From: a virus
DNA: 64,000 bases
IMG/VR virus record: IMGVR_UViG_3300013093_000019
Span: 87,370-151,369 of that record
Strand: one strand, 5' to 3'
Shown: positions 1 through 64,000 of the stretch, one piece after another
Layout of the letters: the number at the start of each line of letters is the position of its first letter
How positions within the stretch are numbered: the stretch's first letter is position 1
Program-made: the position numbers and the translations under genes
Notes under the pieces: generated by a model
Told to the model about the DNA's origin: nothing
Seen by the model: only the letters and a program-made list of their open reading frames with translations
Databases searched by the model: none

Positions 1-231
1 AATAATTTCATTAGCGATAACTGTTGGCATAACACGACGGATTACTGGAAGAATCACGCGGTTTAATGTTGCGATGTTACCCGCAGAAGTTGCACCTGAA
101 GTTGCACTTTCAGCCAAGTACTTACGTGTATTTTCTAAGCATACGCTCATCGAAGCACGACGGTTACCTTGTAGGCCTTCAAGTAGAGCTTCTTTGGTAT
201 CTGACCATCTTTCGTTCAGAAGTTGTGACAT
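1..231 (-). CDS. 23: Major capsid protein gp23, N-terminal part (runs off the window)
   Basis: The first 77 codons of a leftward gene read into the window edge. The N-terminus has the T4 gp23 plan: a helical propeptide with LLNERW and LLEG, then LNRVILPVIRRVMP, matching T4 'VMGMVRRAIPNLIA'. A gp21-type cleavage site (L/I-x-E before A/G/S) occurs as LAE|S after residue 41, which implies a propeptide shorter than the 65 residues of T4. The ATG at 229-231 has an AAGGAG ribosome site 10 bases upstream. The gene follows scaffold gp22 and protease gp21 in the T4 order 20-21-22-23. The rest of the protein lies outside the window. Confidence 0.9.
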   Translation of the reverse strand, partial: MSQLLNERWSDTKEALLEGLQGNRRASMSVCLENTRKYLAESATSGATSAGNIATLNRVILPVIRRVMPTVIANEII

Positions 232-257
232 TTTAATATATCTCCTTGAATATTATA

Positions 258-1352
258 TTATTTAGATAGACCCGCTAACTTGCGGATGTCTAAAATATTG
301 TCTAAGCCTACCTCAGACTTGCGTACTTCGCGATCACCAGTTACTTCGGTACCTTCTGTAATAACAGCTTTTACCGTTGCTTTCTTAGTTGCGCCTTCCA
401 TGACTGCGGGTAGGTATTTGTCAAATGCTATGTTTAATTTACTTGTCTGTACAGACTCTAGTAAACTACCCATAACCTCTTTTTTATCAGCACTTAAAGG
501 TGCCAACAATTCGCCCATTACTTTAGCACGTTCCATTAGATCTTTCTGAACACGTAATTCACGTTCTTTAGATTCTGCTAGTTTTTGTGTTTGAGCTAGA
601 GCAGCTTGTGCCTCAGCAATTTCTTTTTCTTTCTTATCTACAATCTTCAACAGACGAGCTGTATCTGATTTTTCGTTTAGGAATGAACCTTGAAACTCTT
701 GAGCGAACGCTTCAAAAATTCTGCGACCAAAACTATTTGTACGAGCTGAATCAATGTCTTCACGTAACTGTTTGATTTCAGTACGTAGACCTTTTTCAAC
801 TGTTTCTTGTACAGTTTTAGCTGCTTTATTAATGAATTGTTGTTTTACTTCAGCAAATTTTGCTTTAGCACCCGCAACTAACTTAACTTTCGTTTCAGCT
901 AGATCACGTTTGTCTTCTGCAAAGTCTGCAATTTCTCTTGCCAATGCGTGTACTACGAATTGTTCAAGTTTTTGGAAATTCTCAGAAACTTTCTTGCGAT
1001 CATTTTGGAATTCCACCATCTCTTTGGCTAGTTGATGAGACATAAATGCTTCCATGACTTTAGCGTCACTTCCCATTTTTTCAGCGTACTTAGCTGTTGC
1101 TTCTGCTAATGCACGTTTATCCTCAGCCAACTCTGCCATTTCAGCGGCAAGTCTGTCGTTTAACATCTTGTCAAGTGACTCGATCATAACACCTTTATCG
1201 TGTTCATATTTCTGAGCAAACTCTTCACGAAGTTCTGCTGTGACTTGGTCGCGATTCTCTTGAATTTTTTGACTGAAGGCAGATTCAATTTCAGACTTAA
1301 CTTGCTCTGACATTACACCACTTTCTACCAATTGTTTGAATGCGTCCAACAT
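258..1352 (-). CDS. 22: Prohead core scaffolding protein gp22
   Basis: A 364-residue, highly charged, almost wholly helical protein without cysteine, lying between protease and capsid genes as in T4. It should form the inner core around which gp23 assembles and then be degraded by gp21. Three copies of an approximately 19-residue unit (x-LA-x-E-(M/I)-x2-(L/F)-x2-D-(K/R)-(K/R)-x-(L/V)-(A/S)-E) stand at residues 67-85, 107-125 and 136-154. Many L/I-A-E sites fit gp21 cleavage. The C-terminal part (about 280-364) carries the folded gp22-like tail ending in LDNILDIRKLAGLSK. It is longer than T4 gp22 (269 residues). The ATG is preceded by AAGGAG. Confidence 0.88.
   Translation of the reverse strand: MLDAFKQLVESGVMSEQVKSEIESAFSQKIQENRDQVTAELREEFAQKYEHDKGVMIESLDKMLNDRLAAEMAELAEDKRALAEATAKYAEKMGSDAKVMEAFMSHQLAKEMVEFQNDRKKVSENFQKLEQFVVHALAREIADFAEDKRDLAETKVKLVAGAKAKFAEVKQQFINKAAKTVQETVEKGLRTEIKQLREDIDSARTNSFGRRIFEAFAQEFQGSFLNEKSDTARLLKIVDKKEKEIAEAQAALAQTQKLAESKERELRVQKDLMERAKVMGELLAPLSADKKEVMGSLLESVQTSKLNIAFDKYLPAVMEGATKKATVKAVITEGTEVTGDREVRKSEVGLDNILDIRKLAGLSK
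259..265 (-). promoter_or_regulatory. Candidate late promoter for capsid gene
   Basis: CTAAATA on the minus strand, one base different from the core of the T4 late element TATAAATA. It overlaps the end of gene 22. Initiation about 6 bases downstream would leave a leader of roughly 22 bases that contains the AAGGAG site of gene 23. Position and spacing fit a capsid late promoter, but short AT-rich matches are common here. Confidence 0.4.
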
Positions 1353-1362
1353 CCTGTTCTCC

Positions 1363-1989
1363 TTATTTTAAACCCTTAATAACATTCATTAATGATTCAC
1401 GAATGTATTTCTGGGCCTTTGGATCTTCTTTAACTTCCTGGGCAACACGCCATGCACCATAACCACCTTTGTTATTCATGAGATGCTCATAAATTGGAGT
1501 TGGATATGCGCCGGGTGCGCTTGGTTGAGCAACTATATCGACTGTGATTATCTCAAAGTCGGCTACTTCGCCTGTAGACTCGTTAACGTTTCCGCTACCA
1601 CGAGAGCTTACGCCAAGTTTTACACCTGCTTCAAGCATAGTACGAATTAAGTTACCCATCGGGGTAGGCAAGACTTTCATCTTGCCGTATCCGTTTGGAC
1701 CGTCCATCCACATATCTGTAATCATGTGACTAACGCGGTCCAAATTTACTTTAAGGTCATCTGGATGATCTACTTCTCCTAGAACACTATAACCGTTTTG
1801 AATCTGGTCGTTTAGAGTCTTTACAGCATTGCCTATCTCGGAGACTGGATACACACGCTGGTTAGCGTTGCGTATGCCACCTTGGATGCAGATACCTTTT
1901 AGGTAAAGGTTTTTTCCGCCGTCCTTCTCATCACTCTCCAATACGACACGAGCTTGGTCAAAACTTAAATGTTCACGTAGATATAGCAT
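1363..1989 (-). CDS. 21: Prohead core protease gp21
   Basis: A 208-residue serine protease of the T4 gp21 family (S78/S80-like, herpes-protease fold). It cleaves core proteins and capsid propeptides during head maturation. Family landmarks are GEVDHPDD with the catalytic His at residue 75, and GVSSRGSG with the nucleophile Ser at 128 or 129. NANQRVYP near residue 41 and the C-terminal substrate-loop region are also typical. It lies 10 bases before gp22. The start is supported by AGGAA about 9 bases upstream. Likely targets in this window are the L-x-E sites of gp22 and LAE|S of gp23. Confidence 0.92.
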   Translation of the reverse strand: MLYLREHLSFDQARVVLESDEKDGGKNLYLKGICIQGGIRNANQRVYPVSEIGNAVKTLNDQIQNGYSVLGEVDHPDDLKVNLDRVSHMITDMWMDGPNGYGKMKVLPTPMGNLIRTMLEAGVKLGVSSRGSGNVNESTGEVADFEIITVDIVAQPSAPGAYPTPIYEHLMNNKGGYGAWRVAQEVKEDPKAQKYIRESLMNVIKGLK

Positions 1990-2006
1990 CTATCTTGAAT
2001 TCCTAA

Positions 2007-3071
2007 TTATAGTTTCTTGTCAACTACAGACTTAGTATTTGTACTACCGCCTGTTTGACCTGCTTTTTCGCCACCAGTCTGTGCACCAACGCCGTGACCT
2101 TCGCCACTTGCTGGTTTCTTAGCTGTGCTAAAAATGTTCTTTGTAGAACGGCTTGATTTCTCAACGTTTTCAAAGTCACCCATGTGTGGAACGTCAGCAC
2201 CTTTCTTCAATACACCACCTAACTTACCGTGTGGTTTTTGACCGTCTTCGTCAGCACCTTTACCAGCTTGTGCTATGTTTTTAGCATTTGCACCGCTTGT
2301 TGGTTTACCTGAACCAGAGCTGATTGGGCTCTTGCCACTATCGTGACCTGTTTGTCCAGCTTTATCACCACGACCTGATCCAACGCCTTCACCGTCTGCC
2401 ATTGTTACAGCAACTTTTTCGATGTATTCGCGCATCATTTCGCCTTGTGACTTAGCTCCGCGGCTTTCTTTCATGCTTTCGCCCTCGTCGTCTTCTTCAC
2501 CTTCTTCATCACCTTCTTCGTCGTCTTCGGCACCGCCGTCAACATCATCTAAAGGATCATGGCCAGTTTCGTCATCATGAACGCCTGGTTCGTTTTCTTC
2601 TTCATTGCGCTCTGCAGACATAAGAGCTTCAAATTCAGCTTTTAGTTCTTCTAGAGCATCTTCAAGATCTTGTACGTCATCTTTAGTAGCTGGAGCTGTG
2701 CCGTCGCCACCTTCGTCGCCGCCAAATTCATCGTCGCCGCCCATAGCATCGTGATCCATTGTATCACCTTCTAGGTCGTCTGTTTTATCTTGAATTGGGA
2801 ATTCGTCTTCTTCTTCTCCGAACATTGATTCTACAGTTTCGTCTTCTACAGACTCTTCTACAGACTCATCGTCTTCTTCTTCAGCGGCTTCTTCCATAGA
2901 TTCATCATCTTCTTCAGATGCTTCGTCCATTTCCGCTTCTTCTTCTTCAGCGATAAGATTTTGGTATATTTCTCGTGACTTCTCTACAACGATTTCATGA
3001 AAAAGCTCATTGGCTTTATCAGTTTCTTCGTTTACTAGATAGTCCAGTAATTGTTCAAACTTTGTTGACAT
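2007..3071 (-). CDS. Acidic prohead core protein, gp67-like N-terminus with long extension
   Basis: 354 residues from the ATG at 3069-3071, chosen because AAGGAG lies 8 bases upstream; the ATG 30 bases farther up has no such site. The first 45 residues form a helix (LLDYLVNEETDKANELFHEI...) followed by an Asp/Glu-rich run, the same plan as the 80-residue T4 core protein gp67. From about residue 110 the chain is acidic and Gly-rich. From about 205 it becomes Lys/Gly/Thr-rich and low-complexity, so it is probably disordered. It is over four times T4 gp67 in length. The location just before gp21 supports an inner-core role. The gp67 assignment rests on composition and position, not on close sequence identity. 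Confidence 0.6.
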   Translation of the reverse strand: MSTKFEQLLDYLVNEETDKANELFHEIVVEKSREIYQNLIAEEEEAEMDEASEEDDESMEEAAEEEDDESVEESVEDETVESMFGEEEDEFPIQDKTDDLEGDTMDHDAMGGDDEFGGDEGGDGTAPATKDDVQDLEDALEELKAEFEALMSAERNEEENEPGVHDDETGHDPLDDVDGGAEDDEEGDEEGEEDDEGESMKESRGAKSQGEMMREYIEKVAVTMADGEGVGSGRGDKAGQTGHDSGKSPISSGSGKPTSGANAKNIAQAGKGADEDGQKPHGKLGGVLKKGADVPHMGDFENVEKSSRSTKNIFSTAKKPASGEGHGVGAQTGGEKAGQTGGSTNTKSVVDKKL

Positions 3072-3113
3072 GTGATTTTTCTCCTTAGTATCAGCAGGCA
3101 AGGCTGTGTATTA

Positions 3114-3121
3114 TATTTACA
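3114..3121 (-). promoter_or_regulatory. Candidate late promoter for core protein gene
   Basis: TGTAAATA on the minus strand, one mismatch to TATAAATA, 43 bases before the supported ATG of the core-protein gene. The 147-base gap (3072-3218) otherwise holds an imperfect GGCTC/GAGCC inverted repeat around 3168-3195. No further gene is seen in it. Confidence 0.35.
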
Positions 3122-3218
3122 GCACTATTGAATTACTTATGCGAAATAGGCCAAAAATCGATCGTTTTGGCTCAAACGAGATATTTATCGAGCCGAAAAT
3201 TAAATTAAAATGGCAGTT

Positions 3219-3461
3219 TTAGGCCTGAACTTCAGCTGGAGGATTTTTATACATCTCTCTAACTAAAGCTAATTCTTCTTCGGTTTCTTGTTCTCGTGCT
3301 TCACCTGCAAGGCGAAGTTGATTCAGCATCTTAAGAGTCAAGCGTGTTTTACGAGTATCTTTGATACTCAATATGCTTTTATCAGAGTCAGGATCGTAAC
3401 GCTTATCCTGCTGTTGATCAGCATCTTCATCATTAAAATAAACAAATTCTCTTAATAGCAT
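3219..3461 (-). CDS. Small charged protein between portal and core genes, function unknown
   Basis: An 80-residue charged protein with an acidic N-terminal half, a basic central motif (DTRKTRLTLKMLNQLRLA, residues 36-53) and an acidic helical tail. The RKTRLTLxxLNxLR-type motif recurs in small proteins beside the portal gene in T4-like aquatic phages, which suggests a virion or core role, but no function is assigned. It begins 25 bases after the portal stop. No good ribosome site precedes its ATG; a CTAAATA element lies directly upstream. It may therefore depend on translational coupling or a nearby late start. Confidence 0.65.
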   Translation of the reverse strand: MLLREFVYFNDEDADQQQDKRYDPDSDKSILSIKDTRKTRLTLKMLNQLRLAGEAREQETEEELALVREMYKNPPAEVQA

Positions 3462-3485
3462 AAGGGTATTTAGCCCAAAATTAGA

Positions 3486-5213
3486 TTAGGCTGGTGGAGT
3501 GCTTTGAGGAGCACTAGGACTTGCTTGACCTGCTCCAGGAGCAGCTTCAGCACCCATATCATCTTCCATACCTTCTGGAGGTTGACTTAGGTCGTCTATA
3601 TCACCTAGATCCTGCTGGGCGCCAGCAGATGTAACACCTGCAGAACGTAATTCAGCATTAGCATCCATCTTGCCTTTGTTGCTTTCTAGGTTTTCTTCTT
3701 GCCACATTTCTTGGTTTTCTGCAATTTCTTCTGCTGTTAAACCTAGGAAACGTTTCATAGCAAAGCGTTTGCTCATGAACGGAATTCCAACCATAGTACC
3801 AAATGTACCTACACGGGCTGTATCCATTTCTGCTTGGCGATAAGACGCAAAGTTTTGTGGTGGATTAAATTTAACGTCGAATAAATTAGGATCAATGTTG
3901 ATACCGCGTTGGTTCAAGTATGCCTTAAACTCGTTGTTAAATTGTTCGTTTAATAGTGATTGTAGTCTTTCGCAGTATTTGTTGAATCGTAATTCTTGTA
4001 TGTAAGCTGTTCCCACTCGGCCATCGTTAAAACTGCTACCGCCATCATCTGGACCAGTAGGTAAGTAACTGGAAGGAATACGAAGAGCCCTAAACAACTT
4101 ATTAGTAAAATATCGTAAATCATCAATTTCTCCTAAGTTCGTACCACCCGGTAATAGTTCTACTTTAGAGCCACGACCTTCTGATGTTTGTGGGAAGAAG
4201 TAATCTTCATTGATGCTTAGTGGATTGTAACTAGCGTCTATGACGCTAGTGCCACCGCCTGTTAAAGACGGTATACGGCGCTGGTTAACTTCGTTCTTAA
4301 CACGTTCAACAAATCCCATAGCCAAGTGACTAGGCATGTTACCTACGTCAATATAGAACACTCTACGCTCTGGAGCACGTTGCACACGATAGATAATAAT
4401 AGCGTCTTCAAGCAATTCTTTTTGCTTATAGACTTTGAAAATTGACTCTAAAAGTGAATTTCCAAAAGGAAAGTTGTTGTCTAAACCTTCACTCATTGAC
4501 AAATGAATGACATGTTTTGCGTCGATTGCGTATTGCTGTTGGTTAATAGCAAAGCGTCCGCCGTTATTTGCTTGGTTATATGTACCTACCATACCACGTT
4601 GCTGTGCGTTATTTGTAGTAAAACCTGAACCGCCAGGACCGCTTGTTTGGTTTGTAGGTGTGATTTGTGTAACTGTTAAGTTCTGTAGGTTAATGTTTAG
4701 ATCACGGACAACATACTGTTCAGGTTGTTTGCCGTCACTTTCATTAACAATGATCTTGTCAATCTTAGCAGGATCAATGTATAACCATGCTAGAGTTTCT
4801 GGATCACGTATAAAGAATACGTCACCGTATTTGAACGCATTACGTACTAATTTAAAGATACGTTTAGGAAATTTGTTTAGCTTAGACCACTGTTGTAGGT
4901 ACTTCTTAAGGATCTTAACTTCAGTTGAAGTAGCATTTTCTTTAAAGAACAGTTCAAACGGAGTACCGTTTTCTTCGTTCATTTGTGTACAGAATTCAGC
5001 TAGAATATCTAAGGCTGCATTAACTTCACTGTCGCTGTCCATAGTGTCATATTGACCATATCGTTCTAAACGATTTGGATGTCCTGAATAAACATCTGGC
5101 AAATATGAACTGTAGTTTGTGCGAGTAGGATTTGCTCTGCTTCCTCCAGAACCACTGATAGGGCTTAGTGTACCTTGTGTATTAACAGGAGTGAAGTACT
5201 TTTTCCAACTCAT
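3486..5213 (-). CDS. 20: Portal vertex protein gp20
   Basis: A 575-residue portal, the dodecameric ring through which DNA enters and on which the head core starts. T4-type landmarks are DSEVNAALDILAEF (about 60), KYGDVFFIRDP (about 128), the segment IIIYRVQRAPERRVFYIDVG (about 275) and LFRALRIPSSYL (about 375), with an Ala/Pro/Gln-rich, probably disordered C-terminus. A Gly/Asn/Gln-rich insertion at about 185-220 (TNQTSGPGGSGF...) looks like a surface loop. The ATG has AAGGA upstream. It follows the tape-measure gene by 9 bases, so head and tail genes share this transcript. Confidence 0.95.
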   Translation of the reverse strand: MSWKKYFTPVNTQGTLSPISGSGGSRANPTRTNYSSYLPDVYSGHPNRLERYGQYDTMDSDSEVNAALDILAEFCTQMNEENGTPFELFFKENATSTEVKILKKYLQQWSKLNKFPKRIFKLVRNAFKYGDVFFIRDPETLAWLYIDPAKIDKIIVNESDGKQPEQYVVRDLNINLQNLTVTQITPTNQTSGPGGSGFTTNNAQQRGMVGTYNQANNGGRFAINQQQYAIDAKHVIHLSMSEGLDNNFPFGNSLLESIFKVYKQKELLEDAIIIYRVQRAPERRVFYIDVGNMPSHLAMGFVERVKNEVNQRRIPSLTGGGTSVIDASYNPLSINEDYFFPQTSEGRGSKVELLPGGTNLGEIDDLRYFTNKLFRALRIPSSYLPTGPDDGGSSFNDGRVGTAYIQELRFNKYCERLQSLLNEQFNNEFKAYLNQRGINIDPNLFDVKFNPPQNFASYRQAEMDTARVGTFGTMVGIPFMSKRFAMKRFLGLTAEEIAENQEMWQEENLESNKGKMDANAELRSAGVTSAGAQQDLGDIDDLSQPPEGMEDDMGAEAAPGAGQASPSAPQSTPPA

Positions 5214-5222
5214 AAATTATCC

Positions 5223-7721
5223 TTATTTTCTAAACAGATTACCGTTTGACGCTAGCGTAGTTGCGGTTTTTTCTGTTGCTTCTGCTGTTCTGGTATTAAC
5301 TGCAATTAGTCTTGCTATGTTAGTATTTAACGCAGTAATAGGATCTTGTTTAGGTTCTTGGACCGAAGCCGCCGGTGCATCTGCAGGTTTTTGATCTTTT
5401 TTCTCTGCGGCAGCTTTAGCATCTGCGGCTTTCTTATCAGCAGCTTCTCTTTCTTGTGCGGCTTTTTGATCTGCAATTTTCTTAGCTTCTGCAGCTTTGA
5501 AACTTGCAGCCTGTGCTTTAAGATTAGCATCTGGATTATTGTAAATCTTAAGAACATCATCTTTAATGCTTGCTGGAACTTTGCTAGCGTCATCGGGAGT
5601 AGCACCAATCATCATGCTGTATGCCCAATTTCTAATATTGGTTGCTTGATCAACTTTTGGTGCTTCTGCAGATGATTGATTTGCAGCAGGTTGACTAGAA
5701 GGAGTTACCCCCATGTCTTTTTCTACACGGCCCTTCCATTGTTTTTGTTGATTAATTTGGTTATCAAGTATACCTTTTTTCTGTCTATCCCAGAATCCGT
5801 CACCTAAGGCTGCTTTTTCTTTTTCTAATTTAATGATGTTATCATTAATTTTTTGTAGAGTTTCTTCTTGCTGTTGTTTTTTCTTTGCGGCATCTTCTGC
5901 TTTTTCCATGTCAGTATCTGATCGCATCCAACGAGGAATAACAGCACCTTTGATCGCTTGCCATAAGAAATCAAATAGTTCTTTGATGGCGGAATACAAT
6001 ATAGGTTTAGTTGATTCCCACAGTTCATGGACAGCAGGGCCAAATATCTTTTTAGTATCGTCCCAGAATTGTAACAATGCTGTTTTAAATTCGTCCCAAC
6101 TATGGATATTCTCAAACTTGTCAGTAAACGCTTTAAATGCGGCACCAAATCTAGTAACGTATGGTTCAATTATGTGTGCAAAAGTTAACGACACAGCTTC
6201 AAACTTTCCAGACATAGCTAACATTGGTTTTAAGAATGGTCCTAATAAGGTACCCATAATTCTGTCAATTACGTTACCTACATCTCGTAAATTCTGTGTT
6301 AAGTCACCCATTTGAGCAGCTTGATTTCCAGCAGTATCTTTAGTTTTTGCATGTAGTTTGCTCATTGCTTCTAGATATTCTGCATCAGATTTGTATTGGC
6401 TTCGTTGGTTAGCTAGATTCTGCATCTGGCCGTTGATAATGCCTTTACCTTGAGCGACCATGATGTTGTTAGTAACACCTAGTTGGTCGTGCATTTGTTT
6501 GATACCATTAGCCGCTGCTAGTGTACCTCTATCTATACCTGATTGAAATTGATCAGCAGATTCATTAATATTTTTAGCGTTTTCTAAATATTGTCTAAAT
6601 TGTCCTTTAGACGCTACGTTCATTCTAACACCAGCTTCGTTAACTGGAGTAGTAATACCTGTTTGGATAGCTAGTTTAACTGCTTTAGCACCATCTGGAC
6701 CAAATTTTGCTAGTGCGTCTGCTACAGCGGTAGTTGCATTAGCGGCTGCTTTAGGATCTAGTCCTGCTGTAAATGCTTTCCAGTTGGCTTCTTCTGTAGC
6801 TTCTTTTAATTCTGCTTCTATTTGTTCTCTGCGTTTACCAGTTACTTCGCTTAAGAATGTCATTTCTTGTGCGAGATTTGTAGCACCTTCTGCAACTACT
6901 CTGCTGTCCTGTAATCCTTTTTTAGTAATACTACCTTGCCCCATCATGAATACTTCCATGATTCCGGCCGCTTGTTGTGTAGTATACCCTAATCCGTAGA
7001 TAGCTTTTCTAAATTCGCTACCTTCTCCCATAAACGATTTCATATTCTTGTTGAATAGTAGTCGCCCTGATTCAACATCGCCTGTCATTGTAGCTAATGC
7101 CTGACCAAATTTAGGATCTGACATAACCGCCTGATACTCGCTAAGAGTAAGTCCAGTTAATCTTGCTGTATCTCTTAGGGTTTCAAAATCTGCATTTAAG
7201 GCCATACCGCCTGCGGTTAGCTTACGATAAATTTCAAGATTTTCTTCTTGACGCTTGATCGCCATGCCGCCAATGTCAAATAGCATCTTTAATACTCCGC
7301 CAACTAGCGGAACTTGAGACGCAAGGTCTCCCATGACATCAGCTAATTGGCTAAGTTTCATTTCGCCTGTTGCGGCTGCAAGAGCAAAATCTTTAAGTAT
7401 TCCTAGTACATTACCCACTGTAGATGCTAGACTACCCAGAATACCAAACAGTCCTGAAAATGCTTTTGCTACTAGGCTTACCGCAGGTCCTAATAAATCA
7501 AATGCTACTCCTACGGCTTTTGCTACAGGAACAAATTTACTAAATTGTCCTGCTAGTGTATCAACAACTCCTGAGCTAGCACCGCTAGATCCTGAAGTTT
7601 TCTTTTCTTCAGACTGATTAGTTTTTACCAAAGTTGATGAAATCTTGGTCAGATTTACATTCATCGCTTGTGCGACTTGTAGTAAATCCTGTAAGGTCTG
7701 TTCTGATGCGTAATCGGCCAT
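5223..7721 (-). CDS. Tail tape-measure protein (gp29-type)
   Basis: An 832-residue protein with an N-terminal helical region, a long hydrophobic Gly/Ala/Leu/Val stretch (about 50-155) rich in small residues, an extended helical middle, a second amphipathic region (about 425-530), and an Ala/Lys/Glu-rich C-terminus (about 740-800). This architecture is typical of tape-measure proteins, which set tail length inside the tube. The divergent neighbour is a chaperone-type gene pair, which supports the call because tape-measure proteins need such chaperones. Sequence similarity to T4 gp29 (590 residues) is not obvious by eye. A late-promoter match stands at 7780-7787. Confidence 0.75.
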   Translation of the reverse strand: MADYASEQTLQDLLQVAQAMNVNLTKISSTLVKTNQSEEKKTSGSSGASSGVVDTLAGQFSKFVPVAKAVGVAFDLLGPAVSLVAKAFSGLFGILGSLASTVGNVLGILKDFALAAATGEMKLSQLADVMGDLASQVPLVGGVLKMLFDIGGMAIKRQEENLEIYRKLTAGGMALNADFETLRDTARLTGLTLSEYQAVMSDPKFGQALATMTGDVESGRLLFNKNMKSFMGEGSEFRKAIYGLGYTTQQAAGIMEVFMMGQGSITKKGLQDSRVVAEGATNLAQEMTFLSEVTGKRREQIEAELKEATEEANWKAFTAGLDPKAAANATTAVADALAKFGPDGAKAVKLAIQTGITTPVNEAGVRMNVASKGQFRQYLENAKNINESADQFQSGIDRGTLAAANGIKQMHDQLGVTNNIMVAQGKGIINGQMQNLANQRSQYKSDAEYLEAMSKLHAKTKDTAGNQAAQMGDLTQNLRDVGNVIDRIMGTLLGPFLKPMLAMSGKFEAVSLTFAHIIEPYVTRFGAAFKAFTDKFENIHSWDEFKTALLQFWDDTKKIFGPAVHELWESTKPILYSAIKELFDFLWQAIKGAVIPRWMRSDTDMEKAEDAAKKKQQQEETLQKINDNIIKLEKEKAALGDGFWDRQKKGILDNQINQQKQWKGRVEKDMGVTPSSQPAANQSSAEAPKVDQATNIRNWAYSMMIGATPDDASKVPASIKDDVLKIYNNPDANLKAQAASFKAAEAKKIADQKAAQEREAADKKAADAKAAAEKKDQKPADAPAASVQEPKQDPITALNTNIARLIAVNTRTAEATEKTATTLASNGNLFRK

Positions 7722-7750
7722 GGGTTTTAAAATTGGTGGTTATGTAGGTA

Positions 7751-7758
7751 TATAAATA
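7751..7758 (+). promoter_or_regulatory. Late promoter for the tail chaperone gene
   Basis: Exact TATAAATA on the plus strand, 42 bases before the ATG at 7801. T4-type initiation would give a leader of about 35 bases. It faces the minus-strand element at 7780-7787, so the two transcripts would overlap by roughly 10 bases at their 5' ends. Confidence 0.55.
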
Positions 7759-7779
7759 CAATCCATACTGTACTATCTT

Positions 7780-7787
7780 TATTTATA
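7780..7787 (-). promoter_or_regulatory. Late promoter for the tape-measure operon
   Basis: Exact TATAAATA when read on the minus strand, 58 bases before the tape-measure ATG at 7721. It would drive tape measure, portal and downstream head genes. Together with 7751-7758 it forms a face-to-face pair 21 bases apart. Confidence 0.5.
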
Positions 7788-7800
7788 GGAATTTAAAACC

Positions 7801-8667
7801 ATGGTTAAAACCACAACTAATCAAAACAATCCGTTGACACGCTTTATGCGTCAACCTAAGATTTATATCACTTTACCTAGTGGAGGTAAGTATTGGCCTG
7901 TTGGTTCTATCGAGATTCCTGAAAACGGACAGCTACCTGTGTTTTCCATGACAGCTAAAGATGAGATAGTAATGAAAACTCCTGATGCACTTCTAAACGG
8001 ACAAAGCGTTGTTGACGTGATACAAAGCTGTGTGCCTAATATTAAAAATGCTTGGAACTGTCCTAGCATTGATTTAGACATGTTGTTAGTTGCGATCCGT
8101 ATCGCTACTTACGGTGAAAAAATGACCGTTAGCTATAAAATTCCTAATACAGTTGAAGAAGGCGATTACGAAATTGAACTACACAGTTTCATAGATCAAA
8201 TATCAAATGCACAATGGATCGAACAAGTACCTGTTACTGATGAACTGGTAATGTTTGTTAAGCCATTGACTTATAAACATATGACCACTATCAGTCAAAA
8301 GAGTTTTGAAACTAATAAGATGATGCAGATCGCAGGTGACGAATCGCTAAGTGATGATCAAAAAGCCGCTTATATTCAAAAGAGCTTTCAGACGCTAACT
8401 GACCTAACTACAGAAATGTTAGTAAGTTCTATTTTTAAAATTAAAACGTTTGATGAAGATGTAACTGAAACTCGTTATATTAAAGAGTTTATTGAAAACG
8501 CTGACAAGAGCATAATTGACAGTATCCAAAAGCACCTAAACGAGCTTAAAGAACAAAATCAACTTAAACCAGTTACACTAAGCACTACACCGTTACAACA
8601 AGAAGCTGGTGCTCCTGAAACGTTTGAAGTACCTATTAACTTCGACCAGTCAAATTTTTTCGCATAA
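7801..8667 (+). CDS. 26: gp26-type baseplate hub assembly / tail chaperone protein
   Basis: A 288-residue protein with the N-terminal signature LPSGGKYWPVGSIEIPENG (about 25-43) followed by LPVFSMTAKDE, seen in gp26-annotated proteins of aquatic T4-like phages. The segment AQWIEQVPVTDELVMFVKPLTYKH (about 139-162) aligns with the T4 gp26 motif 'QWIEVNPEMIVTIRPLTYKH'. T4 gp26 is required for hub assembly. Its position next to the tape-measure gene and the overlapping -1 frame extension suggest a lambda gpG-like tape-measure chaperone. The stop at 8665-8667 follows a T TTT TTC heptamer at 8655-8661. A frameshift there would yield a 363-residue fusion read from 7801-8661 and 8661-8891. Confidence 0.8.
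   Translation: MVKTTTNQNNPLTRFMRQPKIYITLPSGGKYWPVGSIEIPENGQLPVFSMTAKDEIVMKTPDALLNGQSVVDVIQSCVPNIKNAWNCPSIDLDMLLVAIRIATYGEKMTVSYKIPNTVEEGDYEIELHSFIDQISNAQWIEQVPVTDELVMFVKPLTYKHMTTISQKSFETNKMMQIAGDESLSDDQKAAYIQKSFQTLTDLTTEMLVSSIFKIKTFDEDVTETRYIKEFIENADKSIIDSIQKHLNELKEQNQLKPVTLSTTPLQQEAGAPETFEVPINFDQSNFFA
8655..8661 (+). promoter_or_regulatory. Predicted -1 programmed frameshift site (T TTT TTC)
   Basis: The 0-frame codons read AAT TTT TTC GCA TAA. The heptamer TTTTTTC fits X XXY YYZ exactly, so both tRNAs can re-pair after slipping one base back. The -1 frame then continues CGC ATA AGG CTT TTG CTT CTC GAC into the downstream frame without a stop. Only a weak downstream stem (AAGGC/GCTT) is visible. 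This is the layout of G/GT-type tail chaperone genes. Confidence 0.65.
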
Positions 8668-8672
8668 GGCTT

Positions 8673-8891
8673 TTGCTTCTCGACAATGAAGGTGTAGCCA
8701 AATTCATTGAAGAGATTGATTCGGAAGTAAAGGCCTTAAAAGACGAGTTGTTTAGGCTAGTCTGGTTTATGCGCGGTGGCATATCCTTAGAAGAAGCTTA
8801 TCAGCTAGACGTTGCTGATCGTTCGATCATTAATACGATTATCAAAGATAATCTAGAAACTACACAAGAAAGCGGACTGCCTTTCTTTTAA
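8673..8891 (+). CDS. gp51-type extension of the tail chaperone, reached by -1 frameshift or TTG start
   Basis: A 72-codon frame at the position of gene 51 in T4 (which follows 26). It is acidic and helical, with LVWFMRGGISLEEAYQLD in the middle. No ATG begins it. The only initiation codon near its upstream end is TTG at 8673, with AAGG four bases before it. The frame is open upstream through the slippery heptamer of the preceding gene, so fusion by frameshift is at least as likely as independent initiation. Its end overlaps the convergent gene at 8888 by 4 bases. The gp51 name is by position only. Confidence 0.65.
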   Translation: MLLDNEGVAKFIEEIDSEVKALKDELFRLVWFMRGGISLEEAYQLDVADRSIINTIIKDNLETTQESGLPFF

Positions 8892-9595
8892 ATGTTTTTG
8901 CCTAGGAATTTACTGTAGAATTCAACAACAGGTTTAGCATTACTAGTAGTACCTTCCGCTGCACCCACTAATTTTTCCACTTTAGCAAGACGTTGACTGA
9001 TTGCTTGTAGATCAGCACCACCTGCAGCACCGCTACCACCGCCTGTGTATCTTGCAGCACCTGTTGCAGGAGCTTGATTGCCTGCTTGTGAACTATAACC
9101 AGGACCGCCAACAGCATCAGCACCTGCATTATATCCTTTCTTAAGAGCGCGGCCAGCGCCAGCTACTCCGCCTGCTACAGCGCCAATACCTTTGGCTGTT
9201 TGTCCTACTACATTTGCTAGACCTTTAACAAAGCCACGACCCTGTTTAGGTTGACCCGGTAAAGGAGCATCTAGAGTTGGATCACCTGTAGGACCTGTTG
9301 ATGTTTGAGGATCTTGGCCTACTTTTTGATCTGTATCTGCTGGAGGAGTTGTTGCTTGTGTTGTATCTGCTGGAGTATCTTGCTGTTGTAATTGAGAAGC
9401 CATGTTGCCCATTACTTGCTTGCCCGCACCATTATCTGCTGGAGCAGCTTGATTCTTAGCAGTAGCTATTTTAGTAGCAATTTGCTGTCCTCTTTGCTTA
9501 TTAGCATCTTTGATAGCTTTATATTGATCAGGAGTCATACCTGTCGCATCAAGTTCAAATATATCTTGGCTTTCTACTAAGTGAATAATTTTCAT
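8888..9595 (-). CDS. Gly/Ala/Gln-rich protein, possibly structural, function unknown
   Basis: A 235-residue protein not recognised as a known family. It has a short N-terminal region (MKIIHLVESQDIFEL), a Gln/Ala/Thr/Pro-rich linker (about 40-118), a glycine-zipper-like segment at about 125-155 (GLANVVGQTAKGIGAVAGGV) that could be amphipathic or membrane-active, another Gly/Ala-rich run, and a final helical segment with LQAISQRLAKVEKLV (about 195-209). The late-type element upstream and the location among structural genes suggest a virion-associated product. It converges on the chaperone extension with a 4-base overlap. Confidence 0.65.
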   Translation of the reverse strand: MKIIHLVESQDIFELDATGMTPDQYKAIKDANKQRGQQIATKIATAKNQAAPADNGAGKQVMGNMASQLQQQDTPADTTQATTPPADTDQKVGQDPQTSTGPTGDPTLDAPLPGQPKQGRGFVKGLANVVGQTAKGIGAVAGGVAGAGRALKKGYNAGADAVGGPGYSSQAGNQAPATGAARYTGGGSGAAGGADLQAISQRLAKVEKLVGAAEGTTSNAKPVVEFYSKFLGKNI

Positions 9596-10077
9596 TTACA
9601 CGATCCTCAAATTACGTATGTTTTTATTTATGTTTAAAAATGAGCTAAAGCTCATTTGCTCTTTCGCTAACGCTCAACGCATTTATTTCTTTCGAAGAAA
9701 GATTAAGTATTATCTAGATATAATGGTCACACTTAACCCAGGAAAGGGTCAAGATGTACTAGCATTATCTGAGTATGCAAGTCACTTAGCGTTGTGGCAT
9801 TACTGAAGCGGTCATCCTGTACTCCTAGCCACGTCTTATTATGACGGTAATCTAACATATATACGCTAACATATATGTTAAATCCGGGGTTTCTCTCCCC
9901 TCTTTTAGCTCTTATTCACTCTATTCAAATAGCAAAACCGCGGCAAATTGCGATCGACGTCCTGTTAAGGATAGTTGCTAAGTACTCTGTACAGCGCAGG
10001 GAATTCCGTCCCTCTTATTATCGAGTTGGCGTGGGCACACGATGTTAGCCTGTGCTAGCTTAAACTGTAATACGAGC
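9596..10077. other. 482-base gene-free region with many perfect hairpins; candidate structured RNA
   Basis: No convincing gene on either strand. The stretch holds several short perfect stems: 9638-9657 (8 bp, loop taaa); 9688-9702 (TCTTTC/GAAAGA); 9832-9846 (CGTC/GACG, 7-base loop); a 14-bp palindrome TAACATATATGTTA at 9867-9880 with a direct copy of its first 10 bases at 9853-9862; 9886-9900 (GGGG/CCCC followed by TCTTTT); 9982-9992 (GTAC/GTAC); 9998-10013 (AGGGA/TCCCT); and 10044-10059 (GTTAGC/GCTAGC with one wobble). G+C counted by hand rises to about 42-50% in 9901-10080. A TATAAT hexamer lies at 9719-9724. No tRNA T-loop signature was found. Confidence 0.45.
9625..9632 (-). promoter_or_regulatory. 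Candidate late promoter
   Basis: CATAAATA on the minus strand, one mismatch to TATAAATA, 30 bases before the ATG at 9595. A perfect 8-bp hairpin (AAATGAGC-taaa-GCTCATTT, 9638-9657) sits immediately upstream and could end transcription coming from the right. Confidence 0.4.
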
Positions 10078-10506
10078 CTAAAGTTTACCTTTAATATGAT
10101 TCTTGTGTACTCTTACTTGTACATGTCCATTATAGTAGTCATCTGATTCTAATACTTTGCGGTCAAATTGTTCGCGGGCCTCAATGTAGGATGTTGCTGA
10201 TTTTGATTTGCAGTAATGTAATATTTCGCGGGTAAATTTATCTGTGCCTAGTGTGTCTATATCTGCTTGTAAGTTAGGACTGCTTCCATAATATGTCATC
10301 CAGTCGCTTTCTATCTTGCCTCTGATTCTTTTCTTTTTCTTTTTGCCGTTCTTTAACTTTACAGTCTTGTAGGTCGTCTTACTAAATTTTGCTAATTTTT
10401 TGCCTATGTATTTGCGCCCTGTTACTGTGTTGGTTATAATGTATACAAATCCAACACAGTCCTCAGGTAATTCTGTTACTATAGCACCTTGATACGTCCA
10501 AGTCAT
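10078..10506 (-). CDS. GIY-YIG domain endonuclease
   Basis: 142 residues from the ATG at 10504-10506, chosen because it overlaps the previous stop as ATGA and has GGA upstream; a TTG three codons farther up is the alternative. The GIY-YIG core reads GFVYIITN (about 19-26) then KYIGKK (about 34-39). A Lys/Arg-rich insert, DWMTYYGSS (about 67-75) and a conserved EAREQFDRKVL-like segment follow. This matches stand-alone GIY-YIG nucleases of T4-like phages (Seg-like), which cut DNA and can promote their own spread. No separate DNA-binding module is visible. It is translationally coupled to the methyltransferase. Confidence 0.8.
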   Translation of the reverse strand: MTWTYQGAIVTELPEDCVGFVYIITNTVTGRKYIGKKLAKFSKTTYKTVKLKNGKKKKKRIRGKIESDWMTYYGSSPNLQADIDTLGTDKFTREILHYCKSKSATSYIEAREQFDRKVLESDDYYNGHVQVRVHKNHIKGKL

Positions 10507-11240
10507 TCTTTCCAACTTGCGACATGCTGGCTAGGACTAAAGTGTTGTACTTCCATTCCTAGTTTATCGAACATGATTTCTAAACTCTTATTAGAGTGCA
10601 TACATACATGTCCGTTACGAGGAGCAATATACCAATAGTTTGCACCCTCGCGACCAATAATATCGTTGACCAACGTGCTGATAACAATCTGCCCGCTCTC
10701 TGGATTTAGAAAAGAAACTATTTCTTTTGCTGTTTCCCAAGGAGTAGGAGTATGTTCTAGTACTTCAAATGCTGTGATTACATCAAAGGTTTTGTCTTTT
10801 TCAAATGTAGGATCAGTTAACCACATTGGGTCCCATCCTACTGCATCGTAGCCTTGTCTTTTTAGTTCTTGACTGAACGCATCTGTTCCTGCACCGTAGT
10901 CAAGAACAGTAATAGTCTTATCACCACCTAGCATTGGAGTAAACCAATTGACACAGTCTATAGGTCTTTTACCACCGTACTCTGGATCTACTTTGAGATA
11001 ATCGCTATTATAAATGTTTTCTAAAAAGTCGTCTTTAGTCCAACTATCAAAATCAGTGCTAAAAATAAATTGACAGTCGTTGCACTGATGATAGTAAACA
11101 GCAAAGCCCATAGGACTAAAAACAATCTTATTCTTTTCTTCTTCGCAAGTCCTATTAAAGTCCTTAACTCCGAGAACAGATGTTTCTCCGTCGCAAATTT
11201 TGCAACGAAGGTGTTGATATTTTGGTGCTAGAGTAACCAC
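10503..11240 (-). CDS. SAM-dependent methyltransferase with N-terminal zinc-ribbon-like region
   Basis: 245 residues starting at GTG. Cysteine pairs CKIC (about 13-16) and CNDC (about 53-56) suggest a zinc-binding N-terminus like that of sugar C-methyltransferases. The class I methyltransferase core follows: VLDYGAGTDAFSQEL (motif I, about 112-126), VGWDP (about 134), FDVITAFEVLEHT (about 152-164) and GQIVISTL (about 183-190). The substrate is not readable; sugar or small-molecule methylation is more likely than DNA methylation because no DPPY/NPPY motif is present. It is coupled to the GIY-YIG gene and follows the Hc1-like gene by 3 bases. Confidence 0.8.
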   Translation of the reverse strand: MVTLAPKYQHLRCKICDGETSVLGVKDFNRTCEEEKNKIVFSPMGFAVYYHQCNDCQFIFSTDFDSWTKDDFLENIYNSDYLKVDPEYGGKRPIDCVNWFTPMLGGDKTITVLDYGAGTDAFSQELKRQGYDAVGWDPMWLTDPTFEKDKTFDVITAFEVLEHTPTPWETAKEIVSFLNPESGQIVISTLVNDIIGREGANYWYIAPRNGHVCMHSNKSLEIMFDKLGMEVQHFSPSQHVASWKE

Positions 11241-11243
11241 AGA

Positions 11244-11435
11244 TTAAGCTGCCTTAGCTTCTTTGCGGGCGTTCTTTTCTGCTGTAATTTCATTACGGCG
11301 TTGTTTAACTAGTTTACCTAATTCAGCCAATGCCTTGCGAGCACGAGTGCCTGCCGCAGAATTACCTGCTGTAAATTTTGCGTCTTCTGCCATGTACTGG
11401 GTCACAGCATCTGTAATTTGATTATTAACACTCAT
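11244..11435 (-). CDS. Hc1-type histone H1-like small basic protein
   Basis: A 63-residue helical protein, basic at the C-terminus. The core AGNSAAGTRARKALAELGKL (about 23-42) followed by KQRRNEITAEK matches the GNxAAGTRxRKxxxxLxKLxxxxRxE(I/V) pattern of the bacterial histone H1-like (Hc1) family found in Chlamydia and Bacteroidetes. These proteins bind and compact DNA. The gene overlaps the preceding one and lies in the gp46/gp47 recombination transcript. A role in handling phage DNA is inferred from family and context. Confidence 0.6.
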   Translation of the reverse strand: MSVNNQITDAVTQYMAEDAKFTAGNSAAGTRARKALAELGKLVKQRRNEITAEKNARKEAKAA

Positions 11436-11679
11436 CTTCTTTATCCTTTTTAAGTCTGTTTACGGCTCGCCACTCAGTTCTGCGTTCGTGCATACGTGCT
11501 TGGGCGGCCTTTTCGGTTTCTTTCACTTTGAGACGCAGTTCCTTTAGTACTTTGCGTAACTCTTTTGCTCTTGCGTAACTCTGTCTGTCTATGAACTCTA
11601 AATGAGTACGGTGATGCTCGATCAACAATGCTATCATCTGATCGTGAGCTTCAATATACTTGTTTAGCAAATCACTCAT
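11425..11679 (-). CDS. Small basic helical protein, function unknown
   Basis: 84 residues, predicted helical throughout, strongly basic from about residue 35 onward (ARAKELRKVLKELRLKVKET). Its start overlaps the gp46 stop (ATGA) and its end overlaps the Hc1-like gene by 11 bases, so it is made with the recombination proteins. No family is recognised. Charge and context would suit a nucleic-acid-associated accessory protein. Confidence 0.65.
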   Translation of the reverse strand: MSDLLNKYIEAHDQMIALLIEHHRTHLEFIDRQSYARAKELRKVLKELRLKVKETEKAAQARMHERRTEWRAVNRLKKDKEDEC

Positions 11680-13457
11680 TGGGGCTCTACTAATTCTGAA
11701 TCGGTAGCATAACTGGTAAATCCGTTTTCTTTAACTACATGCAATACGTTGTTTACACGGCCTACTAGTTCATCTTTATGGCTGATCAAGAATACGTTCT
11801 TATTACGCTCTCTGGCCATCTTCTTAAGTACCGACAGTCCTGCTTCAACACCTGCGGCATCCATACCAGCATCAATCAACTCGTCAATGAATAACAAGTT
11901 AATATGTTGATACAAGTTTTCCCACACATCGCGGAAAGCAAAACTCAAAGATAAAATTAGTCGATTGCGTTCACCACGGCTTAGATTATCAAAGTCTAAA
12001 TCTTGGCCATACAAAGTAATCAAAACATTTAAATCGTTTTGGAATACTACAGTATGTGGCAAGCCCATCTTATCAATATAATAACTTAACCGCTTGTTCA
12101 AGTAACTTAAATTCTGATCGATAATCTTTTTACGGATGAAAGAATCTTTATTTGTCAGCAACTTATGTAGGAATTCTTGATGATCTTTTAGTTTTGTTAG
12201 ATCATTAACAACAGTCCAGTCTATTTTTTGTATCGCTGTATTTTTTAATTCTTCAATCTGTTCTGTGTAAGGATTCACTTCATTAAACTTTGCTTCAAGG
12301 CTTTGTTCAAGTCCTGCTAGATTGTTTTTGTGACCTAACGCTTCGCTTTCTTCTTCATAGAATGTAACAGGTGGCTTAGGCAATTCACCTAATTCACTGA
12401 TCGCTGTAGTAATTGTCAGCAGGTCAGCTGTAACTTTATCGTAGTAAGTACCTGCTTCTAAACGATGCTTGTTAGCCTCCTCTATCATTTTGCTATGCTT
12501 ATGATCGTGGAGTTCTTGTTCACATGCAGGACATGTTTTATTTGCTAGACTTTCTAAGTCTTTTCTATATTTGGTTACTGCTTTTTCTGCTTGACCTACT
12601 GCAGATTCTAAAGTAGCTTTTTGTTTGTTTAGATCTTTAAGGGTGTTGTTATTAACAGTCCATTGTTTTAGAGCCGCATGATTTGCTAGCTCTGTTTCAA
12701 TGTCTACACGGCCAAGTTGCATAATAGCATTACCTAGCTTTTCTAATTCTTCTTGCTTTTTAGTTTCCCAAGCAGAACTCTTTAGCCCTAGACTATCGAT
12801 GCTTTTCTGTACATTCTCATTGGCAGTTTGAATACCTTGTATTTTAAATGTTTCTGATTGTACAGCATCTTTTGTTATTTTTGTCTGCTCTTTTAACAGT
12901 TCTGCTTTTTCACTCAGCAGAGTAATACCTAACAGTTGTTCAATAACTTCACGTTGTTCTGCGGCTTTTAAACTTAGGAACGGTTCTGTATAAGTGTTAA
13001 GTGCAACAAGATGCTTGAACATCGTATGGCTCATGCCTAATAGTTGTTCAATATGCTTTTGTGTTTCGCGGCTGTCGCCTTGAGCATCGTCATCTTTTGC
13101 TTCTTGTTCTTCATCGTTAACATACAGTTTAAGAACATTAGGTTTACGGCCTCGTTCAATACGATACTCAACACCGCCTACTTCAAACTTAACTGTGACT
13201 AACATATTCTTACCGTTAGTTTTGTTAATTAAGTTTTCTCGTTTGATGTTAGTAAGTGCTTGTCCGTATAGTGCATAACTTAGAGCATTTACAATGGTCG
13301 TTTTGCCTGTACCGTTACGTGATCCGCTATCATCTCCGCCCAAGTCTAGATTCTCACCTAGCACCAAGGTCAAATGATTTCGGTCAAAGTCTACAGCCTG
13401 TGTTTGATTGCCAACACTAAGGAAATTTTTAACTGTTATATTTTTTATGTTAAACAT
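11676..13457 (-). CDS. 46: Recombination endonuclease ATPase subunit gp46 (Rad50/SbcC-like)
   Basis: A 593-residue SMC-type ATPase that works with gp47 to resect DNA ends for recombination-dependent replication. Visible elements are Walker A SRNGTGKTTIVNA (about 46-58), coiled coils on both sides of a zinc-hook CPAC (about 310), the signature LSRGERNRLILSLSFAF (about 487-503) and Walker B LLFIDELIDAGMD (about 516-528). An Asp/Glu stretch follows the Walker A strand. The start overlaps the gp47 stop by one base (TAATG). Length is close to T4 gp46 (560). Confidence 0.95.
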   Translation of the reverse strand: MFNIKNITVKNFLSVGNQTQAVDFDRNHLTLVLGENLDLGGDDSGSRNGTGKTTIVNALSYALYGQALTNIKRENLINKTNGKNMLVTVKFEVGGVEYRIERGRKPNVLKLYVNDEEQEAKDDDAQGDSRETQKHIEQLLGMSHTMFKHLVALNTYTEPFLSLKAAEQREVIEQLLGITLLSEKAELLKEQTKITKDAVQSETFKIQGIQTANENVQKSIDSLGLKSSAWETKKQEELEKLGNAIMQLGRVDIETELANHAALKQWTVNNNTLKDLNKQKATLESAVGQAEKAVTKYRKDLESLANKTCPACEQELHDHKHSKMIEEANKHRLEAGTYYDKVTADLLTITTAISELGELPKPPVTFYEEESEALGHKNNLAGLEQSLEAKFNEVNPYTEQIEELKNTAIQKIDWTVVNDLTKLKDHQEFLHKLLTNKDSFIRKKIIDQNLSYLNKRLSYYIDKMGLPHTVVFQNDLNVLITLYGQDLDFDNLSRGERNRLILSLSFAFRDVWENLYQHINLLFIDELIDAGMDAAGVEAGLSVLKKMARERNKNVFLISHKDELVGRVNNVLHVVKENGFTSYATDSELVEPQ

Positions 13458-14470
13458 TAAAGTCCGTTATAGATATCTAAAAGTAATTTTTTATCAAACG
13501 AATCAGATTCAATATTAACTAACTGATCATTAACGATTTGATCAACTGACTCAAACTTAGCATCTGCTGTATCGTCAATGATACCTTCTAAGTTATTCTT
13601 TTCTTGAATTAGACCCATTTCACGAATATCAAATTCGCCTACAAATGTTTCTTTTAAGAAGTTTGCTTCTTCGTAACTAATATCAATATCAAGATTAACA
13701 CGCAGATACATCTTGCTCTGCATGACTTCGTCTTTGCGATCAATCAGTTCTGAAAGTTTAATAACTCTAAATTTAGGAGCATCTGGCCAGTTGATATATT
13801 GAGGTTCACCACCCCATTCTAATATCATCATTCCTCTTTCATCATCCCACGCATCTGCATAATTGTGCGGAAACGCATTACCAATGTATACTACCTTTTG
13901 GTTCGTTTGACGTTTGTGGAAGTGTCCTGAGAATATGTAGTCAGGTCCGTTAAAATCTTCTGCGTGAAGTTCTCCGTGATCTGGCATCTGTACCATTGCG
14001 TTCATAAAGAACTTAGGAAGTTCAAAATGTCCAAAGACATATTTGCTCTTAAGATCCTTCATAGTCTTCCATTCGTCTCCAACTAACCACGGAACTAGGG
14101 TAACATCATCAAGAGTTGTAATACCGTCTACAACAGTAACTCCTGGAATGTGGCGACCAAACGCCGATGAATGAATGTCACGCTTGTCTTTATAAAATAA
14201 ATCGTGGTTACCTGGAAACCAAAAGAATTGGTCAAATGCCGCACCTAGTTTTTCCAAGCATCGTAAGCTAGTATCTAATGTAATTAAATTGATAGAGTTG
14301 CGATTATGATGCCAGTCGCCTAGGAATATGCAGGTTTCGCAACCTGCATCCTTAGCTTGTTGGATAAACCAATCTACGAATTCTTCACAATCTTCGTTGT
14401 GTGTCTGACTATTTGATTTAAGACCAAAATGTATGTCAGTAAAACATGCTACCTTTTTAAAAAGTCCCAT
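13457..14470 (-). CDS. 47: Recombination endonuclease subunit gp47 (Mre11/SbcD-like)
   Basis: A 337-residue calcineurin-type metallophosphoesterase, nuclease partner of gp46. Metal-binding motifs appear in order: TDIHFG (about 11-16), LGDWHHNR (about 49-56), PGNHDLFY (about 88-95), FGHFE (about 146-150) and SGHFHKR (about 179-185). The C-terminal capping domain is present; T4 gp47 is 339 residues. The ATG is preceded by AGGAGA. A TTGATC-17-TATACT promoter at 14487-14515 lies inside the tail of gp55, so the pair can be expressed apart from it. Confidence 0.95.
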   Translation of the reverse strand: MGLFKKVACFTDIHFGLKSNSQTHNEDCEEFVDWFIQQAKDAGCETCIFLGDWHHNRNSINLITLDTSLRCLEKLGAAFDQFFWFPGNHDLFYKDKRDIHSSAFGRHIPGVTVVDGITTLDDVTLVPWLVGDEWKTMKDLKSKYVFGHFELPKFFMNAMVQMPDHGELHAEDFNGPDYIFSGHFHKRQTNQKVVYIGNAFPHNYADAWDDERGMMILEWGGEPQYINWPDAPKFRVIKLSELIDRKDEVMQSKMYLRVNLDIDISYEEANFLKETFVGEFDIREMGLIQEKNNLEGIIDDTADAKFESVDQIVNDQLVNIESDSFDKKLLLDIYNGL

Positions 14471-14486
14471 AATTTCTCCTGTTACT

Positions 14487-14515
14487 AGTATAGCATGTGT
14501 AAAAAGTTAGATCAA
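14487..14515 (-). promoter_or_regulatory. Sigma70-type promoter before gp47
   Basis: Minus strand: -35 TTGATC (14510-14515), 17-base spacer, -10 TATACT (14487-14492), about 17 bases before the gp47 start. One or two mismatches per hexamer. Overlaps the last codons of gp55. Confidence 0.5.
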
Positions 14516-15426
14516 GCACCTTCTTCGCCATCTTCAACAGGTTCTTCTTCACTCTTAGGCATACGGAATTTTTTGTACATTTCTGCCTGGCGGGCAGTTT
14601 CTTCTGCATATTCTTCTTTGCTTTGACGAGTCAACGATGGGGTTAAACCATTTTCTTCTAACAGGTCATCACGAATGTTTTGCATTTTCTTTTCTAGATT
14701 TAGAATACGAGTAAATGAGTTTGTTACAGCGGCGGTATAATAAGCAAATGGGTTTTCTGATTTTGATTCATCAAACTGTAGACCAATTTGACTTAGCTGT
14801 AGGATAGCCTGCCCCTTCATTTCTTCGATGTAGGTATAACCACGCCAGTTGCTACGCTGTGCATATCGTTCACTTAATTTGATATACATTTTACCTAAGT
14901 TTTCTGTAATACGTCCGTGGTCTTTTGAAAACTTACCTTTTTCTAAAGTACCCTTCCAATGACTTTTACCTACACAAATTAAGTTATCGTTTTCATCAAA
15001 CTTCCAATGTTGGTATGGAGGAAAATTAACTTTTTCGTGACTATCTGCTGTAGTCTTGGTAGTTTTCTTACGTCCTGGGGCTAGGGGAATATGATCAAAT
15101 GTCATAATCCTAATAACGACATCTGTTTTTTTGATAGTGGTATAATCAGGTGTTACTTCTGCTAGCTTAATTTTCTTATCACCTGCGAGTCTTGCCGCGT
15201 TAAATGCTTCTAAACCTATTCTTTTGGCTCTTGCACGTTTGGCATCTGCTATTGTACGAATGTTTATTTTATCTAAATTTGGTAAAATAATGTCATGTTG
15301 TATGTAATCTTTGCTGGCATAGCTACTAAAACTTGCTTTGCTTTTATGTATTTCTGCTAATAAATCTTTATTGTTTAGGTATTTTTGCTTTCTACCTGAT
15401 GGTTGTACTATTGTTGAATTGGGCAT
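14512..15426 (-). CDS. 55: Late transcription sigma factor gp55, enlarged
   Basis: 304 residues, against 185 in T4. The N-terminal YLNNKDLLAEI (about 15-25) matches T4 'YVNNKELLQAI'. The region from about 180, with RSNWRGYTYIEEM, FDESKSENPFAYYT and NSFTRILNLEKK, matches T4 'RFNFSGYTQSWKQEM' and 'FDETKYKNPHAYIT' (sigma region 2, -10 recognition and core binding). Between them about 130 extra residues include FPPYQHWKFDENDNLI. The tail is acidic, consistent with clamp-binding. The ATG has AGGAGG upstream. It would direct RNA polymerase to the TATAAATA-like late promoters found here. Confidence 0.87.
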   Translation of the reverse strand: MPNSTIVQPSGRKQKYLNNKDLLAEIHKSKASFSSYASKDYIQHDIILPNLDKINIRTIADAKRARAKRIGLEAFNAARLAGDKKIKLAEVTPDYTTIKKTDVVIRIMTFDHIPLAPGRKKTTKTTADSHEKVNFPPYQHWKFDENDNLICVGKSHWKGTLEKGKFSKDHGRITENLGKMYIKLSERYAQRSNWRGYTYIEEMKGQAILQLSQIGLQFDESKSENPFAYYTAAVTNSFTRILNLEKKMQNIRDDLLEENGLTPSLTRQSKEEYAEETARQAEMYKKFRMPKSEEEPVEDGEEGA

Positions 15427-15451
15427 CTTAGCGCACCCTCCTTTATTGACT

Positions 15452-15481
15452 ATTATAACAGATTGGATTTGGTTGTGTCAA
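15452..15481 (-). promoter_or_regulatory. Consensus sigma70 promoter for the gp55-gp47-gp46 block
   Basis: Minus strand: perfect -35 TTGACA (15476-15481), 18-base spacer, perfect -10 TATAAT (15452-15457), about 25 bases before the gp55 start. Host RNA polymerase could use it from the onset of infection. Confidence 0.8.
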
Positions 15482-15502
15482 CCATTTGATTAACTGCGTA
15501 CA

Positions 15503-15522
15503 TTATTTATCAGGTTAAATAA
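15503..15522. promoter_or_regulatory. Divergent late-type elements forming an inverted repeat
   Basis: TTATTTA (15503-15509) and TAAATAA (15516-15522) form a perfect 7-bp inverted repeat. Read outward, the left arm gives GATAAATA toward gp55 and the right arm gives TTAAATA toward the baseplate operon at 15545. Each is within one or two bases of TATAAATA. The plus-strand element lies about 23 bases before the ATG at 15545, with AAGG and AAGGA sites between. Confidence 0.4.
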
Positions 15523-15544
15523 GGTATAAGGAACTAAATCAACT

Positions 15545-16237
15545 ATGGCAGATATACCAGCAGGAGCAACACCCGTTAATATTCCAGGCGCTAATGCACA
15601 GTGGGCAGGCGCTCAAGATTTGAGAGCCAAACTTCGTGTGCCGGCAAGTTATCTGGTAGGTCCTGCAGCAGGTCCTAACGATGTTATTAAAAATAACGGA
15701 GGAATTTTATTTCCGTACACTCCTAGTATAGCAATGGATAACAAAGCCGACTATGCTGTACAAATTCCAATGCACTCTAATTTTCCGATTAACTTTTTTA
15801 AGAACGGTAATGTCGGACCCATAACAGTTACAGCAAAATTTACAGCACAGTCCCCTGGTGAAGCTGCTGTATTATTAGGAACAATTCACTTGTTACGTTC
15901 TTTGACAAAAATGCGTTGGGGTAATGAAGATGGTGCAGGTTCACCTCCACCAGTATGTCGTTTTGATGCCTACGGCGATTATATGTTTAGTAACGTGCCA
16001 GTGGTTGTTGCTAACTGGAGACACGAATTACCCGATGGAGTTGATTATATTTCTGTAGGAGGTCCTGCATCTCCAGGAACTAGCGTTCCTAATACATACG
16101 GATACAGCATGGTTCCTACAATGAGTTCAATTACACTGACATTGAACATTACATACAGTAGACGCGAAATGCAAAATTATACAGTTAGTGATTGGTTACA
16201 AGGTACTACTGTTAAAGCAGGTGGAGGATATCTATAA
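15545..16237 (+). CDS. Baseplate tail-tube cap/initiator protein (gp48/gp54-like)
   Basis: A 230-residue protein with LRVPASYL (about 30-37), GGILFPYTPSI (about 52-62), the FTAQSPGEAAVLLGTIHLLRS block (about 99-119) and a C-terminal SITLTLNITYSRREMQNY. This combination is seen in proteins annotated as baseplate tube initiator or cap in aquatic T4-like and jumbo phages. They sit between hub and first tube ring. It is shorter than T4 gp48 (364) and gp54 (320), and I cannot tell which of the two it replaces. It opens the plus-strand structural operon and its last base overlaps the next ATG. Confidence 0.72.
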   Translation: MADIPAGATPVNIPGANAQWAGAQDLRAKLRVPASYLVGPAAGPNDVIKNNGGILFPYTPSIAMDNKADYAVQIPMHSNFPINFFKNGNVGPITVTAKFTAQSPGEAAVLLGTIHLLRSLTKMRWGNEDGAGSPPPVCRFDAYGDYMFSNVPVVVANWRHELPDGVDYISVGGPASPGTSVPNTYGYSMVPTMSSITLTLNITYSRREMQNYTVSDWLQGTTVKAGGGYL

Positions 16238-16539
16238 TGCCGTCTGGATATAATAAATTCAGTCCGTATGCAAGTACTCCGTTAACTAATGGTTATCTTG
16301 ACGTATTAAAATTTGTTGATCTACCTCCACAAGTAGACGACATACAATTTACAATAACAAGTCTGTATATGCACAGACCTGATTTATTAGCGAACGATAT
16401 TTACGGTGATAGTCAATTATGGTGGGTGTTTGCTGTGCGTAATAAAGACGTGATCAGAGATTCAGTATATGATTTTGTTCCAGGCCAAGTAATCTATCTT
16501 CCAAAGATTGCTACAATCAAAACAGCATTAGGATTCTAA
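16237..16539 (+). CDS. 53: gp53-like baseplate wedge protein
   Basis: A 100-residue protein with YMHRPDLLANDIYGDSQLWW followed by VFAVRNKD (about 44-71) and a LysM-like ending, PGQVIYLPKIATIKTAL. The (R)PDLLAxxxYGDxxLWWVxAxxN pattern is characteristic of gp53-type or LysM-like baseplate wedge proteins. T4 gp53 (196 residues) completes the wedge that contacts gp48/gp54. Its ATG overlaps the preceding TAA by one base and the next gene begins one base after its stop. Confidence 0.75.
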   Translation: MPSGYNKFSPYASTPLTNGYLDVLKFVDLPPQVDDIQFTITSLYMHRPDLLANDIYGDSQLWWVFAVRNKDVIRDSVYDFVPGQVIYLPKIATIKTALGF

Positions 16540-16540
16540 C

Positions 16541-19441
16541 ATGACTGCAACGGGCGTTACCGTAGAAAATAAAACTCCCAACACCAATGCAGGCGTTGAT
16601 CCTTCTAATCAGATTTACAATGGTACAGATACAAGTAAAGTCTTGTATGCACAACAACAAAATATTTTAAACCAATATAGATCTTTTGTTTATAACTTTG
16701 CATTTGGACCAATCACTCCCCAAACATTGTCTACAGAAAATCCTGAAGACATTAACGCTGATTTAAGAAAATACGGAATAATAAATTCGTCAGGTAAAGG
16801 CGGACAAGGATTAGGAATTAATCCAGACAGTTCTTTCGCATCGACTTCGACAGATTACGGTGCTGTACAATCTATGGTTGAGGAATTTAATAAGAACAGT
16901 CCTGGTTCTTATGATATGTTTATTGACAATGTTATCATAGACAGTACTGTAGGTGCAGGATCTCGCGAAGCAGGACAAAGTATTGCGTCTAACATTAGAT
17001 TTGAGGTATTTGAACCTTATAGCATGAACGGATTCTTAGAAGCCATGTCAGTATCTGCCAAGGCCGCAGGATATCCTGATTTTTTAAAAGCATCTTTTTG
17101 TTTAAGAATTAAATTCCAAGGTTGGAGAGATACAGCTGATATTAATACTCCTCCGGAAGATATTGATTTTTCAACTAGATATTTTTGTGTGTCAATTACT
17201 GAATGTAATGTTGATGTGGGCGAATCTGGAACAAAGTATCATTTAGTAACTGCCGCTACGAATCAAATGGGATTCGGTCAGACAAATATTCTCTCCAACG
17301 ATATTAAGATAACAGGAAATACAGTTGGTGAAGTATTGACTAACTTCTTTGATGCAATCAATCAAATGATTCAATCAAGAACAGAAAAGCAAACAGATCA
17401 AAAAGGTTTTGACACATATGAGTTATCTGTACCTAAGCTAGTTACAGTCGATACGCCTCAAGATACCTTACAGGCAATGTTGTACTCACCTCCAACACAA
17501 AATCACGTTGGTGATCCTAACTATCAAAATTCTGAGTTATTATCTGCAAAAATTAATGATGAATTAAAATCAACAAACGTTTTTAAATTTGGAGACCCAG
17601 CACAATTTAAAAACGGATACATGTTTAGTAATGTACCAGGTGCAACAACAGCAAATTCACAAGCAAGTCCCGCTACTGGTGGACTAAATCCTAAAGAAGG
17701 CACAATAGTTTTTGCCGCAGGTGCTAGCATACACGAATGTATAGCAGGTATTATTCGTGATAGTGAATATACTAGAAATTTGTTAAGCGAAGAAAATCTA
17801 AAAAAAGCAGAACAAGGAAATCAGCAAATAACTTATTTTACTGTTAGAATTGAAACATCTCTGAACAACAATACCTACGACTCAACTAACAACAAATATT
17901 TTGCAAATTATAGATATGTGGTAGAACCTTTTCAGATTCCATTAACTATGGTTCCGGGTTACCGTCAATCTAAATTAGAATATAAAGATATTAAAGCAGA
18001 AGTTAAACGTTCTTACAACTATATCTATACAGGCAAGAATGAAGAAATTATTAAATTTAATTTAAAGTTTGATAACCTTTACTTTGACTCTATACCTGCA
18101 TTGATGGGTAATGTAACTGATGTATCAAGTAGTGCAGGTGCTGGTGCATCACCAGCAAACACAGTTGATGCAAAGACAGCGGAAAATAAAACAGATAAAG
18201 CAGAAGAACAAAAAAGTTCTCCAACAACGGCTCCTAAAGAATCTGTAGCTGTTAATACTAAATCTACTACAGAGGTTGCTACTCAGCTAGGACAGAAGAG
18301 CGGCCAAGCCCAATTAACGCCATACTATCAATTAGCAAAGAATTTACACGAAGCTGTTTTAAACAGAACAGCACTAGTGATGGCAGATTTAGAAATTTTA
18401 GGAGATCCTTACTTCTTATGTACGAGCGGTATGGGTAAACAAAATTTAATTTTATTATCTCCTGGGTTTACTAATACAGGCGAAGCTCCGTATACTCAAG
18501 GTGAGCTGTTAATAAGTTTAACCTTTAGAACACCAATTGACTTTGATCCTGCAACTGGATTTATGAAGTTTGACGAAAAGCTAGCACCATATAATGGATT
18601 GTATCTAGTGACAACATTGGTTAATACTTTTAGAGATGGCCAGTTTACACAAAAATTAACTTTAAATAGATTGCCTGGACAGATTGTCGGTAATGAACAG
18701 GCCCAGCCAAATGTTCTTAATAAGACAACTCCTGCTAAAGGTGAGCAGGTTGTAAAAGATGCGGCACCTTCTACTGTTCAAAAAACAGGAATAAAAACTC
18801 CATCGTTTGATTTAAAGAATTTATTAAGCCCTGGTGCAGATTATCTTGCCTCTGGTATTAGATTAGCCGCCAGCGGACTGGCATTACTAAGTGCTGTTGA
18901 CAATTTATTATCAAGCGGAAATACTTCAGCCGCCGCAGCGGCACCTACCACAAGTCCGGCGGCACAGGCGATCGCTTCAGACGTAGTAGCAACAGCCGTA
19001 GCAACAGCACAACAACAAAATTCTATACAGGGCGGAACATACATATTCAATTATGAAACAAACCCAATCACTAATAATTCACCTGCAAGCCTTGATGTAA
19101 TTCAATCTCCTGTACAAAATGATGTAAGGGGAGTTAGCAACGCTGTTGGAATTGATTTAACATCGATCGCTGGATTGAGTCCAGGTGCCCAGAGTCAATT
19201 AGCTTCACAGCTAACTCAGGTAACTAGTACAGTACCAAACAATATTAATATAGCAGGGCTTGCAGCAGCTGGTGTTGCACTTGCAGGTATCACAGCTCAA
19301 ACAATTAGAAATATACCAGCAAGTCAACCACAGACAAATGCTGCCCAGGCGACTAACGCTACACCAACAGCGGGAGCAACAGCGGTACCTACAACTGCCG
19401 CATCTGCTAGTCCTTTAGTACAAGCATTACAAAAAGGTTAA
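16541..19441 (+). CDS. Large baseplate hub-type structural protein
   Basis: A 966-residue protein lying where gp27-type hub proteins occur, just before the gp5 spike. Landmarks: FRIEVFEP-like segment NIRFEVFEPYSMNGFLEAM (about 148-166), FCLRIKFQGW (about 186-195), RSYNYIYTGKNEEIIKFNLKF followed by DNLYFD (about 489-515), and the final folded block DGQFTQKLTLNRLPGQ (about 700-715) typical of hub/gpD-like proteins. From about 720 to the end the chain is Ala/Thr/Gln/Pro-rich and probably disordered. Much longer than T4 gp27 (391). The gp27 equivalence is an inference. Confidence 0.6.
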   Translation: MTATGVTVENKTPNTNAGVDPSNQIYNGTDTSKVLYAQQQNILNQYRSFVYNFAFGPITPQTLSTENPEDINADLRKYGIINSSGKGGQGLGINPDSSFASTSTDYGAVQSMVEEFNKNSPGSYDMFIDNVIIDSTVGAGSREAGQSIASNIRFEVFEPYSMNGFLEAMSVSAKAAGYPDFLKASFCLRIKFQGWRDTADINTPPEDIDFSTRYFCVSITECNVDVGESGTKYHLVTAATNQMGFGQTNILSNDIKITGNTVGEVLTNFFDAINQMIQSRTEKQTDQKGFDTYELSVPKLVTVDTPQDTLQAMLYSPPTQNHVGDPNYQNSELLSAKINDELKSTNVFKFGDPAQFKNGYMFSNVPGATTANSQASPATGGLNPKEGTIVFAAGASIHECIAGIIRDSEYTRNLLSEENLKKAEQGNQQITYFTVRIETSLNNNTYDSTNNKYFANYRYVVEPFQIPLTMVPGYRQSKLEYKDIKAEVKRSYNYIYTGKNEEIIKFNLKFDNLYFDSIPALMGNVTDVSSSAGAGASPANTVDAKTAENKTDKAEEQKSSPTTAPKESVAVNTKSTTEVATQLGQKSGQAQLTPYYQLAKNLHEAVLNRTALVMADLEILGDPYFLCTSGMGKQNLILLSPGFTNTGEAPYTQGELLISLTFRTPIDFDPATGFMKFDEKLAPYNGLYLVTTLVNTFRDGQFTQKLTLNRLPGQIVGNEQAQPNVLNKTTPAKGEQVVKDAAPSTVQKTGIKTPSFDLKNLLSPGADYLASGIRLAASGLALLSAVDNLLSSGNTSAAAAAPTTSPAAQAIASDVVATAVATAQQQNSIQGGTYIFNYETNPITNNSPASLDVIQSPVQNDVRGVSNAVGIDLTSIAGLSPGAQSQLASQLTQVTSTVPNNINIAGLAAAGVALAGITAQTIRNIPASQPQTNAAQATNATPTAGATAVPTTAASASPLVQALQKG

Positions 19442-19444
19442 TGA

Positions 19445-21601
19445 ATGGAAAATACTCGTAATATAAATGTTAGGATAGCACCTGGTCCATACTTGGCCAA
19501 GGTAACAAACCATCTTGACACAACTTATATGGGTATGTTAGAAGCAACTCTAGTTAGATCAATTCCTGGTGTTCCTGAACTTGATGGTACGAATCTTCCT
19601 TTTAGATATTGTAGTCCATTTAGCGGTGTAAGTTCGATAAAGTTTGAAGGCAACGATAGTTCAAATTTTAATGATGTACAGAAATCTTACGGATTCTGGA
19701 TGATTCCTCCGGACGTAGGAACAACCATTATGGTTATTTTCCTAGACGGCGATGTTAACAGCGGTTTCTGGATGGGATGTATATCTGATCAATATCAGAA
19801 TCATATGATTCCGGGTCTTGCGGCCAGCGAATATGTAGCACTAACTCCTGAGCAAGAAACAAAGTACGGCACACGATACTTACCTGTTGCAGAATATCAT
19901 AAGAAAAGTAGAGATGGTCAAATACCTGCACCTGACACTTTTACAAAACCTGTACATCCGTTTGCAGATGTATTATTGAAGCAAGGCTTAATATTAGATA
20001 CGATCAGAGGACCTACATCTAGTAGTGCCAGACGTGAAGTACCTAGCCAAGTATATGGTATTTCAACCCCAGGACCTGTTGATTCTACAGCACCTAAAAA
20101 GCAAATTACTCCAAGTGTGACAGCACCTGTTAGCCGTTTAGGCGGAACAACCTTTGTTATGGATGACGGAGACAAAGATGGCCTAAATGAATTAGTACGT
20201 ATTCGTACTAGAACAGGTCATCAGATCTTACTACACAATAGTAGTGATTTGATCTACATAGCGAATTCTGGAGGCACAGCATGGATAGAACTTACTAGTG
20301 CTGGTAAGATTGATGTGTACGGTGAAGATTCTATTAGTATTCGTACTAAAGGCGACTTTAACTTCCATGCTGATCGAGATTTTAATTTAGAAGCAGGTCG
20401 TAATTTTAATATTGCAACTAATGAAGGTAAAGTTAATATCAATTCAGGAGACGAAATTGATATTATTAGTGACGGAATAAAAATAGGCACAACTAAAGAC
20501 TTTAATTTAAATGTTACAGGAAATGTTGCCATATCCGCTACCGCTAACATAAACAACAACGCAGGCGGTGAAGGTCGTTATACAGCCGCAGGTCAAATGA
20601 GTATTGGTACAGCAGATACATTGGCTCTTAGTGCTAATGGTGATTTAGGTTTATCTGGAGGCAATATTCTAGCATCTGCAGGACGTATTGATTTAAATGG
20701 TCCTACAGCACCTGGTGCAATATCAGCAACACCTGCAGCAAGTCCAACACCACTAACACTATTTGCTGTTCCTCAGCGAGACGGACAGCGTTCTTGGGCT
20801 AATGGTGTATTCTATAAAGCCGCAGATCTTGCGTCTATTATGCAACGTATACCTAGCCATGAGCCTTGGGATCAACATGAAAATATTAATCCTGTTCAGT
20901 TTAGTTTAGACAAAACAGACACTAGTGTTACTCCTGCTCAAGTAGCCGCAAACGGTGCTGTAATTCCTGGCGGAGCGAGTTCTAACCCGTCATATCCTGC
21001 AATTAAAGGATCTACAAAAGATAGAGGTTCAGTACACAATCAAGTATTCCCGTGGTCAACAGATCAACCATTCCTGGATAAAGTTAAATCTATAGCAGGC
21101 GCACTAAAGTTTGATCCTATTGATTTACTAGCTTGTATGAACTTAGAAAGTAATAGAACGTTCGACCCTTCAATTACTAATAATTTAGGTTATACAGGAC
21201 TTATACAGTTTGGTACAGCAGCCGCAACTAGTTTAGGAACAACAACTAGTGCGTTAGGTCAGTTAGGCCGTGTGGCACAGATGGACTGGGTCCTTAAGTA
21301 TTTTAACAAGTGGGGATGGCCAAGTTCTGCTTGTCCTAATCCAACGTTAGCCAACATTTATCTAACTATCTTATTGCCTGCTCTTAGATTTGCAGGTCCT
21401 AATGACAAGATAGCAGACGGAAGTAATCCTAAAACCTCAGGTTGGTATTTTGCCAACGGTGGTTTTGATCCAGCACCTAAGAAGGGATATTTTACACCTT
21501 CAATGGTATTAGACGTTGTTAGCAAACATCGCCGTGAAGTGCTAGCTGTACTTGAAGCTAGCGGTACTACAGTACCAGATCTTAAAGTAACCGCAGTATA
21601 A
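19445..21601 (+). CDS. 5: Baseplate spike gp5 with C-terminal lytic transglycosylase-like domain
   Basis: 718 residues. N-terminal OB-fold (SYGFWMIPPDVGTTIMVIFLDGD, seen as two parts near 84-106), a linker, then RTGHQILLHNSSDLIYI and a run of short beta repeats at about 255-420 (SGKIDVYGED, GDFNFHADRDFNLEAG, GDEIDIISDGIKI) that would form the VgrG/gp5 needle. The C-terminal part (about 535-700) resembles soluble lytic transglycosylases: LACMNLESNRTFDPS with a candidate catalytic Glu near 566, then GYTGLIQFG. T4 gp5 instead carries a lysozyme domain between OB-fold and needle. The enzyme would open peptidoglycan during injection. Confidence 0.85.
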   Translation: MENTRNINVRIAPGPYLAKVTNHLDTTYMGMLEATLVRSIPGVPELDGTNLPFRYCSPFSGVSSIKFEGNDSSNFNDVQKSYGFWMIPPDVGTTIMVIFLDGDVNSGFWMGCISDQYQNHMIPGLAASEYVALTPEQETKYGTRYLPVAEYHKKSRDGQIPAPDTFTKPVHPFADVLLKQGLILDTIRGPTSSSARREVPSQVYGISTPGPVDSTAPKKQITPSVTAPVSRLGGTTFVMDDGDKDGLNELVRIRTRTGHQILLHNSSDLIYIANSGGTAWIELTSAGKIDVYGEDSISIRTKGDFNFHADRDFNLEAGRNFNIATNEGKVNINSGDEIDIISDGIKIGTTKDFNLNVTGNVAISATANINNNAGGEGRYTAAGQMSIGTADTLALSANGDLGLSGGNILASAGRIDLNGPTAPGAISATPAASPTPLTLFAVPQRDGQRSWANGVFYKAADLASIMQRIPSHEPWDQHENINPVQFSLDKTDTSVTPAQVAANGAVIPGGASSNPSYPAIKGSTKDRGSVHNQVFPWSTDQPFLDKVKSIAGALKFDPIDLLACMNLESNRTFDPSITNNLGYTGLIQFGTAAATSLGTTTSALGQLGRVAQMDWVLKYFNKWGWPSSACPNPTLANIYLTILLPALRFAGPNDKIADGSNPKTSGWYFANGGFDPAPKKGYFTPSMVLDVVSKHRREVLAVLEASGTTVPDLKVTAV

Positions 21602-21611
21602 ATATTAGGTC

Positions 21612-22052
21612 ATGACTTATAAAAATATTGTAATTAATCCTGGAAACGTTAGTAATCAACGTCAAGCACAACAAAGCCAATTCTATAAAGGCTTTAGTAG
21701 TGTTAATGATGCTGCATTGACTACTAAATTGTATGATTTTCCTTTGATACAACAGGATATTATCAATCAATTTCAAACAAGAAAAGGCGAAAGAGTAATG
21801 AATCCTAACTTTGGGACAGTTATTTGGAGCCTAATTTACGAACCTTTTACTGATGATGTTAAGCAATTAATCAGCAACGATGTAACTCGTATTTTAAACG
21901 AAGATCCTAGGGTAACACCTACACAAATTTTAATTACAGAAGCCGATATGGGCATGGTAATTGAAGCTACGCTGTTCTATAAAAACTTTGATGTTAGCCA
22001 AAAAATGAGCTTATCGTTTGACAAAGAACTTGGCATAGTTACACAACAATAA
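21612..22052 (+). CDS. 25: Baseplate wedge protein gp25
   Basis: A 146-residue member of the GPW/gp25 family, a conserved sheath-initiator-type wedge component. The diagnostic block QFQTRKGERVMNPNFGTVIW followed by SLIYEPF (about 54-80) includes the KGERxxxPxFG signature. T4 gp25 is 132 residues. The ATG follows the gp5 stop by 10 bases, with TTAGG upstream. A TATAAATA string at 21597-21604 spans the gp5 stop but is too close to the ATG for a normal leader. Confidence 0.95.
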   Translation: MTYKNIVINPGNVSNQRQAQQSQFYKGFSSVNDAALTTKLYDFPLIQQDIINQFQTRKGERVMNPNFGTVIWSLIYEPFTDDVKQLISNDVTRILNEDPRVTPTQILITEADMGMVIEATLFYKNFDVSQKMSLSFDKELGIVTQQ

Positions 22053-22077
22053 TATACCAATATAATTTTTTCAATAA

Positions 22078-22107
22078 ATATGTTATCTAGGACAATTGAT
22101 AACATAT
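22078..22107 (+). promoter_or_regulatory. Ten-base-pair hairpin over the gp6 ribosome site and start codon
   Basis: ATATGTTATC (22078-22087) and GATAACATAT (22098-22107) are perfect complements around a 10-base loop TAGGACAATT. The loop carries the TAGGA ribosome site, and the right arm takes in the first two bases of the ATG at 22106. It could modulate initiation of gp6. AATAAATA just upstream (22073-22080) is a one-mismatch late element. Confidence 0.55.
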
Positions 22108-25100
22108 GATACCAGCAACCAACTCACAACTACTAGTCGCAGAAGATTGGACTAAGATCTACCAAAGTTTCCGCAACGCAGACTTCCAAAGCTATGACTT
22201 TGACACTCTGCGCCGCACAATGATCACGTATCTACGTGAAACCTACCCAGAAGAATTTAATGACTATATTGATTCTAGCGAATATATCGCTCTCATTGAT
22301 CTTATTGCTTATCTTGGCCAGAATTTAAGTTTCCGTATTGACTTAAATGCCCGTGAAAACTTCCTAGAAACAGCACAGCGACAAGATAGTGTTCTACGTC
22401 TTGCACAGTTAATCAGTTATAATCCTAAGCGTAATATACCTGCCAGCGGACTATTAAAAATTTCTGCTATTTCAACCACAGATAATATTTTTGATAACAA
22501 CGGTCTTAATCTAGCTAACCAAGTTATTGGGTGGAATGACCCTGCTAATGCGAACTGGTATCAACAGTTTGTTAGTATTTTAAATTCTGCTATGCCTAAC
22601 GGCACATCATTTGGTACACCATCAGACTCTGCGGTAGTAAACGGCGTGTCAACTGATCAATATCAGGTTAACAGTACAAACGTTGATGTACCAGTATATA
22701 CAATTACAAAACCTATCAACGGCATTCCAACAACATTTGAATTGTCTGGAGCCGCGTTCTCAGGTCAAACGTATGTTTATGAAACTCCGCCAAAGCCTGC
22801 GGAGTCATTTAGCTATATTTTTCAAAACGACAATAAAGGCGCAGGATCAGCAAATACAGGATTCTTTACATATTTCCGCCAAGGCACATTAGCATCAACT
22901 AGGTTTTCAATCAACAATCCTGTTGCTAACGAAATTATTGGTATCAATGCCAACGGCATCAATAACGATGATGTATGGCTATGGCAATTAGATGCTAACG
23001 GCAATTATAAGACCTTATGGACACGAGTTGATGCGTTAGTTGGCAACAATGTTATCTATAACAATATTGCAAATAACACAAGAACACTTTATACAGTTAC
23101 TTCAAGAGCTAACGATCAGATTGATTTAAACTTTGCTGATGGTAGCTTTGCTGACTTGCCTAAAGGTAACTTTGTTTTATTTTATAGACAAAGTAATGGA
23201 AGAACATATTCAATCACTCCAGATCAAATGGCTGGTATTAATATTACCATTCCTTATGTTAATAAATCTGGTGTTGCACAAAAACTTACATTAACACTTA
23301 GCCTACAATATACTGTAACTAACAGTAGTGGTCCAGAATCATTAGCCAGCATCAAACAGAATGCTCCGCAGACTTATTATCTGCAAAACAGAATGATCAC
23401 AGGGGAAGATTATAATATCGCTCCTCTGTCTATCAGTAATGACATTCTTAAAATTTCTAGTGTTAACCGCATCAGTAGCGGTATCTCAAAATATTTTGAA
23501 TTAAGCGACATCAGTGGACAGTATTCTAGTACTGATATTTTTGCTAAAGACGGAATAATTTATAGAGAAGAAGCACAACCTAGTTTTGATTTTTCATTCC
23601 AAACAGCTAACGATGTGTATGCTGCAATTAATTCTCAACTAGCACCGATTATTAGATCAAACACATTTAAGAATTGGTACTTTAGTACAGACTTTTATCC
23701 ACGTCCACAACTTTCACTGTTAAACTATCAGTGGAATAAGACTACTGTAACAACAGCACAAACAACTGGTTATTTTCAAGATCAGTTCAGCGGGTCTCCT
23801 GTTCAATTAGGATACTTCAGCAACAACAATGCTACCTATATTACACCGGGTGCAATGATTAAATTTAAAGCACCTATTGAAAATGGTGTTCAGAAGTATT
23901 TTACTGCAGACGGCACACTAACAATTAACCCAGACAGCACAACTTCTTTGTTTATGTGGGATACTGTTATAAATGTTGTAGGAGATGGTTCAAATCAAGG
24001 TAAAGGAAATCTAGTAACAGGAATAGGTCCAGTTGTATTATCTGGAAAAATTCCTAGCGGTGCGATTCCTGTAGAAGTTATACCTACATTGATTACTACT
24101 CTTAGTGTTGCCTTCCAAGCTCAGATAGCCGTACTATGCTTATCACAACAGAACTTTGGTTTAAGTTTTGATAAAAATACACGTCAATGGTTTATTATTG
24201 TCAATTCTAATCTTGATATGACATCGCCTTTTAGTTTAACATATCAAGGCGACACAGCAAACATACAAAAAGATGCTAGTTGGTTGATCTTGTTTGCATG
24301 GAACGGGTCTAATTACACAGTATCTTATAGATTATTGAATTATATATTTGAAAGTGCTAATCAAACAGCGTTCTTTGTAAACTACGATAATAACAATTAT
24401 GATTATGTGAACGGTCGTACAATCAAAGACCAAATTGATGTACTATCAGTTAACTCATTGAATACAAGCACTACAGCATTAGGTGTTGATTATCGTTGGC
24501 AAATAGAATCAAGTGTTGTAGAATTTGATGGGTATGTTGAACCTAAGAAAGTTGTTATAGGTTTTTACGATGCGAATAACGATGGTCAGATTGATAATCC
24601 AGATGCGTTTAATATCATTGTTGATCCTAATTCTGTAAATGCACAAACTTCTTATAATGATAAGTTTGTTTATTTCCAACTAAGTTCAGACGGAAATAGA
24701 TATTCTATTGTTGATACTTCTATAACTCCAGTACATGCTTATCCTAATGAAGATGCTGCGTTTGCCGCTTATGTGTCAACACCAAGTGTTGAACCACTAA
24801 GTGCTGATACTTTATATTATTTTTATCAACCAGATGTGATTAAAAACTTTGATCCAACATCTAGAACATTCGTGCTTAACACTGGTTATTTTGCTAAGTC
24901 AGGTAGAGCTAATATTAAATTCCACTATCAGCATAACACAGGCGAAGAACGCCGTTTAGATCCAAGCAAAACAAATATTATTGACATTTACATTTTAACA
25001 AACAGTTATGATTCTGCGTTCCGCAGTTATTTGTCAGGAGCTACAGCAACATTGCCGCTAGCTCCTACTAGTTCTAGTTTAGAAGAAAATTTTGCTAACG

Positions 25101-25561
25101 CTCTAGAACCAATTAAATCTATTTCTGATACGATTGTGTATCGTCCTGCTAGCTATAAGGTATTATTTGGATCAAAAGCAGATCCAAATCTACAAGCAAC
25201 ATTTAAGGCAGTTTCAAATCCTGGTGTAGTTACAAGTACCAACGATTTAACTACTAGAATTTTAGCTGCGATTAATAGTTTCTTCAGCATCGACAACTGG
25301 ACATTCGGCCAATCATTTAATTTTGGTGAGCTGGCCACTTATGTTTTAAATACAATGACACCAGATATTGTAAACTTTGTAATCGTTCCAAAGAATGCAA
25401 GTTTACCTTTTGGTAGCCTATACGAAATTTCATGTCAATCAAATGAAATCTTAATTAGTGGGGCGCAAGCTACCGATATTGAAATCATTGATGCACTTAC
25501 AGCCGCATCTATAAATTCAACTTCACCTATTATTACTAATACAAATGGAACTGTTTACTAA
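22106..25561 (+). CDS. 6: Baseplate wedge protein gp6
   Basis: A 1151-residue protein. The N-terminal block is the gp6/baseplate J signature: ADFQSYDFDTLRRTMITYLR (about 25-44), SSEYIALIDLIAYLGQNLSF (about 61-80), RQDSVLRLAQLISYNPKR (about 94-111). ANDQIDLNFADGSFADLPKG (about 333-352) is also typical, as are helical C-terminal segments. T4 gp6 (660 residues) forms the inner ring of the baseplate with gp7 and gp53. This version is almost twice as long, with added beta-rich central domains. The final TAA overlaps the next ATG (TAATG), so translation is coupled to the giant protein. Confidence 0.92.
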   Translation: MIPATNSQLLVAEDWTKIYQSFRNADFQSYDFDTLRRTMITYLRETYPEEFNDYIDSSEYIALIDLIAYLGQNLSFRIDLNARENFLETAQRQDSVLRLAQLISYNPKRNIPASGLLKISAISTTDNIFDNNGLNLANQVIGWNDPANANWYQQFVSILNSAMPNGTSFGTPSDSAVVNGVSTDQYQVNSTNVDVPVYTITKPINGIPTTFELSGAAFSGQTYVYETPPKPAESFSYIFQNDNKGAGSANTGFFTYFRQGTLASTRFSINNPVANEIIGINANGINNDDVWLWQLDANGNYKTLWTRVDALVGNNVIYNNIANNTRTLYTVTSRANDQIDLNFADGSFADLPKGNFVLFYRQSNGRTYSITPDQMAGINITIPYVNKSGVAQKLTLTLSLQYTVTNSSGPESLASIKQNAPQTYYLQNRMITGEDYNIAPLSISNDILKISSVNRISSGISKYFELSDISGQYSSTDIFAKDGIIYREEAQPSFDFSFQTANDVYAAINSQLAPIIRSNTFKNWYFSTDFYPRPQLSLLNYQWNKTTVTTAQTTGYFQDQFSGSPVQLGYFSNNNATYITPGAMIKFKAPIENGVQKYFTADGTLTINPDSTTSLFMWDTVINVVGDGSNQGKGNLVTGIGPVVLSGKIPSGAIPVEVIPTLITTLSVAFQAQIAVLCLSQQNFGLSFDKNTRQWFIIVNSNLDMTSPFSLTYQGDTANIQKDASWLILFAWNGSNYTVSYRLLNYIFESANQTAFFVNYDNNNYDYVNGRTIKDQIDVLSVNSLNTSTTALGVDYRWQIESSVVEFDGYVEPKKVVIGFYDANNDGQIDNPDAFNIIVDPNSVNAQTSYNDKFVYFQLSSDGNRYSIVDTSITPVHAYPNEDAAFAAYVSTPSVEPLSADTLYYFYQPDVIKNFDPTSRTFVLNTGYFAKSGRANIKFHYQHNTGEERRLDPSKTNIIDIYILTNSYDSAFRSYLSGATATLPLAPTSSSLEENFANALEPIKSISDTIVYRPASYKVLFGSKADPNLQATFKAVSNPGVVTSTNDLTTRILAAINSFFSIDNWTFGQSFNFGELATYVLNTMTPDIVNFVIVPKNASLPFGSLYEISCQSNEILISGAQATDIEIIDALTAASINSTSPIITNTNGTVY

Positions 25562-28500
25562 TGGCAAGTAACGATATTAATAACCCTGTTGACGTTAACA
25601 ACCCGTCTAACACTCGTCGCTCATCCGACCTGTTGCCTGGCTATCTAAGAACAGATAAAAACACTAAATTCTTAGCAAGCACATTAGATCAATTAATACA
25701 ACAACCTCAACTAGAGCGTATTAACGGATTTATGGGAGATAAATTAACTCCAACATATAATCCTGAAACAGACAACTACATTGATAGCGGTACTGCTTTA
25801 AGAAACGCATATCAGTTACAACCATCTCTAGTTGTTAAAGATCAAAATAATCAGTTCAGTTTAAGTTCTGGGTTTGACGATTTAATCAATCAATTAAATT
25901 TCTACGGAGCAAACACAAATAATCTTGACAGATTGTTCCGTCCTCGTTCGTATTCATACGATCCAATGATTGATTGGGATAAGTTTGTAAATTTCCGCGA
26001 GTACTATTGGTTGCCAACAGGTACTGATAGCGTAGAAATCACAGGTCAACAAAAACAAACACAAAGTACATATACCGTTACAGATAGTTCAGACGGTCAG
26101 GGACTAGTATTCACTCCTGACGGCTTAACAAGTAATCCTTTACTAACATTATACAGAGGATTAACTTATGTATTCAATGTTAACAGTAAGTATCCTTTCT
26201 ATATTAAGACAGCTTATACTAAAACTGTAAATGATTTATATTCTAATGCGACAGGCAACGGTACAGCCAATGGACAAGTTATACTAACCATTGATAATAC
26301 AACTCCTGACATATTATTTTATTTTGCACAAGGTAATGCAAATGCCGTTGGACAAATTAATGTTAAAGCATTGGCAGAAGATACAGTAATTGATATTGAA
26401 AAAGATATTATTGGTAAGCAATCTTATATTTCAGGTAATGGAGTTACATTTTCTAATGGAATGAAAATCCATTTTGCTGGCGCAATAACACCTAGCACAT
26501 ATCAAGATAAAGAATTTATTATTGAAGGTGTAGGAACTGCGATCAAATTAGTTGACTTTGATAGTTTATCTAACGCAGGTCTTGTGATCAATACACTAGA
26601 TACAAACTTTGATGCTACTCCTTTTGATCAATATCCGTTTGATGATTTTGCGAATGTTCCATTAGTTCCTGAATACGTAACAATTAATCGTGCTTCTAAA
26701 GATAAAAATCCATGGAGCCGTTACAATCGTTGGGTTCATGCTGACGTAATTGCTGCTGTGGCTGAAGTAAACGGAGTTCCTCCTGTTTATGATACAGCAA
26801 TGAGAGCACAACGTCCTATCATTGAATTCCAGCCAGACATTCAATTATTCAACTTTGGTGCAAACAGTAAACCTAACGTAGATTTAATTGATACTGTAAC
26901 TAAAGATGCTATCGCTACATTTGAAGGTTCACCTGGATTTTATATTGATGGTGTATTAGTTGAACAAGGATTTAGAGTTATTTTCAACGCAGACACAGAT
27001 CCTTTAGTTAAAGGTAAAGTATTTGAAGTTAAGTATGTAACCGCTGGAAATAATGTTATTGTTAACCTTGAAGAAGCGGCAGACGCCGATCCTTCACTTA
27101 ACGATTCCTTAGTAGTAACAAGAGGTACAAGCTATCAAGGCACAAATTGGTGGTATGATGGAGTAGTATGGCAATTCGGCCAACAAAAAACTTCATTAAA
27201 TCAAGCACCATTGTACGAGTTATTTGATAACAGTGGCAACAAGTACTCTGATCAAACAATCTATAATAGTTCTTTCGTAGGTACAGCAATATTTGGTTAT
27301 ACTCGAGGAACTGGAACAGCAGATCCTGTTTTAGGATTTCCGCTAACATATAAAAATGTTTCTAACGTTGGTGATTATTTGTTTAGTAATTTTTTCACAA
27401 CAGATACATTTACTACTTACGACTTAGGAGTATTAAGCACACTATCAGTTGCTGACGGTTTCTTAAAAGTCAATAACGACAACGGTGAAGAATATAGAAA
27501 CGTTTGGATTAAATCAAACGATAAAGCGATTCCTATTTTACAATTCCAAGTTGTAGAACAAGCCACACCTTATATAGAAATAAATGCGATCGATGATGCA
27601 GGATTTGCATCCGACCTTGCTGTAGATGTTTTTGTTAATAATGTAAAAATTATTAATAATGTTGACTATACTATTGGTCAGAATCTCAACAAAGCATTTA
27701 TTGTTCCAACAAATGAATTTGCATCAGGCGATGCTGTGCTGTTTAAAATATACACAGCTCAACCTGCAAACAGCAATGGATATTACGAACCGCCAATTAA
27801 TTTAACTAACAATCCGTTGAATGGTCCAATCGGTTCATTTACATTTACAGAATTAAGTGACCATGTGTCTACTATTGTAGAAAATAATGATTTGTTTGTA
27901 GGATCATTCCCAGGTAATAGTAATTTAAGAGATTTATCAAATCTAAGCGCATACGGTTCACGTTTAGTTCAACATATTGATCCACTAGTATTCGCACATT
28001 ACTTTTTAGGTAACCAAAAAAATAACATTGTTGATGCTATTAGAAAAGTAGCATTTGATTACAACCAATTTAAAACTAGTCTTATTAAACAAGTTACTGG
28101 GCTAACAGAAGTTTATACTCCTGCCCAGGCGTTAGATATTGCATTAACAAATTTAAATTCTGGAAAAGATTTAACATTCCCGTACACCTATACTGATATG
28201 TTGGGCCACGGTAATAATTATGTTGAACGTGTTTATACCGTTACTAATAAGCGAGTAAAGAACTTTAGTTTAATCAGCTCATTTGATCAGACAGTATTAA
28301 GTGAACGTGCTATTTTAGTTTACCTTACATCAGCAAGTGATTCAACAAAGACTCCTGTGTTGTTGACTAACGGATATGATTATACTATCGATCCAAACAT
28401 CGCTACAATTTATGTTAATGCTACTATCTCGGTTGGCGATGTCATTACCATAAGAGATTATACTAGTACTGTTGGATCTTATGTTCCACCTACACCAACT

Positions 28501-31500
28501 AAGTTAGGGTTATATCCAGCATTTAAACCTAGCATTTTTGTAGACGACACTTATATAACTCCAACAAAAGTTATCCAAGGACATGACGGAAGTGTCACTG
28601 TAGCCTACGGCGATTATAGAGATGCAATCTTATTAGAATACGAAACACGAATCTATAATAACCTTAAAGTAAAATTTAATCCTGATCTATTAACTCCTTA
28701 CGAAACATTGCCTGGGGCATTTAGATCTAATGATTATTCTCTAGCCGACATTGATAATATATTGGTCGCAGATTTCTTAAAATGGGTAGGATTCTTTAGT
28801 GTTGATTATCAAACAAACTCATCGTACGATGAACTAAATCCATTCACTTACAACTATACTGGATCAGTAGACAGCGTAACTGGTCAGGCACTATCTGGTA
28901 GCTGGAGATCAATTTACAAATATTACTACGATACAGATCGTCCACACGTTGCACCATGGGAAATGTTAGGCTTTACAGAAATGCCATCATGGTGGACATC
29001 AATGTACGGTGCCGCACCTTACACAAGTGGAAACGGAATTCTCTGGGGCGACTTAGAAACAGGTCGTATCAACGGCGTTATAAATCCTTTATTTGCTAGA
29101 CCTGGTCTAAGCAAGATAATTCCTGTAGATGATATGGGAGAATTGTTAGACCCAACAACTATTGGTCTAGCTACATCTCCTGTTCCTGACTTAACAGATC
29201 CAAATCGCATAGTAGTATTACGAAGCACTGAGATTAGTGCTAACTGGGTATTTGGCGATCAAGGTCCTGCAGAAACCGCATGGAGACGTAGTAGCTACTG
29301 GCCATTCGTCCAGCAGGTCCTATTGGCGTTAACTCGTCCTAGTTCATATGCAGCAACAATGTTTGATACTAGCCGTATGGTTATAAACCTAGCTGGTCAA
29401 ATATCTTATCAAACATCAACAAATAATATAGAAACAATTAATCCTGCTACAGTTGCAGAATTTTTGTATAGAAATAATACAGGTATTGAAGGTCGTATAT
29501 TAGCCTCTGGTTATAGTGTATTTGTTATAGAAACGAATCTAGTTAAAAATCAAAACTATTTGACTCAACTATCTAGTGACCTTACAAACTTAAATTATAA
29601 CCTAATGGTTAAACTAGGTGGATTTGCTAGCAAAGACAAATTAACAGTATCTATTGATGCTGTTGATCCTACAAGTCCTTATCCTGGTGTATTGATACCT
29701 GCAGAAGATTATAGTATTTTCTTTAACCAAAGTGCAACTACTCAAAGTTTAAGTATCAGCGGTATTATTGTACAAAAAACTCCTTCAGGATTTATATTCA
29801 GAGGATATGACAAATACAGTCCGTATTTTACAATTTTACAACCTTATGCAACTAATGTCGACCAATATGAAACTGTTGGTGGCACTACAGAAGCTTACTT
29901 GACATGGTCACAAAATACTACATATCAAGCAGGACAGATTGTATTCTATACTGATAGATATTACAGAGTTACAATTACTCACAACAGCGATACAGCGTTC
30001 AATGCTACATATTATCAAGTATTACCGTACTTGCCAACTGTAGGCGGCATCTCAGTAATCAAGAAAACATCATTTGGAACTACACCTGTTGTAATTCCTT
30101 ACGGTACTGAATTTACAACATTACAAGATGCGTACGATGCTATCATAGGATATGGTCAATGGTTGATTAGTCAAGGATTTGTTTTTGATGAATACAATAC
30201 TGACCTAGGTCAAATATTAGATTGGAATTTTTCAGGTAGAGAATTTTTATTCTGGACAACACAGAATTGGAATGCCAACTCTGTTATTACACTAAGTCCG
30301 TTCGCTAATAAATTAGTTCTTTCATCAAGTACAGGCGTAGTTGACAATTTATTAAATGAATTTTATGAATACAGTTTATTAAAAGCAGACGGATCACCAT
30401 TCCCTGTAAATTCTTTTACTGTAGTTAGATTAGATGGAATAACAACAGTTTCTACTGTTAATACTACTGACGGTTTATTCTATGCTAGACTAAATCTTGT
30501 ACAAAAAGAACATGTGATTGTCTTTAATAATCTTACATTGTTTAATGATGTTGTATATGATATTGAAAGCGGATATAGACAACACCGTATTAATTTAAAA
30601 GGATTCCGTACATCCAATTGGAACGGCGATTTCTTTAGTCCGGGATTTATATTTGACCAAGCAATTATAAACGACTGGCAACAGTACACAGATTATTCTA
30701 TTGGTGATGTAGTTCGCTTTGCTGGAAAATATTATTCAGCACCAGCAAGAATTACAGGTTCTGCAAGTTTTGTTTTAAATCAATGGATACAGTTAGATAC
30801 TAAACCTACACCAAATCTATTGCCAAACTTTGATTATAAGATTGGACAGTTTGAAGATTTTTACAGTTTAGATATTGATAACTTTGATGCTGGCCAGCAG
30901 GCCGCAGCACAGCACTTAGTTGGATATACTCCTCGTCCATACCTAAATTATATCATTGGCGATCCAATCGCACAATATAAATTCTATCAAGGTTACATAA
31001 GAGAAAAAGGAACTAAGAGTCCTCTAACTAAATTAAGCAAATCCCTACTAAACAAATTTAAAAATAATATTGATTTTAAAGAAGAATGGGCGTTCCGCAT
31101 AGGTGAATACGGCGGATACAACACCTATCAAGAATTAGAAACAACATTATCAAATTCTTCATTTTACGAAAATCCTCAGATCGTTAGTTTTGTATCTAGT
31201 GTTCCTGTAGATAATACTGGAACGATCTACTATAAAACAGAATCTGATTTAGTAGTGAAACCTTTAGACTATGATGTTGCACAGACATTTATCACATCAG
31301 ATATTAGTCAGGCTGATTCACAAATTAAAATTCCTGTTGCAGGATATGTGAGATTTGACGACATCACAGTTACAGCATTTAACTACAATAGCGTACTAGA
31401 TATTGCAAATAATAAGGGCCTATTAGAAGGCGACACAATTTGGTTAGGTAATACACCTGCTGGTTCATGGGATGTATTGCGAGTAACACAGATTCCTACA

Positions 31501-34500
31501 TACATTGTAAATGTTGCGTTTGATATACCTGGTGTGAGTTTAATATTCTCAACTTATTACACACACCAATTGTCTGTAGGTGATATTATCAGCGTTAGCC
31601 GCGTAGCTGGCGGAATTGACCGCATTTATGTAGTATCTCAAATACTAAGTCCAACAGACTTTGTAGTAAACTCTACATTATCAACATTACCTGCACTAAC
31701 AGTTCCGTTAAGCGGTTTGTTGTTTGCATTTAAATCTAGTCGTTTAGCTACACTTGATAATCTAGCAGATGTGCCATTCTTAGACAGATGGAAGGACGGC
31801 GAAAAAGTTTGGGTTGACACTATTAGCGGAGATGCTACATCACCTCAATGGGCGGTGTTTGAGAAAACAAATAACTATTCTTCTGTAGCATACTCTACAG
31901 GAATTAAATCTGTTGCACAACATTTTGGTGCTACGATTTATTCAAACAGTAACATAGATAAGATTGTTGTTTCTGCTCCAGACTTTTACGATACTGTAAC
32001 AGGTAATTATGGTCGTGTGTATATTCTTTCTAAGAATCCAGGAAGCACTCCATTACCGTTGTTTAATTATTCACTAAACGATGCGACCGGTTCATACTAC
32101 ACAGGTACAACTAACTCGTTTGGTTCGAGTCTATACTTTGATGCTACACTACAATTATCGATAGCAAGTGCTCCAACTGCTTCGGGTGTTAAAACTTATA
32201 CAACTGGTACTATTGCATTTGCTGTTCCTACAGCAACAGCTTCAGGATATGTCGAACAAGGTATTGTAAAATTATCATTAATAAATTACAACCTGTTAGA
32301 AGAAGTTGGTCAAATTGCAATTACAACACCACATCATGGTGATAATGCTAATTTTGGTGCAAGCCTTGTAGCAGCACCAAATTCAACCTCTACTACTTTA
32401 ATGGTAGGTGCTCCTGGCGAATATACAGCAGCAGGTTCAGTATATGTTTATAATGTAGGTGCTACAACTAGTACAATTTACGTAACTCCTAACGCATCTG
32501 TAACATTACAGCATACCTTAGCACATCAACCTCCAGTAGGAAGTTTGTTTGGTTATAGTATGTCAGGTAACGCAGATTTATCAAGAGTCGCTGTGTCTGC
32601 TCCTGGTTATCCTGTGTTTGATACATTAGGTAATACTGTTAGAGTTGGTGCTGTATATGTTTATAACTTTGCATCTACATCAACAGAAGCACAACTTATT
32701 TTAGGTAACGATACTACAATATTCCCAGCCGCATTTACAGAAACTGATAGCTTTGGTGACACAGTTAAAATGTCTCAAGACGGAAATTATCTGTTTATTG
32801 GTTCTCCAAGTGCAACAGATCAAGTTCGCGGAACTAAGTCAGGTATTGTAGATGTGTTAGTATGGTCTACAGATACAAACAAATATGTGTTCAGCCAACG
32901 AATCCATGCACCTATATCTTCTAATGATATTAGCTTTGGTCATGATATTTCTATAGATGAGTTAAATCGTCTAGTGGTTATTGCAAGTTTAGGAAATTCA
33001 AAAACAACTAATACATCATTTGATGTTTATTCTGAACGTCTAGCAAATTCATTTGTAAAATACGGTTCAATCTATATTAATGATAGCACTAGCGATGAAA
33101 GAAAACGTAAAACTACTTTTGATAGCGGGTCTACAAAATTCTTTTCACAAATTAAAAATGCTGGCGCGGTCCATGCGTACAACAAAGCTGACGTTGCAAC
33201 AAAATGGTCGTTCAGTCAAGAACTGTTTGATCAATCAGTAATCAGCGATAGTCTTTATGGTCAAAGCGTACTTGCAACACAAAATAGTGTGTTTGTTGGT
33301 AGCCCAGGAAATATTGTTTACAATGCTAATAACAACGGTCAGATATTTGAATTTGACAAGATTGATGAAACTGTAAATGGCTGGTTACAAGCTAGAACAC
33401 AAGATGCTTTAGTAAATCTATCTGCAATTGATAGTGCCGTTACGATTGATTCTACAACAGCACAAATAAAAGACTACATCGATGTTATTGATCCAGTTAA
33501 AGGACAGTTCCTAGGAACAGCACAAGAAGAGTTGCGTTATACAAGTCCATTTGACCCTGCTACTTATAGCATTGGAACAGGTACAGTAGTGATTAATGCC
33601 AACGCTAATTGGACTAATGAACACGTCGGTGAATTATGGTGGGATCTAAGTACAGTTAAGTATGTCTGGTACGAACAAGGCGAGCTAGAATACAGAAAAA
33701 ATAATTGGAATACTGTATTTCCAGGAAGCAGTATTGATGTATACGAATGGGTAAGTTCTACTTATAGACCAAGTGAGTGGGCGGCTATTGCTGATACAAG
33801 CGATGGATTGGCTCAAGGAATTAGCGGTCAACCTAAGTTTACCGATAACTCAACAGTTTCAGTTGCTCAAAAATATAATGCACAAACTGGACAGTTTGTA
33901 AACATTTATTATTTCTGGGTTAAGAATAAAACAGTAGTTCCTTCTATTAAGAATCGCAGAATTTCTGCGTTTGAAGTCGCACAGTTTATTAAAAATCCTT
34001 TATCGTCAGGACAGCCTTACTTAGGAATCATTGGTCCTACAGCAGTTATGTTAGCTAACATAAAAAATTCTATTGTAGGCGATACGATTAATTTAAAAAT
34101 TAGTTTTGATACGATTCCAGATGCTGCTCCTCGTCATACAGAATGGGCGATCATAACTGAGGATGATCCTGCAGGCGTTAATGTTAATGCGTTAGTAACC
34201 AAACTTGTTGACAGTTTATTAGGTTACGATGCACAAGGTAATCCAGTACCAGATCCTACATTACCAGACAAGCTAAAATATGGATTAGAAATCCGCCCAC
34301 GTCAAAGTATGTTTGTTAACAGAATTGAGGCGGTACGAAATCTAATTGAATATACTAACAGTATTGTAATCAATTTACTATTGCTTGGTAATATTAGCTA
34401 TGACAACCTAAATGCTAAAGATCCGTTGCCTACAGCAGATATGTACGATCAATTGGTTGAAGACATCTATACACGAGATCTAATTTCAACTAAATCTTTA

Positions 34501-37500
34501 AGAACCGCTGTATTAGCAGCAAACATTGATACTAACGGATTAATATCAAGCGTGACCATCGTAGATCCTGGATATGGATACTTAGTAGCACCTACTATTT
34601 CAGTAGTAGGAGACACATCCGGTGCGAGCCTACAAGCAATAATTAATGTATCAGGCGAAGTCGTTGGAATTGACATTTTAAATTCTGGTATGAATTTTAC
34701 TTCTGCGCCTTATCTATATGTAAGACCTTACACAGTAGTAGTTCAAACAGACAACACTATTGGTGGTAAATGGGCTGTATACGAGTGGGATCAAAATTAT
34801 CAAACTTGGTCAAGAACGCAGACTCAATCATACGATACTACACAGTATTGGAGTTATGCACACTGGTCTGATAGTACATTCAATCCTTTAGTACAGGTTG
34901 TTTCGACTGTTCCTTCTTTATATGTATTACAAGTATTGCAGGACATTCCAACAGGATCTTATGTTAAGGTATTAGACGGCGGCTACGGTTTCTTTAATAT
35001 TTTAAGAAAGACTGATGGCAACGGCGGAACCTTTGATCCTAATTGGGATTTAATATTTGTTGAAAATGGTACTATAAAGATCCTAGATAAAATTTGGAAC
35101 GAATCTCTTACTACCTATGCGTTTGATGAACAAGTAGGCTTTGACCAAACAGAATTTGATCAAGGCGTTGTAAAAGAAGCATTCTTTATTATCAACGCTA
35201 TTGTAAATGATATATTCAATGGTCCAACAAATTTCTACAACACTCGCTTATGGTTTAAGGCTGTTAAGTATGCGTTGACAGAACAGAAATTCTTAGACTG
35301 GGCATTTAAAACAACATTTATTAGTGTTACTAATGATGCTGGTAGTCTCGATCAACGTCCAACATACAAACTGCAAAATAGTCAATACTATGAACAGTTC
35401 TTGAATGAGATCAAACCGTATCATACTAAAGTTCGTAAGTTCACAGAACAGTATACTAGCACTGAGTATTCTGCTAGCTTTACTTCAGACTTTGACTTAC
35501 CAGCGATTTATAATACAACGACTCAAAATTATAACAAGATCGAGTTTGGAAATTCATTGCTTGCACAGTACCCATGGAAATCATGGTATGATAATTTTAC
35601 CTTTGGCGTACAATCTATTATAGTCGCAAACGGTGGGGCAAATTATACTCAAGTTCCAAACATCGAAATTATTTCAGCTCCTGGTGATCTAGGCTTTGGT
35701 GCAACAGCTCAAGCGTACATCACTGGCGGAACAATTTCTTCTATCGTTGTAACAAATCCTGGTTTAGGATATTCCAGCACTCCAACAGTTGTTATTAACG
35801 GCGGCGGCTCTACAAACTTAACTACAGCAACAGCTTATGCACAGTTAGGTCAAGGAACTGAAACAGGGTTCATTCAATCTAGAGATGGTGCAGGTAACGT
35901 AAGATTAATGACAATGGGTCTAAAATTTGACCGCGTTGCTTCTTACGATGCATCAGGTAATGTAATAACTGAAATTGGATCTACATCAACATTTACTGAT
36001 TCATTTGTAGGTGACGGCGAAAAAGACATATTCCGTTTAACTTGGTTACCAAGCCCTGATAAGAAAGAAATTGTTGTCTACAGAAATTCTGTATTGCAAA
36101 CAATTGATCAGTTTAATATTACACTAAACGAAAGCGTTTATCAACCACAACCAAATACATCATATCGTAAAAAATACGGATATCTTGTATTGAACTTTAT
36201 TCCTGTAGCAGGTGAAGTTATCACAGTAACTTATCCAAAGAGCTTGGATCTTTATACTGCTGTTGACCGCATTAATTATTTCTATCAACCAGGCAGCGGT
36301 ATGCCTGGTACTGATTATGATCAACTAATGTCTGGTATGTCTTATGCAGGATTGAATATAGATACACTACCTTTCAGTTATTCTGCAGGATTTGATAGTG
36401 TACCGTTTGGTTCAACAACATGGGACAACTATGCTTCTGAAGTAGGATATTATTCATACTCATTAACTACTACAACTAGTGCTCCACCATTTATTATTCC
36501 AGATATTATTCCAGGTGGATCTAGCCCTACGCAGGTTAACACATACGTACAAATTGGCACAGCACCTGCTGTTAGACTTGACGGCCCATCTAATGTTGTT
36601 CCAACATTGATTGGTCGAGGTACGGCTGCTGTTGATAAGGTTGTATTAACAAATCCTGGTTTAGGATACGTTTACAGTACAACACAAGTTACTATCTCAG
36701 CACCAAATAGTGTGAATGGTACACAGGCAGTTGCGTCATTTACATTAAATGACGATGGATCATTTGCAAGTATTGGTGTAAGTGATTATACTCGCGGTAG
36801 AGGATACACAAGTACTCCAGTTGTTACAATCACAGGTAACAGCACAGTTCAAGCCTATGCTAGTGCATTCTTAAGAGCAGAGTTTACTACAGCTACAAAC
36901 ATCGCTAATACGTTTACTTCGTTGACTATTCCTGATGCAGCGTTTACCGCATCTAATACTTCAACTCTAGTAATTTTTCGTTACTCAACTAGCGATGGTA
37001 CAGTATTGCCAAGCGATACAGATACACTTGATGCTGTGATCAGCGGCGGGTTAATTAGTGACGGCCAATTAAGTGGCGCACTGGGCACCACACCTAGCGA
37101 GATTGTTTTAGATGGCGGCAACGGATTCCTAAGCACAATTAATAGTCCTGCTCCAGAAGAACACGTTCCTGGATCAGTGCATGAGTCTGTTGGTATTACT
37201 GTGTTTACACAGCCAGCTGCATCAAGTGCGGTTATATCAACTAAGAGATATTGGTCAGATGGTATTACACAAACATTTGCATTAGGTGCTGAACCAGTTA
37301 ACTTAGATTCAGTCCTTGTGTTGTTAAACGACACAAAACTAACAGTTAATGTTGATTACACTATTGATTTTTCTAATAAATTATTAACATTTACATCATC
37401 TACTCCTGCACAAGGTTGGTTAACGCTTACTGTGTTTGTAGGTGGATCTATCGGTCTGTTAGATTATTATGAAACAGTGACTACTAATGCAACTACTGTA

Positions 37501-39237
37501 TACCTAAGTAGTGTTAGATATACAGATGTTGGAAGTATCTATATTACTATTGATGGCGTAGCGTACCAATCATATAACTTAGACTCATACAGATCTAGAG
37601 CTCGTGTATCAATTAGTCAACCAGGTACGATTCAAGTTTACCTATTCAGAGGAACAACTAAGTCATTCAGTGAAGTAGTAGAACAAGTTGTTAATATTAC
37701 AACAACAACTACTTCTATTGGATTAACACAACCTCCAGGTAATGTTGGTCCATTCCACAGCCAAGTAATTGTAACTAAGAATGGCCTACGTTTAACTCCG
37801 CCAATTACTACATACTATCAAGTAGCTAACAATCAAACTACATTTGATATTAGTCAATCAGTAACATTGCCTAGCAAGAGAACTGACCTAAAGAGTTTAG
37901 AAGTTTATGTAAACGGTGCGCTAATTCCAACAAGTGATTGGGTATTTGATCAACCAAATAAACAAATTATATTCTCTGACAACTATCTTAACACAGGTGA
38001 TGTTGTAGCGATCGTAGTTAAAGTCGGTCACGACTATGTAGTTCAAAATGGTCTAGTAGTATTAACTAAACCTGCACGTAATCTTGATGTGATTCGTATA
38101 ACAACATTTACGAATCATGACCCAGATTTAATTAGAAGTGAAAGATATGTTGGCCATGCTACTAACACTTATGTGATGCAACGACCAGTATTCAACAGCA
38201 GTTATGTATGGGTAGCATACAACGGCAAGCCACTAACTGTTAACGTAGATTATCGTGTTGAGGCTGACGGTCAGACAGTTGTTATCGATGATAAGTTCTA
38301 TACAGGTGGTTCAGATGCTGTAGTAATTACCAGCTTCGCTAATCTATCTGCTACACACTTAGTAGGTTATAGAATATTTGATGATATCTTTGGTAACGCA
38401 TCTTATAAACGTATTAGTGCTCAGAACAGCACATTCCTAACACAGGATCTAACTTCTACTGCAACTAATATTTTTGTGCAAGATGGTTCAGTACTATCAA
38501 CACCAAATATTGCGTTTAATCGTCCTGGTGTGATTTTAGTTAACGGTGAAAGAATTGAATTCTTCCAGATTAGCGGAAACGTTCTAGCACAATTAAGACG
38601 TGGAACTTACGGTACAACTCCTCCAGCTGTTCATTCATCTGGAACACAAGTACTTGATCAAGGATCAGAACAAACTATTCCGTTCCAGGAATTTACACAA
38701 TATTATTCAACAGTAACTACAACAAGTACACAAACTACTTTCTATATTGGTGAAAATATTACGTTTAACACAAGCACTAAGGTGGTTACAACTAGCTCAG
38801 GTAAAGTTGTAACAATTCTTAATACTAATTTAGCAGACCAAGTAGAAGTTAAATACGGGGGACGCAGGTTATTGAAGGCGGGCCTAAGTACTGTAGTGCA
38901 TGATTTTGATCTATCTTACGATAGTACAAGCACAGCAGATACATCAGTTTCCCCAGAGTTTACTGTAACAACTTCATCTCTAACTTTAAACTTTACTCCA
39001 GATCCAGGAGTAAAACTTGAAGTTACAAGAAGAATATCTCAGATTTGGTATAATCCAAATTCGACAGTTACTCTTGCAGAGAATTTAACTCCGCAGGCAG
39101 AGTTCTTGATTGAACGTCCTGCACAGTTACCACAAGGTACAGCACCATTCTCGAATGTTGCTTCAGACCTATACATTATATTAGAGACAGGACAATACTT
39201 GTTAGACGAAAACGGAGTCCCATTACAAGGAGCATAA
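25561..39237 (+). CDS. Giant baseplate/tail protein (4558 residues) with FG-GAP propeller
   Basis: It occupies the gp7 position after gp6. The N-terminal signature RPRSYSYDPMIDWDKFVNFR (about 127-146) followed by EYYWLP is shared by very large structural proteins of aquatic and jumbo myoviruses. Two short modules of type W-x5-Y-x2-G-(D/Q)-(V/I)-V-x-(Y/F)-x5-YY at about 1449-1475 and 1705-1730 resemble CBM5/12 sugar-binding folds. Seven FG-GAP-type repeats at about 2120-2610 would make a beta-propeller. GxGYxxxP repeats occur near 2998, 3375 and 3695, and repeated VxVNGxxLxxxxDY fibre-like units from about 3480 to 4220. ILVNGERIEFFQI lies near 4325. It probably spans wedge attachment and a host-contact or fibre-anchoring function. 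No frameshift or stop interrupts it. Confidence 0.85.
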   Translation: MASNDINNPVDVNNPSNTRRSSDLLPGYLRTDKNTKFLASTLDQLIQQPQLERINGFMGDKLTPTYNPETDNYIDSGTALRNAYQLQPSLVVKDQNNQFSLSSGFDDLINQLNFYGANTNNLDRLFRPRSYSYDPMIDWDKFVNFREYYWLPTGTDSVEITGQQKQTQSTYTVTDSSDGQGLVFTPDGLTSNPLLTLYRGLTYVFNVNSKYPFYIKTAYTKTVNDLYSNATGNGTANGQVILTIDNTTPDILFYFAQGNANAVGQINVKALAEDTVIDIEKDIIGKQSYISGNGVTFSNGMKIHFAGAITPSTYQDKEFIIEGVGTAIKLVDFDSLSNAGLVINTLDTNFDATPFDQYPFDDFANVPLVPEYVTINRASKDKNPWSRYNRWVHADVIAAVAEVNGVPPVYDTAMRAQRPIIEFQPDIQLFNFGANSKPNVDLIDTVTKDAIATFEGSPGFYIDGVLVEQGFRVIFNADTDPLVKGKVFEVKYVTAGNNVIVNLEEAADADPSLNDSLVVTRGTSYQGTNWWYDGVVWQFGQQKTSLNQAPLYELFDNSGNKYSDQTIYNSSFVGTAIFGYTRGTGTADPVLGFPLTYKNVSNVGDYLFSNFFTTDTFTTYDLGVLSTLSVADGFLKVNNDNGEEYRNVWIKSNDKAIPILQFQVVEQATPYIEINAIDDAGFASDLAVDVFVNNVKIINNVDYTIGQNLNKAFIVPTNEFASGDAVLFKIYTAQPANSNGYYEPPINLTNNPLNGPIGSFTFTELSDHVSTIVENNDLFVGSFPGNSNLRDLSNLSAYGSRLVQHIDPLVFAHYFLGNQKNNIVDAIRKVAFDYNQFKTSLIKQVTGLTEVYTPAQALDIALTNLNSGKDLTFPYTYTDMLGHGNNYVERVYTVTNKRVKNFSLISSFDQTVLSERAILVYLTSASDSTKTPVLLTNGYDYTIDPNIATIYVNATISVGDVITIRDYTSTVGSYVPPTPTKLGLYPAFKPSIFVDDTYITPTKVIQGHDGSVTVAYGDYRDAILLEYETRIYNNLKVKFNPDLLTPYETLPGAFRSNDYSLADIDNILVADFLKWVGFFSVDYQTNSSYDELNPFTYNYTGSVDSVTGQALSGSWRSIYKYYYDTDRPHVAPWEMLGFTEMPSWWTSMYGAAPYTSGNGILWGDLETGRINGVINPLFARPGLSKIIPVDDMGELLDPTTIGLATSPVPDLTDPNRIVVLRSTEISANWVFGDQGPAETAWRRSSYWPFVQQVLLALTRPSSYAATMFDTSRMVINLAGQISYQTSTNNIETINPATVAEFLYRNNTGIEGRILASGYSVFVIETNLVKNQNYLTQLSSDLTNLNYNLMVKLGGFASKDKLTVSIDAVDPTSPYPGVLIPAEDYSIFFNQSATTQSLSISGIIVQKTPSGFIFRGYDKYSPYFTILQPYATNVDQYETVGGTTEAYLTWSQNTTYQAGQIVFYTDRYYRVTITHNSDTAFNATYYQVLPYLPTVGGISVIKKTSFGTTPVVIPYGTEFTTLQDAYDAIIGYGQWLISQGFVFDEYNTDLGQILDWNFSGREFLFWTTQNWNANSVITLSPFANKLVLSSSTGVVDNLLNEFYEYSLLKADGSPFPVNSFTVVRLDGITTVSTVNTTDGLFYARLNLVQKEHVIVFNNLTLFNDVVYDIESGYRQHRINLKGFRTSNWNGDFFSPGFIFDQAIINDWQQYTDYSIGDVVRFAGKYYSAPARITGSASFVLNQWIQLDTKPTPNLLPNFDYKIGQFEDFYSLDIDNFDAGQQAAAQHLVGYTPRPYLNYIIGDPIAQYKFYQGYIREKGTKSPLTKLSKSLLNKFKNNIDFKEEWAFRIGEYGGYNTYQELETTLSNSSFYENPQIVSFVSSVPVDNTGTIYYKTESDLVVKPLDYDVAQTFITSDISQADSQIKIPVAGYVRFDDITVTAFNYNSVLDIANNKGLLEGDTIWLGNTPAGSWDVLRVTQIPTYIVNVAFDIPGVSLIFSTYYTHQLSVGDIISVSRVAGGIDRIYVVSQILSPTDFVVNSTLSTLPALTVPLSGLLFAFKSSRLATLDNLADVPFLDRWKDGEKVWVDTISGDATSPQWAVFEKTNNYSSVAYSTGIKSVAQHFGATIYSNSNIDKIVVSAPDFYDTVTGNYGRVYILSKNPGSTPLPLFNYSLNDATGSYYTGTTNSFGSSLYFDATLQLSIASAPTASGVKTYTTGTIAFAVPTATASGYVEQGIVKLSLINYNLLEEVGQIAITTPHHGDNANFGASLVAAPNSTSTTLMVGAPGEYTAAGSVYVYNVGATTSTIYVTPNASVTLQHTLAHQPPVGSLFGYSMSGNADLSRVAVSAPGYPVFDTLGNTVRVGAVYVYNFASTSTEAQLILGNDTTIFPAAFTETDSFGDTVKMSQDGNYLFIGSPSATDQVRGTKSGIVDVLVWSTDTNKYVFSQRIHAPISSNDISFGHDISIDELNRLVVIASLGNSKTTNTSFDVYSERLANSFVKYGSIYINDSTSDERKRKTTFDSGSTKFFSQIKNAGAVHAYNKADVATKWSFSQELFDQSVISDSLYGQSVLATQNSVFVGSPGNIVYNANNNGQIFEFDKIDETVNGWLQARTQDALVNLSAIDSAVTIDSTTAQIKDYIDVIDPVKGQFLGTAQEELRYTSPFDPATYSIGTGTVVINANANWTNEHVGELWWDLSTVKYVWYEQGELEYRKNNWNTVFPGSSIDVYEWVSSTYRPSEWAAIADTSDGLAQGISGQPKFTDNSTVSVAQKYNAQTGQFVNIYYFWVKNKTVVPSIKNRRISAFEVAQFIKNPLSSGQPYLGIIGPTAVMLANIKNSIVGDTINLKISFDTIPDAAPRHTEWAIITEDDPAGVNVNALVTKLVDSLLGYDAQGNPVPDPTLPDKLKYGLEIRPRQSMFVNRIEAVRNLIEYTNSIVINLLLLGNISYDNLNAKDPLPTADMYDQLVEDIYTRDLISTKSLRTAVLAANIDTNGLISSVTIVDPGYGYLVAPTISVVGDTSGASLQAIINVSGEVVGIDILNSGMNFTSAPYLYVRPYTVVVQTDNTIGGKWAVYEWDQNYQTWSRTQTQSYDTTQYWSYAHWSDSTFNPLVQVVSTVPSLYVLQVLQDIPTGSYVKVLDGGYGFFNILRKTDGNGGTFDPNWDLIFVENGTIKILDKIWNESLTTYAFDEQVGFDQTEFDQGVVKEAFFIINAIVNDIFNGPTNFYNTRLWFKAVKYALTEQKFLDWAFKTTFISVTNDAGSLDQRPTYKLQNSQYYEQFLNEIKPYHTKVRKFTEQYTSTEYSASFTSDFDLPAIYNTTTQNYNKIEFGNSLLAQYPWKSWYDNFTFGVQSIIVANGGANYTQVPNIEIISAPGDLGFGATAQAYITGGTISSIVVTNPGLGYSSTPTVVINGGGSTNLTTATAYAQLGQGTETGFIQSRDGAGNVRLMTMGLKFDRVASYDASGNVITEIGSTSTFTDSFVGDGEKDIFRLTWLPSPDKKEIVVYRNSVLQTIDQFNITLNESVYQPQPNTSYRKKYGYLVLNFIPVAGEVITVTYPKSLDLYTAVDRINYFYQPGSGMPGTDYDQLMSGMSYAGLNIDTLPFSYSAGFDSVPFGSTTWDNYASEVGYYSYSLTTTTSAPPFIIPDIIPGGSSPTQVNTYVQIGTAPAVRLDGPSNVVPTLIGRGTAAVDKVVLTNPGLGYVYSTTQVTISAPNSVNGTQAVASFTLNDDGSFASIGVSDYTRGRGYTSTPVVTITGNSTVQAYASAFLRAEFTTATNIANTFTSLTIPDAAFTASNTSTLVIFRYSTSDGTVLPSDTDTLDAVISGGLISDGQLSGALGTTPSEIVLDGGNGFLSTINSPAPEEHVPGSVHESVGITVFTQPAASSAVISTKRYWSDGITQTFALGAEPVNLDSVLVLLNDTKLTVNVDYTIDFSNKLLTFTSSTPAQGWLTLTVFVGGSIGLLDYYETVTTNATTVYLSSVRYTDVGSIYITIDGVAYQSYNLDSYRSRARVSISQPGTIQVYLFRGTTKSFSEVVEQVVNITTTTTSIGLTQPPGNVGPFHSQVIVTKNGLRLTPPITTYYQVANNQTTFDISQSVTLPSKRTDLKSLEVYVNGALIPTSDWVFDQPNKQIIFSDNYLNTGDVVAIVVKVGHDYVVQNGLVVLTKPARNLDVIRITTFTNHDPDLIRSERYVGHATNTYVMQRPVFNSSYVWVAYNGKPLTVNVDYRVEADGQTVVIDDKFYTGGSDAVVITSFANLSATHLVGYRIFDDIFGNASYKRISAQNSTFLTQDLTSTATNIFVQDGSVLSTPNIAFNRPGVILVNGERIEFFQISGNVLAQLRRGTYGTTPPAVHSSGTQVLDQGSEQTIPFQEFTQYYSTVTTTSTQTTFYIGENITFNTSTKVVTTSSGKVVTILNTNLADQVEVKYGGRRLLKAGLSTVVHDFDLSYDSTSTADTSVSPEFTVTTSSLTLNFTPDPGVKLEVTRRISQIWYNPNSTVTLAENLTPQAEFLIERPAQLPQGTAPFSNVASDLYIILETGQYLLDENGVPLQGA

Positions 39238-39238
39238 T

Positions 39239-40456
39239 ATGCCAAAAATTACGGAATTACCTATAGTATCAACTATGCAACCGAACAGCGTGTTCGTGGT
39301 TGTTGATCAAGGTATAACCAAAAAACTTACTTACTCGGCCTTACAAGCCACACTGACGGGACCTGCTGGACCTGCTGGCCCTACTGGTGCTACTGGACCG
39401 CAAGGCCCTGCTGGCCCAACCGGACCTCAAGGACCCCAAGGCCCTGCCGGTCCAGGGGGCGGAGGATCGTCATATACGCTACTTCCTGCTACTAGAGATG
39501 TACTAGGCGGTGTTCGCGTAGGTGACGGCCTTGATGTTGATGCTGAAGGTATTATAAATCTTGTTACAGCTACGACAAGCCAACTAGGCGGTGTGCGTAT
39601 TGACGGTGTAACGATTACTGTTAATACAGCTACTGGCATTATTAGCTCAACTCAAGTTAATGCTTATACACTACCTGTTGCTACAACTGGTACGTTAGGT
39701 GGTGTGATTCCTGATTATCAAACAGTATTTGTTAATACGCTAACAGGTGTATTGTCTGGGTTTAGTTTAACTACAGCAACTACTTCAACATTGGGTGGTG
39801 TTAGAGTAGATAATAGCCGCAATGGCATTATGATTGACAGTACTGGTACACTATTTTATAACTTACCTCAAGCAACTACAAGTACCTTAGGTGGTGTAAA
39901 AGTTGACGGATATTCAATTGTTATCAACACTTACACAGGGCAAATTAGTCAAGGTTTAATTAATCTTTACACATTGCCTCCTGCTACAATCAGCACACTT
40001 GGTGGTGTTATTCCTGACGGAAGTACGATCAACGTTACTGGCAACGGAACTATTAGTGCTAACTTACCGACATCATTTGCTACAGCTGCAGTATCTAATA
40101 CTACGGCAAGTGCTTATCTAAGCGTTAGCGGTGTAAATGATTTCTTCTTCTATAGTACAGCAACGGCTGCGAGCTCTGCAACAACTACAGTAAGTCAAAT
40201 GGTAAGTTTTAATGCAAACTTGCAGATATTTGAAAAAGAAAATAGTCGTACCCATGTAAACATTATTGTTCAGCAAACTTCGACCGCTCGTACTGTTACT
40301 GGTGTTACTATTAACAGCACAATTTCAACAACAATTAGCTGGCTAAATTCTGTAGTTCCCGTAACTACAGCTAACTCTTACAGCGTTTATTCCTTTGATG
40401 TTTTGCGAGAAAACGGTGCTTGGTTCGTGCTGGGTAGCATGAATACTTACAAATAA
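39239..40456 (+). CDS. Collagen-like tail fibre protein
   Basis: A 405-residue protein. After about 40 N-terminal residues (MPKITELPIVSTMQPNSVFV) come about 11 Gly-x-y triplets at 41-73 (GPAGPAGPTGATGPQGPAGP...), then GGGG. Six repeats containing (T/V)LGGV(R/I/K)(V/I) follow, spaced 27-37 residues apart (about 83-270), of the kind found in short tail fibres and host-binding shafts. The C-terminal 130 residues form a Ser/Thr-rich beta domain without a recognised family. Fibre trimerisation through the collagen-like part is likely. It starts one base after the giant gene's stop. Confidence 0.85.
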   Translation: MPKITELPIVSTMQPNSVFVVVDQGITKKLTYSALQATLTGPAGPAGPTGATGPQGPAGPTGPQGPQGPAGPGGGGSSYTLLPATRDVLGGVRVGDGLDVDAEGIINLVTATTSQLGGVRIDGVTITVNTATGIISSTQVNAYTLPVATTGTLGGVIPDYQTVFVNTLTGVLSGFSLTTATTSTLGGVRVDNSRNGIMIDSTGTLFYNLPQATTSTLGGVKVDGYSIVINTYTGQISQGLINLYTLPPATISTLGGVIPDGSTINVTGNGTISANLPTSFATAAVSNTTASAYLSVSGVNDFFFYSTATAASSATTTVSQMVSFNANLQIFEKENSRTHVNIIVQQTSTARTVTGVTINSTISTTISWLNSVVPVTTANSYSVYSFDVLRENGAWFVLGSMNTYK

Positions 40457-40486
40457 GATGGATAACTACTCACTTTTATAAGCGAA

Positions 40487-40494
40487 TAAATAAT
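40487..40494 (+). promoter_or_regulatory. Candidate late element
   Basis: AATAAATA directly before the ATG at 40495, one mismatch to TATAAATA. If initiation occurs at the usual distance, transcripts would begin inside the first codons. Translation from them would have to use the later in-frame ATG at 40522. This leaves the true start of the following gene open. Confidence 0.25.
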
Positions 40495-41163
40495 ATGATG
40501 GAAGAACCAAAAGACAACAAAATGACTGAAGATCAACAAAAAATCCAGCCAGAAGCACAGCCAAATGAACAAGGATCCCTGAATATCCGTGGTCATATTA
40601 AGATTTTTGACCCCGAAACAAAGGAAGTGTTTATTGACAAGAGTAATGCTATCCACTACGAAAATTTTAGTATTGGTCTGGCACAATCTATGTCCAATCA
40701 AGGGCAAGGATTTATCACAGAAATGTGCTTTGGAAACGGCGGTAGTCGTATTGATCCAACAGGAATTATTACATACCTAACTCCGAATGCTGTTGGACTT
40801 TCTGCTAACTTGTACAATCAAACATATTTTAAGAATATTGACTCAAACAATATTTTGAATATTGACCCTGCAAGAAACTTTATGCAGATTAGACATATTA
40901 CAGGTACAGCATATACAGATATTTTAGTAAGTTGTTTATTGGACTTTGGCGAGCCAACAGGTCAAGCCGCGTTTGATAACGCTACTAACCTAAACGGTTC
41001 TTATGTATTTGACGAGTTAGGCCTACGTGCTTATAGTCCTAATGGACCAGGCACTGGTATGCTTTTAACTCATGTTATTTTCCATCCAGTACAAAAATCT
41101 TTAAACAGAATGTTGCAAATTGACTATACTGTGAGAATACAAAGTCTTACTAACGGAGCCTAA
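40495..41163 (+). CDS. Conserved tail/fibre-associated structural protein
   Basis: 222 residues from the first ATG; ATGs at codons 2 and 10 are alternatives and no clear ribosome site supports any of them. A hydrophilic N-terminus precedes a folded domain with HIKIFDPETKEVFIDKSNAI (about 34-53), EMCFGNGGSRIDPTG (about 76-90), LYNQTYFK (about 106-113), SCLLDFGEPTGQ (about 147-158) and a C-terminal HVIFHPVQKSLNRMLQIDYT (about 194-213). Similar proteins lie between baseplate and fibre genes in aquatic T4-like phages. The function is not established; a connector between baseplate and fibre is plausible. Confidence 0.7.
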   Translation: MMEEPKDNKMTEDQQKIQPEAQPNEQGSLNIRGHIKIFDPETKEVFIDKSNAIHYENFSIGLAQSMSNQGQGFITEMCFGNGGSRIDPTGIITYLTPNAVGLSANLYNQTYFKNIDSNNILNIDPARNFMQIRHITGTAYTDILVSCLLDFGEPTGQAAFDNATNLNGSYVFDELGLRAYSPNGPGTGMLLTHVIFHPVQKSLNRMLQIDYTVRIQSLTNGA

Positions 41164-41165
41164 CA

Positions 41166-43058
41166 ATGAGTGGTTATCAAATACTATTTTCTGATCCATC
41201 AAAGAATTTTGGTAATAACATTATCACAGTTGCTGACGGCACTGAAAACACTAACAATACTAGTATTACACTAGTTGGTCGTAACTATCCAGGTTATGGT
41301 CAAGCCGTTAATGAAAACTTTGTTCACATGCTGGAGAACTTTGCAAGTTCTTCATCACCGTTAAATCCAATTCAAGGTCAGTTATGGTATGATACTAGCG
41401 ATCCAACTAAGTTTGTATTGCGTGTATTTGATGGTGCCGGCTTAGGAGCGAACCACTGGCCACCAGTCAACGGTCTATGGCAAACAGGAGCCAATCCAAG
41501 TCAAAATGCTAGAATCGGTGACATATGGGTTGACACAAACAACAACCAGTTGAGTATTTTCAATGGTACTGACTTTACTTTAGTTGGTCCTAATTATTCA
41601 AGTACTTCAAAAACAGGTACTTACTCAACAACACTAAACGACATTTCAAACAATTCACATACTGTTGTTATTAACTATGTGAATGGTAGTCCGATAGAAA
41701 TTATTAGTACAGAAGATAATTGGCAACCAAATCCAATCATTAGCGGATTCTCAACAATCTATTCTGGTGTTAACGTTTCTGCGGCAACAAAAATTAATGG
41801 TATAGCTAACGCAGCATACAATTTACAATTATCGATTCCGTCTGCACAAACAGTTCCTGCAGATAGTTTCCTTAGAAAAGATATTGATCAACGTATGTTA
41901 GGTGCCCTTACAGTAGCGGCAGACTCTAACTCAATACGTATTGGTTCAGATGGTACATTTGTTGTAGAACGAAATTCAGTTACTCCATACAACGCAGCCT
42001 TTAAAAACGTTTGGCCAACTGACGGAGAGTTTAGTTTTAATTTACAAAACGCTGCAGGAGTTACTGTTCCTGTAATGATTATTAAACAAGACACCGCAAA
42101 TGATATTAGACGTGTTGGTATTAATAACATTGGTTATCCTACTGAAACACTTGATGTAACAGGTAGTGGTAAGTTCAATGGTTTCCTTACAGTAACTGAT
42201 ACAGATGATTATTCAGAATCGTATACAGGGTTTACTGGTACTAATTTAACAAGAGTAGCTGGCCCAGCATTTGAGGTAAGTGGTGGCGCATACATTGGTA
42301 AGAATGCCGGAGTCTATGGTACACTTACTGTAGGTGGCGAACACGTAGTAAGAAGTTTTGTCACAGTGGGTAACTCAGGTAGTAATGCAGGCGACCCTGC
42401 ACTAGTTCCATATAAGTCCGGCGGTATTTTATCAGTTGGTACAGCAAGCGGATCGTTTGGTACCGTGTACGGTTATATATTCCAAGCTGGTAGTGACGTT
42501 CCAGGAGCGGCACAGTTTATTGGTATCGCCACACAGGCAAGACAGTTATCACAATCGACAAATTTCTCTGCTGTTGGCGATATCGCAACTACAGCAACAA
42601 TCGCATTTAATGGCGCTGCAGGTAGTCAAGTTAGACTATCTACATCAGCAACTACAGCATTAATTACATCAAAAGCATCAACTTCAACAGCGTATGCCGG
42701 CGACGATTTGATGTTATATACACAAACTCCTTCTGCACAATTAGTAAAAATTAGCAAGGCTAATTTCTTATCTGATGTTGGATATACTGATCCTGGTGCA
42801 GGATACGGTGCAGGTTCGTTAGTACCTACAGGAACAGTGATATCTTCCGCGGCGGCAACAAGTACAAATTTTGTTTCAGCAGGTTGGTTAGTATGTAATG
42901 GTGGATCATATACACAAACTCAATATCCTGCGTTATGGAACGTTTTACGTCTTTCTGGATATCCTTACGGTGGGTCTGGTTCGTCATTTAATATTCCGAA
43001 CATATCACCGATAGCCACTACAAATGGCCCATCAATTTATTATATTATAAAGACCTAA
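41166..43058 (+). CDS. Fibre paralogue 1, with tail-collar C-terminus
   Basis: A 630-residue protein, first of four tandem paralogues sharing an N-terminal module of about 130 residues: (S/T)LVG(R/K)NxxGYGxxxNENFV, LENFAxSxxPxNPxxGQLWY, then (I/L)W(V/I)D. This is probably the attachment domain. The middle is beta-rich with an IRIGSDGTFVVERN-like shaft. The C-terminus (about 550-630) is a phage tail-collar fold: VPTGTVISSAAATS, GWLVCNGGSYTQTQYPALW, YGGSGSSFNIPNI. T4 gp12 carries the same type of domain. Confidence 0.82.
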   Translation: MSGYQILFSDPSKNFGNNIITVADGTENTNNTSITLVGRNYPGYGQAVNENFVHMLENFASSSSPLNPIQGQLWYDTSDPTKFVLRVFDGAGLGANHWPPVNGLWQTGANPSQNARIGDIWVDTNNNQLSIFNGTDFTLVGPNYSSTSKTGTYSTTLNDISNNSHTVVINYVNGSPIEIISTEDNWQPNPIISGFSTIYSGVNVSAATKINGIANAAYNLQLSIPSAQTVPADSFLRKDIDQRMLGALTVAADSNSIRIGSDGTFVVERNSVTPYNAAFKNVWPTDGEFSFNLQNAAGVTVPVMIIKQDTANDIRRVGINNIGYPTETLDVTGSGKFNGFLTVTDTDDYSESYTGFTGTNLTRVAGPAFEVSGGAYIGKNAGVYGTLTVGGEHVVRSFVTVGNSGSNAGDPALVPYKSGGILSVGTASGSFGTVYGYIFQAGSDVPGAAQFIGIATQARQLSQSTNFSAVGDIATTATIAFNGAAGSQVRLSTSATTALITSKASTSTAYAGDDLMLYTQTPSAQLVKISKANFLSDVGYTDPGAGYGAGSLVPTGTVISSAAATSTNFVSAGWLVCNGGSYTQTQYPALWNVLRLSGYPYGGSGSSFNIPNISPIATTNGPSIYYIIKT

Positions 43059-43062
43059 TACT

Positions 43063-44979
43063 ATGAGCTATACATTAAAACTGACCAACGGTAAAATTTT
43101 ATTAACATTAGCTGATCAGCAAAGCGATTCAGTTACTACTAGCGTAACCTTAATAGGTAAAAATGTTAATGCCTATGGTACAGCTCTTAACGATAACTTT
43201 ATTCGTTTATTAGAAAATTTTGCTAATAGCACAGCACCTACTAATCCATTAGAAGGTCAGCTTTGGTTTAACACAGTTGAACAACGTCTTTATGTATATA
43301 ACGGATTCCAACAATTCCGACCAGCAAGCGGTCCTATCATTAGTGCTGTCCAGCCTACTAATCTTGTTCCTGGCGACTTGTGGATTGACACAGTTGCACA
43401 ACAACTTAAATTTATCAGCTCTGACGGTAATGTATACTTAACTGGTAGCCCATATAGTGCAGCACTAGGTAAGTCAGGTTGGGTAGTTGAACAAATACAA
43501 GATAACCAAGGTGGTACTCAAACAGTTGCTAACCTATACTCAAATAATAGTTTGATGGGTATATTGAGTAACACGGCCTTTACATTTGCTGCACCGTTTC
43601 CTGATTCACTAGGAATGACATCTGTTAATGTTGGTTTCAATGTTAATAATAGCGGTAGCTCGATTGGCGGAATTAAATGGTATGGTACAGCAACGTCTGC
43701 AGATAGCATCGGTGGTATTAGTGCTAACAACGTTGTTTATACAAATAGACTAACACAAATTGTTGTTCCAATGGAAGTGTCAAATGACTCTGGTATACAA
43801 ATTGGTACAAACAACGATATCAAACTTTATGTAAACACATCAACTTATACAAGTTCTAGAGTCGCGGCGATGTTCATTGAAGGAACGAACGAAGACTTTG
43901 CCTTAGAACTTAATTCACCATCAGGCCGTCCTGGACTATATTTTGATTCTACTAACGAACGCTTAGGTGTGTTTAATTCATCACCACAGACTCCGTTGCA
44001 TGTAACGGGCGATGCAACTATTGACGGTAACCTAACTGTTAATGGTACAGGCACTTATGTTACTACAGTTGATCTACGTGTTGATAATAAATTAATTGAA
44101 CTGGCATATAGTACAGCAACGATTGTTAATGATACATTTGCTAACGGCGGCGGTATCGTTCTACACGGATATGCAGATAAATCTTTCCTATGGTACCTAA
44201 ACACAGGTGCATGGACTTCTACAGAAAATATTGACCTACAGTATAATAAAACTTATAAGATTGCAGGCAATGATGTAATAACAGCAAACAGTTTAGGCTA
44301 TGCAATTACTAGTGCTCCTGGAATTACTAGCCTTGGTGCGTTAACTAGCCTTGTAGCCGGAACAACACAAATTGACAATAGCGGTATTGGATCAGTACCT
44401 GCGGCACCATTAATCTTAGGCACAGCTAACAGTACATCTGTAAGCATGAATGGTAAACAAATTACCAATATGGCTCCGCCTTCTGTATCTGATCCAGCGA
44501 ATACAGGTGCTACTAAAGGCTATGTTGACTCTGCGGTATCTGTTGCACGTTCTGGACAGTTTGCTCCGACTATTGACGTAACAGGTCAAGCGGCTAGCGT
44601 AAACGATCCTAATCTAGACATATTTGTAATTCAAATGTTGACCTACATGTTACCACCTACTGATCCAAGTCCATATGGTATTGCAGAAAACGGTCGTGCT
44701 CGTGTATTAGTAACTAAGGTAACTACTCCTGCACTTAACAACGTATCTAGTAATTACATTGACCTTGGCAATGCAGTTTATGTTGACCAAGCAGGTATAC
44801 AAACATCAGCGGCGGTTGTTGGATATTCTTCAACCATAAAAGCAACAACTAATATTCCGGCCTATGTGATGGGAGTACATAGAGCTGTTAAACAATATAT
44901 CGTATCGGGCGGTGTGTGGGTAAACTACAACGTAGGTACTTCAGGAAGCAACCTTGTATGGTCAGACGGTACATGGTAA
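43063..44979 (+). CDS. Fibre paralogue 2, distinct C-terminus
   Basis: A 638-residue protein with the shared N-terminal module (SVTLIGKNVNAYGTALNDNF at about 27-46, RLLENFANSTAPTNPLEGQL followed by WF). The central shaft includes TPLHVTGDATIDGNLTVNGT (about 309-328) and VDLRVDNKLIELAYSTAT, which resemble trimeric shaft repeats of fibres. The C-terminal region from about 500 (QFAPTIDVTGQAASVNDPNL and beyond) has no tail-collar motif, so its tip should differ from the neighbours. Start 4 bases after the previous stop. Confidence 0.8.
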   Translation: MSYTLKLTNGKILLTLADQQSDSVTTSVTLIGKNVNAYGTALNDNFIRLLENFANSTAPTNPLEGQLWFNTVEQRLYVYNGFQQFRPASGPIISAVQPTNLVPGDLWIDTVAQQLKFISSDGNVYLTGSPYSAALGKSGWVVEQIQDNQGGTQTVANLYSNNSLMGILSNTAFTFAAPFPDSLGMTSVNVGFNVNNSGSSIGGIKWYGTATSADSIGGISANNVVYTNRLTQIVVPMEVSNDSGIQIGTNNDIKLYVNTSTYTSSRVAAMFIEGTNEDFALELNSPSGRPGLYFDSTNERLGVFNSSPQTPLHVTGDATIDGNLTVNGTGTYVTTVDLRVDNKLIELAYSTATIVNDTFANGGGIVLHGYADKSFLWYLNTGAWTSTENIDLQYNKTYKIAGNDVITANSLGYAITSAPGITSLGALTSLVAGTTQIDNSGIGSVPAAPLILGTANSTSVSMNGKQITNMAPPSVSDPANTGATKGYVDSAVSVARSGQFAPTIDVTGQAASVNDPNLDIFVIQMLTYMLPPTDPSPYGIAENGRARVLVTKVTTPALNNVSSNYIDLGNAVYVDQAGIQTSAAVVGYSSTIKATTNIPAYVMGVHRAVKQYIVSGGVWVNYNVGTSGSNLVWSDGTW

Positions 44980-44990
44980 AAGGATAAACA

Positions 44991-47066
44991 ATGGCATACA
45001 CCTTACTTAAATCAAACAACGAACAATTACTAGTATTAAATGATGGTATTGCAGATACTACAGCAACATCTTTGACGCTGGTTGGCAAAAACACATCAGG
45101 GTATGGTTCAATCCAAAATGAAAACTTTGTTTATCTATTAGAAAATTTTGCTAAATCATCACAACCAAGAAATCCACTAGTAGGACAAATTTGGTACGAT
45201 ACTAATTCAAATGTGTTACGTCCATTAGTATATGATGGCGGTACATGGAGACCTCTGGCTGTTTTACTTTACAGTAATACTTCAACTGACACTTTATTAA
45301 ATGCAGGTGGGATACCTTTATCGGCACATCAGCCAGGTGACTTATGGTTTAATAGTTCTAGCAATCAACTATTTGCATTTACAGCCACAGGCCAAACAAC
45401 ATTAATTGGACCAGAAGCTGTTGCAGGATTTGGCACAACTAAAATGTCATCAACACAAATGAATGACAATAGAGGTAATGCTCATGCCGTTGTTCAGTTT
45501 GTATTAGACAACGAAGTGTTAGGAGTGATGTCAACAGCAACATTCGTTAATACAACTACTAATGCTGTGGCAGGGTTTCCTGTAGTTTATAGAGGATTGA
45601 CACTTAAAAATTATAATACATCTACTAGATATTCTAATAGTTCAACAGATGTTGTTATCAGAGGATTGCTTGATCAATTAGATACTTCGTATCCACGTAG
45701 AAATGTTAGTGAAACAATTAACAACTCATGGACATTTGCATCTGGAATACAAGTAGGCGATGCGGCTCAATCAACAATTTCATTCAGTGATGCTAGCTCT
45801 GCGTTAATTTTAAACAGTCCTAGTATTGTTGAGTTCCAAAACAACGTTAACGGTTTAGCATTTAACGGTACTAGCTTCTATCCTGTATTAGGTAACGGTA
45901 CAGTTACTTTAGGTTTATCTACAGCTAAATTTGGTTCAGCGTATATTAAAGATTTAAATTCTGGTCTTACTACAAGTACCATTACAGGTAACTGGGCTGT
46001 TAACACTACGGTGTATCCGATTACTGATTTAGGTAGTGGTTTAGGATCTTCTACTAACAGATTTAACACAATCTATGCAACTAATGTTAGTGCAGGATCA
46101 AATTTCTCAGCAGGTACATTAGATGGCTTGTGGAATTTAACTACTAGTTCAAACGTTGCACCTATTACAGATCTATCATCTGATTTAGGTAGTGCGTCTA
46201 AGCGTTTTAGTACTGTGTATGCTGAAAATATCAGCGTAGGATCAAGTGGCACTCCAATTGGTATTATTGGATCTCCTAATGTTCAAGGACACATTTTACC
46301 TCATGCAAACAATTTGTACAATCTAGGTGCATCAAATCAAGCCTGGATGGAAGTATTTGCTAACACATTACAGACTATTTCAGCAACGATGACTAGTTTG
46401 TCAGTAGGAATCGCTACAGTTAATACATTAACAGCGACTACAGCTACAGTTGGTACTATTGTTGATAGTGCAAATACAAATATTAATCTTTTTGATACAG
46501 ATGCTACATTAGCTGCTAGTTCAGATAACAGATTACCTACTCAACGTGCTGTAAAAGTTTACGTAGATGCGGCTGTAACTACTCTAAATGCAGCCATTAG
46601 CAGTCTAACTAATTCATTAACAACATTACAATTTGTTCCTACAGGATCAGTATTCCATGTTGCTATGCAAACAGCACCAGTTGGATATTTGGTATGTGAT
46701 GGTACATCATATAGAACTATTGATTATCCTGGTTTATTTGGCAAGATTGGTTATACATACGGCGGCGGCGGAAGTTATTTCTATGTACCAGACCTACGTG
46801 GACAATTTATCCGTGGTTGGGATAGTGGAGGTGCAGTAGATCCTGCTCGTGCATTTGGTTCTACTCAAGAAGATATGTTTGCAGCTCACCATCACGAAGA
46901 TCCATATGCAGAAGGTGGAGTTCCGTTCCCTCAGGTACCAAATACTTATGGAGCTGCTGGATCGAGCGCAACAGACAGTGACCAAAGTAGATACTATACA
47001 GGTATGACAGGTGGCACTGAAACACGTCCTAAGAACGTTGCCTTATTACCAATAATTAAGACTTAA
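44991..47066 (+). CDS. Fibre paralogue 3, gp12-type tail-collar and metal-site tip
   Basis: A 691-residue protein with the shared N-terminal module (TLVGKNTSGYGSIQNENFVY, LLENFAKSSQPRNPLVGQIW). The shaft carries repeats of (I/L)(T/S)DLxSxLGSxxxRFxT(I/V)YAxN (about 342-410). The C-terminus is a full collar domain: VPTGSVFHVAMQTAPVGYLV, CDGTSYRTIDYPGLFGKIGY, YVPDLRGQFIRGWD, then AAHHHE near 630 and NVALLPIIKT at the end. HHHE next to the collar resembles the His-rich metal-binding region of T4 short tail fibre gp12. The ATG has AAGGA upstream. Confidence 0.85.
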   Translation: MAYTLLKSNNEQLLVLNDGIADTTATSLTLVGKNTSGYGSIQNENFVYLLENFAKSSQPRNPLVGQIWYDTNSNVLRPLVYDGGTWRPLAVLLYSNTSTDTLLNAGGIPLSAHQPGDLWFNSSSNQLFAFTATGQTTLIGPEAVAGFGTTKMSSTQMNDNRGNAHAVVQFVLDNEVLGVMSTATFVNTTTNAVAGFPVVYRGLTLKNYNTSTRYSNSSTDVVIRGLLDQLDTSYPRRNVSETINNSWTFASGIQVGDAAQSTISFSDASSALILNSPSIVEFQNNVNGLAFNGTSFYPVLGNGTVTLGLSTAKFGSAYIKDLNSGLTTSTITGNWAVNTTVYPITDLGSGLGSSTNRFNTIYATNVSAGSNFSAGTLDGLWNLTTSSNVAPITDLSSDLGSASKRFSTVYAENISVGSSGTPIGIIGSPNVQGHILPHANNLYNLGASNQAWMEVFANTLQTISATMTSLSVGIATVNTLTATTATVGTIVDSANTNINLFDTDATLAASSDNRLPTQRAVKVYVDAAVTTLNAAISSLTNSLTTLQFVPTGSVFHVAMQTAPVGYLVCDGTSYRTIDYPGLFGKIGYTYGGGGSYFYVPDLRGQFIRGWDSGGAVDPARAFGSTQEDMFAAHHHEDPYAEGGVPFPQVPNTYGAAGSSATDSDQSRYYTGMTGGTETRPKNVALLPIIKT

Positions 47067-47080
47067 CGTAAATATACATT

Positions 47081-48898
47081 ATGCCATATACACTCAATAA
47101 AACAAACGGAATAATTTTAACTGTTGTACAGGACGGTAAAATTGATGTTACAAGTTCAGATTTAACCTTTGTAGGTAAAAACTACACAGGCTATGGACAA
47201 GTATTCAATGAAAACTTTGTTAAACTGTTAGAAAATTTTGCAAATCCTTTACCCCCAACTAAGCCGTTGATAGGTGAAGTATGGTATGATAGTTCAAATA
47301 AAATATTAAAAGTAAACATTGGCACATCATTTAAGAGTCTTGGATTTTTAGATAATGGTGCTAGCCGTCCTACGACAGGTCTTAACCTAGGCGACCTTTG
47401 GTGGGATAAAGCTGTTGGCGCATTATGGGCCTGGAACGGCAATGACTGGACTAAGATTGGTCCTGCAATTACATCAAGTGTTACAGGTGCTGTAGTTCCT
47501 GCAACGATTACAGGTGCAGATACATTATCACACCTAGTATTAGAGTCACAAATTAACAACGTACCTATCAGCATTACAGCAGATGCAGCATTTGGCATTA
47601 ACAATACTGATAGTATATATTCAAACTACAACACAATATATAGAGGTATTAACCTAGCAGGTACTAATGCCGCAGGTATTAGTGCTTCTTTAAATAATTC
47701 TGGTAGCCCAACAGGAACTTTACTGTGGGGTACCGCTATGTCAGCATTAGGAATGGTTTCTACTAGTCCTACTACTGGTTTAAGTACATTTGTTTCAGCA
47801 GGCGACTACTTACAACGTGCTGAATTGTCTAACTTTAGCGGTTCGTTAACAGTTAACAGTAATGATGGTATGTTATTAGGTATTGGCGGAGTAATGAAAT
47901 TACACATTACTAACAGTACTGAAGGTAATATTAGTATTGTAAATGGTAATAAGTTTAATATTAATGTACTCAATAATGGTAATCAATATTTTAATATCAT
48001 TTCTGCAACTACAGGAACTGGTAATACAGGATTTGTAAACCCAAATCCAAGTGCAAATATTTCTTTAGGTAACGCATCTCCTGGTGGATCATTCTATGCT
48101 GTGTATGCTAACAGCGTTAATGCTTCAACGATGTTTGTTAATACCTTATCAGCTACACTATTAAACGGCTCAGGTGCAGGAATTACATCTCGTACTATTC
48201 CAGTTGGTAGTTTAACTACAGATACAGTTGCTATTACAGGCGGTACAGGAATTTCAGTAAGTGTTCCTAGTGTAGCATTGGGCGGCTCTGTTACAATTAA
48301 CAACGGCGGTATAACAAGTATTGCAGGAACAGTAAATCAGATCGCTACAAGCCAACCTACAGGCGATGCAGTATTAAGTTTACCACAGAATATCGACTTA
48401 CGTGCTAACGTTAAATTCCAAAGTTTATCTATTGACGTACTAAAAACAACTACAACTTCGTCAGTAAGTACTGTTTATGGCACATGGCAACTAGCAAATG
48501 GTGCAAGTTTCCAAGCAACATACGCTGATATCGCAGAAAGATACGCATCTGATGAAGTATATCCAGCAGGTACAGTATTAATAGTTGGCGGAAGTCAAGA
48601 AGTTACATTTACAACTAATCGTGCAGATGTTTCAGTGGCAGGAATTGTATCTAGTGCGCCTGCATTTAAATTGAATTCTGCAGCAGGAACAGATGATACA
48701 CATCCATATATTGCATTGAAAGGACGTGTGCCTTGCAAAGTAATTGGTCCTGTTAAGAAAGGTGACTTGCTAGTTACAAGTGCTACATCAGGATTTGGGG
48801 AATCTATGCAACCTACTGATAGTCCAAACGCAGCTTTTGCTAAAGCCTTACAAGATTTTACAGGCGAGTCTGGAATAATTGAAGTAATAGTTATATAA
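47081..48898 (+). CDS. Fibre paralogue 4, with possible self-processing C-terminus
   Basis: A 605-residue protein with the shared module (LTFVGKNYTGYGQVFNENFV, LLENFANPLPPTKPLIGEVW). The shaft includes PNPSANISLGNASPGGSFYA followed by VYANSV. The last 130 residues contain ATYADIAERYASDEVYPAGT followed by V, DVSVAGIVSSAPAF, HPYIALKGRVPCKVIGPVKK, GDLLVTSATSGF. This (Y)AE..., G(I/V)VSxxP, GRVPxKVxGxVxxGD pattern resembles C-terminal intramolecular chaperone domains (Peptidase_G2-like) of phage appendages. The assignment is tentative. It is the last gene before a strong terminator. Confidence 0.8.
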   Translation: MPYTLNKTNGIILTVVQDGKIDVTSSDLTFVGKNYTGYGQVFNENFVKLLENFANPLPPTKPLIGEVWYDSSNKILKVNIGTSFKSLGFLDNGASRPTTGLNLGDLWWDKAVGALWAWNGNDWTKIGPAITSSVTGAVVPATITGADTLSHLVLESQINNVPISITADAAFGINNTDSIYSNYNTIYRGINLAGTNAAGISASLNNSGSPTGTLLWGTAMSALGMVSTSPTTGLSTFVSAGDYLQRAELSNFSGSLTVNSNDGMLLGIGGVMKLHITNSTEGNISIVNGNKFNINVLNNGNQYFNIISATTGTGNTGFVNPNPSANISLGNASPGGSFYAVYANSVNASTMFVNTLSATLLNGSGAGITSRTIPVGSLTTDTVAITGGTGISVSVPSVALGGSVTINNGGITSIAGTVNQIATSQPTGDAVLSLPQNIDLRANVKFQSLSIDVLKTTTTSSVSTVYGTWQLANGASFQATYADIAERYASDEVYPAGTVLIVGGSQEVTFTTNRADVSVAGIVSSAPAFKLNSAAGTDDTHPYIALKGRVPCKVIGPVKKGDLLVTSATSGFGESMQPTDSPNAAFAKALQDFTGESGIIEVIVI

Positions 48899-48915
48899 CA
48901 ATATACTACATAAAC

Positions 48916-48942
48916 AAAAAGCCCGCTTTAAGCGGGCTTTTT
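48916..48942. terminator. Bidirectional intrinsic terminator
   Basis: AAAAAGCCCGCT / AGCGGGCTTTTT, a perfect 12-bp arm pair with a 3-base centre and T-runs in both directions. It lies between the converging fibre operon (ends 48898) and the minus-strand operon (ends 48957), so it can stop both. Confidence 0.92.
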
Positions 48943-48956
48943 ATTGGAGATTTAAA

Positions 48957-49544
48957 TTAAGCTGTCTCTTTAACGGCTTTCTTTTTTGGTGGATCCATTG
49001 TATCTGCTTCTTTACGCAATCTAGCAGCTTCTTTATATAAAGCATCTGCACGTGAACGCATTTCTGCAGGAGTTAACTCAAGTTTTGATGTATCATCAAT
49101 GCTTGTATCAACGGATTCAGTTTGTGTAGACTTATCTGCAATAGTTGGAATGGTTGCATTAGAGCCATCCTTTAGTGCAAGTTGTTCTAACTTAATACCT
49201 TTTTGTTGAGCGATGATGTTGTTTAGCTCATCCAACGCAACTGATGTTTTATTATCTGGAGTAACAAGAACACCACTTGTAGGGACTTTCTTCAAATGAC
49301 CGTTGGTATGAACCCAATGTAGCATATTTGAACCGTCCGGGAATCTACGAACAGCCATGATATCGGCTAATTCATCTGCTTGCTGACCTGCTTCTGAATC
49401 CACAAGACTCATAAGTGAGTCATGATATGAATCCATAAGTGCCTGGGTTCCGATTACTAATGCAGAATGCGGATCTCCTGGAATAGTGCGGTAAGCAATT
49501 ACAATTCTCGCTCCGTTGTTTTTCATTTTACCAACGTGTTTCAT
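48957..49544 (-). CDS. Conserved T4-family protein of unknown function
   Basis: A 195-residue protein whose first 110 residues (MKHVGKMKNNGARIVIAYRT followed by IPGDPHSALV; LMDSYHDSLMSLVDS; NMLHWVHTNGHLKKVPTSGV; SVALDELN) form a conserved block found in aquatic T4-like phages, always annotated as hypothetical as far as I recall. The C-terminal third is polar and helical, with a Lys-rich end (PPKKKAVKETA). AGGAG lies 7 bases before the ATG. Last gene of the right-arm transcript, close to the shared terminator. Confidence 0.7.
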   Translation of the reverse strand: MKHVGKMKNNGARIVIAYRTIPGDPHSALVIGTQALMDSYHDSLMSLVDSEAGQQADELADIMAVRRFPDGSNMLHWVHTNGHLKKVPTSGVLVTPDNKTSVALDELNNIIAQQKGIKLEQLALKDGSNATIPTIADKSTQTESVDTSIDDTSKLELTPAEMRSRADALYKEAARLRKEADTMDPPKKKAVKETA

Positions 49545-49556
49545 TTTAGTCTCCTA

Positions 49557-49838
49557 TTAGGCTGCTGGTTGATCAGCTGGTGCCTGTTGTTGATCTGCTG
49601 GTGCTTGTTGTGGTGCTACAGCATCTAAAAACTTAGATAACTTGTTAAAAGCGGCACCTACAGCTTCCATTTCTGATGCACGGAATGCACCACGCTGAGC
49701 TGATACATCGATGATAGCACGTAGATTGCTCAAATCTTGTACTGTTAATTCTGGAGCAGGTTGAGCTGCTGGTTGTTGATCTGCACCGCCTACTGGTTCA
49801 GTAGTTGTTGCTTGACCTTGATCTAATTGTTCAGACAT
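49557..49838 (-). CDS. Small protein with conserved helical core and Gln/Ala/Pro-rich ends
   Basis: 93 residues. The folded core LTVQDLSNLRAIIDVSAQRG (about 31-50) followed by AFRASEMEAVGAAFNKLSKF (about 51-70) is a widely conserved phage element. Both ends are low-complexity, and the C-terminus repeats QQAPAD. The core length and heptad spacing suggest two helices that might dimerise. Function unknown. AGGAG precedes the ATG by 7 bases. Confidence 0.7.
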   Translation of the reverse strand: MSEQLDQGQATTTEPVGGADQQPAAQPAPELTVQDLSNLRAIIDVSAQRGAFRASEMEAVGAAFNKLSKFLDAVAPQQAPADQQQAPADQPAA

Positions 49839-49852
49839 TTATATCTCCTATA

Positions 49853-50137
49853 TTATATGTTTCTGTCTAAGAAAGGACACGAAAGGCTTAACATAGTTAG
49901 CTCTTTTGCGTCCTCGACCCCTATCTCTTGGATCTCAATCATCTTATTGTTATTATCTAATTTTAGACTTTTGGCGATAGCATATCTGCTATCTAAATTA
50001 TGGTAAATCCAATTGTCTATATCAGACATCTTATAAGTTTGACCGATTCGCATTACAGCAAAGTGTTTAGGAATATATGATAATTTTCTAGCACCCAAAA
50101 TATTGAGTGCATTTATCGTACCTTTTATCAAAGCCAT
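49853..50137 (-). CDS. Small conserved protein, function unknown
   Basis: A 94-residue protein with a hydrophobic-charged mix and no signal peptide or membrane helix. Visible segments are RKLSYIPKHFAVMRIGQTYK (about 17-36) and DIDNWIYHNLDSRYAI (about 39-54). Not recognised. It starts 12 bases after the VWA gene, within the same transcript. A TATAAATA string (50151-50158, minus) overlaps the VWA stop but leaves only about 8 bases before the ATG. Confidence 0.65.
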   Translation of the reverse strand: MALIKGTINALNILGARKLSYIPKHFAVMRIGQTYKMSDIDNWIYHNLDSRYAIAKSLKLDNNNKMIEIQEIGVEDAKELTMLSLSCPFLDRNI

Positions 50138-50149
50138 AATGTACCTACT

Positions 50150-51415
50150 TTATTTATAATATGCGACTTGGCCGAATGGAGGAATTATGGATTCAGTTCC
50201 GTGGATAATAAACAAGGTATCACAGTAGTCCTCGTCACCCCAGCTACCACATGGGTAACCGTCTGTAAACATGATAAACTTTTTAGGCACAATATCTTCA
50301 TTTTTCATAAAGTTATAGTTGGCCTCAAAGTCTGTTCCACCACCACCTTTGACTTCATAGTCCAACAGTTCATCACCGTTATCAGCTGTGTATTCTGCGA
50401 GATTATAAACCTCAGTATCAAAGCACCATAGTCTAATTTTGAAATCAGTGTATTCTTCCATGATTCCTTTGACTTCGCTAATGAAGTCTTTGGCCATAGC
50501 ATCACTAATACTACCTGACATGTCAATACTAGCACAGATATCAATAGTTTCTTCGTTCATAAGTCCTGGTAATACAGCACCGCTGTGTTGTGACTTACGA
50601 TTTGGACGGCTAAAACTAAAGTTAGACTTAACAATACTTTGGATGTTCATGCGTAACAACTGACGCCAGTCCATTTTTGGCTCAGTATAATCTTTGATAA
50701 GACGTGCAACTCCTGCTGGTACACGACCTGCTCCTGCAGCCTGTGCGGCACTGACCATGGCTTCTTTGATCTCATCGCGGATTTTTTTCTTTTCTTCAGC
50801 AGTAAGTTTTGGACGACCTTTGCCTTTGCCTTCTGGGCCTTCTTGATCGCCACCGCCGCCTTGACCTTCGTCATCTCCGTCATCTAAGTGATCGTCGAGC
50901 AATTCGCCAAGTTGATTTAGGTCAATCTTAATTGCCCGCTCTTCAACGTCTGCGTAAATTTGTTCATATGACCAGCCGCGATATTTGTTATCTTGGAAAA
51001 TCTTAATCATGCTTGGCACTTCGCCAATGCGTTCATCTTTTAAGATTTGATTAACGGCATAGTCTGCAGCAATATTTGAAAGCTGAGGATCACGACCTTC
51101 ACGGCGTCCCATGTGATCAAATACATTATGCAATACTTCGTGAGCGAATCCGAACTCACATTCTTTTGGAGTGAGCTCATATACGAATCCTACATTGTAA
51201 TAAAATGTACGTCCGTCTGTAGCAAGTGTGGCACACCAATCTGATGCATCTACTAATTTCATTCGGGTAGCCAAATTACCAAAGAACGGATGACGCAATA
51301 AAAGTCCAACACGAGCTGTAATTAGTTTCTCAACAACTTTGTTTTTTTCGTCATTGGTAAAAACACGTTCTTTAGACTTTTTAGTACGCTCTTGTTTCAT
51401 TACGGTAGATGCCAT
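50150..51415 (-). CDS. VWA-like protein with zinc-metallopeptidase-like N-terminus (DUF2201 type)
   Basis: 421 residues. The N-terminal domain has FAHEVLHNVFDH (HExxH at 92-96) and RDPQLSNIAADYAVNQIL, typical of the putative metallopeptidase domain of DUF2201 proteins. An acidic Gly/Asp/Glu linker (about 170-205) and a Lys-rich helix follow. The C-terminal VWA-like domain has IDICASIDMSGSIS with a MIDAS-type DxSxS near 293 and FIMFTDGYP near 385. Such proteins pair with MoxR-type AAA+ ATPases, and the MoxR gene lies nearby (51980-53062). A perfect sigma70 promoter precedes it. Confidence 0.85.
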   Translation of the reverse strand: MASTVMKQERTKKSKERVFTNDEKNKVVEKLITARVGLLLRHPFFGNLATRMKLVDASDWCATLATDGRTFYYNVGFVYELTPKECEFGFAHEVLHNVFDHMGRREGRDPQLSNIAADYAVNQILKDERIGEVPSMIKIFQDNKYRGWSYEQIYADVEERAIKIDLNQLGELLDDHLDDGDDEGQGGGGDQEGPEGKGKGRPKLTAEEKKKIRDEIKEAMVSAAQAAGAGRVPAGVARLIKDYTEPKMDWRQLLRMNIQSIVKSNFSFSRPNRKSQHSGAVLPGLMNEETIDICASIDMSGSISDAMAKDFISEVKGIMEEYTDFKIRLWCFDTEVYNLAEYTADNGDELLDYEVKGGGGTDFEANYNFMKNEDIVPKKFIMFTDGYPCGSWGDEDYCDTLFIIHGTESIIPPFGQVAYYK

Positions 51416-51445
51416 TTGAATTCCTTTGTTTCAGTGTATGTATAT

Positions 51446-51474
51446 ATTATATAACATTTTTACCAGTTTGTCAA
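51446..51474 (-). promoter_or_regulatory. Consensus sigma70 promoter before the VWA gene
   Basis: Minus strand: TTGACA (51469-51474), 17-base spacer, TATAAT (51446-51451). Both hexamers are perfect. It lies about 30 bases before the ATG at 51415 and overlaps the end of the preceding small gene. Confidence 0.8.
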
Positions 51475-51764
51475 CTCCAAAATAGACAAAATTGACTCAA
51501 ATCTTTCTCGCTGGCAAAGTATAATCGTTTGGTTTCTAGCGGAGTATGCCATGCCCATCTGCCCATATGATAGTGATCGCTACCCAATTCTATAGCGTAA
51601 TCTCTTTCCATTCCGGGCCCAAAAGTTTCCCAACACCACTTACGCCATTTTAAAAAATCCAATTTATCTTCTAATTTGGTTTTATAACGTGGAGTAATAT
51701 AATGGCTGAATTGCTTATAGCCAGCGTGTCTACGGTCTAATTTGGTTATGGTAAATCTACTCAT
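51471..51764 (-). CDS. Small aromatic-rich protein, function unknown
   Basis: 97 residues with unusually many Trp, Tyr, Phe and His (RKWCWETFGPGMERDYAIEL, YHMGRWAWHTPL). It starts immediately after the stop of the 55-residue gene (TAGATG) and so is probably coupled to it. No family recognised. Similar small proteins beginning with FTITKLDRRH-like segments occur in aquatic T4-like phages, but no role is known. Confidence 0.65.
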   Translation of the reverse strand: MSRFTITKLDRRHAGYKQFSHYITPRYKTKLEDKLDFLKWRKWCWETFGPGMERDYAIELGSDHYHMGRWAWHTPLETKRLYFASEKDLSQFCLFWS

Positions 51765-51932
51765 CTAATAATTTTCTTTGACAATATAGTATTGGGGTTT
51801 TGGATATTTCTCTAAAATTTCTTGTTCTTTAATAAACGCATTCATTACTGGTGCTGTAAAAAACATTTTATGTAATACGGGTTTGTGTGTCGACGAATCG
51901 ATAATGCTCAAATACCAAGATTTTACAGCCAT
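51765..51932 (-). CDS. 55-residue protein, function unknown
   Basis: ATG at 51930-51932 with AAGG and GGA about 8-10 bases upstream; stop TAG at 51765-51767 abuts the next ATG. The product starts MAVKSWYLSIIDSSTHK, continues with FFTAPVMNAFIKEQEILEKY and ends KENY. Supported by the ribosome site, the exact junction with the next gene and the lack of any other gene in this 200-base gap. It lies downstream of the terminator at 51957-51978, so it depends on read-through or on an unseen promoter. Confidence 0.6.
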   Translation of the reverse strand: MAVKSWYLSIIDSSTHKPVLHKMFFTAPVMNAFIKEQEILEKYPKPQYYIVKENY

Positions 51933-51956
51933 TTCTTTTTCCTTTTTTAAAATTGG

Positions 51957-51978
51957 AAAAGGGCCCTAAGGCCCTTTT
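51957..51978 (-). terminator. Intrinsic terminator after the MoxR gene
   Basis: AAAAGGGCC-ctaa-GGCCCTTTT, a perfect 9-bp stem with tetraloop, starting two bases after the MoxR stop. A short T-run follows on the minus strand. Together with the sigma70 promoter at 53117 it delimits the MoxR gene as its own unit. Confidence 0.75.
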
Positions 51979-51979
51979 C

Positions 51980-53062
51980 TTAACTCTCCATTGCTGAGAT
52001 AATGTACTTGCCAAACTTCTCATGGAACTCATCAAAGCTCTTGAGCTTGCTAGCGTCAAACGGTAATTGATACTGTGTAAGAGCAACCTTAGCACCCATA
52101 ACTACCAACTCAGTTGGGAAATTATCCATCATAAAGCGGAAGAAACAATCTGCCATTTCGTTCCATTCTTTAACTTTCTTCTCATGCGCTGTTTGAAGTT
52201 CGTAGCACATACTGATTGTCAAAGAATACATAGCGGAAATTTCTTTAATTTCCAATTTCTTAATTTCGCCTTTGAGGATTGATTCTGGCTTAGGCATCTG
52301 TTTAGCAACCTTGCGGTGTGCCATAAACTTAACAGCCAACCCGTCACCGATAGCACCTGCAACCAAATCAGTCAATGTAGATTCTGGCAAGTCGTCATCG
52401 CCCAACAAGTCAGAAACAAATGACCAGCTACGTGGAGTAGCAAATGCACGGCTTGAGCTCTTTGGATCAAAGTCATACAAGTCTTGTTTAGCAAAACCCA
52501 AATAGCCTACAACCTGTTCATGGATCTTGTTAGCAACAGCCCATTCTTGCCAATCTGCATGATCGTGATGCAATTCCAAGTGCAAGAAGCGGTTAGCCAA
52601 CGGAGCAGGCATACGATATGTAACACCTTTATCACCTTCACGGTTACCAGCGGCTACAATGCTAACACCTTTGGGCAAAGTGTATGTACCTACACGACGA
52701 TTCAACACCAATTGGAAGGCCGCTGCTTGTGTAGCAGGAGCTGCTGAATTAAGTTCGTCTAGGAATAGAACTGCAGTACTGTTTGGATCTGTAGGCAACT
52801 CTGCTGGAGGTGCCCAAGTCATTGTCTTTGAATCTGAGTTGTAATATGGAATACCCTTAATGTCAGTAGGTTCCCACAAACTCAAACGAACGTCGATAAC
52901 TTCACGTCCTTGCTCATCGCCAAGTTGTTTGACGATATCTGATTTACCAATACCTGGAGGACCCCACATGAATACAGGACGTCCAACTTTCATACACTTA
53001 CGAATAGCTGCTTTGGCCTCGTTGGGTGTCTGTACACGATTGACACTAATGTCTTTTGCCAT
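51980..53062 (-). CDS. MoxR-type AAA+ ATPase
   Basis: A 360-residue ATPase. Walker A GPPGIGKSD (about 34-42), Walker B AVLFLDELNSA (about 92-102), sensor 1 SIVAAGNREGD (about 134-144), arginine-finger region APLANRFLHLEL (about 152-163) and a helical lid. MoxR ATPases act as chaperones that load or remodel target proteins together with VWA-domain partners; the VWA-metallopeptidase gene next in line is the natural partner. Its own promoter (53117-53145) and terminator (51957-51978) imply separate control. The target in phage infection is unknown. Confidence 0.9.
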   Translation of the reverse strand: MAKDISVNRVQTPNEAKAAIRKCMKVGRPVFMWGPPGIGKSDIVKQLGDEQGREVIDVRLSLWEPTDIKGIPYYNSDSKTMTWAPPAELPTDPNSTAVLFLDELNSAAPATQAAAFQLVLNRRVGTYTLPKGVSIVAAGNREGDKGVTYRMPAPLANRFLHLELHHDHADWQEWAVANKIHEQVVGYLGFAKQDLYDFDPKSSSRAFATPRSWSFVSDLLGDDDLPESTLTDLVAGAIGDGLAVKFMAHRKVAKQMPKPESILKGEIKKLEIKEISAMYSLTISMCYELQTAHEKKVKEWNEMADCFFRFMMDNFPTELVVMGAKVALTQYQLPFDASKLKSFDEFHEKFGKYIISAMES

Positions 53063-53116
53063 TTAACTTACCTTTCTATGTAAAACTATGGTGGGTTTGT
53101 AACGCTCTATGTATAT

Positions 53117-53145
53117 ATTATAGCGTCATTAATCTAAAAGGTCAA
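53117..53145 (-). promoter_or_regulatory. Sigma70-type promoter before the MoxR gene
   Basis: Minus strand: TTGACC (53140-53145), 17-base spacer, TATAAT (53117-53122), with the leader continuing ATATACATA as at the VWA promoter. About 54 bases before the ATG. Confidence 0.75.
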
Positions 53146-53552
53146 GCACTGGTTTGCCCAGAATCTTCTTTTTGGGCTTCTTGAGACATGACCTTTGCAA
53201 GGCCAAATTTTTGGACATCGCCGCTAAACAGTACTAGTTGTACGGCCGTTTTTTCTTTAAAAACAATTATGGACGTTTTGGTTATATAATATGGACCATC
53301 TATAAAGCGATCTAACCAAATTGTAACTTTATTTGTAAGGGTCATTTCTTTTGGAAAGTCAATCTCATAACTTTTCATATCCATTTTTTCTGTGAATATG
53401 GACAGCCCTTCGTCAGTCAAACGATTACCACCTATTTCTTTCTTCCTTGGGTTTTGCCATATCAGTACATGATTTTTTTCTAGGGTAGTAGCGTCTGTAG
53501 GCCAACCTAGATGATTACTGATAATTTTGGTTAAATGTCGCTTAACATCCAT
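53142..53552 (-). CDS. Conserved phage protein, function unknown
   Basis: A 136-residue protein. N-terminal MDVKRHLTKIISNHLGWPTD, a central RLTDEGLSIFTEKM, then a beta-rich region with FPKEMTLTNKVTIWLDRFID (about 66-85) and PYYITKTSIIVFKEKTAVQL (about 87-106). The spacing YEIDFP...WLDRFIDGPYYI is reminiscent of small phage proteins seen beside replication genes, but I cannot name a family. Its start overlaps the previous stop (TAATG). Confidence 0.65.
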   Translation of the reverse strand: MDVKRHLTKIISNHLGWPTDATTLEKNHVLIWQNPRKKEIGGNRLTDEGLSIFTEKMDMKSYEIDFPKEMTLTNKVTIWLDRFIDGPYYITKTSIIVFKEKTAVQLVLFSGDVQKFGLAKVMSQEAQKEDSGQTSA

Positions 53553-53836
53553 TACTCTAAGCGTTCGCCTGTTGTAAGTTTATATACTGAAAAGTCGGTG
53601 CTATTGAACAATTTGTTTAATTTTTCTGCTAAATTAATGGCATGACCGCTATTAGAAAAACTAACTTTTTTATATTTTGGTCCTAGCTGTTGGGCAATTA
53701 TACTGGTAGTTTTTAGGTTCACGGGCTTGTCTTTATAAAACACCGCCCAGATGGCTTCGGCTTCTAAAACTTGTTCAGTTTTATAGGTCTTTTTATTTGT
53801 TAATTCTAACAGTACGTTTGGCTTTGGTCGACTCAT
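53552..53836 (-). CDS. Small conserved protein, function unknown
   Basis: A 94-residue mixed alpha/beta protein with WAVFYKDKPVNLKTTSIIAQ (about 30-49) and a C-terminal NSTDFSVYKLTTGE. Not recognised. The notable point is its leader: a perfect 10-bp inverted repeat directly before the ATG, with the ribosome site at the loop edge. Coupled downstream to the 136-residue gene. Confidence 0.65.
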   Translation of the reverse strand: MSRPKPNVLLELTNKKTYKTEQVLEAEAIWAVFYKDKPVNLKTTSIIAQQLGPKYKKVSFSNSGHAINLAEKLNKLFNSTDFSVYKLTTGERLE

Positions 53837-53837
53837 T

Positions 53838-53866
53838 ATGCGTATATCCTACAAATATATACGCAT
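53838..53866 (-). promoter_or_regulatory. Ten-base-pair hairpin at the ribosome site of the 94-residue gene
   Basis: Minus strand: ATGCGTATAT, 9-base loop ATTTGTAGG, ATATACGCAT, one base, then ATG. The TAGGA ribosome site spans the loop end and first stem base. CTAAATA (53866-53872), a late-type core, touches the upstream arm. The same layout occurs at gp6. Confidence 0.55.
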
Positions 53867-53880
53867 ATTTAGTTGATATA

Positions 53881-54105
53881 TTACAAACTTCCACCGTCCA
53901 TTTGTACTGTAATAGCTGCAGATTGCTGTGAATTCATAGCAATAGCGTCTAATTCACCTGCTAAACGTGTCATAACAGTGGCTAGACTATCAGCTAACAT
54001 ATCAGCATCATCTATAGGCAAATTCACAGTCTTTTGACCGCTTTTTCGTGCGATTCTAGCACGTTCTAAGAAGTTTTCAATAGGTATTGTGTTGAGTGCT
54101 TTCAT
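53881..54105 (-). CDS. Small helical protein, function unknown
   Basis: A 74-residue protein with ENFLERARIARKSGQKTVNL (about 10-29), an acidic turn PIDDADMLADSLATVMTRLA (about 30-49) and a polar end. The pattern suggests a small helical adaptor, but no family is recognised. The ATG overlaps the preceding stop by one base (TAATG), so it is coupled to the 158-residue gene. Confidence 0.65.
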   Translation of the reverse strand: MKALNTIPIENFLERARIARKSGQKTVNLPIDDADMLADSLATVMTRLAGELDAIAMNSQQSAAITVQMDGGSL

Positions 54106-54581
54106 TATGTGTCCTTGGATACTGTATTTAAAATTGTACGCATTTCTAATTCAGTTTTAAAAGGACCCTTAAACGGATAACGTTCTAAAGTAATTAGTTT
54201 TGGACAGAAACTTTTAACCCAACCTTTGCGGAAACGGATCACATAGTAGCCTGCACAATACAGACTTTTACTTTTATTGCTTTTAGCATAGATAGGCAGT
54301 TTCTTTTGGACATTCCACAGTGGACCAAACGCACGACCATTAACTGGATATCCATAAATTTCATCCGGCTTTTCTGCTGTCTTTTCTTTTTTGATTATGG
54401 CAGCATCTAGTGTAATTCCAAATCGTTCTTTAATTTCAGCAAGGTCGTGAAATTCCATTTTCTGCCCTTTGCAAAGAACAGAATATCCTTTCTTCTCTTT
54501 AGTTAAGGTAGCGACTTTCTCACCATCTGCTTCTAAAATCCAAAACTTATTTGGTACTAAAACTTTTGCGACTGTGATCAT
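54105..54581 (-). CDS. Conserved T4-like phage protein, function unknown
   Basis: A 158-residue basic protein. The N-terminal beta region is MITVAKVLVPNKFWILEADG with EKVATLTKEKKGY. The middle has EIYGYPVNGRAFGPLWNVQK (about 74-93), and the C-terminus SLYCAGYYVIRFRKGWVKSF and then ERYPFKGPFKTELEM. Such Tyr-rich proteins lie beside the RNase H gene in other aquatic T4-like phages, which suggests an association with replication. No catalytic motif is visible. Start overlaps the RNase H stop (ATGA). Confidence 0.68.
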   Translation of the reverse strand: MITVAKVLVPNKFWILEADGEKVATLTKEKKGYSVLCKGQKMEFHDLAEIKERFGITLDAAIIKKEKTAEKPDEIYGYPVNGRAFGPLWNVQKKLPIYAKSNKSKSLYCAGYYVIRFRKGWVKSFCPKLITLERYPFKGPFKTELEMRTILNTVSKDT

Positions 54582-55564
54582 TGATTATACCTCATGTTAA
54601 ACGGATCTACATAACTTGTAATCTGCTCGCCCACTTTTGCTAAATCGTATGCTCCGCAAAACTTCATAAGTCTAATTCCAACTTGCGGAATATTTTTATC
54701 TGCTTCGACAGCTTCATTAATTGTTTGGCTGATAAGTTGTTTAATATTATCAGGCTGTGCTGTTAGGTCACACAAAGTGACATTACGGTTGTAATCATCT
54801 AGCACACGATGTTCTACACCTTCGTGATCAGTCCAACGCTGCAGCATGAGATTGTTCCAACTATAACCTTTTGAGTTACGATCACCAAATGCTTCTAAAA
54901 GACCAACTTTGTTTTTAGTGCCTTTAGTACGCACACCTGGATATGCACTAAACACGTTATCGCTAGTGTCGCCACGCATACATTTTTCAAACAGCAACCA
55001 TTCTGGATCTGGAGCAGGTTTTACTTCTCCAGTTTTCTTATCTTTAACAGGTTTACCTTTTTCGTCAAAGTATCCTTCGTGTGTTATTGTAACCTGCGTA
55101 ACACCGTTATACTGTTTTACGTTGGGAGCAATAAGTTGTGCGAAGTCGCCGTCTGTTGAAATAATAACATGATTGTCATTTGGATGTGCGGCAATCCAAC
55201 CTGCGATCAAATCATCTGCTTCTAACTGAGGATGCTGTAATACAGTACAGTTAGTTTTTTCAGTAACAAATGTTTTGAAGTCATCAAAAGTTTCCCAGAA
55301 TACTTTATCTTCTTCTGCATCTTTTGGACTCATCGCATCACGTGTTTCTTGTCTATTACGCTTGTACGGCGCATAGTGGTCCTTACGCCAGCTACGACCT
55401 TCTAGGCAGAATATGACATGTTTCCCATCAAAGTCTTTCCACGCTTTACGCACAGAGTTTAAAATGACGTGCAAGCTCATTCCTACTTTTTCAGAAATGT
55501 CTCCACGTACTACATGTCTTGCACGGAAAAATGTATTTGCCGTGTCTACCAAAATATATGTCAT
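54578..55564 (-). CDS. rnh: 5'-3' exonuclease / RNase H (T4 rnh-type flap nuclease)
   Basis: A 328-residue FEN-family nuclease that removes RNA primers from lagging-strand fragments. Acidic metal-site motifs: LVDTANTFFRAR (about 4-15), EGRSWRKDHYAPYKRNR (about 55-71, basic arch), LEADDLIAGW (about 114-123), ISTDGDFAQL (about 136-145) and MRGDTSDNV (about 190-198), followed by a helix-hairpin-helix-like region. T4 RNase H is 305 residues. The start follows a one-base overlap with the upstream gene's stop. Confidence 0.92.
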   Translation of the reverse strand: MTYILVDTANTFFRARHVVRGDISEKVGMSLHVILNSVRKAWKDFDGKHVIFCLEGRSWRKDHYAPYKRNRQETRDAMSPKDAEEDKVFWETFDDFKTFVTEKTNCTVLQHPQLEADDLIAGWIAAHPNDNHVIISTDGDFAQLIAPNVKQYNGVTQVTITHEGYFDEKGKPVKDKKTGEVKPAPDPEWLLFEKCMRGDTSDNVFSAYPGVRTKGTKNKVGLLEAFGDRNSKGYSWNNLMLQRWTDHEGVEHRVLDDYNRNVTLCDLTAQPDNIKQLISQTINEAVEADKNIPQVGIRLMKFCGAYDLAKVGEQITSYVDPFNMRYNQ

Positions 55565-55941
55565 TAACTTATCTCAACCTTTCCATCTTCACGTAACGCA
55601 CGAGTAACAAATCCGCTACCTCTACGTTCCATATTAATATCATCTTCTGCACCAATTTCACGGCACAGGTCTTGGAACCATTGGTCTACAATTTCTTCTT
55701 CAGTAGTACCTCTGTAACCGTTCTTAGTTAACATTAACACAAAGTACTCGTTCCAGTCAAGTTCAAAAAATCCATTACGTGGATTCTCTGGATTGACGTG
55801 AGTATCTAATACAGATACCCAGGGTTCTTTTTTAAGAGTAGCCGCTGTTTTTGCATCTGCGGGCTCATTTTTAACTAAGTATTTCTTCGCTTCCTTTTTG
55901 ACTTTTCTTTCATCAAAAAACTTTTTAATTTTATCAAACAT
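55564..55941 (-). CDS. Conserved T4-like phage protein, function unknown
   Basis: 125 residues. A basic helical N-terminus (KIKKFFDERKVKKEAKKYLV) precedes a conserved block PWVSVLDTHVNPENPRNGFF (about 40-59) and ELDWNEYFV, then EEEIVDQWFQDLCREI (about 80-95). This PWVxVxxxHVNPxNPxxGFFELDWNxxF pattern recurs in T4-like phages. No function known to me. One-base overlap with RNase H. Confidence 0.7.
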   Translation of the reverse strand: MFDKIKKFFDERKVKKEAKKYLVKNEPADAKTAATLKKEPWVSVLDTHVNPENPRNGFFELDWNEYFVLMLTKNGYRGTTEEEIVDQWFQDLCREIGAEDDINMERRGSGFVTRALREDGKVEIS

Positions 55942-55942
55942 A

Positions 55943-56230
55943 TTATGTCCTTGTTAATTGCCACTTAATGAATTCGTACTTATCAATCCAATAATGTTCT
56001 ACTATAGGCTCGCCTGGACCAGTGATCCAACGCTCACCATGATATGCACGTTTACCCCATAACGGTTTACCTGATATATAGCATTTTCTTGGAGTCCAGC
56101 ATAGTTTAACTTTCCAATATTGTGCCCTACCTAGTCCGTAATCTTCAGAAGGTGGACTTGCTTGTACTTCACTATCGTCCCAACGACTATTTGCCATAGC
56201 TTTCTTTCCGTAGTATCCGTGACCCATCAT
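55943..56230 (-). CDS. Small Trp/Tyr-rich protein, function unknown
   Basis: A 95-residue basic protein with WKVKLCWTPRKCYISGKPLW (about 39-58), two Cys and many aromatic residues, ending KYEFIKWQLTRT. The first of two adjacent ATGs overlaps the previous TGA (ATGATG). Homologues in T4-like phages share a W...(R/K)(K/R)CY(I/L)SGKxLWGKxAYxGxRxI pattern, but no role is assigned. Confidence 0.68.
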   Translation of the reverse strand: MMGHGYYGKKAMANSRWDDSEVQASPPSEDYGLGRAQYWKVKLCWTPRKCYISGKPLWGKRAYHGERWITGPGEPIVEHYWIDKYEFIKWQLTRT

Positions 56231-56472
56231 ACTTCCTTATATCCTGGATTAGGTACGGTTAATTCAAAAATATGATATAATGATTTTGACGAACTAGGTG
56301 TGCTTTCTTCTCTAAGCACTTCCATAGTACGTTGATGTTCTGCTTCTTTAAGAGTATAAAAGAATCCAGAACCAAGTGCCGCACTATTTGTTCCAATCGT
56401 ACAGAACGCTAGCCCTGTTTGTTTTACTAGTACAAACACTTCTATAGTTTTAGGTGCGGCAATTGATTCCAT
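56227..56472 (-). CDS. Small protein, function unknown
   Basis: An 81-residue protein, beta-rich at the N-terminus (TIEVFVLVKQTGLAFCTIGT), followed by a helix with FYTLKEAEHQRTMEVLREES (about 39-58) and YHIFELTVPNP near the end. It looks like a compact alpha/beta fold without catalytic residues that I can identify. One-base overlap with the DUF2061 gene (TAATG), ATGA overlap with the next. Confidence 0.65.
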   Translation of the reverse strand: MESIAAPKTIEVFVLVKQTGLAFCTIGTNSAALGSGFFYTLKEAEHQRTMEVLREESTPSSSKSLYHIFELTVPNPGYKEV

Positions 56473-56645
56473 TAGTTACCCCACTTGATCTTTAGCCAAA
56501 TGCGTTCGTGTATATAATGCACGGCTGTTAAAATGATATGAATAATAACAGCATCGCTTAACCCAGTCCACAGAGCTGTAATAAGCAAAGCAATGATACG
56601 ATATGTTAACGCACGGATTACAGTTCTTTTATGTAGTTCGGCCAT
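56472..56645 (-). CDS. DUF2061-type small membrane protein
   Basis: 57 residues from the ATG at 56643-56645, which overlaps the queE stop as TAATG; a GTG 12 bases upstream is the alternative. HKRTVIRALTYRIIALLITA (about 4-23) is followed by a hydrophobic segment and HYIHERIWLKIKWG, matching the RxxxKxxxWRxxAxxxTxxxxW ... YYxHERxWxxxxWG pattern of DUF2061 inner-membrane proteins. Two short hydrophobic stretches are present. Biological role unknown; DUF2061 genes often accompany metabolic genes in phages. Confidence 0.75.
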   Translation of the reverse strand: MAELHKRTVIRALTYRIIALLITALWTGLSDAVIIHIILTAVHYIHERIWLKIKWGN

Positions 56646-57505
56646 TAAGTACCCCACTCGTTTTTAAATAGCGGAACTTGTAAACGATCGCTATAGCGTA
56701 AACCATGTTTCATAGCCATTAGTGCCACTGATTTATTATTCAAAGCATATACACTTTCAACGCCACCAACTGGCATTAAGTAAACATGTCCTTTAAATCC
56801 AGCGGCGCGATATGCACCAATAGCACATTCTGCATCAGCAAAGTCTTGTTCTGTAGCAATGACAAATTTCAAGTATGCTGTACCAACTTCTTCATATTCG
56901 CATACGACTTCTGGCTTGATAGCATCTTCCCACTTTTCGCCACTGCAAGGAAGTTTAGCACTTACACTAAATGTAATCTCCCCACAATCACCATGTGGAA
57001 ATTGTCGTTGATTCCAGGTTTTTAAATATTCTTTAAACTCTTGTGTAAGTTTCTGAGTACCATTTGTTTCAAAAGTAATTTCTTTCAATCCAGACATTTT
57101 AGGATTGTCAAGTAAATCTGGATAAGCACGTTGCCAACCTAACAGGGGTTCACCACCTGTGATGACTAAATGTTCATCTAGCCATTCATTATGCGGAAGG
57201 ATTTCCATAATGCGATCTGCGATTGCATCACTTGTTAGCATGGGACTTAGATCTTTAAAATCAGGATGCCATGATGCATAACTATCACAACCAGTTGATA
57301 CTAACGGTAGTTCTTCGTATTTTGTAAAATGCTGTTTTACTTCCGCAATTTCATCTGCTTCTGTACTCAGCTCACCACGTGGCATGCCAAAACCCGCACA
57401 TTTAAAGTTACAACCAAATGTACGTAAAAAGACACTTGGCACGCCCATATAGCGGCCTTCACCTTGTATGCTGTAAAACAACTCTGCGATTTTAATCTTA
57501 CTCAA
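56645..57505 (-). CDS. queE: QueE-like 7-carboxy-7-deazaguanine synthase (radical SAM)
   Basis: 286 residues if started at TTG 57503-57505, which places MSKIKIAELFYSIQGEG at the usual N-terminus of the family; GTG 57577 and ATG 57553 are in-frame alternatives inside the preceding gene. QueE converts carboxytetrahydropterin to 7-carboxy-7-deazaguanine, the third step of queuosine or 7-deazaguanine synthesis. Cluster cysteines are C32-x3-C36 and, after a 36-residue insertion, C73-D-S, instead of the compact CxxxCxxC. Further motifs: VITGGEPLLGW (about 120), EITFETNGTQKL (about 147) and LMPVGG (about 250). FolE lies 5 kb upstream; QueD and QueC are not in the window. Confidence 0.82.
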   Translation of the reverse strand: MSKIKIAELFYSIQGEGRYMGVPSVFLRTFGCNFKCAGFGMPRGELSTEADEIAEVKQHFTKYEELPLVSTGCDSYASWHPDFKDLSPMLTSDAIADRIMEILPHNEWLDEHLVITGGEPLLGWQRAYPDLLDNPKMSGLKEITFETNGTQKLTQEFKEYLKTWNQRQFPHGDCGEITFSVSAKLPCSGEKWEDAIKPEVVCEYEEVGTAYLKFVIATEQDFADAECAIGAYRAAGFKGHVYLMPVGGVESVYALNNKSVALMAMKHGLRYSDRLQVPLFKNEWGT

Positions 57506-57668
57506 TTTCTCCGCCTTCGCTTTCAACGCTGTTTTCTTGCAACCATTTGGCATGGGCTTCTTGATACTGTTCTTCACTTAGGCCATGCCATCCGCAACAA
57601 TTACCAGTCGGACTACGACCACACCCACAGGTACCAATTTTACCGTTTGGATTAGCTCTTACTTGCAT
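57498..57668 (-). CDS. CDGSH-like small iron-sulfur-type protein
   Basis: 56 residues from ATG 57666-57668 (GAGGG about 10 bases upstream). The motif CGCGRSPTGNCCGWHG (about 14-29) has the C-x-C-x2-S-...-C-x-G-x-H order of CDGSH [2Fe-2S] proteins, with one residue fewer in the middle and Cys for Asp. The rest is an acidic helix, LSEEQYQEAHAKWLQENSVE. It overlaps the upstream gene by 17 bases and queE by a few. Iron-sulfur binding is inferred from the motif only; zinc is possible. Confidence 0.65.
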   Translation of the reverse strand: MQVRANPNGKIGTCGCGRSPTGNCCGWHGLSEEQYQEAHAKWLQENSVESEGGEIE

Positions 57669-57888
57669 TTTGTAAACCCTCACATAATTTAGAAATTTCA
57701 TCTGCTGTCATGAAGAAATTATAAGTTTGAGTACCTATAATTTCGCCATCTGAGTCTTTAGATTCTTGGATAAAATCTAAACTGTATAATCCTTTTGGAC
57801 TGGCTACTTCCCAAGCCTGTACACGCATACGGAAACCAGGATTATCTTTAACTAAAAATTCATTTACTTTAATCGATTCATGAAACAT
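57652..57888 (-). CDS. Small conserved protein, function unknown
   Basis: 78 residues from the second of two adjacent ATGs (57886-57888), chosen because AAGGAG then has normal 6-base spacing; starting at 57891 would add one Met. Beta-rich middle (FRMRVQAWEVASPKGLYSLD) and a C-terminal helix TADEISKLCEGLQNA. Not recognised as a family. Overlaps the preceding gene by about 10 bases. Confidence 0.65.
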   Translation of the reverse strand: MFHESIKVNEFLVKDNPGFRMRVQAWEVASPKGLYSLDFIQESKDSDGEIIGTQTYNFFMTADEISKLCEGLQNASKS

Positions 57889-58300
57889 CATCTTCTCCTT
57901 TTAATGCACTCATAATGACACGTCTTTCTTTATTATACACATGTTTGCGTAGAAAGTCAAGAAATTCATTATGTTCCATAGTTTCAGCTTTATTTAGAAT
58001 ATTTTGGCAGGCCCGCAAATAATATCTACGTCTAGCAGCTTTGGTAACACCTTTCATATCTTCCACTTTGAATTGGAAAGTACGCACTAATGCATCAGCG
58101 GCTTCGCTAGGTTTACCGTGCCATTCCACATCACCATCGTTAGTAATGATTAATGTAGGTTTACTATCTTTATTGTGAAATGTGATAGAGTTGTTTGGAA
58201 ACGCCCATTGTGGTACAGTAGAGTACAGTCCTGTTCCTGCTGTCAATACCTGCCCAGGTTGACCGACTGTTAGCAAAGGCAAAGAAAACGTTGGTTTAAT
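57878..58300 (-). CDS. Conserved phage protein with fibre-like N-terminus; start uncertain
   Basis: About 140 residues. The readable part begins PTFSLPLLTVGQPGQVLTAG, reminiscent of fibre shaft repeats. It continues with ITFHNKDSKPTLIITNDGDV, EWHGKPSEAADALVRTFQFK and VEDMKGVTKAARRRYYLRAC, then a C-terminal helical region (NILNKAETMEHNEFLDFLRK). No ATG lies near the expected start. An ATT at 58298-58300 overlaps the HIT stop, a TTG is at 58282, and the nearest ATG (58375) would overlap the HIT gene by 80 bases. The basic helical half looks unlike a fibre, so the function is open. Confidence 0.6.
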   Translation of the reverse strand: MKPTFSLPLLTVGQPGQVLTAGTGLYSTVPQWAFPNNSITFHNKDSKPTLIITNDGDVEWHGKPSEAADALVRTFQFKVEDMKGVTKAARRRYYLRACQNILNKAETMEHNEFLDFLRKHVYNKERRVIMSALKGEDDVS

Positions 58301-58697
58301 CTGCTCGAAAGTTCGGCGAGCGATAGTTGCCTTTGCCTGGCATTGTGTTCCTAACACCGCCAACCGGATCTTCGACATCGCCCGTTCTGCGTGGGATAAG
58401 ATGTATATGAGGCCAGTTGACAGTTTGACCTGCAGCTTTGCCATAGTTAAGTCCCACATTGAAACCGTCCCATTCTCCGGCTTCCACCATTCCTTTACCA
58501 TATCTAACTGCATCTTCAAACGCATCACTTAAAACTCCTAAGGTGTTATATTTAGGCACATACAATAAATGCCCTGGCGTACAAGGATACTTGTCCGCAA
58601 AAACTTTTACATGATAGTCTTCGTTTACTAATTCAGTCCACGGTGCTTCGCTATCATCGATATCATCTGGGATACCTTTAAAAATATGATTATCCAT
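58296..58697 (-). CDS. HIT-family nucleotide hydrolase/transferase
   Basis: A 133-residue histidine-triad protein. PGHLLYVPK (about 42-50), FNVGLNYGKAAGQTVNWPHI (about 79-98) and the triad-like ending PHIHLIPR (about 96-103) match HIT proteins, which hydrolyse or transfer nucleoside phosphoramidates or dinucleotides. The triad is HIHLIP, where the third His is replaced, as in some phage members. A C-terminal extension RNTMPGKGNYR is also typical of phage versions. The start overlaps the kinase stop (ATGG within 8 bases). Confidence 0.82.
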   Translation of the reverse strand: MDNHIFKGIPDDIDDSEAPWTELVNEDYHVKVFADKYPCTPGHLLYVPKYNTLGVLSDAFEDAVRYGKGMVEAGEWDGFNVGLNYGKAAGQTVNWPHIHLIPRRTGDVEDPVGGVRNTMPGKGNYRSPNFRAD

Positions 58698-59472
58698 TTA
58701 TTTCCTCTAACGTTGGTGCATAGTTTCCTAAATGCTGTACTGTGACAGCACTAGCATTAATCGCAAAATTAATAGCATCTTGCATACTGTTAGTAGTTAG
58801 GTAGCCGTAGACCAATGCAGATAAAAATGTATCGCCTGCTCCGCATACATCAGCTACTTCGACAGTTTTTGCATTAAACGCAAAATCACCCCATACAACT
58901 CCTTTATCGCCATAGGTAACAATCATGTCAGTGTAATCGCTAGGGTGGCTAGTAAGCTGGCTGTATTCGTGCATATTAATTTTAATAATGCACCCTTCTA
59001 ATTGTGCTAGGTCATGCTTTTTAGTGTCGACAAATATAGGACCATGATAGGCCTTACGAAGATTTTTTATTAGATCGTAACTAACATATCCTTTGTTATA
59101 ATCGCTAATAACAATAGCATCTACATTACCGTTGTTTAAATCATAAGGAATATGATCAAATGGTAACGGAGTAGAAGTAGAGTCAACATCAGATCTCATA
59201 ATATGTTGTTTTGATCGCAAGTCAATATAACGAGTCTTAACGCTTTCTTTTCCTAGCATAGGAACGACAGCACAGCCTAACGCTTCTAAATTGAGTTGTA
59301 CATTAGCAGCCATTCCTGGTTTTTCTTCATCATGTGAAAATTTAAACACAGGTACAGGTGCTTCGGGTGATATGCGGTCTACCGTTCCAAAACGATAAAC
59401 ATCTACACAATCATCTCCGATCAATAATAGTTTGAAGTGTTTTCGTTGTTGAGTATTCACCGAGTCGTTCAT
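58690..59472 (-). CDS. PfkB/RfaE-type sugar kinase
   Basis: A 260-residue ribokinase-fold kinase like the N-terminal half of HldE (heptose-7-phosphate kinase). Motifs: LLLIGDDCVDVYRFG (about 15-29), ISPEAPVPVF (about 34-43), KPGMAANVQLNLEALG (about 51-66), DAIVISDYNKGYVS (about 119-132) and the anion hole/catalytic VADVCGAGDTFLSAL (about 206-220). The partner nucleotidyltransferase is the preceding gene; the two overlap by 62 bases. In bacteria the same two activities make ADP-heptose. The actual sugar is not known. A shorter start (GTG 59460) is possible. Confidence 0.82.
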   Translation of the reverse strand: MNDSVNTQQRKHFKLLLIGDDCVDVYRFGTVDRISPEAPVPVFKFSHDEEKPGMAANVQLNLEALGCAVVPMLGKESVKTRYIDLRSKQHIMRSDVDSTSTPLPFDHIPYDLNNGNVDAIVISDYNKGYVSYDLIKNLRKAYHGPIFVDTKKHDLAQLEGCIIKINMHEYSQLTSHPSDYTDMIVTYGDKGVVWGDFAFNAKTVEVADVCGAGDTFLSALVYGYLTTNSMQDAINFAINASAVTVQHLGNYAPTLEEING

Positions 59473-59812
59473 AATAAATTACTTCTGGTACATAAGTTTC
59501 ACCAATTACACTACGACCTTTGTAGTCGCTACCTTTGACCATAATGTCTGGTTTAAAGATTTGAATAATTTCTATAAGTTCTTCTTGGCTATCAAACATC
59601 AAAACTTGATCTACTGATCGTAACTGTTCTAAATGATATTTGCGATCGTATTGATTTACGATAGGACGATTTTCGCCTTTAAGTTCTTTAACCCTACGGT
59701 CTGTGTCAATACACACAAGTAGATAGTCTCCTAGGCTACGTGCTGTGTTTAGCATTCTGATATGTCCTTGATGTAGGATATCAAATGTGCCGTTGACAAT
59801 TATCTTCTTCAT
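59411..59812 (-). CDS. RfaE/TagD-type nucleotidyltransferase
   Basis: A 133-residue cytidylyltransferase-fold enzyme: NGTFDILHQGHIRML (about 7-21) has the HxGH motif, SLGDYLLVCIDTDRRVKELK (about 26-45) and RPIVNQYDRKYHLEQLRSVD (about 49-68) are typical, and KGSDYKGRSVIG (about 93-104) is a signature of HldE domain II. It would activate a sugar phosphate with a nucleotide. With the PfkB-type kinase it makes a split HldE-like pair. ATGA overlap with the gene before it. Confidence 0.85.
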   Translation of the reverse strand: MKKIIVNGTFDILHQGHIRMLNTARSLGDYLLVCIDTDRRVKELKGENRPIVNQYDRKYHLEQLRSVDQVLMFDSQEELIEIIQIFKPDIMVKGSDYKGRSVIGETYVPEVIYYERLGEYSTTKTLQTIIDRR

Positions 59813-60030
59813 ATGATGCGACCAAGTCCTAGATAGATTAGGGTTTCCAGTTCAGCTTGGTAATCTTTGCCCAGTCTACGTTTTTGGTAAATGGATTCTA
59901 GCACTTCTTTGCCATCACCATAGTCCATAACACCCGAGCCACGTGACTCTAATTCTTCAATTAGATCGTCTGTGTCAAAATCTGCTAAGTCAACATCAAC
60001 TTCGACTTCTGTGTAAATTGTTTTATACAT
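59809..60030 (-). CDS. Small acidic protein, function unknown
   Basis: 73 residues, starting MYKTIYTEVEVDVDLADFDT followed by DDLIEELESRG, a beta strand then acidic helix conserved among T4-like aquatic phages. The C-terminal half is RLGKDYQAELETLIYLGLGR. No catalytic motif. One base separates it from the cupin gene; ATGA overlap with the nucleotidyltransferase gene. Confidence 0.68.
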   Translation of the reverse strand: MYKTIYTEVEVDVDLADFDTDDLIEELESRGSGVMDYGDGKEVLESIYQKRRLGKDYQAELETLIYLGLGRII

Positions 60031-60031
60031 A

Positions 60032-60394
60032 CTACCCTTTCTGGCTATCGCCTGGAATTACACGATAATTGTCTTCTACACTATCAGGGGTACTAACTTC
60101 GATAACTGTTCCTGCTTCAACACAGATAAGTTGATGTGGCATACATGGCGGAATGTGCCACACTGTGCCAACACCTATTTCCCAATCATGTGTTTCGGCA
60201 GTCTTGGTATCGATCCAGCGGACAATAAATCTGCCAGATTGTACATACCAAGTTTCATCTTTGTCTTTATGGAAGTGCATACTAAACTTTGCACCTTTGT
60301 TAAAGTTCATTAACTTGCCACAGTATTGATCAGTGCTAGCCCAGATAAATTCTGAGCCCCACCCCTTAGGAACAAAACCTTCTAATCTTGTCAT
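60032..60394 (-). CDS. Cupin, mannose-6-phosphate isomerase type II-like
   Basis: 120 residues from the ATG at 60392-60394, which overlaps the phosphoribosyltransferase stop (ATGA). A single cupin domain with GWGSEFIWA (about 11-19), metal-ligand motif FSMHFHKDKDETWYVQSG (about 36-53) and the second motif HIPPCMPHQLI (about 84-94). This matches the C-terminal cupin of mannose-1-phosphate guanylyltransferase/mannose-6-phosphate isomerase proteins. It probably acts on a sugar phosphate in the same pathway as kinase and nucleotidyltransferase. Confidence 0.8.
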   Translation of the reverse strand: MTRLEGFVPKGWGSEFIWASTDQYCGKLMNFNKGAKFSMHFHKDKDETWYVQSGRFIVRWIDTKTAETHDWEIGVGTVWHIPPCMPHQLICVEAGTVIEVSTPDSVEDNYRVIPGDSQKG

Positions 60395-60888
60395 TTCTTC
60401 CACCAATTCTCGTAAGGGAATTCAATCCAGACATCTTCGTCTGCTTTGTTAATTTCCATACCAACAAAGTCCATACTAACCTTAGACTTACTTGATAAGT
60501 TATCCACAACGACTGCAAATTTAACATTTCCGTTCCAAACCTTTTCCCATACTTCACTAGACGGATGAGCACTATTTTGCCAATCGTTCATCAACCAATT
60601 AAATGTAGCACCTGTGTCGTTGATGTCATCGACTACTAAGATATTAACTCCATCAAACGCATCACTAGCCATACCTAGATTACTAACGCAATCACCGCCA
60701 TCTCGCAAACTGATGTCTAAACTGTTCATTTTAACATCTAGCCAATGGCTAAGGAAAACGGCAGGAATTAACCCACCGCGAGTAAGTCCTACAACATAGT
60801 CTGGAGTCCATCCGCTATGATGTATTTCTCTACAAATATTGCTAATTAAATTTTCATAATCACTATATGCTATTACTTGCTTGTTCAC
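60391..60888 (-). CDS. Purine-type phosphoribosyltransferase
   Basis: 165 residues starting at GTG with AAGGA about 7 bases upstream. Type I PRTase fold: DYVVGLTRGGLIPAVFLSHW (about 30-49) and the PRPP-binding loop NILVVDDINDTGAT (about 81-94). The insert between them and the C-terminal region resemble xanthine/hypoxanthine-guanine enzymes. Could salvage purines or form a nucleotide from a modified base. Its start overlaps the cupin gene by 26 bases. Confidence 0.82.
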   Translation of the reverse strand: MNKQVIAYSDYENLISNICREIHHSGWTPDYVVGLTRGGLIPAVFLSHWLDVKMNSLDISLRDGGDCVSNLGMASDAFDGVNILVVDDINDTGATFNWLMNDWQNSAHPSSEVWEKVWNGNVKFAVVVDNLSSKSKVSMDFVGMEINKADEDVWIEFPYENWWKK

Positions 60889-61345
60889 GGCGATCCTTTA
60901 AATATTTTTCGTTATGAATCCATTTGTTGCTGACTAAAAATCCCCATTCACGCACTTTCTTCAAAGGCATAAACAAAGTCCATGCTGTAACACCTGGCTT
61001 TAATTCAATACGGTGATAGCTATTAGGCTTACAAATACGGAAGTGACCTGGACCACGCCAATATCGTATTTCATTAATTTTTTCACCTATCGTGTTAAAG
61101 ACAGGAACCCATTCGTAATAACCGCCCTTCAAAATAAAAGTGCAATAGCCCCAAGGATGATCATGAACATCGTCTGGGTCGCCTTTTAGGAATTTGTGTA
61201 GGAATACGTTAAAGGGAAAATTTTCACGGTCTTTTAAAAATAGATAGTAGCGTTCTAGATAAGGCTCGTTGCATAGTCGATCTAGAATGATACGCTTGCG
61301 TCCTATACTATCTAACCAATTAAGGAATTTGTCTGTCAATGTCAT
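60863..61345 (-). CDS. Cupin-fold phage protein
   Basis: 160 residues from the ATG at 61343-61345 (CAGGAG 5 bases upstream); an ATG 21 bases farther lacks a site. The core FPFNVFLHKFLKGDPDDVHD (about 43-62) with HDHPWGYCTFILKGGYYEW (about 61-79) and HFRICKPNSYHRIEL (about 101-115) provides the His ligands of a cupin. This DxHDHPWxFxSxxLxGxYxE type occurs widely in phages and is often called a cysteine-dioxygenase-like cupin. Substrate unknown. Confidence 0.78.
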   Translation of the reverse strand: MTLTDKFLNWLDSIGRKRIILDRLCNEPYLERYYLFLKDRENFPFNVFLHKFLKGDPDDVHDHPWGYCTFILKGGYYEWVPVFNTIGEKINEIRYWRGPGHFRICKPNSYHRIELKPGVTAWTLFMPLKKVREWGFLVSNKWIHNEKYLKDRREQASNSI

Positions 61346-61553
61346 CTTGGCTCCTGCAAAGTTCATAAGTTATTTTAAACTGTTCCCAAGACTTTTGTAA
61401 AGCTGGAAATTTGTCACACATGCGTCCTAAACGGATTGGATCTACTTTAAATTCATTAAGCCAAACATTCTGTTGATCTATTGAAGTTATGTAAGTAACC
61501 GCTGAACCGCCGTTCTGGATAACATGTGTATCTCTTGGATCAAAAATAGCCAT
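61320..61553 (-). CDS. Small conserved protein, function unknown
   Basis: 77 residues, beginning MAIFDPRDTHVIQNGGSAVT, then WLNEFKVDPIRLGRMCDKFP (about 31-50) and a helical end with LQKSWEQFKITYEL. No family recognised. The ATG overlaps the previous stop (TAATG), and the 3' end overlaps the cupin gene by 26 bases. Confidence 0.65.
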   Translation of the reverse strand: MAIFDPRDTHVIQNGGSAVTYITSIDQQNVWLNEFKVDPIRLGRMCDKFPALQKSWEQFKITYELCRSQDDIDRQIP

Positions 61554-61915
61554 TATGCCTTTAATGTTTCCATCGTGATAATTTTGCCAATTTGTGCACC
61601 AAGGTCTTGGTCATCGGTAATAATATGTAAGCTATTATGATGACGATCACGTTGACGATCATAAAGTGATGTTTCTACAACAAATCCGCCAGTGGCTTTA
61701 TATACTTGGAAACGGATTCCTTTATCGCTGTCTATGCGATTTGACGGACCAATTGATATACTTCCTGCTGACATTTTTTCCTCTAATCGTTGATTATCAA
61801 CTTCCTCTGATACCCATTTGTAAAGCCAACGTTTTACAAAGTTTGATTTCTTTTTAGATTTTCTTGATGGCATGTATGCGCTTTCATCTACTGCCACTGC
61901 ATAACCGTTTGACAT
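61553..61915 (-). CDS. Conserved phage protein, function unknown
   Basis: 120 residues. A short N-terminus MSNGYAVAVDESAYMPSRKS is followed by a Lys-rich stretch with FVKRWLYKWVSEE, then a beta-rich C-terminal half (GIRFQVYKATGGFVVETSLY). The basic-to-acidic transition and beta hairpin could suit a small nucleic-acid-binding or adaptor protein, but nothing specific is recognised. One-base overlap with both neighbours (TAATG). Confidence 0.68.
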   Translation of the reverse strand: MSNGYAVAVDESAYMPSRKSKKKSNFVKRWLYKWVSEEVDNQRLEEKMSAGSISIGPSNRIDSDKGIRFQVYKATGGFVVETSLYDRQRDRHHNSLHIITDDQDLGAQIGKIITMETLKA

Positions 61916-62142
61916 TATTTTTTTCCTATCTGTAATTTACGTAGTTGAGATTTTATATCTGCTAAATCTTGTTTGAGACTTTCGTTTAGATTTTTTTCTA
62001 CGAGCAATTCATCTTTGAGTTCGCTGTCTAATTCTTTTAATAGTCGTGCTTTGTATTTGCGTTCACTTTCCCAGTGCCAATTGTGTCCAATCAGCATGCC
62101 GAGTCCTAGCACAACAAATAAAAGAATTACGTCACCTGTCAT
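61915..62142 (-). CDS. Small membrane-anchored coiled-coil protein
   Basis: 75 residues. A single N-terminal membrane helix (GDVILLFVVLGLGMLIGHNW, about 3-22) is followed by a charged coiled coil to the end (KARLLKELDSELKDELLVEK...). The N-in/coiled-coil-out plan is like inner-membrane spanins or phage membrane tethers. No overlapping outer spanin lipobox gene is visible next to it, so a spanin role is not supported. ATGA overlap with folE. Confidence 0.65.
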   Translation of the reverse strand: MTGDVILLFVVLGLGMLIGHNWHWESERKYKARLLKELDSELKDELLVEKNLNESLKQDLADIKSQLRKLQIGKK

Positions 62143-62903
62143 TTTGTAGCAAACTCCTGTTGTAGTTTGATGTTGTCAAAAAACTCTTTCTTAGTATCTG
62201 GGTCATCTTTAAATGCACCTGTTAATACGGTAGTTTGAGTTAATGAACTCTTAGCCATAATACCTCTGTTCTCACAGCAACCATGAACAGCTTGAATATA
62301 AACGGCTACGTTTTTTGATCCTGTTGCTGCGGAAATCTCCCTAGCAATATCATTACAAAGTTCCTCCTGGAGAGTTCCTCTTCTAGCACACCACTGGGCG
62401 ATTCTAGTGTATTTTGATAAGCCAATAAGCCTATCAGCGGCAATGATACCAATGTAAGCAACACCAGCAACGGGCTGATGATGATGACTACACATGCTAC
62501 GCAACTCACTACGAACCACGAGCATACCTTTGTAGCCATCTTCGACTTCATTTGGGAAACTTGTTGCATCTGGTGCTGGGTCATATCTGCCTGCCATTAT
62601 CTCGTTAAAATACATTTTAGCCAAACGTTTAGCGGTACCTTGGCTATTAGGATCAGTGTTTCTATCAATAAGCAAAGTATCTAATACTTTTTCAAATGCT
62701 TCAGTTGCTTCTTTGATTAGGATTGTTTTGTCTTCTTCTGAAACATAATCGCTAATGTTGTCGCCTGCCCAAAAACGCTTACCTTCACGTTTCATTCTAG
62801 CACGAATGACATCTGCTAGATTCGATTCTTTGTAGCCTTTATCGCTCATATTGTCAGCGCCGTTGATCACGTTCTGTAGATCTTCTGTTGTAAATGTTGT
62901 CAA
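62139..62903 (-). CDS. folE: GTP cyclohydrolase I, FolE
   Basis: A 254-residue T-fold enzyme that converts GTP to 7,8-dihydroneopterin triphosphate, the shared first step of folate and 7-deazaguanine synthesis. Motifs: DPNSQGTAKRLAKMY (about 82-96), SMCSHHHQPVAGVAYIG (about 135-151) with zinc ligands, IGLSKYTRIAQWCARR (about 158-173) and HGCCENRGI (about 208-216). The start is TTG (62901-62903) with CGGAG 8 bases before it; no ATG is near. A sigma70-type promoter at 62944-62972 drives it. QueE downstream suggests deazaguanine synthesis. Confidence 0.92.
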   Translation of the reverse strand: MTTFTTEDLQNVINGADNMSDKGYKESNLADVIRARMKREGKRFWAGDNISDYVSEEDKTILIKEATEAFEKVLDTLLIDRNTDPNSQGTAKRLAKMYFNEIMAGRYDPAPDATSFPNEVEDGYKGMLVVRSELRSMCSHHHQPVAGVAYIGIIAADRLIGLSKYTRIAQWCARRGTLQEELCNDIAREISAATGSKNVAVYIQAVHGCCENRGIMAKSSLTQTTVLTGAFKDDPDTKKEFFDNIKLQQEFATK

Positions 62904-62943
62904 TTATTATTCTCCGAGTTAATGACGTGGATGTCTTTAAGTT

Positions 62944-62972
62944 ATTTTACTTGATTATTTAGGCTCTGTCAA
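62944..62972 (-). promoter_or_regulatory. Sigma70-type promoter before folE
   Basis: Minus strand: TTGACA (62967-62972), 17-base spacer, TAAAAT (62944-62949), about 40 bases before the TTG start. It overlaps the end of the dehydrogenase gene. Confidence 0.65.
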
Positions 62973-63758
62973 TCTTAACAGAGTATTTTTCTTGACGGCT
63001 GTGTCCAAAACATTCATTGGTACACTAAGTTTTTCTGCATATTTTAATAATGCCGCAGTGTCTTTTGGAAAACACGCACCGCCAAATCCGTATGCACCAT
63101 CTGGGCCTGGAACTTTCATATGGCTACGTCCAATTCGCTCATCAAATGACGTCATCCTAACAATGCGATCATAGTCCAACCCTGCGGCATCTGCTAGTTG
63201 TTTAAATTCGTTCATGTAAATCACCTTGGTAGCCAAAAATGTATTGATTAGATATTTGGCCATCGCGGCTTCACCAATTGAACAATGTTGTACGCCTTGT
63301 AAATCTGGTAATGATGATTTAATAATACGTTCTGCTTCGTATCTGTATGCTTGTACACTTCCGCCAATAATAGAGAATTGTTGTCTAGCATAATCTTGTA
63401 CAGCATTGGCCGCTGTTAAAAACTCTGGAACATGCACAAGATTTTTATACTGCTTGTTCAATCTTTCATATACATCTGGTGGTGCTGTACATTTACTGAT
63501 AATTACACCATCGTAATCTTTTAAACGTTCTAAAACGCTTTCTAAGATGCTAGTATCGCAACTTCCGTCATCTGACATAGGACTGGGGACGCACACAAAT
63601 ACGCCCTCGCAGTTCATAATGTCGTCATAAGTTCCTGTAGTTTTATTAGGATCTTGATCTATCAATACTAGGCGTGTTACACCACTTCCTGAAAAAGAAT
63701 CTCTAATTGCATTACCTACAAAACCTACTCCTATGATACCTATACTGCTAAAATACAT
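62955..63758 (-). CDS. Nucleotide-sugar dehydrogenase (UDP-glucose/GDP-mannose dehydrogenase family)
   Basis: A 267-residue protein. N-terminal Rossmann motif IGIIGVGFVGNAI (about 6-18), then GVFVCVPSP (about 52-60), SKCTAPPDVYERL (about 88-100), PEFLTAANAVQDY (about 110-122), KYLINTFLATKVIYMNEF (about 168-185) and the catalytic-Cys loop GFGGACFPKDTAAL (about 224-237). Shorter than typical UGDs (about 390-440) because the C-terminal UDP-binding domain is missing, so it may act as a one-domain variant or on another substrate. One-base overlap with the gene before it. Confidence 0.82.
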   Translation of the reverse strand: MYFSSIGIIGVGFVGNAIRDSFSGSGVTRLVLIDQDPNKTTGTYDDIMNCEGVFVCVPSPMSDDGSCDTSILESVLERLKDYDGVIISKCTAPPDVYERLNKQYKNLVHVPEFLTAANAVQDYARQQFSIIGGSVQAYRYEAERIIKSSLPDLQGVQHCSIGEAAMAKYLINTFLATKVIYMNEFKQLADAAGLDYDRIVRMTSFDERIGRSHMKVPGPDGAYGFGGACFPKDTAALLKYAEKLSVPMNVLDTAVKKNTLLRLTEPK

Positions 63759-64000
63759 TACTTGATCCTATCTAGTAAAACATCAGCACTGAAGAATTGA
63801 TTAGTTAGGTCTAATGTTTGTTTTCTAAGTTGGGGTAAGAACTTTTCATAATTATCCATGTACTGGATTATCTTTCCACACAGTTCTGGGCGATGGACGG
63901 TGTATGCTTCAAATGATTCTGTCCATTCACTAGGATACTTAAATGTGTCGTAATACATTTCTGTATAACTTAGTCTATCTGGAACCATTGGAATAGCATC
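63758..64000 (-). CDS. C-terminal part of a gene running off the right edge, possibly a glycosyltransferase
   Basis: 80 residues are visible and the frame is open to the last base (...DAIPMVPDRLSYTEMYYDTF). Internal ATGs exist, but the frame continues upstream with PMVPDRLSY-like sequence, which I take as coding. VPDRLSYTEMYYDTFKYPSE with a C-terminal FFSADVLLDRI resembles C-termini of phage glycosyltransferases, from memory of the pattern only. Coupled to the nucleotide-sugar dehydrogenase, which would supply a sugar donor. Confidence 0.55.
   Translation of the reverse strand, partial: DAIPMVPDRLSYTEMYYDTFKYPSEWTESFEAYTVHRPELCGKIIQYMDNYEKFLPQLRKQTLDLTNQFFSADVLLDRIK

Follow-up and report, generated by a model that had tools for sequence, protein, structure and literature searches.

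A structured RNA of about 440 nucleotides beside a SegE-like gene of a T4-like phage, and its relatives with exchanged 5' halves in uncultured viruses

Introduction

What is encoded in the noncoding gap of 482 bases that an ORF scan leaves between two minus-strand genes, at positions 9596-10077 of the 64-kb stretch of viral DNA analysed here (the window)? The source record, of 151 kb, carries T4-type genes (gp46-like, baseplate hub), and the virus is a T4-like phage. A previous reading made from the letters of the window (the sequence-only reading) had called this the only gap above 300 bases in the 64 kb, which is essentially right, because the one rival in the ORF scan, at 59473-60031, is occupied by two genuine ORFs that overlap. 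It had proposed a structured noncoding RNA with a transcript of about 175 bases and, as alternatives, an intron remnant or a nuclease-associated element.

Results

An RNA on the minus strand extends beyond an Rfam family

The covariance search against Rfam that had been recommended for this gap gave a match on the minus strand. Polynucleobacter-1 RNA (RF01718) was detected by cmscan at 10060-9927 with 84.2 bits (gathering score, 37; E ~2e-16), and model positions 1-141 of 141 were covered, which makes the segment a member of the family. RF01718 had one match in the whole 151-kb record, and no further Rfam match at the gathering score was obtained anywhere in the window. Polynucleobacter-1 RNA was described in 2010, with a range of Burkholderiales and of fresh water or estuary (PMC2864571). 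Its Rfam model, of about 140 positions, does not include the helix P0, the core and the 3' domain described below, and no clan is listed for it.

An exact scan of IMG/VR with the core motif AACTATCCTTAANNGGACG returned at least 120 stretches, which were judged by eye to be true copies, and in these relatives the conservation runs about 300 nt past the Rfam model, up to a terminator hairpin. We aligned 72 distinct IMG/VR sequences over the whole unit (class 1), and the structure was derived from covariation. By this comparison, RF01718 is only the 5' third, known since 2010 (PMC2864571), of a conserved RNA of about 440 nt. This RNA takes up the gap between the SegE stop codon and an intrinsic terminator, with ends that would lie at about 10076 and 9635, and the last hairpin is likely its terminator (Table 1). 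The existence and the fold of this RNA are well supported, and we infer its function in the Discussion. No paper was found that links RF01718 with RF02947 (see below) or describes the full RNA; a 2017 survey, which possibly covers cow-rumen-2, lay outside the literature search.

Table 1. Features of the RNA and of the adjacent genes (window coordinates)
Feature	Position	Strand	Evidence or remark
Full-length RNA gene, ~440 nt	9635..10076	-	72 distinct IMG/VR loci, helix covariation, fold z -3.25
5' domain, RF01718 Polynucleobacter-1	9927..10060	-	cmscan 84.2 bits
AGGC motif at SegE stop	10079-10076	-	upstream of 46/71 class 1 RNAs vs 16% in shuffles
Helix P0, outside the Rfam structure	10068-10065/9994-9991	-	92.7% paired vs <=82.6% swapped; 4/4 pairs with double changes
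P1	10055-51/10039-35	-	above 200 swaps
P2	10025-23/10014-12	-	above 200 swaps
Three-way junction P3/P3a/P3b, near-invariant AACTATCCTTAACAGGACG	9930..9980	-	100% paired
Central core H1, H2, H3, H5, H6, PK1, PK2	9778..9915	-	common to class 2 RNAs and RF02947
Hairpin H2	9900-9886	-	above 200 swaps
Hairpin H3	9883-9850	-	12/12 pairs with double changes
Pseudoknot PK2, UUAGCGU with ACGCUAA	9869-9863 with 9792-9786	-	7/7 pairs with double changes
Pseudoknot PK1, GUCAU with AUGAC	9845-9841 with 9815-9811	-	100% paired; 3 pairs with double changes
H5	9831-28/9798-95	-	above 200 swaps
H6	9825-22/9808-05	-	above 200 swaps
Weak RF02947 cow-rumen-2 match	9792..9883	-	19.4 bits
Twin direct repeats CTCAGATAATG and TCTAGATAATA	9773-9763 and 9718-9708	-	common 7-mer AGATAAT
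Intrinsic terminator hairpin, then U's	9657-9638	-	98.7% paired; 6/6 pairs with double changes
SegE-like GIY-YIG endonuclease gene, directly upstream	10078..10515	-	PF19835 SegE_GIY-YIG, E 4.1e-33
Downstream gene, N-terminus MKIIHLVE	8888..9595	-	resembles T4 internal-head-protein targeting sequence; putative function

The predicted folding energy of the gap on the minus strand was -129.4 kcal/mol, compared with -110.7 +/- 6.0 for shuffled sequences (z -3.15), and the stems noticed earlier are therefore real. The plus strand also folded below its shuffles (z -2.46). For the RNA trimmed to about 440 nt, on the minus strand, z was -3.25, and 0 of 100 shuffles were as low. The raised G+C content of the right half of the gap was confirmed, with 43.3% versus 38.2% for the whole window, as was the palindrome with a partial direct copy (9850-9883), which is hairpin H3 with its loop in a pseudoknot.

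The sequence-only reading was right that a structured noncoding RNA is present, as seen from the Rfam match and from the compensatory changes that it had suggested looking for in relatives, and wrong on strand, length and ends. It had started its transcript at a TATAAT at 9719, which is on the plus strand and overlaps one conserved repeat of the minus-strand RNA, and therefore starts no transcript of this RNA. The GGGG/CCCC stem near 9900, taken as a terminator, is hairpin H2 of the minus-strand RNA, and none of the proposed boundaries is used. A plus-strand transcript of about 175 nt was rejected, since the Rfam match, the conservation and the covariation all fit the minus strand. No tRNA or tmRNA was detected, and ARAGORN found no tRNA in the 64-kb window, in agreement with the earlier impression that the gap does not look like a tRNA.

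Covariation supports a knotted fold

At least 15 helices, two of them long-range pseudoknots, are supported by covariation in the aligned loci. Double changes were seen in 32 of the 39 pairs of the central core, and 93.3% of the cells were paired (A1/R1); the covariation score of the core was 0.504, versus 0.194 after shuffling (0/500) and at most 0.118 for slid partners. The core model, R1, scored 123 bits on the window. As a further control, whole strands were exchanged between sequences in 200 swaps, and P0, P1, P1b, P2, P3, P3b, H2, H3, PK1, PK2, H5 and H6 exceeded all of them, as did the terminator, the UUCG hairpin and the GAGC hairpin with the stem that closes it, although part of the relatedness effects remains in these controls. 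P3a and H1 vary too little for this control to inform on them; within the three-way junction, three pairs each of P3 and P3b carried double changes and P3a was invariant. The candidate helix between the two repeats and the 3' hairpin gained no support from the strand-swap control, and the former had no pairs with double changes.

The RNA fold is knotted: PK2 joins the loop of H3 to a strand that lies past H5, and PK1 joins the segment behind H1 to the loop of H6. Variable extra hairpins were observed in the linker from H6 to H5 in several relatives (L010:850-950, L102, L139 and L325), suggesting that this linker is a tolerated insertion point in the fold.

A second class has the same locus and a different 5' domain

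We collected 80 SegE relatives irrespective of any RNA, and R1 found the RNA beside 34 of them. For 11 of these 34 the R1 score was weak; the core and the 3' domain matched, and the 5' domain was unrelated (class 2). Five class 2 loci gave no Rfam match at E 1, and this class is absent from Rfam. A pattern from the class 2 5' domain returned at least 120 stretches, and R1 detected the RNA in 51/51 of the loci tested among those fetched by this unrelated pattern, with one match each. The layout recurs in the class 2 alignment, where covariation is seen in PK1, H5, H6 and the pairing of a hairpin loop with a strand past H5.

Both classes occupy one locus. The gp46 gene was upstream in 24/24 class 1 and 50/50 class 2 loci, and a convergent hub gene was downstream in 29/31 and 34/34, respectively. 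Therefore, the locus is inherited while the 5' module differs. SegE ended no more than 120 nt from the RNA in 61 of the 67 class 1 loci and in 68 of the 86 class 2 loci, and in many loci the 5' helix of the RNA overlaps the coding end of SegE.

This adjacency raises the question of whether the RNA might be a guide or a scaffold for the upstream SegE GIY-YIG nuclease. The RNAs of TnpB and IscB overlap or flank their nuclease gene, and the arrangement here, with a structured RNA next to a nuclease gene and in part overlapping it, resembles that of the guide RNAs of those systems (omega RNA, reRNA, HEARO). However, the nuclease here is a GIY-YIG protein of only about 145 aa, not RuvC/HNH, and the association is not obligatory: approximately 45 of the 80 close SegE relatives had no RNA detected alongside, 16 RNA-less SegE records gave no R1 match (some may be fragments), and the RNAs of class 3, described below, were next to SegE in 0 of 20 cases. 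The adjacency can be ascribed to the gene order, which is fixed on both sides by gp46 and the hub gene. A guide function for SegE would be very unlikely, although the near-constant adjacency in classes 1 and 2 leaves a little room for some SegE-linked role. Of the nuclease-associated element proposed earlier, the positional adjacency to SegE stands, but it is explained by the fixed gene order, and the rumen-type relatives are without SegE.

A homing-type nuclease adjoining an RNA of ribozyme size with a complex, pseudoknotted fold would also fit a ribozyme or a mobile RNA element of intron-like type, for which SegE would be the homing endonuclease. No Rfam intron model matched at E 10, however, and the neighbouring genes are whole. 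The RNA is intergenic, at one fixed locus, and in a single copy in each of the 12 class 1 records searched. We regard such an element as quite unlikely. The intron remnant of the sequence-only reading is not upheld, as the element is whole and conserved and splits no gene.

The SegE-like GIY-YIG family (10078-10515) is labelled 'NAD synthetase' in PHROG 447, and numerous GenBank records carry the same label, apparently a misannotation. After SegE and a small gene, the segment L166:3250-3500 is GC-rich, apparently noncoding and without an R1 match, and is possibly another RNA near the same slot.

The gene downstream of the RNA is variable

The gene after the RNA in the window is on the same strand, and Weinberg 2010 gave Polynucleobacter-1 RNA a likely cis-regulatory role (PMC2864571). 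The relatives, however, carry different genes after the RNA, in many cases on the opposite strand, and no consistent same-strand gene was found; moreover, the terminator, which covaries, stands between the RNA and the gene that follows. A cis-acting leader (riboswitch or attenuator) of the downstream gene is, from these results, as improbable as the SegE guide.

Among downstream ORFs of at least 90 aa in the relatives, 36 of 47 start with M[KR]x3-4(I/L/V)xE. Such ORFs were seen in the window (8888-9595), in L005, L010, L017, L020, L026 and L041, and in others, and their bodies are Ala-rich and highly variable. The internal head proteins of T4 carry a capsid-targeting leader and are cleaved by a protease. 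The leaders of the downstream genes resemble the leader of these proteins, and a corresponding function may be predicted from this likeness. Elsewhere in the window (58690-59812), two adjacent ORFs look by eye like the kinase and nucleotidyltransferase halves of an HldE-like protein of heptose synthesis, and are possible host-surface sugar genes.

The core is related to cow-rumen-2 RNA

With 19.4 bits, against a cut-off of 66, the model of cow-rumen-2 RNA (RF02947) matched the core of the window RNA; E was 0.029 when the 151-kb record was searched, and no other place in it reached E <= 1. When whole records with class 1 RNAs (up to 354 kb) were searched, 6 of 7 had a single RF02947 match at E <= 1, which fell on the RNA core, although the core motif contained in the class 3 pattern is present in three of the seven (L014, L099 and L110) and in the window. 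Four class 2 records gave no match with RF02947. Because its sole match falls on the core in 6/7 class 1 records, homology of the RF02947 core and the core of the window RNA is supported by the sequence searches, and membership of the window RNA in the RF02947 family is not.

A pattern made from the conserved positions of RF02947 returned 35 stretches, with an RNA of roughly 370 nt (class 3), which has the 16-mer GAGTACAGGATGACCG in common with the window and seems to have its own promoter. The R1 test of class 3 is biased, because the class 3 pattern contains the core motif, and the search of whole records with RF02947 is cleaner. A first cow-rumen-2 pattern, GGAGCACAGGATGACCG, had given 6 matches, all by chance, and was discarded. 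RF02947 RNAs differ from the window RNA in the 5' domain, in the phages, in the gene neighbours and in having several copies per genome; up to four copies above the RF02947 cut-off were found per class 3 record. The records G033 (424 kb) and G037 (416 kb) each have four cow-rumen-2-type RNAs, scattered on both strands. Class 3 is assigned to rumen phages from the Rfam name, sample metadata aside.

The RNAs are found in uncultured viruses

At least 240 stretches were obtained from a single virus collection with the two exact patterns. Hundreds of uncultured virus sequences carry related RNAs in which the 5' half is exchanged. BLAST of classes 1, 2 and 3 against 50,697 phage records detected no member, and BLAST of class 1 against plasmids gave no match. 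In 84,980 bacterial and archaeal species genomes, the exact patterns gave no true match (0, then 6 chance matches without the RNA). R1 and RF01718 detected no RNA in the six cultured phages whose SegE is nearest, among them Methylophilales phage Melnitz, a single match at E 0.3 being taken as chance. The nearest cultured gp46 is about 50% identical, and a protein search with the downstream gene found one weak relative. The absence in cultured phages rests on BLAST and exact patterns, and therefore distant cultured members may exist.

Two repeats in the 3' domain change in concert

The 3' domain contains two copies of xGATyAz, one on either side of a hairpin, and their fixed neighbours differ (ACTC and ATCT). 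Positions x and y agreed between the copies in 69/69 and 85/85 RNAs, and both 7-mers were identical in 165 of 168 distinct RNAs, even though at least nine different 7-mers occur. The repeats changed about 22 times on the class 1 tree and about 21 times on the class 2 tree; these trees were built from the 5' sequence, and therefore the counts may be too high if the 3' part has recombined. No third column tracking the repeats was found within the class 1 RNA by mutual information, and the 7-mer of each RNA showed no consistent enrichment in its flanking DNA. Class 3 seems alike by eye in a part of its sequences, with ACAGAT/ACAGAT, ACGGAA/ACGGAA and GCAGGT/GCAGGT. Complementarity cannot explain the identity of the repeats, and two binding sites for one partner can.

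Discussion

These comparisons show a conserved and folded RNA, free-standing and of modular build, with a terminator behind it. It probably acts in trans, its 5' module varying between classes and its paired repeats serving as recognition elements. Its transcription would come last in the run of genes from gp46 to SegE, and it would work as a scaffold or an adaptor during infection, with the conserved core holding the fold and the 5' module giving a lineage-specific activity. Each of the identical repeats would bind the same kind of partner, which may be a protein or an RNA, of the phage or of the host. If the preferred sequence of the partner shifts between lineages, both repeats must shift together. 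Upstream of the RNA, some relatives (L102 and L015) seem to have a consensus-like sigma-70-type promoter of their own, TTGACA-N17-TATAAT, and several AGGC motifs precede the RNA in L102 and L050.

GOLLD, a large phage RNA, assembles into a 14-mer nanocage. The twin repeats could likewise be intermolecular contacts of a homo-oligomer, such as an RNA cage that encloses a cargo. The size, the pseudoknots, the phage origin, and the conserved 3' and variable 5' parts of the window RNA parallel GOLLD, which has a complex structure with a conserved 3' and a less conserved 5' region (PMC12286853). However, the repeats are identical rather than complementary to each other, and the window has no tRNAs; GOLLD is frequently, not universally, found in or near tRNA islands (PMC12286853). 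A cage would be unlikely, if less so than the intron-like element.

GOLLD is the nearest parallel to the window RNA in style, not in sequence. The window RNA is about half the size of GOLLD, the GOLLD model of Rfam did not match 9400-10300 on either strand at E 10, and a tRNA island of the GOLLD type is absent, as ARAGORN found no tRNA in the 64 kb. ROOL is likewise a large phage RNA, of elaborate structure with pseudoknots, and has been found in the rumen too (PMC12286853). The window RNA is like it in size, structure, pseudoknots and phage origin; the ROOL model gave no match at E 10, and the window has no tRNA. In its way of working, the RNA may most resemble GOLLD and ROOL, and it is a member of neither.

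It is possible, as a tentative proposal, that these RNAs form one more class among the large, ornate RNAs of phages, widespread and of modular build, and serve as bivalent adaptors. The two identical 7-nt elements, under coupled selection, would both read one partner, and lineages would retarget the RNA by changing the two together and by swapping whole 5' modules. By the present results, RF01718 and RF02947, filed as unrelated small RNAs, belong to a single superfamily of large RNAs in phages, which also takes in a class found in no Rfam RNA family. The concerted twin repeats provide a sharp, testable clue to the function. If the RNA works like GOLLD or ROOL, it would be a further case bearing on the role of large phage RNAs.
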